Shown: in pieces, positions 1 to 38,822 of the stretch
Layout of the letters: each line of letters begins with the position of its first letter
How positions within the stretch are numbered: position 1 is the first letter of the stretch
From: a virus
Direction: 5' to 3' (one strand)
IMG/VR virus record: IMGVR_UViG_3300023174_000012
Location: 1 to 38,822 of that record
DNA: 38,822 bases
Position numbers and translations under genes: made by a program
Notes under the pieces: generated by a model
Told to the model about the DNA's origin: nothing
Database searches by the model: none
What the model saw: only the letters and a program-made list of their open reading frames with translations

Positions 1-45
1 TCGGCGGTGCAGGTCTTGTACAGAAGGCGTATGACCGTCTTCTTG
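1..45. repeat. Terminal redundancy of a circular contig (left copy)
   Basis: Bases 1-45 are identical to 38778-38822. The capsid reading frame continues without a break across the join, so the overlap marks a circular or circularly permuted genome of 38,777 bp. A repeat this short is more likely an assembly overlap than a packaged direct terminal repeat. Confidence 0.95.
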
Positions 46-1151
46 AGTTCGCTCTCCGCGCCGAACCACTAATTCGTTCAGTCGCAGACAAGACTCCAGC
101 ACAGCAATCAATCCCAGGTTCAACAGTAGTTCTACAGAAGTACGTTGACCTAAACGCAGTAACAGACACACTTACAGAGACAGTTGACCCAGATGCAGTA
201 GCATTGTCAACACCTAACACAGTTACAATTACTCTTAACGAGTACGGTAACTCTGTTCTTGTAACACGTGCTTTGGAACTATTCTCACTTGCAGACGTTG
301 ACCCAGCAATTGCTAACGTAATTGCGTTCAACCTTGCAGACTCAATCGACCAGGTTGCAATGACTACACTTCGCGGTGGAAGCAATGTAATCTACGGCGG
401 TTCAACCGCTACATCAACAGCAACAATCACTGCTGCTGCTACACTAGACTCAGCAGACATCCGTAAGGCTGTTGCTAAGTTGCGTTCAAACAAGGCTGCA
501 TACCGCAAGGGTTCACTATACTGGACAGGTATCCACCCAGAAGTTTCACACGACCTTCGTGCAGAGACAGGCGCAGCAGGATGGCGCGACCCACACAATT
601 ACTCTTCACCAGACAACATCTGGGCTGGAGAAATTGGACAGTACGAAGGCGCGTTCTTCGTAGAGTCACCACGTTTGTACTCAACTAAGTCAGGTGCAGA
701 CCAGACAGCATTGGCTACAACAACAGCAACAGTTGCAGGAACATCAGCAGGATTTACTATTGGCGTTGCTTCATCATCTGTTATCGCATCTCGCGCCGAA
801 GTTGGCGACAAGATTGCTGCAACAGGTATTGCATCTGGTGCAAAGATTACTGCTATCTCAACAAGTGGTTCAACAACAACCATTACAGTTGACACAGCAA
901 ACACTGCAGCAGTAACAGTTGGAGCGACAGTAACTGTAACTCCAGTAACTCGCGTTTACTCTACAATTGTATGTGGAAAGCAAGCAATGGCTCAGGCTGT
1001 TGCAGAAGAGCCACACACAGTTATCGGACCAGTAGTTGACAAGTTGATGCGCTTCCGCCCAATGGGTTGGTACGGCGTACTTGGCTTTGCTCGCTACCGC
1101 GAAGAAGCACTGTATCGTATCGAAACAGGCTCATCAATCGCTGCTCTCTAG
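1..1151 (+). CDS. Major capsid protein, N4-gp56-like (3' part; starts at 38729)
   Basis: This is the main part of a 399-residue major capsid protein. The frame is open from base 3 and continues from the ATG at 38729 once the circle is closed. The pattern of the N4-gp56 family of HK97-fold capsid proteins is visible: a QKYVDLNAVTDTLTE stretch, the VTITLNEYGNSVLVTR strand region, a central segment around LYWTGIHPEVSHDLR, and a C-terminal part with GWYGVLGFARYREEALYRIE. Residues about 253-333 (bases 708-950) form a Thr/Ala/Gly-rich beta-type insertion that looks like a separate surface domain. The scaffold candidate lies just upstream and a GAAA-loop hairpin just downstream. The family call is from recognition by eye. 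Confidence 0.88.
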   Translation, partial: GGAGLVQKAYDRLLEFALRAEPLIRSVADKTPAQQSIPGSTVVLQKYVDLNAVTDTLTETVDPDAVALSTPNTVTITLNEYGNSVLVTRALELFSLADVDPAIANVIAFNLADSIDQVAMTTLRGGSNVIYGGSTATSTATITAAATLDSADIRKAVAKLRSNKAAYRKGSLYWTGIHPEVSHDLRAETGAAGWRDPHNYSSPDNIWAGEIGQYEGAFFVESPRLYSTKSGADQTALATTTATVAGTSAGFTIGVASSSVIASRAEVGDKIAATGIASGAKITAISTSGSTTTITVDTANTAAVTVGATVTVTPVTRVYSTIVCGKQAMAQAVAEEPHTVIGPVVDKLMRFRPMGWYGVLGFARYREEALYRIETGSSIAAL

Positions 1152-1167
1152 TAGTTAATTGACGGGT

Positions 1168-1189
1168 GGGCAGAGGGAAACCTCTGCTC
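1168..1189 (+). terminator. GAAA-tetraloop hairpin after the capsid gene
   Basis: A nine-pair stem (one G-T pair) with a GAAA loop at 1177-1180 begins 16 bases after the capsid stop codon. No T-run follows, so it is more likely a 3' mRNA stabiliser or a partial terminator that limits expression of the small genes downstream than a full terminator. Confidence 0.55.
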
Positions 1190-1215
1190 ATCAGTAAGTT
1201 CACTAAGGAGGACTA

Positions 1216-1485
1216 ATGGCTACTTGGCTATTCAAAACACCAACAGTACAAGAAGGTCCTATAGGCAATGCACGCCTATTCTACTTTTACAAGATGGATG
1301 TTGGCGTATCGGTCGTCAAAGACGAAGGCGTCTACTATCTTGCACGATACTTGGTAGATTCTGATATTCCAACTTATGAAGAAGTCTATCGTGGTGGAAG
1401 AAACTATGAAGTAAATGATGATACCAAGGCTGCTTTAATCGCAGCAGATATCGGAATAACAGAAGCAAACTTCACAGAAGTGTAG
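1216..1485 (+). CDS. Hypothetical protein, 89 aa, downstream of capsid
   Basis: I do not recognise this small soluble protein. It starts at an ATG behind an AAGGAGGAC ribosome binding site, one of the strongest in the window. It follows the major capsid gene and its hairpin, a place where head-completion or decoration proteins are common, but no motif shows this. It has a mixed, slightly acidic composition, several aromatic residues in the first third (LFYFYK, YYLARYL), no Cys and no membrane segment. The next gene begins seven bases after its stop. A head-associated role is inference from position only. Confidence 0.75.
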   Translation: MATWLFKTPTVQEGPIGNARLFYFYKMDVGVSVVKDEGVYYLARYLVDSDIPTYEEVYRGGRNYEVNDDTKAALIAADIGITEANFTEV

Positions 1486-1491
1486 GGACAA

Positions 1492-1929
1492 ATGGAACAC
1501 GAACATATTAGTAAAGTACTTAAGTGGGGCTATAGATTAGAAGATGGGGATATGATTCCTTATTCTGCTTTGTATGGTTGCACTGAATGCGATGCCACAT
1601 CAGAGGAACCATTTCCAACTACAGATGTGTTTATAGACCACACCAAGTGTGGACCTGAATGTTTTGGCTGTAAGGCTAAAAATCTACAACTTAATGCAGG
1701 AGATGCAAAACGACCTATTTCTGATAAGAAGTGGGTTGGAGAGTTGAATGCCTATAAAGATGCAAGAGCACAAGGCGTCCAACCAGCAGGAACAACACAT
1801 AGACACATCCAGCAGGCGTACGCTGCTAGTGAGGCTCTTAATAAACCTTACGATGCCAACACGATGCCGAAGGCGCAAGACATTAATAAAAAATCGGTTG
1901 AAGTACTCAAAGAAGTAGGAGCAATATAA
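1492..1929 (+). CDS. Cys-rich hypothetical protein, 145 aa, putative zinc-binding
   Basis: The N-terminal half carries C30-x2-C33, H50, C53, C57 and C60, an arrangement that could hold one zinc ion. The C-terminal half is helical and charged. The stop codon TAA overlaps the next ATG by one base (TAATG), a coupling used repeatedly through this block. The position between the capsid gene and the basic-protein genes suggests a virion or assembly role, but no family is recognised. Zinc binding is inferred from spacing alone. Confidence 0.75.
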   Translation: MEHEHISKVLKWGYRLEDGDMIPYSALYGCTECDATSEEPFPTTDVFIDHTKCGPECFGCKAKNLQLNAGDAKRPISDKKWVGELNAYKDARAQGVQPAGTTHRHIQQAYAASEALNKPYDANTMPKAQDINKKSVEVLKEVGAI

Positions 1930-2126
1930 TGCCAATGGTAGAAGGTAAGAAGTTTCCTTATACAGCAGCAGGAATGAAGGCTGCTAAGAAGGCTGCAAAG
2001 AAGCACGAAAAGAAAGAAGGAAAGATGGAACGTATGGTTGAATACGGTCCTGCTAAGCGTGCTGTAAAGAAGACTGCTAAGAAGGCAGTTGCAAAGCGTT
2101 CAATGGTAAGAAAGCGTGGTATGTAA
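1929..2126 (+). CDS. Very basic Lys/Ala-rich small protein, 65 aa
   Basis: First of six consecutive highly basic proteins. It is made largely of KKAAKK-type blocks (residues 13-30 and 43-57), resembling the tails of histone H1-like or HU-tail proteins, with no Cys and no membrane segment. Non-specific nucleic-acid binding, perhaps DNA condensation in the capsid or masking of injected DNA, is inferred from composition and position. It is coupled to the upstream gene by TAATG at 1927-1931, and the next gene starts two bases after its stop. Confidence 0.75.
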   Translation: MPMVEGKKFPYTAAGMKAAKKAAKKHEKKEGKMERMVEYGPAKRAVKKTAKKAVAKRSMVRKRGM

Positions 2127-2128
2127 TT

Positions 2129-2419
2129 ATGGCAGCAGGAAAGCAAAAGTCTAGCGCCCAGTATACTACTACAAAAAAAGAAAAAGCAAAAGCAGATGCA
2201 GTTTCAATGAAAGTTGCTAAAGATTTTGGTTTTAACTCTACAAAGTCAAAGACCCCTGTAAAGGACAAGACTGCAGATGCTGCTCGTCTACGTGCTACAG
2301 AGCGTGCTCAGATGTTGCGTGGAGAGACCGCAGAAGACAAAGCATTCCGTCTAGTAATGGAAAAGGCTAAGTGGGACATCACTAAGGTCCCAGGATACAA
2401 GCAGGGTGGAACACGATGA
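2129..2419 (+). CDS. Basic hypothetical protein, 96 aa
   Basis: A lysine-rich protein, with the charge concentrated in residues 1-50. The remainder is Ala/Arg/Glu helix with ERAQMLRGETAEDKAFRLV near the middle. It overlaps the next gene by four bases (ATGA at 2416-2419), so translation is likely coupled. I do not recognise a family; it belongs to the basic-protein run after the capsid gene and may be a virion or nucleic-acid-binding protein. Confidence 0.72.
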   Translation: MAAGKQKSSAQYTTTKKEKAKADAVSMKVAKDFGFNSTKSKTPVKDKTADAARLRATERAQMLRGETAEDKAFRLVMEKAKWDITKVPGYKQGGTR

Positions 2420-2604
2420 AGAAGAAAGTACACCGCGGATTTAAAGCAGTTCAAAAGGAGATTGCTGCAAAGCAAGGCATTCCTATGGAACGTGCAGGAG
2501 CAATTCTAGCAGCAGGTGCCCGCAAGGCTTCGCCTGCAGCACTAAAGAAGAACCCTCGCCTAAAGAAGATTTCAGGTGTGGTTAAGAAGGCAAAGAAGAA
2601 GTAA
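2416..2604 (+). CDS. Small basic conserved phage protein, 62 aa
   Basis: The central part, KAVQKEIAAKQGIPMERAGAI followed by a KASPAALKKNPRL segment, matches a short conserved protein I have seen in many phage genomes, of unknown function. It ends in a lysine tail. It has four-base overlap with the gene before and a one-base TAATG overlap with the gene after. The predicted form is a small helical nucleic-acid-binding protein; that role is inference. Confidence 0.75.
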   Translation: MKKKVHRGFKAVQKEIAAKQGIPMERAGAILAAGARKASPAALKKNPRLKKISGVVKKAKKK

Positions 2605-2999
2605 TGGCATACACTAAACCAGAGTTACGGGAAAGCATCAAGAACCGAATTATGTCTGGTTCTAAAGGTGGTAACCCTGGTCAATGGTCTGCTCGTAAAG
2701 CGCAATTGTTGGCACAGGCTTACAAGAAGGCTGGCGGTGGCTACTCTGGCGCCAAGACATCTAAGCAAAAGTCTTTATCCAAATGGACTAAAGAAAAATG
2801 GGGAACGAAATCTGGTGGACCTAGTACACAAGGTGCTAAGGCTACTGGAGAAAGATACCTCCCTGAAAAAGCACGCAAGTCTTTGACTGCATCAGAGTAT
2901 GCTGCAACATCAAAGGCAAAGCGTGAAGGAACAAAGCAAGGTAAGCAGTTCGTAAGGCAACCTAAAAAGATAGCAAAAAAGACAGCAAGGTATCGATAA
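2604..2999 (+). CDS. DUF5872-like basic protein, 131 aa
   Basis: The sequence has the hallmarks of the DUF5872 family found in phages and some large DNA viruses: YTKPELRESIKNRIMSGSKGG, PGQWSARKAQLLAQAYKKAGG, a LSKWTKEKWGTKSG block and a C-terminal KQFVRQPKKIAKKTARYR. The function is unknown. The protein is strongly basic with conserved Trp and Tyr, consistent with nucleic-acid contact. It is coupled to both neighbours by TAATG overlaps. The family assignment is from recognition of these blocks, not from a search. Confidence 0.8.
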   Translation: MAYTKPELRESIKNRIMSGSKGGNPGQWSARKAQLLAQAYKKAGGGYSGAKTSKQKSLSKWTKEKWGTKSGGPSTQGAKATGERYLPEKARKSLTASEYAATSKAKREGTKQGKQFVRQPKKIAKKTARYR

Positions 3000-3277
3000 T
3001 GAAAGACTCAAGATTGACTCGGGCTGGTGTCGCAGGCTATAACAAGCCAAAGCGTACACCAAGCCACCCTACTAAGTCACACGTTGTTGTGGCTAAGGTA
3101 GGTAGCCAGGTTAAGACCATACGTTTTGGACAGCAAGGCGTTTCTGGCTCACCTAAAAAAGCAGGAGAATCTGCATCTTATGCAGCACGAAGAAAGTCTT
3201 TCAAAGCAAGACATGCAAGCAATATATCCAAAGGTAAAATGAGTGCCGCATATTGGGCAGACAAGGTGAAATGGTAA
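2999..3277 (+). CDS. Conserved basic phage protein, 92 aa
   Basis: It contains the very conserved strings GYNKPKRTPSHPTKSHVVV, TIRFGQQGVSG and KSFKARHASNISKGKMSAAYW with a WADKVKW end. This pattern recurs in phages and algal viruses, often next to a DUF5872-like gene as here. The function is not established. The high basic charge and compact aromatic C-terminus suggest a nucleic-acid-binding domain. It overlaps the next start by one base (TAATG at 3275-3279). Confidence 0.8.
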   Translation: MKDSRLTRAGVAGYNKPKRTPSHPTKSHVVVAKVGSQVKTIRFGQQGVSGSPKKAGESASYAARRKSFKARHASNISKGKMSAAYWADKVKW

Positions 3278-4113
3278 TGGCAATGAAACCTGTAACAGGA
3301 AAACTTCGCAAAGGCGGAGGAAAAGGTTTATCAGGAGATGCTCTAGTTGGCAAGGTATCACAGTCAACTATCGATGACATCAAGCGTATGGGCATGACAA
3401 AGGCTCTAGCGTTGGCTGGTAAGAATGGTAAGACATCTGGTGGAATGGCACGTGAGTTCCAAGAAGGTGTACGTCGTATGTACGGCGCAAAGCGTTTAGA
3501 AGCAGCAAAGTCTAAGTATGCTCCAGCGAAGTCAACATCAGCAGATGCTGCTCGCTCAAAGGCAATGGGCGCTAAGCCTGCAACTAAGGCTGCTATCAAG
3601 GCTGTATCTACAAAGCCAGCAGCAAAGAACAATACTAAGTCAAATGTAATTAAAGGAACTCTTGGAGCAGCAGCAGCACTTGGCGTGTTAGCAGCATCAA
3701 AGGGTAAGGGAGCAGCAGTTGCTGCAAAATTATCACCAGCAGTTGCATCAGCAGCAAAGTCTGGTATTGGTAAGGCGCTACTAGGAACTGGAAAGAATAC
3801 AATCTCTCCAGCAATGATGGCAAAGTACAAGGCAGCAGCAGGACCAAAGGCTGCAGCAGCAAAGGTTACAGTTGGCCCAAAGGGTTCATTTGGTAAGACA
3901 ACTATGACTCAGGCTAAGTCAGGACTAGGCACGCCTTCTGAGTACGCATCAAAGGCTGGTCAATCAGGAGCACGTGCAACTATCCAGTCACGTATGTCTG
4001 GTCCAGATGCAGCACGTGCAGCAGCAAATAAAGCAATTGCAAAAAAGGCTGCTTCATCTGTCACAAAAAAGAAGGCAGCATCTGCCTCAATGGCATCTAA
4101 CAAGCGCAAGTAA
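3277..4113 (+). CDS. Histone H1-like Ala/Lys-rich protein, 278 aa
   Basis: The protein is dominated by Ala, Lys, Ser and Gly, with repeated AAK/KAA patterns as in histone H1-like proteins. Residues about 10-75 look more globular (VGKVSQSTIDDIKRMG, MAREFQEGVRRMYGAKR); the rest is probably extended and lysine-rich. The ATG at 3277 is preferred over an upstream in-frame TTG at 3253 and ATG at 3271 because it keeps the TAATG coupling of its neighbours. A role in compacting or neutralising genome DNA is inferred from composition. It is the largest of the basic set. Confidence 0.75.
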   Translation: MAMKPVTGKLRKGGGKGLSGDALVGKVSQSTIDDIKRMGMTKALALAGKNGKTSGGMAREFQEGVRRMYGAKRLEAAKSKYAPAKSTSADAARSKAMGAKPATKAAIKAVSTKPAAKNNTKSNVIKGTLGAAAALGVLAASKGKGAAVAAKLSPAVASAAKSGIGKALLGTGKNTISPAMMAKYKAAAGPKAAAAKVTVGPKGSFGKTTMTQAKSGLGTPSEYASKAGQSGARATIQSRMSGPDAARAAANKAIAKKAASSVTKKKAASASMASNKRK

Positions 4114-4133
4114 TTTAAGAAAGAGGTCCAAGC

Positions 4134-4406
4134 ATGGCAAGCATTCCTGGTTTATCAATGTGCGCTGAACTTAATCGTTTAGCAAATGGTGGAGATTATC
4201 CACTAATGACTGCGTTCAAAGAATCGCAGGGTGCTGCCAATGCCTGGGCTGGAACAACAGGTAAGGGACTAATTGCAGCCCTTAACTATAAGGCTGATGC
4301 AAATCGTCAACCTAATAACTTTAAGAATCTCAATGCTATCTGCAATGAATTAGCATCTACTACTGGACTATCTGCTCTTGCAGCGTTAAGGACTATTAAT
4401 GCCTAA
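4134..4406 (+). CDS. Hypothetical virion-associated protein, 90 aa
   Basis: A small neutral helical protein behind an AGAAAGAGG ribosome binding site. It is unlike the basic cluster before it and begins the connector/tail part of the block. The sequence (ELNRLANGGDYPLMTAFKES, ALNYKADANRQPNNFKNLN) is rich in Asn and Ala, with no membrane segment. It overlaps the next gene by eight bases, suggesting coordinated production. No family is recognised; a head-completion or connector role is inferred from position. Confidence 0.7.
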   Translation: MASIPGLSMCAELNRLANGGDYPLMTAFKESQGAANAWAGTTGKGLIAALNYKADANRQPNNFKNLNAICNELASTTGLSALAALRTINA

Positions 4407-5316
4407 TTTGAATGATATGATTGATGAAGTGCTTATCAACCTTGCAGGTTACACATACCAGCAGGATAGAGCAACTTACATTACTGACAATGTAACTGCA
4501 GATGCATCTACTATTGCTAACCCAGTAATCTTACAGTTGGCTTCTACCGATAACATCGGTAAGGGTACAATTGAGATTGATGAGGAACTCATCTGGCTAG
4601 ATTCATTTGACCGTGTATCTAACACAGCAACCGTTCCACCTTGGGGTCGTGGCTACCTAGGTACAACTAAGACTACCCACACTGCTGGCGCAAAGGTTAC
4701 AATCACGCCAACTTTCCCACGCTATGTTATCAAGAAGGCAATCAATGATACCATCTCAGCATTTGGTGCTATCATCTTTGCGGTCAAGACAACAACATTT
4801 ACTTTCAATGCAGCACAGACAACGTATGCATTCAACAACTTAAACATTCACAACATCATGACAATGATGTGGCAAGACATTGGACCTTCACAGGAATGGA
4901 TTCCTATCCGTCACTGGTCATGGGATTCGGTAGCATCTACCACAGCATTTGGTGCTGGAGCACAGACAGTAACAATTGGTGACTATGTACAGCCTGGTCG
5001 CACAATCAAGGTTGTCTATGCAACAGACCCTGAACCATTTACAACAAATACAGAAGACTACTCAACACAAACTGGTCTGCCAAATTCCACACGGGACGTA
5101 GTAATTCTTGGCGCATCATATCGTCTTCTTACATATCTTGACCCTGCACGTGCTGCTCAAGTTAGCCCACAGGCTGACGAGACAGATAGCAAGCGTCCGT
5201 TCGGTGCTAGCGGTACTGCTACCAAGCAGTTGTACGCTTTGTATCAACAGCGCCTTAAGGAAGAGACAGATAGACAGCAAGCCCAATATCCAATTCGTGT
5301 TCACTACAGCCGATAG
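4399..5316 (+). CDS. Putative head-tail connector/neck protein, 305 aa
   Basis: The N-terminus (MPNLNDMIDEVLINLAGYTY) is a helix of the kind seen in phage head-tail adaptors. A beta-rich middle follows with a PPWGRGYLGTTKTTHTAGAK segment, and a C-terminal helical part (SYRLLTYLDPARAAQVSP; LYALYQQRLKEETDRQQ) resembles adaptor C-terminal helices. It sits between the capsid block and the fibre genes, where connector proteins normally lie. The assignment is inference from fold pattern and order, not a confirmed family match. Confidence 0.6.
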   Translation: MPNLNDMIDEVLINLAGYTYQQDRATYITDNVTADASTIANPVILQLASTDNIGKGTIEIDEELIWLDSFDRVSNTATVPPWGRGYLGTTKTTHTAGAKVTITPTFPRYVIKKAINDTISAFGAIIFAVKTTTFTFNAAQTTYAFNNLNIHNIMTMMWQDIGPSQEWIPIRHWSWDSVASTTAFGAGAQTVTIGDYVQPGRTIKVVYATDPEPFTTNTEDYSTQTGLPNSTRDVVILGASYRLLTYLDPARAAQVSPQADETDSKRPFGASGTATKQLYALYQQRLKEETDRQQAQYPIRVHYSR

Positions 5317-5324
5317 GTAACTAA

Positions 5325-7358
5325 ATGACAACAAGAAAATACTCCTCTCGCTCACAGCAAACTACGCTAGCAGCAGGTATTACAGATACAGCAACAAGTT
5401 GTACTGTCGTATCTGGCTCAGCATTACTTGGTGGAGCAACCGTCCCTGCTGGTACAACATTTACTGTTGTCATTGACCCAGATACAGCGCTCGAAGAAAT
5501 TGTAGATGTCACGGTTGTTAGTACTAACGTATTAACAATTACACGTGGTGTTGAGAATGCTGGTACTGGACAGGCTCACTCCGCTGGTGCTGCTGTTCGC
5601 CACATGGCAATTGGTCGTGACTTCCGTGAAGCCAACCTTCACATCGAAGCAACTGGTGGATACAACGATGGTACTGGCGCACACACAATGCATGGTATCG
5701 CAGCGGGTGAAGGCGACGTTGTAGGTACACTTAAGACTCAGACTCTTACTAACAAGACTTTAACATCCCCTACTATTACTAACCCAAGCATTTCTGGTGC
5801 TGGCGTAGATGCAAGCATTGTCTTTGAAGGCGCAACACCAGATGCATTTGAAACTACACTTACAGTAGTTGACCCAACTCAAGATAATACAGTTACACTA
5901 CCTAATACAAGCGGTACTGTAACTATCAATGATGCTACTCAGACTTTAACTAACAAGACATTAACTACAGCAACACTTGGTTCTAATTTAAATGCTGGTG
6001 CTTACAAGATTACAAATCTTGCTACACCTACAGATGCTAGTGATGCAGTACGTAAAGACTTTGCAGATGCTCAGGTTGCTGCTGCTGCTACTTCTGCTAC
6101 ATCAGCGGCGGCTTCTGCCACCGCTGCTGCTACCAGCGCTTCAAGCGCTGCTACTAGTGCTACTTCTGCTGCTGCTTCTGTATCCAGTATATCAGCCTTT
6201 GCAACAACTGCAAGCAACTCGGCTGCTGCTGCAGCAACATCTGCTACTAGTGCCGCAGCCTCGGCTACGGCTGCTGCTACAAGTGCTACTAGTGCCGCTG
6301 CAAGCGCTACTACAGCCTCTAACTCGGCTTCTACGGCTACAACACAGGCTGCTGCTGCTTCAACCTCAGCAACCTCTGCAGCCGCTTCTGCTACAGCAGC
6401 AGCAACATCTGCTACATCTGCTGCTGCTAGTGCAACTACGGCTGCTAACTCAGTTGCTACTATAGCATCGTATGCTACTACAGCATCTAACTCAGCAAGT
6501 GCAGCAGCAACTTCTGCTTCATCTGCCGCTACTTCAGCATCATCGGCTGCAACATCAGCCTCTTCGGCTGCAACTAGCGCAACAGATGCTGCTACAACTT
6601 ATGATAACTTTGATGACCGTTACCTTGGTAGTAAAGCATCTGCTCCTACGGTAGACAACGATGGCAACACACTTCTTGTAGGTGCTATCTATTGGAATTC
6701 AACAGATAATAAAATGTATGTTTGGTCAGGTTCTGTCTGGGTGCAGATTGCTACAACTAGCGTTTATACAGCACCTACTCTTGGCAGTACAACTATAAGT
6801 TCAGGTGCAACAATATCTAATGTTAATGGTCTAACTATTAACTCAACAACTATACCAACGTCTGCTACATTAGCAAAAACAGCAGATAAACTATCAGTGT
6901 TTGCAGCAACTACTTCTGCAGAACTGGCTGGTGTTATATCTGATGAGACTGGTTCTGGTTTACTTGTATTTGCTACATCACCTACTCTTACAACACCAAA
7001 CATTGGTACCGCTACGGGAACATCTTTTAACAGTATTACTGGTTTAAGTTCTACAACTCCTGCAGCAAATGGAACCGCTGCTGTTGGTACTGGAACAACA
7101 ACTGCAAGAGCAGACCACGTTCATCCTACTACGGGATTAGGTTTAACTGCTAGTGGATTAAATCAATTTGCTGCAACAACTTCTGCTCAATTAGCAGGAG
7201 TTATTTCAGATGAAACAGGTTCTGGTGCACTGGTATTTGCTGCTGCACCAACATTAACTGGAACAGTAACCGTATCAGGTGATATTAATTTATCTGCAAC
7301 TAATGCACCAGGAAGTTTAATTGACGAACTAACACTCATAATGATGGGTGCCCTCTAA
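5325..7358 (+). CDS. Tail fibre-like protein with long Ala/Ser/Thr repeat shaft, 677 aa
   Basis: The N-terminal 130 residues look like a beta-rich attachment domain (SGSALLGGATVPAGTTFTVV, EEIVDVTVVS, RDFREANLHIE). Two QTLTNKTLT motifs follow, then residues about 250-423 are an Ala/Ser/Thr shaft of ATSA/AAAS repeats, a pattern of trimeric phage fibres. GAIYWNSTDNKMYVWSGSVW ends the shaft, a segment common in fibre proteins. The C-terminal third holds two copies of an AGVISDETGSG unit. This is probably the fibre that reaches the host surface; the following small and glycine-rich proteins may be its partners. Confidence 0.8.
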   Translation: MTTRKYSSRSQQTTLAAGITDTATSCTVVSGSALLGGATVPAGTTFTVVIDPDTALEEIVDVTVVSTNVLTITRGVENAGTGQAHSAGAAVRHMAIGRDFREANLHIEATGGYNDGTGAHTMHGIAAGEGDVVGTLKTQTLTNKTLTSPTITNPSISGAGVDASIVFEGATPDAFETTLTVVDPTQDNTVTLPNTSGTVTINDATQTLTNKTLTTATLGSNLNAGAYKITNLATPTDASDAVRKDFADAQVAAAATSATSAAASATAAATSASSAATSATSAAASVSSISAFATTASNSAAAAATSATSAAASATAAATSATSAAASATTASNSASTATTQAAAASTSATSAAASATAAATSATSAAASATTAANSVATIASYATTASNSASAAATSASSAATSASSAATSASSAATSATDAATTYDNFDDRYLGSKASAPTVDNDGNTLLVGAIYWNSTDNKMYVWSGSVWVQIATTSVYTAPTLGSTTISSGATISNVNGLTINSTTIPTSATLAKTADKLSVFAATTSAELAGVISDETGSGLLVFATSPTLTTPNIGTATGTSFNSITGLSSTTPAANGTAAVGTGTTTARADHVHPTTGLGLTASGLNQFAATTSAQLAGVISDETGSGALVFAAAPTLTGTVTVSGDINLSATNAPGSLIDELTLIMMGAL

Positions 7359-7376
7359 TATGAAAGGTAGTAACTA

Positions 7377-7679
7377 ATGGCTACAACAACCAAAGCACTT
7401 GCTCGCGGAGCATTTGCAACATCATCGGGAACGCTTTATACAGTGCCTGCTTCTACAACCACAGTAGTAAGTAATATTGGTATTACTAATACCGCTGCAT
7501 CTGCAGGTACATTTACACTGGCTCTTGGTGGCACTTCATTACATACAACTACGGCAATTGCTGCTAATACAACTGTATATATTGACCTTAAACAAGTTCT
7601 TGCAACAACTCAAACAATTACTGGTCTTGCATCAGCAACAACAATTAACTATCATATTAGCGGAGTGGAGATTTCGTAA
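7377..7679 (+). CDS. Small beta-rich tail or fibre-associated protein, 100 aa
   Basis: The protein is almost entirely beta-prone Thr/Ala/Val sequence (GTLYTVPASTTTVVSNIGI, AGTFTLALGG, TTINYHISGVEIS) with no charged helices, typical of a small beta-sandwich carried on fibres or virion surfaces. Its ribosome binding site is AAAGG upstream of the ATG. The stop overlaps the start of the next gene (TAATG). Its place between the fibre and the glycine-rich protein makes a tail-tip role likely; the exact role is unknown. Confidence 0.65.
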   Translation: MATTTKALARGAFATSSGTLYTVPASTTTVVSNIGITNTAASAGTFTLALGGTSLHTTTAIAANTTVYIDLKQVLATTQTITGLASATTINYHISGVEIS

Positions 7680-8794
7680 TGACTATTGCAATTATTCCTG
7701 CTGCTAGTGCAGGGTTTGACCCAACAACAATGGCACTTCGCCAAACAATTACATCTGGTACTACTGTAACTTTACCTACTGGCGTAACCCAAGTTTATGC
7801 CATAGTTGTAGGAGCAGGCGGTGGTGGTGGTGGTGGTTCTTCTGGTGGTAATATGGATACTGTAAACGGTTTTGCTGGTGGTGGTGGTGGCGGCGCTGGT
7901 GGAACTGGTGGAACTATTTGGCAAGGTTGGACAGTTGCTGCATCATCTTGCGTTATAGGTTCTGCTGGTACTGGTGGAACTGCTGGTACTGGTGGAGTTA
8001 ACGCCGCTGGCTCAGGTGGTACAGGTGGTATAACCTCTTATGGATTGCTTTTTGCTATGGGCGGCAAAGGTGGCGGTGCTGGTGGTCTTGCTGGTAGAGC
8101 AGATAGTTCTAGTGGGTATCCACCTTCTGGTGGTTCAAATGGAGCATCTGGAACAACAGCAACAGGTCAAAGCGGCGCAAGCGGCGGAGGCGGTGGCGGA
8201 AACGGTAGCGGAAATTCAAATATAACTGGTACTGCTACTGGCGGTACTGGTGGAAGTGCAGTTCTTACTTTTCCGTTTGCTTTAGGTTCTGACGGAAAAA
8301 GCGGTGGTACAGGTGGTAGTACTAATAGCGCTGGAACTTCTGCTACAGCAAGCATTTCTCCACTTGGTTTTGCTTTTACTGGTGTAGGCGGTGGCGGCGG
8401 AGGCGGCGGTCAATCAGCAGGTGGTGCAACTGGTGGCAATGGTGCTGCTGGCGGTGCTGGCGGTGTTGGATTTACACCTGGCGGTGGTGGTGGAGGCGGT
8501 GGCGCTGGAACTGGTAGTTCCACAAGCGGCAGCGCTGGCACAGGTGGTGCAGCAGGAACTGCTATTAGTGGTTCTACTGCTACTGCTGGCGCAGGTGGTG
8601 CTGGTAGTCTTGGTGCTGCTTATCAGACTGCTACTTCTGCTGCAACTGCTGGAGGAACAGGAACTCTTGGTGGAGGCGGAGGCGGCGGAGGAGGCAGCGC
8701 TGGTGTAAAAGTTAACAACAGCGCTACTACAAATCCTGGCGCAGGCGGTGCTGGAGGCGCTGGTGGTTCAGGCGTTCTTTATTTATATTACTAG
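7679..8794 (+). CDS. Polyglycine-rich tail-tip/adhesin-like protein, 371 aa
   Basis: After a 45-residue beta domain (TSGTTVTLPTGVTQVYAIVV) the protein is built of glycine runs (GGGGGGG) separated by short Ser/Thr/Ala segments up to a terminal LYLYY. This resembles phage tail-tip proteins whose glycine-rich motifs pack as polyglycine-II helices, known from T-even adhesins such as S16 gp38, with variable loops contacting the receptor. Here the role is inferred. The next gene starts behind an AGGAGGAATT site directly after the stop codon. Confidence 0.7.
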   Translation: MTIAIIPAASAGFDPTTMALRQTITSGTTVTLPTGVTQVYAIVVGAGGGGGGGSSGGNMDTVNGFAGGGGGGAGGTGGTIWQGWTVAASSCVIGSAGTGGTAGTGGVNAAGSGGTGGITSYGLLFAMGGKGGGAGGLAGRADSSSGYPPSGGSNGASGTTATGQSGASGGGGGGNGSGNSNITGTATGGTGGSAVLTFPFALGSDGKSGGTGGSTNSAGTSATASISPLGFAFTGVGGGGGGGGQSAGGATGGNGAAGGAGGVGFTPGGGGGGGGAGTGSSTSGSAGTGGAAGTAISGSTATAGAGGAGSLGAAYQTATSAATAGGTGTLGGGGGGGGGSAGVKVNNSATTNPGAGGAGGAGGSGVLYLYY

Positions 8795-8802
8795 GAGGAA
8801 TT

Positions 8803-9015
8803 ATGACAGTTAAATTTGAATATAAATGTGATAAATGTGGTTTTGATTACCTTGAACAACGAGGCAAAGATGAACCACAGATTTTTGCTAAATGTACTTT
8901 CTGCAAAGAAGGCGATTTTGTTGAAACAAATCAGACTATTTTATCTGACCACATAGAACGTCAACCCGCTGGTGAAGCAGAAGTAGAAATCGTCCCAGTT
9001 GCGGATGATATTTAA
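8803..9015 (+). CDS. Zinc-ribbon protein, 70 aa
   Basis: A small protein with two CxxC pairs (C9/C12 and C31/C34), the arrangement of a zinc ribbon, followed by an acidic tail. The ribosome binding site AGGAGGAATT is very strong. It ends the fibre sub-cluster, and its stop codon lies in a perfect 16-bp palindrome (9012-9027). FmdB-type ribbons have a similar N-terminus (a second one is encoded at 19409), but the function is unknown. Confidence 0.75.
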   Translation: MTVKFEYKCDKCGFDYLEQRGKDEPQIFAKCTFCKEGDFVETNQTILSDHIERQPAGEAEVEIVPVADDI

Positions 9016-9054
9016 GTAATTACTTAACCCCTGAGCATGGGTTTAAACTGCTCA
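9012..9054 (+). terminator. Palindrome plus hairpin ending the fibre sub-operon
   Basis: TTAAGTAATTACTTAA (9012-9027) is a perfect 16-bp palindrome containing the stop codon. It is followed by a six-pair TGAGCA/TGCTCA hairpin (9032-9054) and, five bases later, TTTT. Together they may form a weak terminator or an operator. The space to the next gene (9136) is one of the larger gaps in the structural block. Confidence 0.4.
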
Positions 9055-9059
9055 CTAAT

Positions 9060-9130
9060 TTTGCTTACCTACGCTGCTACAGCAATTATGCTATATTGCA
9101 AGTAGGCTAATAATGCCTTAAACATAGGGG
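9060..9130 (+). promoter_or_regulatory. Possible promoter before the glycosyltransferase gene
   Basis: AT-rich DNA with -10-like TATGCT and TATATT around 9088-9098 and a GCAAT/ATTGC inverted repeat. No convincing -35 element at 17 bp was found. The gap and the hairpin upstream suggest separate transcription of the following genes. Confidence 0.3.
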
Positions 9131-9135
9131 ACACA

Positions 9136-9858
9136 ATGGCTAAAATTAACAAAGGAACACTAGCCCTAGGCTGGTGCGATAACGGCAATACAGATGGTAA
9201 GTTTACAGAGGGTATGGTCAGCGTAGCCTTACAGGCTCCTGCTAATGGTATCCCTATTACACACAGTATGCGAGTACAAGGCAATCAGATTGGTCGCCAG
9301 CGTCAGGTATTATTTGACTACTGGGCAGACCAAATTAAGACTGACTGGTTACTCTGGGTAGATTCAGATATCGTCATTGACATCCACGTAGTAACTAAAC
9401 TATGGGATGCCGCTGACAAGATTGGTAAGCCAGTTGTATCTGGTACTTATTTTATTTCTAAGCAGAACGAAGGCACACTGGCCCAACCATTCCCTGCTTT
9501 ATTTTATAATATTGATGAGCATGTAATACAGCACGTGCACCCTTTACCTAACAATCAAGTAATTCCTGTTGATTCAGCAGGTCTTGGATTCTGCCTTATG
9601 CATAAGTCTGTAATTTCTGCGCTACGCGAGAAGTTTCCAGGCCAGTCTATGTTTGCAGAGCAAGAAGGCATTGGCGATAAGTTCGTAGGAGAAGACATTG
9701 TATTCTTCCGCAAACTCAAAGAAGCAGGAGTTCCTGTTCACGCACACACAGGTGCGTTAGTACGACATATGAAACGATTCTCACTAGATGCTGATTACTA
9801 CAGCCTCTACTGGAGTTGGCAAACATTAAAGAACCAAATAGAGCAAGATAAACCTTAA
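9136..9858 (+). CDS. GT-A type glycosyltransferase-like protein, 240 aa
   Basis: The core TDWLLWVDSDIVID has the metal-binding DxD (D76-S77-D78) of GT-A glycosyltransferases. The upstream RQRQVLFDYWADQ helix and the downstream GEDIVFFRKLKEAGV and HTGALVRHMKR segments fit the acceptor and metal-binding side of family-2-like enzymes. It would transfer a sugar from a nucleotide donor. It is encoded between tail genes, so glycosylation of a tail or capsid protein, or of the host surface, is plausible; the target cannot be read from sequence. The ribosome binding site is AGGGGA. Confidence 0.75.
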   Translation: MAKINKGTLALGWCDNGNTDGKFTEGMVSVALQAPANGIPITHSMRVQGNQIGRQRQVLFDYWADQIKTDWLLWVDSDIVIDIHVVTKLWDAADKIGKPVVSGTYFISKQNEGTLAQPFPALFYNIDEHVIQHVHPLPNNQVIPVDSAGLGFCLMHKSVISALREKFPGQSMFAEQEGIGDKFVGEDIVFFRKLKEAGVPVHAHTGALVRHMKRFSLDADYYSLYWSWQTLKNQIEQDKP

Positions 9859-9867
9859 GGAGTCTAA

Positions 9868-11838
9868 ATGGCTGGTCGTGATATTACCGAAGGTCGTCCA
9901 ACGCGAGCCATCGCAACTGATATTGGTATCGTTTCTGACGGCGCAATCTGGCAGAATACGGACATCAATTACGATGTAGCAATTGGTGGATTACCATTCA
10001 TCTATGCTATCAGTGATTCACGACCATACATTAGACAAACAGCACCATTTCGTAAAGACCAGTTCGACAACCAAACAGAACCAGGAGAGCAATCTCTAAC
10101 TGGCTGGTGGATTCGTTCACAGTCTTCTTTCCATGGTGGCACAGGGATTACTTACTTCGACCCTCAAACATCTGATGAGTTTGGACATTATCGTTTTGCG
10201 GACAGCAAAGGCGTAGATGTCTTTGAAGAGGGCGAAGTAACACTACTTAACAATATGGTTGCAGGTCACAATATTACTGGACAGGTGCGCTCGAATGGGC
10301 AACCATTCCAAACCGCACGTTCAATCAAGTGGAACAACACTGCTGGTGTGCTTGTATGGGACGAGTACGATGTAGATAAGATTGATTCCACTGGTGCAGT
10401 AACCCACTTCATTGATTACAATGCTGGTACAGATAACCCTGTATACGCCATCTGCGATGACGGAACAACAGCATTCTGGATTACCAATACAGCAACCAAA
10501 AAGACAGTATACAAGAAGGCACTAACTGGTACATCTACCACTTCTGCTACATTCATGTTTGATGAAATTGGTACTATCGCTAACGCTACAATGGAGTTCG
10601 TAAAAGAACGTATTGTAATGTGTGCAGACAACAAGGTGTACGAGTTCTCATCATCTGCATCTGCGATGCCAACTGCTGTATATACACACCCATCAACTAC
10701 TCACGTCTTTACATCTGTTGCAGCCTCTGGCCCAGCAATCTATGTCGCAGGCTATAATGGTATTCAATCAACCATTCTTAAGTTTACACTATCTACTGCT
10801 GGCGTAATGCCAACACTTACTCAAGCGGTAGTGGCAGCAGAATTACCAGTAGGTGAAGTAGTTCACAAGATTTACTACTATCTTGGTACAATGTTGATTG
10901 GAACCAATAAAGGTATACGAGCAGCACAGGTCAGTGACCAAGATGGCTCTCTCAGATATGGTCCTTTGTTTGTAAAAACAGACCAGCCTTGCTACGACTT
11001 TGCAGCACGCGACCGCTTTGTATGGTGTGCTACATCCGTAGATGGAGAGCCAGGAACTATCCGTATTGATTTAGGCACAGAGATAGACACCCTAGTATTT
11101 GCTTACGCCAATGATGTGTACTACTCAGGTGGAGTAACTGGACACCAGACAACTGCCTGTGCATTCGTTAACGGAACAGAACAGATGGCTATAGTTACAA
11201 CAGCAACCTCATCTGCCGTGGGTTATGTGTACATGGAAAACATGTCACAGTTAATCCCAACTGGTTATATCCAAACAGGTAACATCCGCTACAATACACT
11301 TGAGAAGAAGAACTTCAAGCGCTTACTTGGTCGTGGTGACTTTACCTACGGCTCAATGACTCTAGATACAGTAGACCAAAATGGTGTCGAGTATGACGTT
11401 ATCTCTTACGATGCATCAGTTGGTGCTCCCGAAGTAACAACATCTTCTCCATCTAGTGCGCAAGAATACCTTGCCTATAAGTTCATTATGTACCGCGATG
11501 GTACAGATGCAAGCAAGGGTCCACAATTCAAGGGTTATCAGGCTAAGGCTACAATTGCTACTCCACGTCAGCGTGTAGTGCAGTTCCCAGTCTATTGCTA
11601 TGATATTGAAACAGACCGATACAACGTACTTCTAGGATATGAAGGTAGAGCATTCGATAAGATTCGCCTACTTGAGAGTATCGAAGGTACAGGCGACGTT
11701 GTAACATGGCAAGACCTAACAACTGGCGAGTCTCGTCAGGCTGTTATTGAACAGATAACGTTCACTCGTTTAACCCCACCAGATAAGCGCTTTGATGGCT
11801 TTGGTGGCGTACTTCAAATCACTATCCGTACCGTATAA
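9868..11838 (+). CDS. Large beta-rich tail protein, possible nozzle/hub, 656 aa
   Basis: A long protein of repeated beta segments (AIYVAGYNGIQSTILKFTL, GTMLIGTNKGIRAAQV, FVWCATSVDGEPGTIRIDL) that look like propeller blades over residues about 150-440. A more globular C-terminal domain contains QRVVQFPVYCYDIETDRY and a GRAFDKIRLLE segment. In T7-like phages the tail nozzle protein gp12 carries a beta-propeller, which makes a nozzle or hub function reasonable by analogy. The ribosome binding site is AAGGAG just before the ATG. No catalytic motif is seen. Confidence 0.6.
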   Translation: MAGRDITEGRPTRAIATDIGIVSDGAIWQNTDINYDVAIGGLPFIYAISDSRPYIRQTAPFRKDQFDNQTEPGEQSLTGWWIRSQSSFHGGTGITYFDPQTSDEFGHYRFADSKGVDVFEEGEVTLLNNMVAGHNITGQVRSNGQPFQTARSIKWNNTAGVLVWDEYDVDKIDSTGAVTHFIDYNAGTDNPVYAICDDGTTAFWITNTATKKTVYKKALTGTSTTSATFMFDEIGTIANATMEFVKERIVMCADNKVYEFSSSASAMPTAVYTHPSTTHVFTSVAASGPAIYVAGYNGIQSTILKFTLSTAGVMPTLTQAVVAAELPVGEVVHKIYYYLGTMLIGTNKGIRAAQVSDQDGSLRYGPLFVKTDQPCYDFAARDRFVWCATSVDGEPGTIRIDLGTEIDTLVFAYANDVYYSGGVTGHQTTACAFVNGTEQMAIVTTATSSAVGYVYMENMSQLIPTGYIQTGNIRYNTLEKKNFKRLLGRGDFTYGSMTLDTVDQNGVEYDVISYDASVGAPEVTTSSPSSAQEYLAYKFIMYRDGTDASKGPQFKGYQAKATIATPRQRVVQFPVYCYDIETDRYNVLLGYEGRAFDKIRLLESIEGTGDVVTWQDLTTGESRQAVIEQITFTRLTPPDKRFDGFGGVLQITIRTV

Positions 11839-11856
11839 CTCTTAGGAGCGCAAACA

Positions 11857-12063
11857 ATGACCGCAGCAAACTGGGCTGGACTAATCGTATCCGTCATAGC
11901 AATCGTATCAGCATTCGCTGGTTCTGTAAGATGGTTAGTCAAGCATTACCTTTATGAATTGAAACCTAACTCAGGCTCAAGCCTAAAGGATTCGGTCATT
12001 AGACTTGAAGAAAAAGTAGAAGTACTCTATCAGATGATGCTACAGCGAGGGAAAAATGAATGA
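11857..12063 (+). CDS. Holin-like small membrane protein with coiled coil, 68 aa
   Basis: One hydrophobic segment (about residues 5-28) is followed by a basic stretch and a C-terminal charged coiled coil (SVIRLEEKVEVLYQMML). It starts behind TAGGAGCGC and overlaps the peptidase gene by four bases (ATGA). The arrangement of membrane protein, peptidase, membrane protein is a usual lysis cassette, so a holin or holin-modulator function is likely. Which of the two small membrane proteins is the holin cannot be told from sequence. Confidence 0.65.
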   Translation: MTAANWAGLIVSVIAIVSAFAGSVRWLVKHYLYELKPNSGSSLKDSVIRLEEKVEVLYQMMLQRGKNE

Positions 12064-12527
12064 AGCCTGTTGCCAAGAAAGCCACACCTGCCGCTATTGC
12101 TGTCCTTCGACAAGCCACCAAGATAGCACCATCTCGTATGAAAGCATCCGATGGACTTCTCCCGTCGAAAGCGCATCTGGCACAGAACCCGCACAGCGAC
12201 CATAACACTGGCTACGCAGTAGACCTAACACATGACCCTGCCCGTGGCATTGACTGTGCAGATATCTACGAGAAGTTGCAAGCAGATAAGCGAGTCAAGT
12301 ACCTAATTTTCAAGGGTAAGATTTGGTCTGCCAAGAAGGGTGAACTCAAGTACAACGGAGTCAACCAGCATAATAAGCATTTACATATATCAATCAACGA
12401 ATCTTGTGGGAACGACACATCCCCTTGGTTCCCATGGACGGACAAGCCAGTGTTTAAGACTGCTGACCAAGCCAGGTTAGCGGCATCAAGACTAAAGCCC
12501 CTACCGAAGAAGAAAGTAAACAAATGA
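12060..12527 (+). CDS. Endolysin: M15-type zinc peptidase, 155 aa
   Basis: The motif SDHNTGYAVDL gives H48 and D55, and HNKHLHIS gives H107 and H109. These match the S-x-H-x(6)-D and H-x-H zinc and catalytic motifs of M15 (VanY / D-Ala-D-Ala carboxypeptidase or L-alanoyl-D-Glu endopeptidase) enzymes. It should cleave peptidoglycan stem peptides at the end of infection. There is no obvious separate wall-binding domain; the Lys-rich C-terminus might assist binding. It lies between two holin-like genes with ATGA overlaps on both sides. Confidence 0.85.
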   Translation: MKPVAKKATPAAIAVLRQATKIAPSRMKASDGLLPSKAHLAQNPHSDHNTGYAVDLTHDPARGIDCADIYEKLQADKRVKYLIFKGKIWSAKKGELKYNGVNQHNKHLHISINESCGNDTSPWFPWTDKPVFKTADQARLAASRLKPLPKKKVNK

Positions 12528-12718
12528 AACTATCTACAAAGCAAAAGGCAGTATTGAAGTCATACCTACGTGGTGTACTTGTATCCTTCCTAACCTTCCT
12601 AGCAGGAAACGAACTAGGGTTAGCGCCAGCAATCTCAATTGCTATCGCCTCTCTAGCAGGTCCTGCTGCCAAGGCATTGGATAAGACAGAAGATGAGTAC
12701 GGCGTAGGCTCCAAGTAA
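12524..12718 (+). CDS. Second holin-like membrane protein, 64 aa
   Basis: Residues about 15-48 are hydrophobic (YLRGVLVSFLTFLAGNELG, then an Ala/Ile-rich run), enough for one long or two short membrane helices, with basic residues at the N-terminus and an acidic tail. It overlaps the peptidase gene by four bases and is the last gene before a strong terminator. Together with the 68-residue protein it frames the endolysin, which supports a holin/antiholin pair. Confidence 0.7.
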   Translation: MKLSTKQKAVLKSYLRGVLVSFLTFLAGNELGLAPAISIAIASLAGPAAKALDKTEDEYGVGSK

Positions 12719-12758
12719 TACCCCTAATAAGCCCTACAAGGCCCTTTTAAGACAAGAA

Positions 12759-12801
12759 ACCCCCTTACCTGAGTGATTATACTCGGGCGAGGGGGTCTTT
12801 T
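12759..12801 (+). terminator. Strong intrinsic terminator after the lysis cassette
   Basis: A 16-pair stem with one mismatch (12759-12774 with 12781-12796), a six-base GATTAT loop and CTTTT after it. It closes the long structural transcript. The opposite strand also shows a TTTCTT run, so it may also stop the small leftward gene at 12817-12969. Confidence 0.9.
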
Positions 12802-12816
12802 GTCGTTTCTAAAGGG

Positions 12817-12969
12817 TTACGGTTGGAGTTCTTCCTCTAGTTCATCGAGCCAATCGGTGTACTGCTTGCCTCGAATACGAGCCTTGACTTCATAGTAGAG
12901 TGCCTCTAGGACATAGAATACGGTGATACCAGCGAGTGAGCCTAATGCTGCTTCCAAGAAATTTGACAT
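12817..12969 (-). CDS. Small membrane protein, 50 aa
   Basis: A short leftward gene. Its ATG at 12969 has a good ribosome binding site (GAAGGAG). The protein starts MSNFLEAALGSLAGITVFYV, a membrane segment through about residue 22, then a basic part (KARIRGKQ) and an acidic end (LDELEEELQ). It runs against the flanking genes and stops just inside the bidirectional-looking terminator. No family is recognised; holin-like or inner-membrane exclusion functions are possible for this shape. A TATAAT at 12990-12995 on the same strand could be its -10 element. Confidence 0.7.
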   Translation of the reverse strand: MSNFLEAALGSLAGITVFYVLEALYYEVKARIRGKQYTDWLDELEEELQP

Positions 12970-13115
12970 GGTACTCCTTCGATATAGTTATTATAATATA
13001 TACTATATATAAGGCCGAAGGCCTTTATATATTTTCTTTATATATCAATTATACACAGCCATAACCCAATCGTTGGATAGCGACGGTCTTGTTACTGGTG
13101 TGTATAATTCTATAT
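12970..13115. promoter_or_regulatory. Divergent promoter region with GGCC hairpin
   Basis: AT-rich gap between the leftward 50-residue gene and the rightward replication genes. It contains an AAGGCC-GAA-GGCCTT hairpin (13011-13025) flanked by TATATA tracts, a leftward TATAAT (12990-12995) and a rightward TATAAT (13103-13108). The rightward -10 ends seven bases before the ATG at 13116, and no purine-rich ribosome binding site intervenes, so that mRNA is probably leaderless. Confidence 0.6.
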
Positions 13116-13307
13116 ATGTCAATCAAACTAGAAGAATATACTTTACCAGAGCACATCTCGTACTCTGCGTTCACTACCTACCTAACGTGTGGGTACCAGT
13201 ACTATCTCGGCAGACTCCTCAACAAGGAGGAAGCCCCATCCGTCTGGTCTGTTGGCGGTTCAGCGTTCCACCTAGCATGTGAAAACTATGACAAGGAGAA
13301 CGGATGA
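13116..13307 (+). CDS. N-terminal part of a split RecB/Cas4-like nuclease, 63 aa
   Basis: HISYSAFTTYLTCGYQYYLG and SVWSVGGSAFHLACE are the N-terminal blocks of PD-(D/E)XK exonucleases of the RecB/Cas4 type. C25 is the usual first cysteine of the 4Fe-4S cluster and H52 the conserved His of the GxxxH motif. The catalytic Asp/Glu-x-Lys and the other three cysteines lie in the next ORF, which begins in the -1 frame at an ATGA overlap. The ATG at 13116 lies seven bases after a TATAAT box and lacks a ribosome binding site, as in leaderless actinobacterial mRNAs. Confidence 0.8.
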   Translation: MSIKLEEYTLPEHISYSAFTTYLTCGYQYYLGRLLNKEEAPSVWSVGGSAFHLACENYDKENG

Positions 13308-13915
13308 GCGTCCAGCAACTATGGGATACCGCTTGGGAACTATCCAAGGGTGACACTGACTTAACCAATGCTCGCGTTGGTGGTCGCGCAACTAAGGCTA
13401 ATCCTAACAAGGAAGATGTCAACTTCTGGCAGAACCAAGGACCCAAGTGGGTTGAAGGTTACATCAACTGGCGTAACGCTAACCCTGACTGGAAGATTTG
13501 GACAGCACCAGATGGTAACAAGGCAATCGAACTTGCCCTAACCCCTGTCGTCAATGATGTTCAGGTTAAGATGATTATCGACCGCGTGTTTGAGGTCAAT
13601 GGAGAACTGGTCATCGTCGACCTCAAGACTTCACAGAACACGCCTACTAGCAGCCTGCAACTTGGGTTCTACAAACTTGGTCTCGAGCAACAGTTCGGTA
13701 TCGAGGTCAAGTGGGGAACCTACTACATGTCTCGCGGTAACAACATCTCTGAGATGGTAGACCTATCTGACTACACGTACGAGAAGATGGAATACCTAAT
13801 CACGCAATTTGACAACGCACGCAAGAGCGCGATATTCTTGCCCAACACAAACAGTTGCCAGTACATGTGCGGACTCACAGAGTACTGTCAATTCTCTATC
13901 AAGAAGGATAAATAA
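13304..13915 (+). CDS. C-terminal catalytic part of the split RecB/Cas4-like nuclease, 203 aa
   Basis: It contains the catalytic core of a PD-(D/E)XK nuclease: D93 (KMIIDRVFEVNG), D106-x-K108 (VIVDLKTS) and the Q119-x3-Y123 motif (LQLGFY). At the C-terminus C185, C189 and C195 provide three ligands of an iron-sulphur cluster whose fourth ligand is C25 of the preceding ORF. The two ORFs overlap by ATGA, and together would make a normal-length (about 265 aa) enzyme. It probably processes DNA ends during replication or recombination. Confidence 0.82.
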   Translation: MSVQQLWDTAWELSKGDTDLTNARVGGRATKANPNKEDVNFWQNQGPKWVEGYINWRNANPDWKIWTAPDGNKAIELALTPVVNDVQVKMIIDRVFEVNGELVIVDLKTSQNTPTSSLQLGFYKLGLEQQFGIEVKWGTYYMSRGNNISEMVDLSDYTYEKMEYLITQFDNARKSAIFLPNTNSCQYMCGLTEYCQFSIKKDK

Positions 13916-14320
13916 ATGGCAGAAGACTGGAAGTTACAAGTATCGTACAAGACCCCTTCGGGTGACATGATTAACGTACGCGCTCAGACAGCAGACGAAC
14001 TCAGTGTATTACTTGAGGGAATTGGTGACTACTCTCATCAAGTCGCTTCGGTACAACGGCTGATTGTAGGTGCTTACGGAGCGCTCCCTTTAGCGACATC
14101 GGCTTCAACTCAAAGCACTCCGCCACCAGTATCATCCGCTCCACCCCAGGCGCAGGCTCCGTCCGCTACGGCTCCAACAACCCAACAACAGGGTGGACCA
14201 ACTTGCCAACACGGACCCCGCAAGTACAAGTCGGGAATCTCGAGCAAGACGGGAAATCCATACGCAATGTGGGTGTGTCCGATGCCTCAAGGCGCGGACC
14301 AATGCAAGCCAGTCAACTAA
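13916..14320 (+). CDS. Zinc-finger, possibly ssDNA-binding protein, 134 aa
   Basis: Residues 1-60 form a small alpha/beta domain (WKLQVSYKTPSGDMINVRAQ), residues 60-95 a Pro/Ala/Gln linker, and the C-terminus has a Cys/His motif (CQHGPRKYKSG, then WVCPMPQGADQC) resembling topoisomerase-type zinc fingers. This and the position between nuclease and ATPase genes suggest single-strand DNA binding. Just beyond the stop, the -1 frame encodes TPEEFPF (14323-14343), similar to the acidic tip of SSB proteins. Confidence 0.65.
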   Translation: MAEDWKLQVSYKTPSGDMINVRAQTADELSVLLEGIGDYSHQVASVQRLIVGAYGALPLATSASTQSTPPPVSSAPPQAQAPSATAPTTQQQGGPTCQHGPRKYKSGISSKTGNPYAMWVCPMPQGADQCKPVN

Positions 14321-14363
14321 CACCAGAAGAGTTTCCATTTTAAGTAACTAGGAGGAGGACCAA

Positions 14364-15146
14364 GTGAGAACACTAGTACGCTCAGTAGGACGTGCATCAA
14401 TTGGTGGAGAACCTCTTCCTAGTTCCTTTAAGGCGTTCGAACAGAACAAGATTATCATACGTCGTTCAGAAGTTTCTATGTTTGCAGGAGCACCTGGAGC
14501 AGGTAAGTCTACACTAGCCTTAGCGCTAGCACTCAAGACTAATGTTCCAACTCTATACATATCTGCGGATACTAATGCACACACTATGGCTATGCGTTTG
14601 GCATCAATGATTTCGGGGAAAAGTCAGTCAGATGTAGAGCAGAAACTTAATACTGATGTTGGTTGGACTAAAGCAGTCCTCCAAAAAGGAAGTCACATAA
14701 TCTGGTCGTTCGAATCGTCACCAACGTTAGAAGACATCGATGAGGAAGTCCAAGCGTTTGAGGAGTTGTGGGGATGTAGTCCATCACTCATTATCTTGGA
14801 CAACCTCATGGATGTAGCCACAGATGGTGGCGAAGAGTTCGCTTCTATGCGAGCAATCATGAAGGAGTTGAAGTTCCTTGCGAGAGATACTAATGCAGCG
14901 ATTGTTGTACTACATCATACTTCGGAAGCAGTTCCAGGAAATCCTTGTCAACCGCGAAGTGCAATCCAAGGAAAAGTCTCTCAACTCCCTGCACTTATAT
15001 GTACACTCGGGACTGTTGGCACATCGATGGGCGTTGCATCAGTCAAGAATCGCTACGGAAGAGCAGATGCGAATGGGACTTTAATGACATGGCTAGCGTT
15101 TAATCCAGAATACATGTATATCGATGATATACCAGAGAATGTTTAG
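14364..15146 (+). CDS. RecA/DnaB-fold ATPase (replicative helicase-like), 260 aa
   Basis: A P-loop ATPase with Walker A GAPGAGKST (residues 42-50), Walker B LIILD (142-146), and a VVLHHTSEA segment typical of RecA/DnaB-like or RepA-like helicase domains. It lacks the N-terminal DnaB domain, so it is a minimal RecA-fold protein. It could be a helicase or loader working with the downstream primase, or a recombinase. It starts with GTG behind a strong AGGAGGAGG site. Confidence 0.78.
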   Translation: MRTLVRSVGRASIGGEPLPSSFKAFEQNKIIIRRSEVSMFAGAPGAGKSTLALALALKTNVPTLYISADTNAHTMAMRLASMISGKSQSDVEQKLNTDVGWTKAVLQKGSHIIWSFESSPTLEDIDEEVQAFEELWGCSPSLIILDNLMDVATDGGEEFASMRAIMKELKFLARDTNAAIVVLHHTSEAVPGNPCQPRSAIQGKVSQLPALICTLGTVGTSMGVASVKNRYGRADANGTLMTWLAFNPEYMYIDDIPENV

Positions 15147-15154
15147 GGGACACA

Positions 15155-15325
15155 ATGGAAAAGACAATTAAGATTAAGCAACAGGAAGCATACATTCAAG
15201 GTTGGCAGGATGCAGCAGATGCAGTTACATCCAACTTTGAGAACGCACTACGTACAGCAATTGAATCCGTAGCAGTACCCAACTTTGAGGATGAAGATGA
15301 CAACAAGGAAGAGTCACAAGGCTAG
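15155..15325 (+). CDS. Small hypothetical protein, 56 aa
   Basis: The ATG at 15155 has an AGGGGA ribosome binding site and follows the ATPase stop by eight bases. It encodes a helical protein (KQQEAYIQGWQDAADAVTSN) with an acidic tail (FEDEDDNKEE), and overlaps the start of the next nuclease gene by 29 bases. I do not recognise it; the operon position suggests a replication accessory protein. Confidence 0.7.
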   Translation: MEKTIKIKQQEAYIQGWQDAADAVTSNFENALRTAIESVAVPNFEDEDDNKEESQG

Positions 15326-15665
15326 AGGTGCGACCTTTGAAACAGACATCCGTGACTGGTTTAGAGCAAATGGATACGACGCTGAACGACTTGCTCGAAC
15401 AGGTGCGAGAGATGAGGGCGACGTTGTTGTCCGTAAAGACTTCCTTGGTAGCATTGGAGTTATCGAATGCAAAGCGCCAGGAGCAGGAAATAAGATTGAC
15501 CTTAGTGGATGGACCAAAGAAGCCCAACTCGAATCAAAACATTACGCGGAGGCAAGAGGACTTGAAGAGGGCAAAGTACTACCATCACTCATAATTAAAG
15601 CAAGAGGCAAGTCAATAGCAGATTCGTATCTAGTATTAAGGTTGGGCGATGTATTTGGTGGATGA
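15297..15665 (+). CDS. Resolvase-like PD-(D/E)XK nuclease, 122 aa
   Basis: The motif order E15 (GATFETDIRDW), D42 (RDEGDVVV) and E57-x-K59 (VIECKAPG) fits Holliday-junction resolvase-like nucleases of the PD-(D/E)XK fold. It would cut branched replication intermediates. The ATG at 15297 is preferred because GAGG lies at a suitable distance; in-frame starts at 15291 (ATG) and 15285 (TTG) are alternatives. It overlaps the upstream small gene and, at the 3' end, the primase zinc-finger gene. Confidence 0.8.
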   Translation: MTTRKSHKARGATFETDIRDWFRANGYDAERLARTGARDEGDVVVRKDFLGSIGVIECKAPGAGNKIDLSGWTKEAQLESKHYAEARGLEEGKVLPSLIIKARGKSIADSYLVLRLGDVFGG

Positions 15666-16023
15666 CTTACCAGACATAGTGTCGGTGTTGAAGCACTACG
15701 GTGCCAACATTACACGTGCCTCTGGTCAAGTCAACATCAAGTGTCCGTTCCATAATGATAGCCATGCAAGTGCAAGTTTCAATACAAGACAGAATATATT
15801 TAATTGCTTCGCGTGTGGTATGCAAGGCAATAGCATTCAAATAATTGCTAAGAAAGAAGGGTGTGATATACGTGAAGCAAAGTCTATCGCAGAAGGAATT
15901 ACTGGGGAGAGCCACCAGCAAGTACGCGGGAAGCATCTCTCTGGCGGAAGATTACCTAGCAAGCAGGGGAATAACAAGGGAAGTAGCGCGTCTGGCGCGA
16001 TTAGGCGTAGTAGAGGAGCCTGA
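15649..16023 (+). CDS. DnaG-type primase, zinc-binding domain ORF, 124 aa
   Basis: Residues 28-58 show the CHC2 zinc motif of DnaG primases: C32, H35, C53 and C56 (IKCPFHND, IFNCFACGMQGN), followed by the usual helix (IIAKKEGCDIREAKSIAEGI). The last 35 residues lack similarity and read across DNA that, in the +1 frame, encodes the start of the Toprim protein. The two ORFs overlap by about 150-180 bases. Either two subunits are made, or a +1 frameshift joins them into one primase. Confidence 0.85.
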   Translation: MYLVDDLPDIVSVLKHYGANITRASGQVNIKCPFHNDSHASASFNTRQNIFNCFACGMQGNSIQIIAKKEGCDIREAKSIAEGITGESHQQVRGKHLSGGRLPSKQGNNKGSSASGAIRRSRGA

Positions 16024-16498
16024 ACCTGGACATGAACAGTACGCAGGAAGGCTCAGTATTCCGTACATTACGAAGACTGGCGTGGTTGATTTGCGTTTCC
16101 GCTCTCTTAATCCTGCCGTTGAACCGAAGTATATGGGTATGGTTGGTGTTGATACTCGCATGTACAACGTACTTGATATTGAGTATGCTGGCGATTGGAT
16201 TGGAGTCTGTGAAGGCGAGTTGGACACGCTTACTATGTCTCGCTTGGTTGGAATTCCCTGCGTTGGCGTTCCTGGAGCGAACTCTTGGAAAAAGCACTAT
16301 ACAAGACTCCTTGCGGATTTCGAACGTATCTTTGTTTTCGCCGACGGTGATGCCCCAGGTCGTGAGTTTGCCGCGGGATTATCGCGTGAACTACCAGTCA
16401 CCACGGTTACCCTCGGAGATGGAGAAGATGTTAACTCAGCATATATTAAATACGGGGCGGGCTTCATTAAAGAAAAGATGGGACTAAACATTGATTGA
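15872..16498 (+). CDS. DnaG-type primase, Toprim domain ORF, 208 aa
   Basis: Toprim motifs are clear: VCEGELDTL holds the catalytic Glu, and VFADGDAPGREFA the metal-binding DxD. The first 60 residues (YLASRGITREVARLARLG) match the start of the DnaG polymerase domain. It would synthesise RNA primers, with the zinc domain supplied by the preceding ORF. GTG at 15872 is chosen because AGAAGG lies upstream; GTG 15863 and TTG 15845 are in frame too. The total coding length of the two parts is that of a compact phage primase. Confidence 0.82.
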   Translation: MKQSLSQKELLGRATSKYAGSISLAEDYLASRGITREVARLARLGVVEEPEPGHEQYAGRLSIPYITKTGVVDLRFRSLNPAVEPKYMGMVGVDTRMYNVLDIEYAGDWIGVCEGELDTLTMSRLVGIPCVGVPGANSWKKHYTRLLADFERIFVFADGDAPGREFAAGLSRELPVTTVTLGDGEDVNSAYIKYGAGFIKEKMGLNID

Positions 16499-16832
16499 GA
16501 TTCCACCTTGTGGTATATGCGGACAACAGTTCGACAATATCTTTGAGGCAACCGACCACCTTATCGAAGATAGTGGTGAAGAAGAATTCAATCCAGAGAT
16601 AGTCTTGCCCAATGGGTATAGGTTATTAGTGGGCAGTATGCTACGTCAACTGTTTGAGAGTGCTGACAATCCAGAGGAAGTACGCACCATTACTCAGTTA
16701 ACTTACGGCACATTGTATGCAGCAGAGACTAACATAAGTATGATGAAGAAGTTGGTCGAAGATGCAATCATACATGAGCACATGTCTGAAATAGATTTAG
16801 AATTAAAAGAACTACTAGAGGAGGACAAGTGA
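16491..16832 (+). CDS. Putative zinc-finger protein, 113 aa
   Basis: It starts at a TTG overlapping the stop codon of the Toprim gene. The N-terminus CGICGQQFDNIFEATDHLIED looks like a C2H2-type finger (C7, C10, H23) with a missing or altered fourth ligand. The rest is acidic and helical. It overlaps the following gene by four bases. The function is unknown; it may bind a replication partner or DNA. Confidence 0.68.
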   Translation: MIEIPPCGICGQQFDNIFEATDHLIEDSGEEEFNPEIVLPNGYRLLVGSMLRQLFESADNPEEVRTITQLTYGTLYAAETNISMMKKLVEDAIIHEHMSEIDLELKELLEEDK

Positions 16833-17125
16833 GCATCAAACGTGAGTTACACCTAGAGACACACCTAGGCAATACAACTAATGAGTTGTCAGAACTATTG
16901 CTTAGCAAGCATCGTGACTATGGTCCAAAGAATATATCACTAGCCCCTGGCGGTGCTATCAATGGACTACGAGTACGTATGCACGACAAGTTAGCACGTA
17001 TCAATAACCTAGTTGATAGCGGTGCAGACCCAGAACATGAGTCATTAGAAGATTCATTTAAGGATATGGCAAACTATGCAATCATCGGATTGCTAGTACT
17101 GAGAGGACAGTGGGATAACGAATGA
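16829..17125 (+). CDS. DUF1599-like (nucleotide modification-associated) protein, 98 aa
   Basis: The pattern KHRDYGPKNI, LRVRMHDKLARINNL and FKDMANYAIIGLLVLRG fits the DUF1599 family, which has been linked by gene context to nucleotide modification and which resembles all-alpha NTP-pyrophosphohydrolase proteins. A role in the nucleotide pool or in base modification is possible but unproven here. It starts with GTG, overlapping the upstream TGA (GTGA), behind GAGGAGG. Confidence 0.7.
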   Translation: MSIKRELHLETHLGNTTNELSELLLSKHRDYGPKNISLAPGGAINGLRVRMHDKLARINNLVDSGADPEHESLEDSFKDMANYAIIGLLVLRGQWDNE

Positions 17126-17445
17126 AGATATTCGGACCATACAAAGGTAGCAAGCAAAACGGCGGGAGACCAATCTATGTTTTTAAGCGGAAGAAAAAAG
17201 ATGGGACGACCACCACTACTTCTAGTAATAAGGCTCGCGTGGATTATGAGAAAGCAACGGGTAAAAACCTACCGAAAGACTCAGAAGTAGACCACAAGAA
17301 TAACAAGGGCAGAGCAGGCGATGACCGCATCGCTAACCTCCGCGTTCTAAAGAAGAAGGACAACGTTGCGCTTGAAAACAAGCGACGTGCAACTAAGAAG
17401 GTTGTCAAGAAAACTACTAAGAAAGCGGTTAAAAAGAAGCCATGA
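17122..17445 (+). CDS. HNH endonuclease-like protein with lysine-rich tail, 107 aa
   Basis: The core SEVDHKNNKGRAGDDRIANL contains the D57-H58-x-N60 start of an HNH site and the later NLRVL segment of that fold. The N-terminal beta part (FGPYKGSKQNGGRPIYVFK) precedes it, and residues 88-107 are nearly all Lys/Ala/Thr. It could be a homing-type or packaging-associated nuclease. It overlaps both neighbours by four bases, so it is fully embedded in the operon rather than inserted as a mobile element. Confidence 0.75.
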   Translation: MKIFGPYKGSKQNGGRPIYVFKRKKKDGTTTTTSSNKARVDYEKATGKNLPKDSEVDHKNNKGRAGDDRIANLRVLKKKDNVALENKRRATKKVVKKTTKKAVKKKP

Positions 17446-18185
17446 AAACTATAGTCTGTGTGTCCGATTTACAAGTACCTTATCACGATAAGCGTGCCGT
17501 CGCTAACCTTGCTGCTTTTATCAAGGCCTACAAGCCAACCGAAGTAGTATCCGTTGGAGATGAAATGGATATGCAGACTATTTCTAAATGGTCAAAGGGT
17601 ACCCCTTTAGAGTATGAGCGTTCTATCGGACGGGATAGAGACGAGACAACTCGGGTGCTCGAGTCACTCAAGGTCAAGCATATCATTCGGTCAAACCACA
17701 CGGACCGATTGTATAACACTGTTATGATGCGTGCTCCTGGGTTGCTCGGGCTACCCGAGTTGGACTTGCCACAGTTCCTACGTTTACCAGATATTGGTGC
17801 TACATATCATGAGAAGCCTTATGAGTTAGCACCTAACTGGTTGTTAATGCATGGTGATGAAGGTTCGATGAAGTCAATCGGCGGACTCACTGCATTAGGT
17901 TTAGCGATGCGCACAGGCAAGTCCGTTGTCTGCGGTCATACTCACCGCATGGGTCTATCACATCATACGCAAGCCTATGGCTCTGCTACACCTCAAACTG
18001 TATGGGGTATGGAAGTAGGCAACCTCATGAAGTACAAAGAAGCAAAGTATATTAAGGGTGGACTATTCACATGGCAACAGGGCTTTGGTATGTTGTATGT
18101 CGATGGTCGTACCGTAGTGCCAGTGACTATTCCAATTGCTAAGGATGGCTCGTTCATTGTAGAAGGTAAGGTGTGGGGTCGATGA
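17442..18185 (+). CDS. Metallophosphoesterase, 247 aa
   Basis: The metallophosphoesterase motifs are in order: SDLQVPYHD (D9), VGDEMD (D40), RSNHTDR (N85-H86), MHGDEG (H137) and CGHTHR (H166, H168). The first motif has DLQ instead of the usual DxH, so one metal ligand may be changed or supplied by H15. Phage members of this family hydrolyse nucleotides or phosphodiesters, and some repair RNA or DNA ends. It is operon-coupled on both sides by ATGA overlaps. Confidence 0.85.
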   Translation: MKTIVCVSDLQVPYHDKRAVANLAAFIKAYKPTEVVSVGDEMDMQTISKWSKGTPLEYERSIGRDRDETTRVLESLKVKHIIRSNHTDRLYNTVMMRAPGLLGLPELDLPQFLRLPDIGATYHEKPYELAPNWLLMHGDEGSMKSIGGLTALGLAMRTGKSVVCGHTHRMGLSHHTQAYGSATPQTVWGMEVGNLMKYKEAKYIKGGLFTWQQGFGMLYVDGRTVVPVTIPIAKDGSFIVEGKVWGR

Positions 18186-18868
18186 ACTGGGAGCGTATTA
18201 AGCCGTGGGAATACATCGTATCACACGTTGCTGATGAATATAATAAGAAGTTTTCTATGGTCGACCGTGATGACATTAAGCAGTCGCTCTACGAATGGTT
18301 TGTGTCGCACCCTAAGAAGTTAACCGAATGGGAAGGCTTCTCGAAGAAGTCTGCGCAGAACCTACTGTATCGTTCGCTTCGCAATCAAGCATTAGACTAT
18401 TGTCTATACTGGAAAGCAAAGTCATTAGGCTATGAGCCATCAGATTTATTCTACTATGAGCCAGCAGTAGTTGAGGCTATCCTGCCAGCAGTACTACGCG
18501 GTGACATAACAGAGGCACCAGTGCTCAACTTAGGTATGCCTGGAAAGCCTTCTGCACCAGCAGAGGGTGGCAACATGATGGCTATGATGGCTGAGATTAA
18601 GGCTGCATATCTGAAACTATCTATAGAGGATAGATACATTCTCTATCACAAGTATGCAAACTCTTTAAGTAATGCTGCAATTGCAGAGGAACTCGCCTTA
18701 CCTAGTGATGATGCTGCACGCATGAGGCATAATCGTGCAATTAAAAGACTCATCACTAGGCTCGGCGGTTTCCGCCCATACCTAGATAAAGACGAGGCGA
18801 GCGAGGTTGGGCAAGACGATAGTCATAATGAAGATAATGGTAAGGAAGAACAGGAAGCCAACGAGTAA
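18182..18868 (+). CDS. Sigma factor-like protein, 228 aa
   Basis: The C-terminal part (LSIEDRYILYHKYANSLSN, IAEELALPSDDAARMRHNRA) resembles sigma region 4: a helix-turn-helix followed by an arginine-rich recognition helix. The N-terminal part (VDRDDIKQSLYEWFVSHP) could be a reduced region 2. It ends in an acidic tail. It may direct host RNA polymerase to late phage promoters, a counterpart to the WhiB-like protein on the other strand. ATG 18182 (ATGA overlap) is preferred over GTG 18173. Confidence 0.7.
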   Translation: MNWERIKPWEYIVSHVADEYNKKFSMVDRDDIKQSLYEWFVSHPKKLTEWEGFSKKSAQNLLYRSLRNQALDYCLYWKAKSLGYEPSDLFYYEPAVVEAILPAVLRGDITEAPVLNLGMPGKPSAPAEGGNMMAMMAEIKAAYLKLSIEDRYILYHKYANSLSNAAIAEELALPSDDAARMRHNRAIKRLITRLGGFRPYLDKDEASEVGQDDSHNEDNGKEEQEANE

Positions 18869-18872
18869 CTCC

Positions 18873-19298
18873 CTATCCATAAATCTCCCATCGCTCATGT
18901 TCCTCGAACTCAGCAATCTCTCTACCTCTGGCGTTTCTTACGTGTTCAATCAACTGTCCAGGGGTAATGAGATAACCTCTTGACGGATTAGGTGGGATGT
19001 TGCAGGTGACAGGCTTGCCTATCTCCCAGATTGCTTCTTTAAGTCTATGTATTGGAACAATAAGTACTGAGTCCTCTAGTACAAATCCCCAGTGTGTAGC
19101 CTGACTTACCCTAACACCAGATGGTCTCCAACTCTCATTACCTACATACCAACACTCAGTCTCGATGTATAGGTTGCCAGTCTGAACCCATTTCCTGTCT
19201 GTCTTAACTTCTACTGTATCAAGGTGGAGCAAGTCTGCTATCTTGCTCTCACCTACCATGCCGTCTCTGTAGTCTAGGTCCCAGTTACTATCTTTCAT
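18873..19298 (-). CDS. PD-(D/E)XK nuclease-like protein, 141 aa
   Basis: Residues 10-46 contain E17 (DGMVGESKI), D27, E30-x-K32 (VEVKTDRKW) and a GNLYIETECW segment, the usual catalytic layout of small PD-(D/E)XK phage nucleases. The start at 19298 is supported by GGAGGGC four bases upstream and an ATGA overlap with the small gene before it; a longer start at 19322 lacks a site. It is the last gene of the leftward operon and runs tail-to-tail with the sigma-like gene, with only four bases between them. Confidence 0.75.
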   Translation of the reverse strand: MKDSNWDLDYRDGMVGESKIADLLHLDTVEVKTDRKWVQTGNLYIETECWYVGNESWRPSGVRVSQATHWGFVLEDSVLIVPIHRLKEAIWEIGKPVTCNIPPNPSRGYLITPGQLIEHVRNARGREIAEFEEHERWEIYG

Positions 19299-19408
19299 TT
19301 GCCCTCCATGTATCTCGTCCATGCTTTGTCCCAGTCGTAACTCTCAAAGTATTCTTCGATACTCTCAACAACTTCGTTTTGTAGTTTCTGCATCTCTTCA
19401 TCTTTCAT
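19295..19408 (-). CDS. Small acidic protein, 37 aa
   Basis: A short ORF with a strong ribosome binding site (AGGAGGGTAA) and ATGA overlap with the next gene. It encodes a charged helix with aromatic residues (NEVVESIEEYFESYDWDKAW). The function is unknown. The very good translation signals and the overlaps at both ends argue that it is real. Confidence 0.65.
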   Translation of the reverse strand: MKDEEMQKLQNEVVESIEEYFESYDWDKAWTRYMEGK

Positions 19409-19585
19409 TTACCCTCCTGTAGAATAGAAGCCAGAGCCATTAAACTTAACTGGTGGTGCTGAGTATAACCTCGACATAGGTTCATTACACTTGTCGCAGT
19501 AGGGTATGATTTCATCTTCTGTCATGCCTCTAGTAACAGTGATAACCTCTGAGTCATTGTCACACTTGTAATCATAACTAGCCAC
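19409..19585 (-). CDS. FmdB-like zinc-ribbon protein, 58 aa
   Basis: ASYDYKCDND at the start and YCDKCNEPMSRLYSAPPVKF later match FmdB-family small zinc ribbons, which usually begin with a similar Tyr-Lys-Cys segment. Three of the four expected cysteines are present (C8, C30, C33); the second is replaced by Asp. The GTG at 19585 overlaps the upstream TAG by one base; a longer start at 19627 would extend into the preceding gene without need. The function is unknown, possibly regulatory. Confidence 0.72.
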   Translation of the reverse strand: MASYDYKCDNDSEVITVTRGMTEDEIIPYCDKCNEPMSRLYSAPPVKFNGSGFYSTGG

Positions 19586-19977
19586 TAGTACCAACCTTTC
19601 TTCTGATGAAACTTCCATGCCATGCAAGGCGTGCCGTATCTGTGCATGATGTAGGCAAAGCCTCTGTCAATCTGTAATGTGGCAGGCAACTTAGGGTCTA
19701 GCCCTAGTATCTGAGGTATACCCCCAGCGTTCTTACCCATTACCTTTACCTTGTTGTATGCTTCCGTTCGCCAGTTGGACTCCTGTGTCCATAGTTTATC
19801 TAAGCACTCGTACTGATTAACAGACCATGCAAGTACTACATCCTGAGCATAAGCCTTGCTATCTGCAACTACCCATTCCCTTACTGGCATTGATACTTCC
19901 TCTGGTCGGCTGGCCGACCGAGTAAATAGAAACAACACCACTGTTACAATAAGTAATACAATCAGTTTCTTGGTCAT
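19585..19977 (-). CDS. Exported lytic transglycosylase-like protein, 130 aa
   Basis: Residues 4-19 form a hydrophobic signal or anchor. The domain after residue 50 (YECLDKLWTQESNW, GGIPQILGLDPKLPA, YIMHRYGTPCMAW, HQKKGWY) is a well-known actinobacterial transglycosylase-like module with E66 as likely catalytic residue and C58/C118 as a possible disulphide. It should act on peptidoglycan outside the membrane. A palindromic repeat lies in its coding start; an internal ATG at 19890 with AGAGGAA upstream could give a second, cytoplasmic form. It overlaps whiB by ATGA. Confidence 0.78.
   Translation of the reverse strand: MTKKLIVLLIVTVVLFLFTRSASRPEEVSMPVREWVVADSKAYAQDVVLAWSVNQYECLDKLWTQESNWRTEAYNKVKVMGKNAGGIPQILGLDPKLPATLQIDRGFAYIMHRYGTPCMAWKFHQKKGWY
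19904..19919. repeat. 16-bp palindromic repeat, copy a
   Basis: GGTCGGCTGGCCGACC. It lies within the transglycosylase coding start (encoding RSASRP) and 13 bases upstream of its internal ATG at 19890. Confidence 0.9.
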
Positions 19978-20387
19978 ACTACACCTTCCAAGTAGGGTCT
20001 AATCCTTGTCGCAAACATAACCGCTGCTTCTTCTTCATCAGAGGTAACCTTACGACTTGGACCTACTTCATCGCTGTATCTTGAACGAACCTTTCGTCCT
20101 TTATTGTAAGGGTCGACACGATAATCAAGCCCTCGTTCCTTAGCCATCGCTATTCTTTGACCAGCAAGTATACCACCCCAGATGCCATACGCTAGGTTCT
20201 CAGGCTTCATACCCTCTTCTAAACACTTCTCCCGAATAGGGCATCGGCCACACATGTTCATAGCATACTTAATCTCTGGCACCATACGCCTTAGAATAGT
20301 GTCAGGTCTGCCACCATTAGGCACAGTTGGAAACCATGCGTCAGGGTTGGCATCCCCACTACAAAGACCTTGCAATTGACTAATCAT
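19974..20387 (-). CDS. whiB: WhiB-family iron-sulphur transcription regulator, 137 aa
   Basis: The four cluster-binding cysteines are C9, C46, C49 and C55 (GLCSGDANPDAWFP; MNMCGRCPIREKC), followed by the GIWGG turn and a basic C-terminal region, as in actinobacterial WhiB/Wbl proteins. These bind sigma factor region 4 and change promoter choice; phage versions are known to interfere with host regulation. This is the best host indicator in the window. The ATG at 20387 is preferred; a longer frame from 20423 overlaps the acidic gene upstream. Confidence 0.9.
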   Translation of the reverse strand: MISQLQGLCSGDANPDAWFPTVPNGGRPDTILRRMVPEIKYAMNMCGRCPIREKCLEEGMKPENLAYGIWGGILAGQRIAMAKERGLDYRVDPYNKGRKVRSRYSDEVGPSRKVTSDEEEAAVMFATRIRPYLEGVV

Positions 20388-20514
20388 CTCCCCACATCCT
20401 GTCTGGTTCTCCGTCGTAATCAATCAGGTCGTCAAGTGTATCCTCGTCAAGTTCATCATACTCATCATCATCCAACTCGAATACATCATCATTCAATGGT
20501 GGTTCGTAACTCAT
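20380..20514 (-). CDS. Small, very acidic protein, 44 aa
   Basis: The ATG at 20514 follows GAGGAGGGGCT, a strong ribosome binding site, and overlaps the upstream TGA by ATGA. About half the residues are Asp or Glu (VFELDDDEYDELDEDTLDD). Very acidic phage proteins of this size can be DNA mimics or partners for basic host proteins, but this is only inference. It overlaps the whiB start by eight bases. Confidence 0.7.
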   Translation of the reverse strand: MSYEPPLNDDVFELDDDEYDELDEDTLDDLIDYDGEPDRMWGDD

Positions 20515-20696
20515 AGCCCCTCCTCCTCGCATAGTTGTTCGTAGGCATCCATTACAATGTCAGGGACATCGTTGCTATCTATGTCATTGTCACCTCTAAA
20601 CCATTCTGCGTGTACTCCATACTCACCCACATAGGTATGCACAGAGTAATCTCCAAACCGCCATTCATACTTAGTTTCCGTAACATCCATGCTCAT
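20511..20696 (-). CDS. Hypothetical protein, 61 aa
   Basis: An acidic protein with several Tyr and Trp residues (YEWRFGDYSVHTYVGEYGVH), probably a small beta domain followed by a helix. It is coupled at both ends, TAATG with the upstream gene and ATGA with the downstream one. It is unrecognised. Confidence 0.68.
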   Translation of the reverse strand: MSMDVTETKYEWRFGDYSVHTYVGEYGVHAEWFRGDNDIDSNDVPDIVMDAYEQLCEEEGL

Positions 20697-20827
20697 TATG
20701 CCACCTCTCGTAGTAGTAATCGGACTTGTGCTATCTTCTTATCTAGCCGTATGTCTGTCTCTGCTGTAAGCATTTGCAGGTAGTCTATCAGGACTTCCCG
20801 CAATTGTTCCTTCTGTTCTGTCGTCAT
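20696..20827 (-). CDS. Small helical protein, 43 aa
   Basis: The ATG at 20827 has AGGAG upstream, and the stop overlaps the next start by TAATG. It encodes one or two charged helices with a Leu-rich pattern (REVLIDYLQMLTAET, RLLLREVA) that could be a coiled coil. The function is unknown. Confidence 0.62.
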   Translation of the reverse strand: MTTEQKEQLREVLIDYLQMLTAETDIRLDKKIAQVRLLLREVA

Positions 20828-20834
20828 GATACTC

Positions 20835-21044
20835 CTATCCTGCATTGTGAGAGGGTACGAATACTCGATACACCTCTGCGTTGATTAGTTCTTTAGCCCA
20901 GTCAAGGGCTTTCTCTTGCGTGTCGAATGGACCATAATGCACAAGTCCGTCGACAGTTTGTGTCGAGGTAATCCACCCAGACACCCACATTCCCTTGAAC
21001 GGGTCATGGTCGGCTGGCCGACCACTAGAAGCCGAAGTAGTCAT
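20835..21044 (-). CDS. Hypothetical protein, 69 aa
   Basis: The part from WVSGWITSTQ to AEVYRVFVPS looks like a compact alpha/beta domain. The first 18 residues cover the palindromic repeat (encoding SGRPADH), so they may be a translated regulatory element rather than part of the fold. The ATG at 21044 has AAAGGTAGG upstream and overlaps the amidotransferase stop by 20 bases. An in-frame ATG at 20990, 17 bases after the palindrome, is an alternative start with a poorly spaced AAGGG. Confidence 0.62.
   Translation of the reverse strand: MTTSASSGRPADHDPFKGMWVSGWITSTQTVDGLVHYGPFDTQEKALDWAKELINAEVYRVFVPSHNAG
21008..21023. repeat. 16-bp palindromic repeat, copy b
   Basis: GGTCGGCTGGCCGACC within the start of the 69-residue gene and directly after the amidotransferase stop region; 17 bases upstream of the in-frame ATG at 20990. 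Confidence 0.9.
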
Positions 21045-21861
21045 TGTAATAACCTACCTTTCCTTTCTTGTTGTATGCGTATCGGTCAGACTCAGGTGTC
21101 CAGCATAGGCAAGTATCTTGGTACATACCATCGCAGTCATAGCAAGTAAAGCACATCTCGCAGTAGTAAGGGTTAGAGTCTAACTCACCTACACTGAGAC
21201 AGTGAGCACATGAAGCCTGTTCACCTGCACCATAACCGCTATCGTTAAGTGCTACGGCAGATGAGTAACTGGGTGTATCTAGGTAACTGCCCCAAGCAGA
21301 TTGCTTGTAGGTAGAGTTAGACCACCACATTCCCTCATCATCCCAGTGACCAGCGTTCTCGTTGATGATGTAGCAGGTCTCCTTAGCACTAGGGTCAAGG
21401 GTGAAGATAACTATCTTACTACCTAATGCCCACTTGCTAACCATAGCCCACACATGGTCGTCGTCTAATGCAGCAACACCACCCATAGCAGGTAAGGTAT
21501 CCTCTGCAAAGATACGCGTGTCACTTCTGCGGTCGCCTGCTGAGATGCTGATGTCAAGGATACCATTGTGTGCTAAGTATGTATCAGGATTGCTAGGCAC
21601 CTTGAATGGGTGACAGTTATCCTCATTCTTGACACCATGCGTAGCATAGCGAGCATGGAACATAGCATAACTATCTGGATACTGCTTGCGTACTTCTAGG
21701 AACTGCTTGATTACTTTCTTGCTGGACATGCCACGACCAGTGACAATGCCATTGGGCGTGATTACCGCAAAGCCAAAGCCATGCGGATTATTACATGATG
21801 CACATTCCAAGTCCTTCTTACGAGGCGTGGAATTAGGCGAGGCTACAACGAGTAGACACAT
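21025..21861 (-). CDS. Class II glutamine amidotransferase-like protein with Cys-rich tail, 278 aa
   Basis: Met1 is followed by Cys2, the N-terminal nucleophile of class II (Ntn) glutamine amidotransferases. Further motifs fit the family: HGFGFAV (27-33), FHARYATHG (68-76, glutamine binding), CHPF (83-86), LAHNG (96-100, oxyanion region) and SDTR (113-116). It would release ammonia from glutamine or act on a gamma-glutamyl amide. Residues 218-253 hold eight cysteines in CxxC pairs, a zinc-binding tail unusual for the family. It starts directly after the amidoligase stop (TAAATG), so the two are a functional pair. Confidence 0.85.
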   Translation of the reverse strand: MCLLVVASPNSTPRKKDLECASCNNPHGFGFAVITPNGIVTGRGMSSKKVIKQFLEVRKQYPDSYAMFHARYATHGVKNEDNCHPFKVPSNPDTYLAHNGILDISISAGDRRSDTRIFAEDTLPAMGGVAALDDDHVWAMVSKWALGSKIVIFTLDPSAKETCYIINENAGHWDDEGMWWSNSTYKQSAWGSYLDTPSYSSAVALNDSGYGAGEQASCAHCLSVGELDSNPYYCEMCFTCYDCDGMYQDTCLCWTPESDRYAYNKKGKVGYYNDYFGF

Positions 21862-23115
21862 TTAGTTGCTCACATTCTGGTCGGCTAGCCGACCGCTAAT
21901 TACTAACTTATCGAGACGGGCTGATAGTTCTGGGTATAACACTTCATTCTGGAATACATACCACATGAAGTTATCTGCACTCAATGCACCTTGCAGTACA
22001 TCTTGCACAGTAAGATTGCGTGTGTACTCAACGCTGGCGTGCGCTAAGTCTAGATGGGCTTTGATTGTCTCACCATTGACAGTACCTCGGAAGATACGCA
22101 TCTCTAGTGTCTCGCGGTTGTTGGTATTAACCGCTGAGTATCGGTCGGAGTGGTGGTCGGGTTGTAACTTGTGCGCAAAGGAACGCTTAGAGATAATCTC
22201 ATAGCCCCCATCAAAGGTAAAGATGCGCTCACCTTCTGAGTTTCTAGCATACTCGCGTACATTGATGTCAGTGAACTTAGCCCATTGTTCAGATGAGCGA
22301 CCCGCTAGTGTCTCGTATAGTTCCTGATTAGAATACACAAGGTTGAGGAAGCGGTGCATGTGTGCGCCATTCTTAAACCCAGTGCGTGAGATGTGGATGT
22401 GTAAGCCACAGGTACGAGTATCCCATGACTTAACTCGGATACCTGATTGAGTGCGCAAGGCTTCCAGTACTGCAAAGAAGTCTCCAGCCTCATGCTTGAA
22501 GAAGTCATGTGACATTGGATGTGTCACTATCTCGAAACCATGATTGAGAGAGCCGTCATGTTTGAGATAGGCTAAGTCCATTGACTCCAGTTGGTGTGCG
22601 TACTCGGCAGACTCTCTGAGGTTGTCGCGTGCTTCTACCTCAATCTCTAGCCCAAAGAATAAACGCTCATCATTATTGGTCGAATGGAAGATAGCATCAG
22701 GGCGGTAACTGTAATCATGAATGATACGGATACCATCCTCGCTACCGCATCTATCACAGCCGTCAGCATTGTACTCGTCACAATCGTCACACCAGTAAGC
22801 ATTGTTATCACAGCAACCTGCACACCAATGCTCAGCCCTATCTGTGACATAGTACGAGGTATCAGAGTTGTACCCCTCGCATGACTCGCACCAATAGGCA
22901 CGCCTCTCGGTACACGACTCACACCATAAAGAGTCGTCGTCTACTGTGTGAAAGACATCATTGGATGTACCAACACTGTCGCAACGCTGGCAAATCTGGG
23001 CGCAATCATCACACACCAGACTATCGTAATCTGTCGTGATTAGGTTGTCTGCATCAGTTTCGTATTCACATACCGAACAACTGTGTAAAACAACTTCATC
23101 AACTTTATCTGTCAT
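21862..23115 (-). CDS. Amidoligase-like (COOH-NH2 ligase) with N-terminal Cys-rich domain, 417 aa
   Basis: The core (FGLEIEVE 154-161, KHDGSL 185-190, FEIVTHP 194-200, CGLHIHIS 236-243, then a segment ending LEMRIFRGT) matches the amidoligase family with a glutamine synthetase-like fold, which joins amino groups to carboxylates using ATP. Residues 13-123 carry about 17 cysteines as CxxC pairs, probably several zinc ribbons for target recognition. Families of this type occur next to glutamine amidotransferase genes, as here. The start at 23115 has GGGAAGG upstream. A palindromic repeat lies upstream and another within its 3' end. Confidence 0.85.
   Translation of the reverse strand: MTDKVDEVVLHSCSVCEYETDADNLITTDYDSLVCDDCAQICQRCDSVGTSNDVFHTVDDDSLWCESCTERRAYWCESCEGYNSDTSYYVTDRAEHWCAGCCDNNAYWCDDCDEYNADGCDRCGSEDGIRIIHDYSYRPDAIFHSTNNDERLFFGLEIEVEARDNLRESAEYAHQLESMDLAYLKHDGSLNHGFEIVTHPMSHDFFKHEAGDFFAVLEALRTQSGIRVKSWDTRTCGLHIHISRTGFKNGAHMHRFLNLVYSNQELYETLAGRSSEQWAKFTDINVREYARNSEGERIFTFDGGYEIISKRSFAHKLQPDHHSDRYSAVNTNNRETLEMRIFRGTVNGETIKAHLDLAHASVEYTRNLTVQDVLQGALSADNFMWYVFQNEVLYPELSARLDKLVISGRLADQNVSN
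21879..21894. repeat. 16-bp palindromic repeat, copy c
   Basis: GGTCGGCTAGCCGACC, a perfect palindrome. It is translated as GRLAD near the amidoligase C-terminus and lies 17 bases upstream of the amidotransferase ATG. Confidence 0.92.
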
Positions 23116-23130
23116 TTGCCTTACCTTCCC

Positions 23131-23146
23131 TGTCGGCTAGCCGACC
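23131..23146. repeat. 16-bp palindromic repeat, copy d
   Basis: TGTCGGCTAGCCGACC, with one end base changed. It is intergenic, 15 bases upstream of the amidoligase ATG, with the ribosome binding site in between. Confidence 0.9.
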
Positions 23147-23152
23147 ATTTAC

Positions 23153-23171
23153 TTATTGCGCTTTGCAATAA
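23153..23171 (-). terminator. Seven-pair hairpin upstream of the amidoligase gene
   Basis: TTATTGC/GCAATAA stem with a five-base loop between the 56-residue gene and the amidoligase gene. There is no T-run, so it may be an mRNA processing or partial termination site. It lies seven bases before palindrome copy d. Confidence 0.45.
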
Positions 23172-23178
23172 GAGTATT

Positions 23179-23349
23179 CTATGCCTTAACTACTTTGCTG
23201 TCAATTATGGCATTTGCTAAGGTATCTCTGGCACTCTCCACGACTTTGGCCAGCCCTGCATACCCTTGCTTCACCATGCGGTCATGCTCAGCCCTCAGTG
23301 CTTGTCGCACAAGGTTCACCTCAGCATCAGTAAAAGTTACAGTAATCAT
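23179..23349 (-). CDS. Small helical protein, 56 aa
   Basis: It starts at ATG 23349 with an ATGA overlap to the gene upstream. The sequence (FTDAEVNLVRQALRAEHDRM, GLAKVVESARDTLANAI) predicts two or three helices. I do not recognise a family. Coupling to its neighbour and the correct strand support it as real. Confidence 0.65.
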   Translation of the reverse strand: MITVTFTDAEVNLVRQALRAEHDRMVKQGYAGLAKVVESARDTLANAIIDSKVVKA

Positions 23350-23531
23350 CTCTGAAAACTCATAACTGTCTCGAACACCACATCATTGAGGTAGTCCACC
23401 ATTTGCTCCCATTCATCTATTGATAGGTCATGCCCGAGGATTTCTTGGACAAGTTGGTAATCGAGTTTGGACTCCCAGACAGTGTTTGTGTCGGAAATTC
23501 CTGAGACTAAATCATCTGCGCTTGGGTACAT
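23346..23531 (-). CDS. Hypothetical acidic protein, 61 aa
   Basis: The ATG at 23531 overlaps the upstream stop (TAATG) and has GTGAGG upstream; an in-frame GTG at 23537 is the alternative. The protein is acidic and helical (LVQEILGHDLSIDEWEQMVD). It is unrecognised and coupled to both neighbours. Confidence 0.65.
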   Translation of the reverse strand: MYPSADDLVSGISDTNTVWESKLDYQLVQEILGHDLSIDEWEQMVDYLNDVVFETVMSFQR

Positions 23532-23680
23532 TACCACACCTCACGAATTCGCTTGACGATACGCAGTGCTACGACAATGCCTAGCACAGTAAGCCATGCG
23601 CGGTGATACAAGTAAATGTCACCAAAGTAAGTTTCAAGGCTGATGCCCCACTTGCTTACTTCTAAGTTGAACAGTTCCAT
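23531..23680 (-). CDS. Small membrane protein, 49 aa
   Basis: ATG 23680 follows GAAAGG at good spacing. The longer in-frame reading back to 23812 runs through a palindrome and the tRNA-like element and is rejected. Residues about 28-42 (AWLTVLGIVVALRIV) form a single membrane helix followed by a basic end, so the C-terminus is probably cytoplasmic. Such small membrane proteins can serve in exclusion or envelope modification; the function here is unknown. Confidence 0.65.
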   Translation of the reverse strand: MELFNLEVSKWGISLETYFGDIYLYHRAWLTVLGIVVALRIVKRIREVW

Positions 23681-23700
23681 TTGATAACCTTTCAGTACAT

Positions 23701-23716
23701 GGTCGGCTAGCCGACC
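23701..23716. repeat. 16-bp palindromic repeat, copy e
   Basis: GGTCGGCTAGCCGACC, perfect palindrome, 20 bases upstream of the ATG at 23680. Confidence 0.92.
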
Positions 23717-23742
23717 AGTTAATAGCGATTTGCTACCAACGC

Positions 23743-23791
23743 GCTCACCGCAGGAATTGAACCTGCGCTCCACAATGTCACCAGAGTGAGC
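23743..23791 (-). other. tRNA-like element: T-arm plus acceptor-like stem
   Basis: On the minus strand a consensus T-arm (stem GCAGG/CCTGC, loop TTCAATT; 23750-23766) is followed by a GGTGAGC strand able to pair with GCTCACT at the 5' end. Only 18 bases lie between the 5' strand and the T-arm, too few for D and anticodon arms, so it is not a normal tRNA gene. It may be a tRNA remnant, the 3' part of a host tRNA retained as an attachment-site relic, or a tRNA-mimicking RNA in the operon leader. Confidence 0.45.
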
Positions 23792-23795
23792 CACC

Positions 23796-23826
23796 AGCCT
23801 TTGCCTGCCCAAATTCAGGCAAGGCT
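23796..23826. other. Eleven-pair hairpin next to the tRNA-like element
   Basis: A stem of 11 pairs with a single-base bulge and an eight-base loop, located just upstream (minus strand) of the tRNA-like element in a 179-base stretch without a gene (23681-23859). No T-run follows on either strand, so it is more like a structured RNA or processing site than a terminator. Confidence 0.5.
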
Positions 23827-23859
23827 ATCCGCTAAGGTCTTTAGTCTACTGCTTAAAGA

Positions 23860-23964
23860 TTATTGGGTCAAGCCTTGTTCACACTTCGGACACTTAACAA
23901 TTATCTCAGTGTAGTTATACTCTACCAATTCTCCTGTATAGTCGCGTTCGTAATAGGTTTTCAC
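23860..23964 (-). CDS. Very small CxxC protein, 34 aa
   Basis: GTG at 23964 with AAGGAG five bases upstream; it overlaps the preceding gene by GTGA. It encodes KTYYERDYTGELVEYNYTE followed by a single CPKC near the end, possibly half a zinc ribbon that binds zinc as a dimer. It is small, but the translation signals are good. Confidence 0.58.
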   Translation of the reverse strand: MKTYYERDYTGELVEYNYTEIIVKCPKCEQGLTQ

Positions 23965-24092
23965 ATTGACTCCTTGTTAGATGCCTCACGCATAGCGATT
24001 ACTCCGCGTTCATAGCGTTCACGCTCTGCCTTCTGCTCGTTCATGATGTTCACCTTCACTTGCATACTCTCTATAAACTCTTCAACTGTCAC
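23961..24092 (-). CDS. Small helical protein, 43 aa, first gene after the promoter
   Basis: GTG at 24092 with GAAAGGA upstream, 19 bases after palindrome copy f. It encodes a charged helix (KVNIMNEQKAERERYERG). It is the first gene downstream of the best leftward promoter (24175-24203). The function is unknown. Confidence 0.6.
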   Translation of the reverse strand: MTVEEFIESMQVKVNIMNEQKAERERYERGVIAMREASNKESM

Positions 24093-24111
24093 TGCCGTTC
24101 CTTTCTGTTGT

Positions 24112-24127
24112 GGTCGGCTGGCCGACC
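24112..24127. repeat. 16-bp palindromic repeat, copy f
   Basis: GGTCGGCTGGCCGACC, in the leader between the promoter at 24175-24203 and the GTG at 24092 (19 bases). Confidence 0.92.
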
Positions 24128-24174
24128 GCTTGGGTTAGTTATTAGCAAAGGTCGTACCCCTTGCCAATGACTTA

Positions 24175-24203
24175 AGTATAGGCCTTAAACATTATTTGTG
24201 CAA
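24175..24203 (-). promoter_or_regulatory. Leftward sigma70-like promoter
   Basis: TTGCAC, 17 bases, TATACT on the minus strand, close to consensus with ideal spacing. Transcription would begin near 24168 and enter the small-gene operon. Palindrome copies g and f lie just upstream of the -35 and downstream of the start respectively, so a protein binding both could repress by looping or block both ends. Confidence 0.7.
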
Positions 24204-24225
24204 CCCTTGTTATTCATCAGATAGT

Positions 24226-24241
24226 GGTCGGCTGGCCGACC
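24226..24241. repeat. 16-bp palindromic repeat, copy g
   Basis: GGTCGGCTGGCCGACC, 22 bases upstream of the -35 element of the leftward promoter. Confidence 0.92.
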
Positions 24242-24254
24242 ATGACTCATGCCG

Positions 24255-24359
24255 TTGTCGCAAGTCGGTATCTGTCGCCAATCGCTCGCAAAGTTTGTGT
24301 CGGATTTTTTCTTGTCGTAGGTCGGTGGCTGTCGTCGCTCGCTCGAAAGTTTGTGTTGG
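24255..24359. repeat. Two-copy imperfect tandem repeat of about 49 bp
   Basis: Copies at 24255-24303 and 24312-24359 share TTGTCG, GTCGGT, CTGTCG, TCGCTCG and AAAGTTTGTGT in the same order. They are in non-coding DNA between promoter and terminator. A binding array, small RNA or plasmid-type control locus is possible. Confidence 0.7.
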
Positions 24360-24392
24360 TTTGTGTCGGGACGACCAAATTTTTTGGGCATG

Positions 24393-24422
24393 AAAAAACC
24401 CCCGCCCCTTTCGGGGCGAGGG
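24393..24422 (-). terminator. Strong leftward intrinsic terminator
   Basis: Read on the minus strand: a ten-pair GC-rich stem with a GAAA tetraloop followed by six T residues. It ends the transcript of the 199-residue gene, whose stop codon is 17 bases upstream. Confidence 0.92.
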
Positions 24423-24424
24423 CT

Positions 24425-24440
24425 GGTCGGCTGGCCGACT
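24425..24440. repeat. 16-bp palindromic repeat, copy h
   Basis: GGTCGGCTGGCCGACT, one base changed at the end, where it overlaps the stop codon of the 199-residue gene. Confidence 0.88.
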
Positions 24441-25038
24441 ATGCTTCAATAAACATCTTGCTTTCGATTTCTGCTGTGATGCTGTTGAGCAGGTCAATCT
24501 CCGCATCACCTATTGCGCTTGGGTCAATTCCAACCACTAGCGCATAGACGGCTTGAAGTGACTCCAACAGGCTCGCGCTTTTCTTTTCTTTTGCTGGCTT
24601 TCCGCTGGCTTTTGCCTCTTTTGCCTTGCGTGTCTTTTCTGCTTGCGCGTCATTGACCAACTTTTCCATGTCAGAGAATGAGTGCTTTTCTGCCTCACCT
24701 TTTCCGAGTAGGTCATAGGCTTTTGCTGCAAGGGTTAAGGCCTTCTTAAGAGGTAGTGCGCGAAACTCCGCATTTTTCTTTTCTAGTGCCTTGAAAGTTG
24801 GGAGTGTGCGCACCTGTGATGAGGTGATGAGCGGTGACACCTGTGCAGTGTCATCGATGCTTTTCTTAATCGAGTTGATGCTGGCACTCTGAGCCTCGAT
24901 GATGTCGGCCAATGCTAAGACCGCTGTGCGGTTGGCCTTTTCATTGTTGGTTGTGCTTTTGCAGAATGTTCTCCAAGCGGTGTTCACTGCTGGGATAGTT
25001 GTGTTCACTTTTGCTTTTGGTGTTGTTGCTTTTGTCAT
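24439..25038 (-). CDS. Hypothetical helical protein, 199 aa, own transcription unit
   Basis: A mainly helical protein with a basic linker (residues about 135-153: EKTRKAKEAKASGKPAKEKK) between two helical parts. The N-terminal part starts with a Thr/Lys-rich arm. It begins at ATG 25038 behind AAAGGCTCC and ends in a dedicated terminator. It has its own promoter region and is flanked by palindrome copies h and i. It is a candidate for the protein that binds these repeats because it is transcribed alone and first from the divergent region, but no DNA-binding motif is recognised. Confidence 0.7.
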   Translation of the reverse strand: MTKATTPKAKVNTTIPAVNTAWRTFCKSTTNNEKANRTAVLALADIIEAQSASINSIKKSIDDTAQVSPLITSSQVRTLPTFKALEKKNAEFRALPLKKALTLAAKAYDLLGKGEAEKHSFSDMEKLVNDAQAEKTRKAKEAKASGKPAKEKKSASLLESLQAVYALVVGIDPSAIGDAEIDLLNSITAEIESKMFIEA

Positions 25039-25060
25039 TTTGGAGCCTTTCGATTTGGGT

Positions 25061-25110
25061 ATGGCGTTGTTGCCATGTCTTTATTGTAGTGCATAAATAC
25101 GATTTGCAAC
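25061..25110 (-). promoter_or_regulatory. Leftward promoter and leader hairpin of the 199-residue gene
   Basis: On the minus strand TACAAT (25083-25088) is a fair -10 with TTGCAA about 15-16 bases upstream. In the leader an ATGGC/GCCAT hairpin (25061-25076) precedes the ribosome binding site. The -35 spacing is short, so the start point is uncertain. Confidence 0.45.
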
Positions 25111-25174
25111 ACCATTTGGGAAAGTTTTTTTTGAGCGTGGCGGGCGGGCGCGTGAGCGTGAGCCTACGCGTGGC

Positions 25175-25190
25175 GGTCGGCTGGCCGACC
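25175..25190. repeat. 16-bp palindromic repeat, copy i
   Basis: GGTCGGCTGGCCGACC, upstream of the promoter of the 199-residue gene, in a short GC-rich patch; the rightmost copy. Confidence 0.92.
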
Positions 25191-25249
25191 ATGCCGAGAA
25201 GCTTTATGACATGGGAAAGTAGTTGAACATTCAACTATCTATCGCTCAC

Positions 25250-25395
25250 TCTTTGCGCTGCAATTTATTTATTTATTACGGGGGCAATTCATTTATGAAT
25301 GACCTCGGTGGATAGTTACTCATTCACAATTCATTCACGCATAACAATAAGCGCATAACAAGCGCATAAATGCGCATCTTTGACCCGAGGTTTAT
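25250..25395. other. Candidate replication origin with iterons
   Basis: An AT-rich TTTATTTATTTATTA tract (25264-25278) is followed by an ATTCAT-TT-ATGAAT inverted repeat (25287-25300), then four CGCATAA-like iterons at 25338, 25352, 25363 and (as TGCGCAT) 25371. The iterons are enclosed by ACCTCGG (25302) and CCGAGGT (25385). An AT-rich tract plus iterons at the point where transcription diverges is typical of phage and plasmid origins. No initiator gene is recognised. Confidence 0.5.
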
Positions 25396-25454
25396 TAAAA
25401 ACGCGTTTGTATGTATATATATACTCCCATAATAATTTTCTGTTATATTTAATC

Positions 25455-25628
25455 CCCCCCTCAGAGTACTAAAAGTACTCCTCGGACAGTGTGACCTACG
25501 TCACACGGCACGCATAAGAAGAGGGGGTCTGGGAAAATACTTTCCCAACCCACTCGGAAAAGACCCGTTTGAACGGGTCTTCTATAGTATATAGATAATA
25601 TATACGGAGTCGCTCCGTTTAAGACTCC
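25455..25628 (+). other. Hairpin array before the terminase gene
   Basis: Perfect stems in a row: GAGTACT/AGTACTC (25464-25480), GTGTGAC/GTCACAC (25489-25506), both enclosed by CCCCCTC/GAGGGGG (about 25456-25525); then GGGAAA/TTTCCC (25531-25546), AAGACCCG/CGGGTCTT (25560-25581) and ACGGAG/CTCCGT (25604-25618). The last competes with GGAGTC/GACTCC (25606-25628). This looks like a structured leader or attenuator for the structural transcript, or a packaging or origin element. Confidence 0.65.
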
Positions 25629-25730
25629 GCTCCTCCTATATATAATATAATTTTTGAATTTTTTATCAAAATGGGATAGTTATGCCGTTTCTAAGAGGCG
25701 TTAAATCGGCGTTATTGGACGGGATATATA

Positions 25731-27596
25731 ATGGGTCGCAAAGCAGGAAAACAGTCCTTTAGTAAGGACGAGGCACAGGCTAAAGTACTAGTCCTCCTAG
25801 AACAGGGTGCCACAATTACAGCCGCTATGGCCGCCGTGGACCGTCAGGATACCGCCTTCCGCCAGTGGTCTATGCAAGATGCTGACTTCAAGGAAAAGGC
25901 TGATAAAGCCCGCCTTGCAGGCAAGGGCATCAAACAAGATTTAGCAGAACTTAAGGATATGCCTTTCCATGAGTTCTCAGAGCAGTTCCTTGGGTCTAGG
26001 TTATTTAACCACCAACTGAACTGGATTGACTTAATTGAGGGTAAGACCCCTCGTTGGCTACCGCCTGGTATGACCTACGAGATGGGAGACCCTAACCGTG
26101 TGCTCATCAACGTACCACCAGAGCACGCTAAGTCAACTACTATCACAACTAACTACGTGACATATAAGATTGTGACCAACCCTAATACGCGAGTAATTAT
26201 CGTTTCTAAAACCCAGGGTATGGCTCGCAAGTTCCTAGGCGCTATTAAGACGCGCCTTTCCCACCCAGGCTACATGAAGTTACAGACCGCTTTCGGTCCT
26301 AACGGTGGGTACAAGGCGGACGCAACACAATGGTCCGCCGATATGATTTATCTAGGCACAGGACGTGACTCAGGTGAAAAGGACCCTACAGTCCAAGCAC
26401 TGGGCTTTGGTTCTCAGATTTACGGAGCACGTGCAGACTTAATTATCCTAGATGACGTGGTGATGGGTTCTAACGCTCATGAGTGGGAAAAACAAATTGA
26501 GTGGTTGCAAAAGGAAGTTATAACCCGTTTGGGACGACACGGTAAACTAATCATAGTTGGTACCCGTGTAGCCTCTGTTGACCTGTACAAGATGATACGA
26601 GATGGCTCACAATGGACAGGTGGCAAAACCCCCTTTACTTATTGTGCTATGCCTGCCGTATTGCAGTTTGACGAAAAACCTAAGAATTGGCAAACCCTCT
26701 GGCCAGAAACTGACCAGCAAGAAAACGATTTGGACGACGTACTTGAAAATGGATTATACCCGAAATGGGACGGACCCTCGCTCTTTAAGCGTCGCTCTGA
26801 GGTCGCTCCGTCAGTTTGGGCTATGGTCTACCAGCAGGAAGATGTCCAAGAAGACTCAATATTCTCTCCAACCTGTGTGGCTGGCTCAGTCAACGGAATG
26901 CGAAAAAGAGGACCTCTAAAACCAGGTGCCCCAGGACATCCCCAGCATGTTGAAGGTTACACCATCATTGGACTTGACCCTGCTATGGCAGGTGCTACAG
27001 GTGCAGTGGTGTGTACTTACAACAGAGCAGATGGGCGTATCTACGTTCTAGATGCTGTCAATATGACAGAGCCAACTCCTGCTAAGATTCAGAACCTCAT
27101 CGAGGACTGGGTTGAGAAGTACAGACCGCAAGAACTGCGTATTGAAATTAACGCACACCAGAAGGCTTACGCCTTGGATGATAACTTGCGTAACTTCCTT
27201 GCAGGGTACGGCACGCAACTGAACTCACACTTTACTGGCAAGAACAAGTGGGACACATCTTTCGGTGTGGCTTCTATGGCTACACTCTTTGGTAATACCC
27301 GCGATGGTCGTTTCCAGGATAACAACATTATTGAACTACCAAGTAACGAAGGCTCTGAAGGTCTGAAGACCTTGGTGCAGGAACTTATTACTTGGAAGCC
27401 AGACACTAAGAACCCAACTGACGTTGTTATGGCTTTATGGTTTGCAGTGATTCGTATCAGAGAAATGATGCAACGCTCAAGCCAAGCAACACAGTACGCA
27501 AATAATAGATGGGCGACACGCGCTCAGGTTGAACGCAGATATGCAATCAACTTAGATGACGCATTCGCTGACCAGTGGTCACAACAATACAGTTAG
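25731..27596 (+). CDS. terL: Terminase large subunit with fused N-terminal HTH, 621 aa
   Basis: The ATPase has a Walker A-like VPPEHAKST (residues 128-136) and Walker B LIILDD (237-242). The nuclease part begins at IIGLDPAMAG with D416 and continues with LRIEINAHQKAY. It packages DNA through the portal and cuts it. Residues 1-70 (a Lys-rich start, then TITAAMAAVDRQDTAFRQW) resemble the helix-turn-helix of small terminase subunits, and no separate small subunit is seen nearby, so this may be a fused form. The portal gene follows after seven bases. Confidence 0.9.
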   Translation: MGRKAGKQSFSKDEAQAKVLVLLEQGATITAAMAAVDRQDTAFRQWSMQDADFKEKADKARLAGKGIKQDLAELKDMPFHEFSEQFLGSRLFNHQLNWIDLIEGKTPRWLPPGMTYEMGDPNRVLINVPPEHAKSTTITTNYVTYKIVTNPNTRVIIVSKTQGMARKFLGAIKTRLSHPGYMKLQTAFGPNGGYKADATQWSADMIYLGTGRDSGEKDPTVQALGFGSQIYGARADLIILDDVVMGSNAHEWEKQIEWLQKEVITRLGRHGKLIIVGTRVASVDLYKMIRDGSQWTGGKTPFTYCAMPAVLQFDEKPKNWQTLWPETDQQENDLDDVLENGLYPKWDGPSLFKRRSEVAPSVWAMVYQQEDVQEDSIFSPTCVAGSVNGMRKRGPLKPGAPGHPQHVEGYTIIGLDPAMAGATGAVVCTYNRADGRIYVLDAVNMTEPTPAKIQNLIEDWVEKYRPQELRIEINAHQKAYALDDNLRNFLAGYGTQLNSHFTGKNKWDTSFGVASMATLFGNTRDGRFQDNNIIELPSNEGSEGLKTLVQELITWKPDTKNPTDVVMALWFAVIRIREMMQRSSQATQYANNRWATRAQVERRYAINLDDAFADQWSQQYS

Positions 27597-27603
27597 GATA
27601 ACA

Positions 27604-29382
27604 ATGGCATTATCGATGGAACAGGTAGCAGCACGCGTTGAAGCGTTGCGTTACCGTAATAGCGAGCGCGATGCTCGCAACCAAGATGTCCTTGCAGTCC
27701 GTAAAGGTCAAATCTCACAGGTTTACCCTGACTTCTTTCCAGATGGTGTAGACGCTAACGTAGTTGCTAACTTCATCGATGTGGTAGCACGCGACCTATC
27801 CGAGGTCATGGCTCCACTTCCAGCAGTAAACTGTTCGGCGGCTAACTCTGTCAGCGACAAAGCACGTGCTTTCGCTGATAAGCGTACCCGTATTGCATCA
27901 AATTACTTTTCACACTCTGACCTAGCAGTACAGATGTACTCAGGTGCAGACTGGTATCTCACATATGGTTTCGTTCCATTCATGATTGAATTGGACGAAG
28001 AAGCAAAGATGCCGCGTATTCGCATAGAAAACCCGATTGGGGCTTACCCAGAATTCGACCGCTATGGACGCTGCGTTGCATTTGCTAAGCGATATATAAT
28101 GACACTTGGAGAACTGGTTTCTCAGTTCCCTGAGTTCGAGCGCGAACTACTTGGCGCTAATGGATACAAGCAAGACTTGTATTCACAGGTAGAGATGATT
28201 CGGTACTATGATAAGGACCAATCATTAATCTATTTACCAACCAAAAAGAATTTAGTTTTATCTTACGCGGCTAATCCCCTTGGTAAGATGATGGTTGTCG
28301 TGGCGCGTAAGCCATCTATTGATGGTGAACTGCGTGGACAATTCGACGACGTACTAGGTATCCAACTTCTTCGCAACCGTTTCGCCTTATTGGCAATGGA
28401 AGCAGCGGAGAAAAGTGTTCAAGCACCAATTGTATTACCTCAAGACGTACAAGAACTCCAGTTGGGTGGCGATGCGGTTATCCGTACCGCCAACCCTGCT
28501 GGCGTTCGTCGTGTCGAATTAAACATTCCAGCAGGCGCGTTCACAGAACAGAACCTACTTAACCAGGAACTTCGCTCAGGTACTCGTTACCCAGAAGGAC
28601 GTTCAGGTAACATTGATGCAAGCATCGTTACTGGTCAAGGCGTACAAGCACTTATGGGTGCATTTGATACACAGGTCAAATCAGCACAGGCAATCTTTGC
28701 ATCTGCTCTACGCGATGTAATCAGCATGTGTTTTGAAATTGACGAGAAGATGTATCCAGAAGAGAAGACCATTCGTGGTGTAGACTCTGGTTCTCCATAC
28801 GAGATTACATACAATCCAAAGAAGGACATCAAGGGTGATTACTCTGCAGATGTTCGTTACGGTATGCTTGCGGGTCTTAACCCAGCACAGGGACTTATCT
28901 TTATGCTACAGGCTCTAGGTGGCGGTCTTATCTCTAAGGATATGGCTATGCGTGAACTTCCATTTACAGTTAACGTAACACAGGAACTTGAAAAGATTGA
29001 AATCGAAAACATGCGCCAATCACTTCTTGGTGGCATTACTGCTATGGCACAAGCAATTCCAGCAATGGCTACACAGGGTGGAAATGCAGCAGACATAGTA
29101 TCTAAAATTGCAGGAGTTATTACTGCTCGTCAAAAGGGTGTAACCCTTGAGGACGCTGTTGCGGAAATATTTGCTCCACAGCAACCAGTTCCTCCTGTTG
29201 GGGCTGCACCTTCCCCTGTTGAGCAGCCGTCCCCTGTTCCAGGCGCGGCTCCAGCAGGAGGCCTTCCACCAGAAGCAGCAATGGGTATGCCACCAGCAGC
29301 ACCAGCACCAGACATTCAAACAATTTTATCTACCCTCAGTGGTAGCGGTAAGGCTTCGGGACGAGTAACAACTAGGGGATAA
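27604..29382 (+). CDS. Portal protein, 592 aa
   Basis: It follows terminase directly, and the sequence (MYSGADWYLTYGFVPFMIEL, a GAYPEFDRYGRCVAFAKRY block, and a helical C-terminal half with an NQELRSGTRYPEGRSG stem-like segment) is that of a phage portal. It forms the ring at the capsid vertex. The C-terminal 70 residues are Pro/Ala/Gly-rich and probably flexible. ATG 27604 follows TAGGATAAC; an upstream in-frame start at 27556 would overlap terminase and is less likely. Confidence 0.85.
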   Translation: MALSMEQVAARVEALRYRNSERDARNQDVLAVRKGQISQVYPDFFPDGVDANVVANFIDVVARDLSEVMAPLPAVNCSAANSVSDKARAFADKRTRIASNYFSHSDLAVQMYSGADWYLTYGFVPFMIELDEEAKMPRIRIENPIGAYPEFDRYGRCVAFAKRYIMTLGELVSQFPEFERELLGANGYKQDLYSQVEMIRYYDKDQSLIYLPTKKNLVLSYAANPLGKMMVVVARKPSIDGELRGQFDDVLGIQLLRNRFALLAMEAAEKSVQAPIVLPQDVQELQLGGDAVIRTANPAGVRRVELNIPAGAFTEQNLLNQELRSGTRYPEGRSGNIDASIVTGQGVQALMGAFDTQVKSAQAIFASALRDVISMCFEIDEKMYPEEKTIRGVDSGSPYEITYNPKKDIKGDYSADVRYGMLAGLNPAQGLIFMLQALGGGLISKDMAMRELPFTVNVTQELEKIEIENMRQSLLGGITAMAQAIPAMATQGGNAADIVSKIAGVITARQKGVTLEDAVAEIFAPQQPVPPVGAAPSPVEQPSPVPGAAPAGGLPPEAAMGMPPAAPAPDIQTILSTLSGSGKASGRVTTRG

Positions 29383-29383
29383 A

Positions 29384-29950
29384 ATGACTACTTTGGTAGC
29401 GATACAGGGTGACGGATGGTCGGTACTAGGGTGTGATTCCCGATTAAGCGATGAGCATGGTCGTTTTCAAGTAAGTAAGACACCAAAGATTGTAGAAAAC
29501 AATGGTGTATTGATTGCTGGTTGTGGTTCATCTCGCGCAAGCAATGTATTACATTATGGCTATACTCAACCTAAGCCAACTGTAAAAGAAGATTTGAATA
29601 CTTACATGACACAGAAGTTCATTCCGCAAATGCGTAAGAACTTTGTTGATGCAGGTATTGATATGAAAGAGGACGGCGATGTTGCGCAAAACGAAGGTGG
29701 ATTCCTCGTTTCCATCAAGGGGCAAGTTTTTTCGATTTCTGATGATTACTCTTGGGATACCGATGTTCGTAATGTATATGTTATGGGTAGCGGTGGTGAT
29801 GTCGCCCTCGGTGCATTGGCAGCGTTGGGTGTGGAAAAAGTAAAGACAGTTAATCAAGCAGAGACAATGATTCGTAAAGCAATTGCTATTGCAATCCAAT
29901 ATGATAACATGTGCTCTGAACCAATTCATACATTTAGACAATTTAAGTAG
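29384..29950 (+). CDS. Proteasome/HslV-like Ntn-hydrolase, candidate head-maturation protease, 188 aa
   Basis: The N-terminus MTTLVAIQGDGWSVLGCDSR fits proteasome beta and HslV subunits: removal of Met would expose Thr as nucleophile, D18 corresponds to the conserved Asp17, and K35 (KTPKI) is near the position of Lys33. GSGGDVALGALAAL matches the conserved GSGG helix start. It would be a threonine protease. It lies between portal and virion genes, where phages normally encode the capsid maturation protease, and no ClpP- or herpesvirus-type protease is present. Its precise role is inference. Confidence 0.75.
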   Translation: MTTLVAIQGDGWSVLGCDSRLSDEHGRFQVSKTPKIVENNGVLIAGCGSSRASNVLHYGYTQPKPTVKEDLNTYMTQKFIPQMRKNFVDAGIDMKEDGDVAQNEGGFLVSIKGQVFSISDDYSWDTDVRNVYVMGSGGDVALGALAALGVEKVKTVNQAETMIRKAIAIAIQYDNMCSEPIHTFRQFK

Positions 29951-29958
29951 GAGGAACA

Positions 29959-30411
29959 ATGGTCAGTGGAGGAATGCGCCCAGGTGCGCCACAGAACAAC
30001 CCTGCCAACGTTTCAGGCGTAGGTGGCGCTGGACAAAGCGGTAACTACACAGGATTTGCCTATGGACAGAATCAAGCAGTTAACCAACAGCGTATTGAAG
30101 GTAATCAAGCAGTGGCATCAACTAAGCCAGTAATTCCTGAGTCAGAAGCACCATATGGTGGTATTAACTTCCCAGAACTTGGCACACTATTTGACCCAGA
30201 CCCTAATCCAATGGAGCCAATGACAACTGGCGTAGAGGGTTTCCGCGGTGCAGGACCAGAAGCACTACCTAAAGGTTTTCAGAATAACACTCGTCCAGAT
30301 GAGAATGCAATGATTGCAAAGCAATACCTACCAGATTTGGTAATTGCTGCACAGTCTAAGGACGCACCAGACTCATTTAAGCGTTTTGTTAACTACTTAA
30401 TGGCACAATAA
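29959..30411 (+). CDS. Hypothetical virion-associated protein, 150 aa
   Basis: The first 100 residues are Gly/Pro/Asn/Gln-rich and probably disordered (RPGAPQNNPANVSGVGGAGQ). A short helical end (DSFKRFVNYLMAQ) follows. The start has AGGAGG upstream, and the stop overlaps the next start by TAATG. No family is recognised; the position between maturation and ejection genes suggests a virion component. Confidence 0.65.
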   Translation: MVSGGMRPGAPQNNPANVSGVGGAGQSGNYTGFAYGQNQAVNQQRIEGNQAVASTKPVIPESEAPYGGINFPELGTLFDPDPNPMEPMTTGVEGFRGAGPEALPKGFQNNTRPDENAMIAKQYLPDLVIAAQSKDAPDSFKRFVNYLMAQ

Positions 30412-30620
30412 TGGCAGATGTAACATTCATGCCTGGCAGTTTCTTTGATAACGTAGACAAGTTTGCTGCCTCACTTGGTTATCAGAATGCAGGAATAGTA
30501 TTTGAACTTGCACTAATCCCTTGGAAGTCAATAGATGACCGCGATGCTTTCATTATGGGCGTTACTGGCGAAGATGTCAAGGGCGGACGAGAATATAATT
30601 ACATTAAACGAGATTTCTAG
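30411..30620 (+). CDS. Hypothetical protein, 69 aa
   Basis: A small neutral protein with aromatic residues (FMPGSFFDNVDKFAASLGYQ), possibly an alpha/beta domain. It is coupled upstream by TAATG, and the large virion gene follows ten bases after its stop, behind TAGGAGG. It is unrecognised. Confidence 0.62.
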   Translation: MADVTFMPGSFFDNVDKFAASLGYQNAGIVFELALIPWKSIDDRDAFIMGVTGEDVKGGREYNYIKRDF

Positions 30621-30629
30621 GAGGTAGCA

Positions 30630-33600
30630 ATGGCTTGGTGGAATGATTTCACAACCTCTATTGCTGCAGTACCTACGGCTCTTAAGAGACTTACAGGTGG
30701 CGGAAACTACCTCAGTGATGAAGAACGAGCAAAAGAAGAAGTTCTTCACAATACCGTAAAAGATGCACTACGTGGCATCGATACAGGACTAAGTAATGTT
30801 CCTGGATTTGGTATTGGCAAGAAGGTAGTTAAGGGTGTTGGAGATAAATTACTCCAGGGCGCAGTTACTCTCAATCAAGAAGTACTATCACCATATATTT
30901 TTCGTCCAGTATCAACTGCTGCACTTCTTACAGACTTTCAGTCTCCCCTTTACAAGAAGGGTCAGTACGAAGAAGGCTTTCAGTTTGACGATGTAAAGGC
31001 TGCATACAACCGCAGTGCTAAGGTATCTGTAGGTCAAGCACTTACAATGTCAGACATGACACCTATTAGCGGTCTCGCAGCAGTAATTCTACCTATGGGT
31101 GGACTAGATGTTAATAAGATTGATTTGTGGAATGACCAAAGTCTACAGCAAAACTTTGTAGATAATGCAGTTGGTCGCTGGTTTACAGGTGTTACTGACT
31201 TTGCAGTTGGTAACGCTGCCCTTGGTGGCGTAGGCCGACTCGCAGTTGCTGGTGGTAAAATAGGTTTTGGTAAGGCTGGTCTTTATACTAAGAACAAGAC
31301 TGTAGACCAATTAGCATTGGATATGGAAAATGGTATCCAATACGCTAAGACTAATGGCGCTATGGGTTCTCAGACAGTATCAGGAAACCATGCAGTTGTA
31401 CTTGCAGAGAGCAAGGACTGGGGAGTAATCACCAACCTTGTAACTAAGTATAGTACTAACGAAAAACTTATTCCGCTTATTCATGAAGCAACAGATGCAG
31501 ATGCAATCAAAGACTTGCTTCTTGCAGATAAAGGTAATATCGCTGCACTAGAGCGTCTTGCTGCTACTGCACCAGATAAGTTATTTGACCTATCAGGTAC
31601 TTCATCTCAGTTGCAGAACAAGTTCTTGCAGACTGGGCAGACCTACATTCCAGAAGGTCCTGCTGTTCCACGCTTGAAGTCAGCATTTGATGCTGCTATT
31701 GCTAATGAGCCACAGTTTGTAAAGATTCGTGATGCATTCTTTGACCCTGATTACAGCCTAACTCCTGGTGGTAAGTTATACAACCCAATGGAACCAGTAA
31801 TTGGTAAGGCTGCTGCTATCCGCGCAGGCGAGAAGATTCGTGAGTTTAAGTCAGTTGCAGCATACCGTGAGTTTGATAAGTTTGCTGATATCTTTGAGAC
31901 TAAACTTGGTAAGGGTCTAGGTCGTGCAACGGTACGTTTAGTAAAGTTTGGCACACGCCAATCAGAGTACAAGCCACTAGGCTTTGTTACATTCTCTGGA
32001 GTACGTCCACTTGATGGTCGTGTAGAACTTAATGCATTCCTTAATAACCTTAAGATATTCCAGGATGGCGCAGCCAAAGTTGAAACAGCACCTAACGTAT
32101 TCGAGAAGGTAGCAGACGTACGTCGCGTCTTCGAAGAAGAATACATGAAGGCTCTTGGAAAGAACGAAGTAGAAGTTCTTGATAAGATTGATGAGTCAGT
32201 CGGTCGTATGCTTGCATACAAGGCTGGTATCTATGACGAGCGTGAGATTTCAGCACACATCCGTTCATTCCGTGGTAATGTAAATCGTGGTATTGAATCA
32301 GTAAAGCAAAATGGCTTTGGTATTGGTCATGATGGTAGCCAGATTCTGGTAGACCCACAGACAATCCGCCAGATGACTGAATCATATCGCTTTACACCTT
32401 GGGATGCAATCGAGAGCCAGTTTATTGCAACTACTGAAAAGAGTGCTCTAAAGGCTGGCGCACGTGCAACAGCAAACATTGGTCAGCAAGTATTCCGCGA
32501 CCTTAACCGTCTATGGACATTTGACGTACTTGTACGTCCTATGTACATTGTTAAGCAGTCACTTGGTGAGCCTATCGTTAGTGCAACTATTGCACAGGGT
32601 ATGGAATTTTTATGGCAAGATGCAGCGAATATCTCTACTAATGCACTACGTAACCTAGGTAACTGGGGTATGGGTCTTGGTAGTAAGGTTAAGAATCGCA
32701 AAGAGCGTATTGCTGTCAACAAAGCAGTTGCTGATAAGAAGCAAATGTATGCTCGCGCAGCAGCAATCAAGGATAGCGCACAGGCTTCATTAGAAGACTT
32801 GCTATCTGGAAACACATCACCTGCAACTAAGGCACAGCACTTAACTGCAGCACGTGAAGCACTCAAGGCAGCATCATCTATCTTAGATGAAGTAGAACTA
32901 GACTTGCGCTCTGCAGTAGTTCCACTAGGTGTCAAAGAAGCAATTCCAGGTGTTACAACACTAGAACGCCGTATTGCATTCCTAGAGTCTAAGCCAGCAT
33001 CTGCAGCAAAAGCAGCAGAGATTGCATTAGCAAAGGCTGCTATTGCTAACTACAGAAATGTTATTAACAAGATGGCAAGCAATAAGCAGGTCATCGTTGA
33101 TGCTGACAACGCAGTTGCTGCAGCATATCAGAATATTGACAATGTTCTTAATGAACTAGGTCCAGTACTCAAGCAACAGGCAGATGTCTGGGGCAAGACT
33201 GCAAAGTTTAAGAAGCGTTACTATGCTAAAGAGTCACAGTATCGTATGGTCAATGGGCAGTACGTTGCGATTGATTCATTCGTAACTGGAGATAAGAACT
33301 TTAGCGCAGCAATACGTGCAGAAATCAGTAACGCACGTACCGCTGACCTTAACTTCTTGGGCGAATTATCTGTTGGAACTCGCAAGTCTCTGATAGAGCG
33401 CAAGATTCCATTAGATGTAGTACGCGTATCAGACCCACTATACTTTGGTGAGTTAGAATACATCGCTAACCGCGTAATGCGTGGCGACCCACTTATCGAT
33501 TTAATTCTAGGTAACACACCAATTAGCGAACTGCAACGTTGGGCATCTAGCAGTGCTGGTATCCAGTACCTACGTGCATTTGATGTATTTGACCCTAAAG

Positions 33601-35624
33601 AAGTTAACTCATACCTTGCAGATAAGATTGCTTTGGTTAACCGTACGTTTCCATCATTTGAGGCACGTGCAGCAATCCTACAGCGCGAAGTAACAGGACA
33701 AGAACTACAGACATGGCTTGCACCATATGTAGATGAACTCTACGACATTGTGCCAAGTAACTACAACTACGGCTCAGCCAACCTAGGTGTTGGCAAGTAT
33801 GCTGAGTTGAGTAACGCTGTTAACAACTTTAGCGCAAAGATTTTCCGCAAGATGGCTAGTGCTGAAAATCCTATCCGTAATGCATTCTTTGATAACGTTG
33901 CACTAGATGCAATGGCTCGTAAAGCAGAGTACATGATTCAGCAGGGTATCGAAATGACACCAGCACGCTGGAACGCACTACGTCAATCTGCTGGTCGTGA
34001 AGCAATTCAAGAACTTGAGAAGACTGTTTACACAGTTCGCCGTGAGAACCGTTTGCTGCACAATGCACGCTTTGCCGTAGCATTTCCAACAGCAACAGTT
34101 AATGCTTTCTATCGCTATGGTCGACTTGCAGCAAAGAACCCAGTTCGTGCTACACAGTTTGCATATAACTATGGACGAGTATTCCAAAACTTCGGCGTAG
34201 ATGAGAACGGTAATCCAACTGAGAACCTAGCAGATATGACACACCTAATCCTACCAGGAACCAAAGAAATGGGTCTTGGATATATGGATGAGGGTATTGC
34301 ATTGAATGCAAAGTCTCTTGGATTCCTACTTAACCAGCCATCTCCATCATTTATCACAGCACTATCTGTTGGTAAGGTAATGCAGAACTTCCCTGGTACA
34401 GAAGAAGGTATCAAGGAAGCGCTTACTGTCAATGGTACAAACTACTTTGATATTATCTTTCCATATGGAGCACCTACATCTTTAACTAAGCAGTTAACAC
34501 CACCTTGGGCTAATTCGTTATGGAACGCTGCAACTGGTAACCCAGGCAAAGCAGATTACCTAGCATCATGGCGCTCAGTGTACAACTACCACAAGATGTT
34601 AGTTGAGATGGGTGTAACTGATAAGTTCCCATCAGATGCAGAGATTGAAAAAGAAGTAAAGGCGCTATGGACTGAGAAGTTCATTTCAGGCTTTGCCTCT
34701 ATCACTGGTGTACCTTTCAAGGTAGAGACCAACCCTATGCGCATGTCAACTAACTTGTACTATAAATTGCTTGAGAAGTACAACAAGATGGGTTATGGAA
34801 CACAGCAGGCACGTGATGCTGCAGGCGATGAAATGCTTGCTATTATGGGTCCTAAGTTCATGCTTGACCGTATTACTTTTACTGGCTCTACAAAGAACAT
34901 TAGTATCCCAGCAACATACGAAGCATACAAGCGCGTATTTGAAGATAATGATGACCTAGTTGGTAAACTTGCTGCAATTGAAAAGGGCGATGTTGGATTG
35001 GTAAGTCTATTGACTGCCGACCTCAGCAGAGACCCAGCAGAGCAGTCAACCAATATTCTTTCTATCCTAAGTAATCCTAACCTTGTACTTCCTGGCAGCA
35101 GCAAGCGCATCAATGACTTCAAGTTAACACCTCAAGAAGTTGAGCGCGAGCGCATGAAGCAGCGTACATGGGACCAATATAACTTGGTTCGTGATGCACT
35201 AGAGGCTAAGATTACTGATGGTAAGACACTACGTGCTCACCCAGAACTAAAGGCTCCACTAGAGCAATTAGTAGAGACTACATTTAAGAATCAAAGCCAA
35301 GCATGGTATGATGAGTACCAACTATCTGCTAGCGGAGATACATCTTACAAGTATGCTCGAGCATTGACTCTTATTACCCAAGACCCTAAGTTTATGGGTA
35401 AGCAACAGAATAGTCAGTTCTGGAAAGACACTCAGTTGTTTATGAAAGCACGTAGCATCTTTGTTACATTCTATCAATCATTACCAGATTACGACCCTCG
35501 TAAGGCTGTAATTCGTGATGGGTACAACCAGTGGGTTGCTCAGTATGTAAAGCAGTGGGACCCTAACTTGGAGACTCTAATTAAGAATTACTTCGATAAC
35601 GACAGTTTGAAGGCGGTTAACTAA
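30630..35624 (+). CDS. Giant virion/ejection protein candidate, 1664 aa
   Basis: The largest gene, about 13 per cent of the genome. The N-terminal 250 residues have Gly/Ala-rich, membrane-active-looking helices (LGGVGRLAVAGGKIGFGKAG). The middle is mostly helical, with a long coiled-coil-like part around residues 690-850. The last third has amphipathic Tyr/Arg/Asn segments (ATVNAFYRYGRLAAKNPVRA). No polymerase, lysozyme or protease motif was found by eye. In podoviruses, large helical proteins between portal and capsid genes are ejected to make a channel across the envelope, a likely role here. A virion RNA polymerase as in N4 is not supported. Confidence 0.65.
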   Translation: MAWWNDFTTSIAAVPTALKRLTGGGNYLSDEERAKEEVLHNTVKDALRGIDTGLSNVPGFGIGKKVVKGVGDKLLQGAVTLNQEVLSPYIFRPVSTAALLTDFQSPLYKKGQYEEGFQFDDVKAAYNRSAKVSVGQALTMSDMTPISGLAAVILPMGGLDVNKIDLWNDQSLQQNFVDNAVGRWFTGVTDFAVGNAALGGVGRLAVAGGKIGFGKAGLYTKNKTVDQLALDMENGIQYAKTNGAMGSQTVSGNHAVVLAESKDWGVITNLVTKYSTNEKLIPLIHEATDADAIKDLLLADKGNIAALERLAATAPDKLFDLSGTSSQLQNKFLQTGQTYIPEGPAVPRLKSAFDAAIANEPQFVKIRDAFFDPDYSLTPGGKLYNPMEPVIGKAAAIRAGEKIREFKSVAAYREFDKFADIFETKLGKGLGRATVRLVKFGTRQSEYKPLGFVTFSGVRPLDGRVELNAFLNNLKIFQDGAAKVETAPNVFEKVADVRRVFEEEYMKALGKNEVEVLDKIDESVGRMLAYKAGIYDEREISAHIRSFRGNVNRGIESVKQNGFGIGHDGSQILVDPQTIRQMTESYRFTPWDAIESQFIATTEKSALKAGARATANIGQQVFRDLNRLWTFDVLVRPMYIVKQSLGEPIVSATIAQGMEFLWQDAANISTNALRNLGNWGMGLGSKVKNRKERIAVNKAVADKKQMYARAAAIKDSAQASLEDLLSGNTSPATKAQHLTAAREALKAASSILDEVELDLRSAVVPLGVKEAIPGVTTLERRIAFLESKPASAAKAAEIALAKAAIANYRNVINKMASNKQVIVDADNAVAAAYQNIDNVLNELGPVLKQQADVWGKTAKFKKRYYAKESQYRMVNGQYVAIDSFVTGDKNFSAAIRAEISNARTADLNFLGELSVGTRKSLIERKIPLDVVRVSDPLYFGELEYIANRVMRGDPLIDLILGNTPISELQRWASSSAGIQYLRAFDVFDPKEVNSYLADKIALVNRTFPSFEARAAILQREVTGQELQTWLAPYVDELYDIVPSNYNYGSANLGVGKYAELSNAVNNFSAKIFRKMASAENPIRNAFFDNVALDAMARKAEYMIQQGIEMTPARWNALRQSAGREAIQELEKTVYTVRRENRLLHNARFAVAFPTATVNAFYRYGRLAAKNPVRATQFAYNYGRVFQNFGVDENGNPTENLADMTHLILPGTKEMGLGYMDEGIALNAKSLGFLLNQPSPSFITALSVGKVMQNFPGTEEGIKEALTVNGTNYFDIIFPYGAPTSLTKQLTPPWANSLWNAATGNPGKADYLASWRSVYNYHKMLVEMGVTDKFPSDAEIEKEVKALWTEKFISGFASITGVPFKVETNPMRMSTNLYYKLLEKYNKMGYGTQQARDAAGDEMLAIMGPKFMLDRITFTGSTKNISIPATYEAYKRVFEDNDDLVGKLAAIEKGDVGLVSLLTADLSRDPAEQSTNILSILSNPNLVLPGSSKRINDFKLTPQEVERERMKQRTWDQYNLVRDALEAKITDGKTLRAHPELKAPLEQLVETTFKNQSQAWYDEYQLSASGDTSYKYARALTLITQDPKFMGKQQNSQFWKDTQLFMKARSIFVTFYQSLPDYDPRKAVIRDGYNQWVAQYVKQWDPNLETLIKNYFDNDSLKAVN

Positions 35625-36556
35625 TGGCAGAAAAATCAGCAACACCTAACCAGGATGCGCAAGATGCTGCTATCTTGGCAAGTATCGCGCCATTCTTACA
35701 GAGCCTGCTAGCCGAGAATACCGATGCTGGTAAGCCATCAGATACATCACAGTCTTCAACTCAAACATCTGTAACTAAACTAACCTATAACTCAGCCAAG
35801 GCGCTTCTTGAAGCGGCCATGAAAGAGGCTGACTTTATGGGTAAGTTGACTGCAGATGATATCAAAGACTTTATGAAGGCTTTTGAAACAGAGCAGAACA
35901 AGCAAATCGAAAAGATTGTTACATCTGCTCGTACAAAGATTACACCTGGTGCAACTGCAGAAGCACAGAAGAAGATTGTGGAATCTGTTGCTCGTCAAGA
36001 GTTCCCATCATTCTTTAAGCCTACAGACTTTGCAAAGAACTTTATCTACTCTAAGATTGACTTTAAGGACGAGAGTAAGTTAGGCGCTAAGGCACTTGAT
36101 GCCTTTGCTAAGGTTCGTGGTCTAGTAGACGCATTCCAACTTCTTGGTGTATCAGAAAACGACATGCGTCGTGCCGCTAAAGAAATTGCAATGGGTAACA
36201 AGACTGTAGAAGACTACAACGTAGAACTACAGCAGATTGCCAAAAAAGAGTACCCACAGTTTGCAGACCGTTTTGATAAAGACCCAACATTGACTACATA
36301 CGATATTGCTTCTCCTGTTATCAATATGCTAGCAAAGACATGGCAGATGGACCCAAAGACAATTAAGATGGATAACCCATATGTAATGTCATATCTTAAC
36401 TACGCAGGTCCAGATGGTAAGGGTCAACAACCATCATACTATGATTTGGTCCTCAAGGCTAAGAACGACCCTAAGTACGACCTCACACAAGAAGCAAATG
36501 AGAACGCACGCGATGCAGCAACAGGGCTTGCAAGAGCGTTTGGATTTGGAGTATAA
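35624..36556 (+). CDS. Putative internal virion/ejection protein, 310 aa
   Basis: A helical protein with a Ser/Thr/Gln-rich stretch near residues 40-55 and a lysine- and glutamate-rich middle (FETEQNKQIEKIVTSARTKI). The C-terminal part (YDIASPVINMLAKTWQMDPK) looks globular. It is coupled by TAATG to the giant gene before and the 512-residue gene after, forming a three-gene set as in podovirus ejection clusters. No family is recognised. Confidence 0.6.
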   Translation: MAEKSATPNQDAQDAAILASIAPFLQSLLAENTDAGKPSDTSQSSTQTSVTKLTYNSAKALLEAAMKEADFMGKLTADDIKDFMKAFETEQNKQIEKIVTSARTKITPGATAEAQKKIVESVARQEFPSFFKPTDFAKNFIYSKIDFKDESKLGAKALDAFAKVRGLVDAFQLLGVSENDMRRAAKEIAMGNKTVEDYNVELQQIAKKEYPQFADRFDKDPTLTTYDIASPVINMLAKTWQMDPKTIKMDNPYVMSYLNYAGPDGKGQQPSYYDLVLKAKNDPKYDLTQEANENARDAATGLARAFGFGV

Positions 36557-38094
36557 TGGTTGACACAACAAGCCTTGCTGGTATTATGGCTGCTTCTGCA
36601 GCAAAGCCATCATCTAAAGCATTAACACAGGCAGAGATTGATGCCAAGACAGCAGAACAAGTTGCTACTGGTATAAAGAGTACTGATAGAGCAGCACGCC
36701 TTCCAGGTGAAACTGCATCACAAGCAAATGCTCGTATTACTGCTGGTTACAAAGCGCAGGTTCAACCTGAATTAACCCAAGAAGGTAAAGCAGCAGGTGC
36801 GACAATTGAATTCGTACGCACAGGTGCGGGCGGAGTTGGAACATACAAAGAAGTATTCCCAATTGGTACACCCATTCCAACTACACGCACAACTGAGTCT
36901 GGTAACGTTTATGATGCACAGGGCAATTTAGTATCTGGTACTGGACTTAAGACTACAAAGACTACAACAACCCCCACAACCACAACAGTAACGACTAACC
37001 CTACAACTACGGTAGTTACAATAACACCTGACCGACCAGTAGGTACTCCTCCAGCATTCGTGTATGACCCAGTGTCAAAGACATACAAGATGCCAGCAAA
37101 GCCTACAGAGGCTGGTAACTGGGTATGGGATAACGTTGCAGGTTGGACCAACACACTTGTAAATCCAGGTGCAACTGGTTTTGAAACTGGCAGTGAAAGA
37201 ACACTTGCCCAGGATACTTTTAAGAATACACTTGCATTGTTCTTTGGTGCAAAAGAAATGTCACAACCATGGGCTAATGCTTTGTTTAAGGTTGTATCAA
37301 GTTACTACAAGAGTGGTTCTACCATTGATGAGTCACTTAATCTTGCACTACAGGATGCACGTAACAATCCAGTTCTTGAGCCATTCACTAAGCGTTTTGC
37401 TGGTGTGTATGCGCTGCAGGACCGCCTTGCAAAGGGTGAGGCAATTGACGTGCCAACTATTGCAGAGTTTTTCAAGTCAGAAGCAACACTTGGTGATAAA
37501 CTACGTGAAGTTGGGTTAGCAGATTTAGCAACTCAAGAATTACTAGGCGAGGTTCTAGGAACTGGAAAGTCAGTTGCCACAGTACTTAACCTAGTCAACG
37601 ATGTGTTTATGACTATTGATAACGCACCAGAGCAACTTAAGAAAGACCTACAGGCAGTAGCACCAGGAGTAGATAGAACATCTATTGCTAAGGCACTGCT
37701 ACTTGGTAAGCGTGGTGCAGAAGAACTACAGAAGCAAATCAAGGAAGTTAGCGTACTATCTGCTGCTAAGTCACAAGGCGTTGCTCTTGAAAGCGCACTT
37801 GCTGCAGATATTGCTGCTAGAAACTTTGATTACAATACTTCACTTACTAACTTCGGTACAGTTGCAAAGGGCGCACAGCCATTGCAGAAGTTGACTGAAA
37901 TTAGCACAGGACAAGCAGTTAAGCCTGCTGCTGCTCAAGAGAGCATCATTAAATCTCTCTTCCAGCAAGATGTAAAGGCACAAGAACAAATTCGTTTAGA
38001 AGCAGAAAAGGAAGCAGCACGCTTCTCTAGCGCTTCTGGAACATTTGGCTCACGAAGCCTAGCATCACGTAACAGAGCAAATAGAGCAATATAA
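36556..38094 (+). CDS. Putative internal virion protein with Thr-rich linker, 512 aa
   Basis: Residues about 131-158 are a run of Thr/Pro/Val (KTTTTPTTTTVTTNPTTT), a flexible linker between an N-terminal Ala-rich part and a large helical C-terminal domain (LREVGLADLATQELLGEVLG). It ends with an Arg/Ser-rich basic tail (GSRSLASRNRANRAI) that could bind DNA. It is the last of the three probable ejection proteins before the scaffold gene. The function is inferred from position. Confidence 0.6.
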   Translation: MVDTTSLAGIMAASAAKPSSKALTQAEIDAKTAEQVATGIKSTDRAARLPGETASQANARITAGYKAQVQPELTQEGKAAGATIEFVRTGAGGVGTYKEVFPIGTPIPTTRTTESGNVYDAQGNLVSGTGLKTTKTTTTPTTTTVTTNPTTTVVTITPDRPVGTPPAFVYDPVSKTYKMPAKPTEAGNWVWDNVAGWTNTLVNPGATGFETGSERTLAQDTFKNTLALFFGAKEMSQPWANALFKVVSSYYKSGSTIDESLNLALQDARNNPVLEPFTKRFAGVYALQDRLAKGEAIDVPTIAEFFKSEATLGDKLREVGLADLATQELLGEVLGTGKSVATVLNLVNDVFMTIDNAPEQLKKDLQAVAPGVDRTSIAKALLLGKRGAEELQKQIKEVSVLSAAKSQGVALESALAADIAARNFDYNTSLTNFGTVAKGAQPLQKLTEISTGQAVKPAAAQESIIKSLFQQDVKAQEQIRLEAEKEAARFSSASGTFGSRSLASRNRANRAI

Positions 38095-38097
38095 TAG

Positions 38098-38216
38098 AAT
38101 CCTGAGCGGACCCATCGGCCCCGCCAGCGTAATAGACCGACAGTAGGAGCCAGACCATTTCCCCGAATGGAATCTGTGGCCTGCGAACTAACTACGAATA
38201 GAAGGGTGGCGTTGCT
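38098..38216 (+). ncRNA. GC-rich structured leader before the scaffold gene
   Basis: A 120-base gap, more GC-rich than its surroundings and with stop codons in the frames. A long hairpin at 38145-38182 pairs AGG...CCAGA.CCATT with AATGG..TCTG..CCT, interrupted by small bulges. It may be a translational control element for the scaffold and capsid genes, an mRNA processing site or an internal promoter leader; nothing in it fits a known RNA family I recognise. Confidence 0.45.
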
Positions 38217-38693
38217 ATGAGCAACAACTACTGGGACGACGAAGACGATGACCTAGATACAATCGAAGAAGCACCGATGGATGGAAGCGACTTACTTAAA
38301 AAGTTGCGTAAAGCCAAGCGTGCAGACGAGAAGCGTATCAAAGAACTTACAGAGCAACTTGAGGGATTCTCCAAGGCGCAGCGTGAGGCAATTGTCAAGT
38401 CGACACTAGAAAAGAAGGGTGTCAATCTTAAGGCAGCCCGTTTAGTAATGAAGGACTTGGATGAAATTAACGAGGAGTCAGTTTCTAACTGGCTTGACGA
38501 TAATGCAGACTTGTTCGGACTAACGGTTGCAGAAGAGTCAGATGTAAACCAACAGGACCGCGCAGCGTTGCGCAATCAAGACTTGGTTACACAGAACGCT
38601 TTGACACCAGACCGAGCAAATGATATTGAATACAGAATGTCCCAAGCAACATCCGAAGAGGACATTCTAGCAATTCTTCGCTCGCAACAATAA
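38217..38693 (+). CDS. Scaffolding protein candidate, 158 aa
   Basis: A very acidic N-terminus (NNYWDDEDDDLDTIEEAPMD) is followed by a charged coiled coil (residues about 25-70: LLKKLRKAKRADEKRIKELT) and a helical C-terminal end. This layout, together with a position immediately before the major capsid gene, is typical of phage scaffolding proteins that guide capsid assembly and are then removed, possibly by the proteasome-like protease. The start has AAGGGTGG upstream. Confidence 0.78.
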   Translation: MSNNYWDDEDDDLDTIEEAPMDGSDLLKKLRKAKRADEKRIKELTEQLEGFSKAQREAIVKSTLEKKGVNLKAARLVMKDLDEINEESVSNWLDDNADLFGLTVAEESDVNQQDRAALRNQDLVTQNALTPDRANDIEYRMSQATSEEDILAILRSQQ

Positions 38694-38728
38694 TTTATCC
38701 GTTCATAGTCACTTGGAGGTGACCGCAT

Positions 38729-38822
38729 ATGCCTAACGCATATACATCCACAGGCTCTACCACTCTTGGTGGTACAGTCGGCGGTGCAGGTCTTGTACAG
38801 AAGGCGTATGACCGTCTTCTTG
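38729..38822 (+). CDS. Major capsid protein, 5' part (continues at base 1)
   Basis: The ATG at 38729 follows TTGGAGGTGA. The first 16 codons (MPNAYTSTGSTTLGGT) lead into the terminal redundancy, and the frame joins exactly to the frame open from base 3. The complete protein has 399 residues; see the entry at 1-1151. Confidence 0.9.
   Translation, partial: MPNAYTSTGSTTLGGTVGGAGLVQKAYDRLL
38778..38822. repeat. Terminal redundancy (right copy)
   Basis: Identical to bases 1-45; marks closure of the circle. Confidence 0.95.

Follow-up and report, generated by a model that had tools for sequence, protein, structure and literature searches.

Organization of the ligase-amidotransferase locus

The window, by which we mean the whole 38,822-base virus record that was analysed, begins and ends with the same 45 bases and is therefore probably a complete, circularised phage genome. 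It encodes terminase, portal, capsid, DnaB-like helicase and primase-type genes together with a WhiB regulator, the last of which points to an actinobacterial host. Two adjacent genes on the minus strand are the subject of this report. The first (21862..23115, minus strand) encodes a 417-residue protein of the Amidoligase_2 family, a COOH-NH2 ligase with a predicted glutamine synthetase (GS) fold, and the second (21025..21861, minus strand) a 278-residue class II glutamine amidotransferase with Cys2 as its predicted nucleophile. As an earlier note on this sequence had reported, they meet at a TAAATG junction, in which the stop codon of the ligase runs into the start codon of the amidotransferase.

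The palindrome GTCGGCTAGCCGAC, of putative function, lies just 5′ of the ligase start (23132..23145), recurs within the 3′ end of the ligase gene, 18 nt ahead of the amidotransferase start (21880..21893), and is found again directly past the amidotransferase stop (21009..21022). Many relatives have another palindrome at approximately the position of the copy at 21880..21893. The best PHROGs families of the two proteins (16683, 22302, 25883) carry no function. When five proteins were tested against PADLOC models, 0 families were matched, which places the pair outside the known anti-phage defence systems represented there, and on this ground a defence-system reading was rejected.

Predicted folds of the catalytic cores

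Profile searches, which had been proposed as a check in the earlier note, gave different outcomes for the two proteins. The ligase passes the Pfam model PF12224 (Amidoligase_2) with 36.5 bits against a cut-off of 22, and the FGLEIEVE, KHDGSL and CGLHIHIS motifs previously noticed in it were confirmed. These belong to a GS-like catalytic core spanning residues 150–408 (21892..22668, minus strand) and marked by GxExE, DGS, GxHxH and ExR motifs. The AlphaFold2 model of the ligase has a mean pLDDT of 91.1, and its core superposes on YbdK (1r8g) with a Z score of 12.4 over 219 residues (rmsd 3.7). Glutamine synthetases rank close behind, and the plant glutamate-cysteine ligase, like YbdK, is among the fold relatives.

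The amidotransferase, in contrast, scores 22.2 bits with Pfam GATase_6 (PF13522), below the cut-off of 27. It begins with Met-Cys and contains the class II motifs HARYATHG, HNG and SDT, in agreement with the first reading of the sequence, and its Ntn catalytic domain occupies residues 1–190 (21292..21861, minus strand). Its model (pLDDT 81.8) superposes on GlmS (1xff) with a Z score of 14.2 over 173 residues (rmsd 3.7), followed by EgtC (Z 13.8), which ties with GlmS, and PurF (Z 13.6); the HxRxATHG and HNG motifs align with those of PurF and human GFAT. Because the fold comparison supports the assignment despite the sub-threshold Pfam score, we place the protein within the class II superfamily but outside the curated GATase_6 model. 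The GS-like and Ntn folds on which the earlier interpretation depended were thus both recovered by prediction, in a structure comparison (VIA) that spanned mainly residues 147–417 of the ligase and 1–192 of the amidotransferase and barely covered the cysteine-rich parts.

Conservation of the pair in viral relatives

Four scans of IMG/VR yielded 180 loci, some of which overlap on the same contig. As three of these scans kept the best 80 out of 576, 560 and 157 relatives, it is the closer relatives that the survey describes. Both genes are present in 166 of the 180 loci, and the 14 loci with a single gene stop at a contig edge. Removal of duplicate sequences left 104 distinct pairs, mostly from best-match lists. 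In every one of these 104 pairs the genes lie on one strand with the ligase first, separated by an inferred gap of −32 to 37 nt. Given that order and strand are kept in 104/104, the pairing is more than chance. No single ORF exceeded 30 bits with both profiles in a set of 187 loci (the 180 from IMG/VR, the window and six phage records).

Conservation of the active sites, another check that had been proposed, bore out the assignments. E157, E159, D187, H239, H241, E338 and R340 of the ligase are invariant where aligned (100–103 of 104 pairs, the rest being gaps); the sole exception among the motif residues tested in this protein is R343, which is R in 84 pairs and K in 19. C2, R71, T74 and H75 of the amidotransferase are kept in 104/104, N99 and G100 in 103 and D114 in 101, and its motif residues are likewise invariant where aligned except for T115, replaced once by S. 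For the C2 count, the start of the amidotransferase was placed by a Met/Val/Leu-Cys pattern.

Cysteine-rich modules on both proteins

The N-terminal head of the ligase (residues 13–123; 22747..23079, minus strand) contains exactly 17 cysteines, where about 17 had been noted before: C13, 16, 35, 38, 42, 45, 65, 68, 76, 79, 98, 101, 102, 109, 112, 120 and 123. They are laid out as three CxxC-x18/19-CxxC units plus a short CxxC-x7-CxxC. Fifteen of the 16 paired cysteines are kept in 87–100 of the 104 IMG/VR pairs (C79 in 87, the remainder in 97–100, with gaps otherwise); the sixteenth, C123, is kept in 50, and C102 is unconserved. When a profile of 78 ligases was compared with solved structures, the LIM chains of PINCH came out on top at a modest E value of 0.0053. 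Cysteine content may contribute to this match, since c-type cytochromes also match the profile at E 0.07. The window ligase itself gives no match to Pfam LIM, and a Clostridial homologue (L221) passes that model with 26.4 bits against a cut-off of 22.9. As judged from these profile matches, the head is a LIM-like module, which we report as new here.

The C-terminal tail of the amidotransferase (residues 218–253; 21103..21210, minus strand) carries the eight cysteines described earlier, at positions 218, 221, 234, 237, 240, 243, 251 and 253, which would form two putative zinc sites. Each is kept in 99 of the 104 relatives, the other 5 being gapped there, and model confidence in this region is only about 62–80. 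Median identity to the window is 31% for the head without its cysteines, 59% for the ligase core, 77% for the amidotransferase core and 45% for the tail without its cysteines; the cysteine scaffold is fixed and the surface between the cysteines is fast-changing.

Once both cores are taken out, head distances correlate with tail distances across 93 pairs (partial r 0.30, a value reached in 0/2000 permutations, with relatedness uncontrolled). The cross-protein controls are lower (head versus amidotransferase core, 0.19; tail versus ligase core, −0.02), and the within-protein partial correlations are higher (head versus ligase core, 0.47; tail versus amidotransferase core, 0.33). Units 3 and 4 of the head align weakly with the tail in hhalign (P 0.0023), at a probability of just 5%, and homology between head and tail is not claimed.

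We also scored 20 pairs hand-picked for diversity, a small sample, calling a zinc-type module wherever at least two Cx2[C/H] motifs precede the ligase core or follow residue 180 of the amidotransferase; this is a motif count, and zinc binding is putative. In 12 pairs only the amidotransferase has one (LUZ24, phiEco32, RIO-1, SE131, O4, PA11, CVT22, Alcaligenes QDWS535, Vibrio BA6, Vibrio Vp_R1, Cronobacter GAP52 and Aeromonas LAh_6) and in three only the ligase (MEP402, the Manatee Spring phage and Acinetobacter 313). The co-occurrence on both proteins for which the earlier note had proposed a survey is seen in two, Marvin and a Mycobacterium intracellulare plasmid, to which the window family adds a further case outside the 20. 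Neither protein has a module in a Rhizobium phage, Vibrio 172P1 and Lokiarchaeota. As a control, the same count was applied to 53 other proteins (complete, unspliced and about 200 residues or longer) from 12 of these loci; 2 reach it, one of them a primase/helicase. A module that can apparently ride on either subunit fits partners that act as one complex. Both this shift between lineages and the head-tail correlation lend support to the proposal that the cysteine domains act for the pair as a whole, although the tail proves dispensable in the genomes considered next.

Exchange of the amidotransferase partner in cellular genomes

Scanning bacterial and archaeal genomes yielded 49 loci, which were combined with surveys of the orders of two genomes (G002 and G005), with ligases scoring at least 50 bits retained and 6 duplicates dropped. 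In 67 of the 80 distinct ORFs so obtained, a class II amidotransferase lies directly 3′ of the ligase; in 8 cases the contig ends first, and the other 5 are without such a partner. The best profile for these partners is a GlmS-like one in 48 cases, derived from three Clostridial proteins only, and the window type in 19. In their C-terminal parts the 48 GlmS-like partners have at most one such cysteine motif, so that the tail is evidently no requirement. Most Clostridial loci consist of a Cys-headed ligase and a GlmS-like protein, from another amidotransferase lineage, and two (L200 and L217) have a window-type partner that is tailless. The swap to a different class II lineage argues that the ligase needs glutamine hydrolysis, which we infer to be what the two partner lineages have in common. 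Within the order of G002, 192 of 200 genomes have a match to the amidotransferase profile, only 3 above 140 bits and the other listed matches weak; within that of G005, 18 of 147 genomes have a ligase match, 11 of them strong (>140 bits).

In Nocardia genomes, ligase and amidotransferase occur as tandem pairs in which each protein has cysteine motifs, and some of these genomes have a further, partnerless ligase (L190, L191, L196 and L197). A mobile setting is only suspected here, since just one of ten ORFs around a Nocardia pair had Pfam matches, DUF2637 being the strongest. Among the neighbours at two Butyricicoccus loci are a resolvase, a recombinase and a conjugation coupling protein, and one locus is also near Cas genes; nine matches, six strong, occur in a single Butyricicoccus genome. 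The pair is also found on mycobacterial plasmids, where each of the two proteins has motifs, and a 4 kb contig of a Lokiarchaeota MAG carries it with no zinc motifs. On one Clostridial MAG contig (L218), ligase and amidotransferase occupy a single open frame of 770 residues. We do not accept this fusion as proof, as its Met-Cys is internal and would disable the Ntn enzyme unless translation restarts.

Relation to known systems

Phage pairs of this kind are already in print for phiEco32, LUZ24-like phages, Marvin and OM43 phages (PMC3517423, PMC3890496 and PMC10580990). The earlier interpretation is partly supported and concerns a pair described before. Wall modification and the exclusion of other phages were proposed for phiEco32, a proposal repeated in PMC10580990 and PMC11318856; a cell-wall role is a hypothesis that rests on gene context. 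Like the window, the phiEco32/LUZ24 podovirus cassette combines an Amidoligase_2 protein with a class II amidotransferase that has zinc-type CxxC pairs at its C-terminus, in an early region. Unlike that of the window, its ligase has no Cys head and is joined by a second ligase, a RimK-like ATP-grasp protein and a cyclotransferase. A Pfam scan of 40 window ORFs, which include the pair and leave some short ORFs aside, found no ATP-grasp protein, PF14395 ligase or cyclotransferase. In RIO-1, PA11, O4, CVT22, Vibrio BA6 and Vibrio 172P1 the ligase and amidotransferase genes are separated, and those that are annotated have an ATP-grasp/RimK-like gene, mostly with a second ligase, in the cluster, which suggests that the chemistry there may extend beyond a single reaction. 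A 'peptidoglycan modification cassette' in PSA-HP1 includes a glutamine amidotransferase and a gamma-glutamyl cyclotransferase, which are presented in PMC5498523 as peptidoglycan degradation genes.

A homologous pair, found in 19 Mycobacterium phage records, is that of Marvin (gp105/gp106) and its relatives, with 32–35% identity, the same gene order and cysteine motifs on both proteins; they differ in having about 80 nt between the genes and a shorter head (4 CxxC), and such proteins are annotated as hypothetical or as a glutamine amidotransferase domain. The ligase of Clostridioides phage AR1086-1 (28% identity) is headless and partnerless and adjoins an RNA-repair gene: a C. difficile phage ligase directly precedes RlaP, with KptA about 4 kb upstream. 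In Bifidobacterium phages the amidotransferase is annotated at 155 residues, next to a 281-residue protein that has no Pfam match and is not recognisable as a ligase. The phage pair itself is known. New here, as set against the open-licence papers searched, are its LIM-like head, the zinc-type module that shifts between subunits, the exchange of the partner and the arrays in Nocardia; notice of these features in Iyer 2009 or Mageeney 2012 is possible.

Among cellular systems, EgtA/EgtC of ergothioneine synthesis joins a ligase of the glutamate-cysteine ligase type to a class II-type Ntn enzyme that acts on a gamma-glutamyl bond. EgtC matches our amidotransferase model; a difference is that the pathway is metabolic. 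MurT/GatD is a two-gene ligase and glutaminase that draws amide from glutamine, as we read the window pair to do. MurT has a Mur ligase fold, whereas the window ligase is a GS-like PF12224 protein, which sets it outside the MurT/GatD family; GatD is likened to HisH, a class I glutaminase, whereas the window amidotransferase is an N-terminal-Cys Ntn enzyme. According to PMC6085368, a cysteine-rich, probably zinc-binding, zinc-ribbon-like insertion in the MurT/GatD ligase helps to form the interface with the glutaminase, which is a precedent for a zinc module between two such subunits.

A proposed two-subunit amide ligase and its alternatives

We lean modestly towards the view that the pair is a two-subunit, glutamine-dependent amide ligase that works in the manner of MurT/GatD with other folds. 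It builds directly on the gene pairing, the predicted folds and the conserved active-site residues and cysteines; the complex, ammonia transfer and zinc binding are our inferences. The class II subunit would lose Met1, and Cys2 would hydrolyse glutamine and free ammonia; the GS-fold subunit would activate a carboxylate on the target with ATP and join the ammonia to it, giving an amide. The LIM-like zinc modules would take no part in the chemistry and could join the subunits, dock the complex on a macromolecular target, or both. The target would most likely be peptide-bearing, either a host protein or a wall precursor. Several observations count against this reading. In the model comparisons EgtC, which removes a gamma-glutamyl group, is as near in fold as GlmS; the AR1086-1 ligase and the extra Nocardia copies are partnerless; and three of the 20 diverse pairs have a module on neither protein. 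The within-protein partial correlations exceed the head-tail value, the genes lie apart in the six phages named above, and the similarity of head to tail is weak.

The tie between EgtC and GlmS, together with the degradative role given to the PSA-HP1 amidotransferase in PMC5498523, makes conjugation and removal the main rival: in the manner of EgtA/EgtC, the ligase would attach an amino acid, glutamate or some other, to its target or to a metabolite, leaving the Ntn enzyme to hydrolyse the gamma-glutamyl amide later. YbdK and the plant glutamate-cysteine ligase, among the fold relatives of the ligase, are in keeping with such a scheme. Against it, HxRxATHG, HNG and SDT are kept in the amidotransferase, the first two in alignment with PurF and GFAT; the 40 scanned window ORFs have neither a cyclotransferase nor an ATP-grasp protein; and expressing an enzyme together with its own reverse from a single overlapping two-gene unit would serve no purpose without some timing. 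We consider this rival unlikely. The data lean to ammonia supply in the choice that the earlier note had left between it and removal, and removal is also compatible with them.

It is also conceivable, but improbable, that the product is a small metabolite, or else a nucleotide or RNA in modified form, in place of a macromolecular amide, with zinc modules that bind nucleic acid, as cysteine-rich CxxC modules often do. The C. difficile phage ligase beside RlaP, with KptA nearby, speaks for this, but that context is known from a headless, partnerless relative only, and the closest match to the window head is LIM, whose domains mostly bind proteins. That the genes are two independent metabolic enzymes travelling as an auxiliary cassette, for example in host glutamine recycling, accords with the auxiliary metabolic gene classification in the OM43 phage paper (PMC10580990) and is very improbable in view of the strict order in 104 pairs, the partner swap, the shared zinc-type module and the co-divergence of head and tail.

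The two-subunit amide ligase can be taken further, to a possibility that we hold tentatively and on balance doubt: phages would share with actinobacteria (plasmids and genomes), with mobile elements of Clostridia and perhaps with archaea one modular amidation machine, consisting of a GS-fold ligase, an interchangeable class II glutaminase and a LIM-like adaptor on either subunit. Its fast-changing zinc surface would aim it at a host-specific protein or wall precursor that is amidated during takeover. Among phages the amidoligase/amidotransferase pair has spread widely: the LUZ24 ligase has matches, mostly distant ones, in 282 records of the phage collection. If the zinc module is the adaptor of a two-subunit amidotransferase, the LIM-like head could serve as bait for the target, and unrelated folds would have reached the same ligase-glutaminase-zinc design, in parallel to MurT/GatD.

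A palindrome recurs around the ligase–amidotransferase pair

The palindrome GTCGGC-NN-GCCGAC occurs in nine exact copies in the window, all of them confined to positions 19905-25189, with copies beginning at 19905, 21009, 21880, 23132, 23702, 24113, 24227, 24426 and 25176. Only 0.63 copies would be expected, and none of 100 shuffled sequences reached nine. Six of the nine lie 14-21 nt upstream of the start codon of a minus-strand ORF of at least 43 aa. In many relatives, the amidotransferase start is preceded at a roughly equivalent position by a different palindrome, which often recurs within the relative's own locus and, in some lineages, contains TATAAT. These palindromes are possibly phage-specific operators or start-associated sites.

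Genome ends and other genes of the window

The first and last 45 bases of the window (1-45 and 38778-38822) form an exact direct repeat, which suggests that the window is a complete circularised genome. Downstream of the pair and on the same (minus) strand, adjoining WhiB, is a gene for a 130-aa protein (19585-19977) with a hydrophobic N-terminus and matches to transglycosylase PHROGs; its product may be a wall-active neighbour of the pair. On the plus strand, a glycosyltransferase gene (9136-9858) matches PHROG 34859, which is categorised under moron, auxiliary metabolic gene and host takeover.

Immediately 3′ of the portal gene, a plus-strand gene (29384-29950) encodes a 188-aa protein beginning MTTLVAIQ, which scores 25.9 against Pfam Proteasome (cut-off 22.4). 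Relatives are encoded in 206 candidate IMG/VR stretches, and some phage relatives are annotated as 'peptidase HslV family' or protease; comparison with solved structures gave no convincing match. The protein is possibly an HslV-type prohead protease.

Ligases and pairs in other genomes

Clostridioides phage AR1086-1 (L040) carries an amidoligase without Cys head or partner, immediately 5′ of an RlaP-type RNA-repair gene, with KptA ~4 kb upstream. Four Nocardia loci (L190, L191, L195 and L198) have a ligase-amidotransferase-ligase-amidotransferase tandem array, and in L190 and L191 a third, partnerless ligase lies ~2-4 kb beyond it. A single Butyricicoccus genome (G005, the source of locus L216) contains nine ligase profile matches, six of which are strong and lie on separate contigs. 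On a Clostridial MAG contig (L218:1533-3845), one 770-aa open frame encompasses both a ligase and a GlmS-like amidotransferase, whose Met-Cys is internal.
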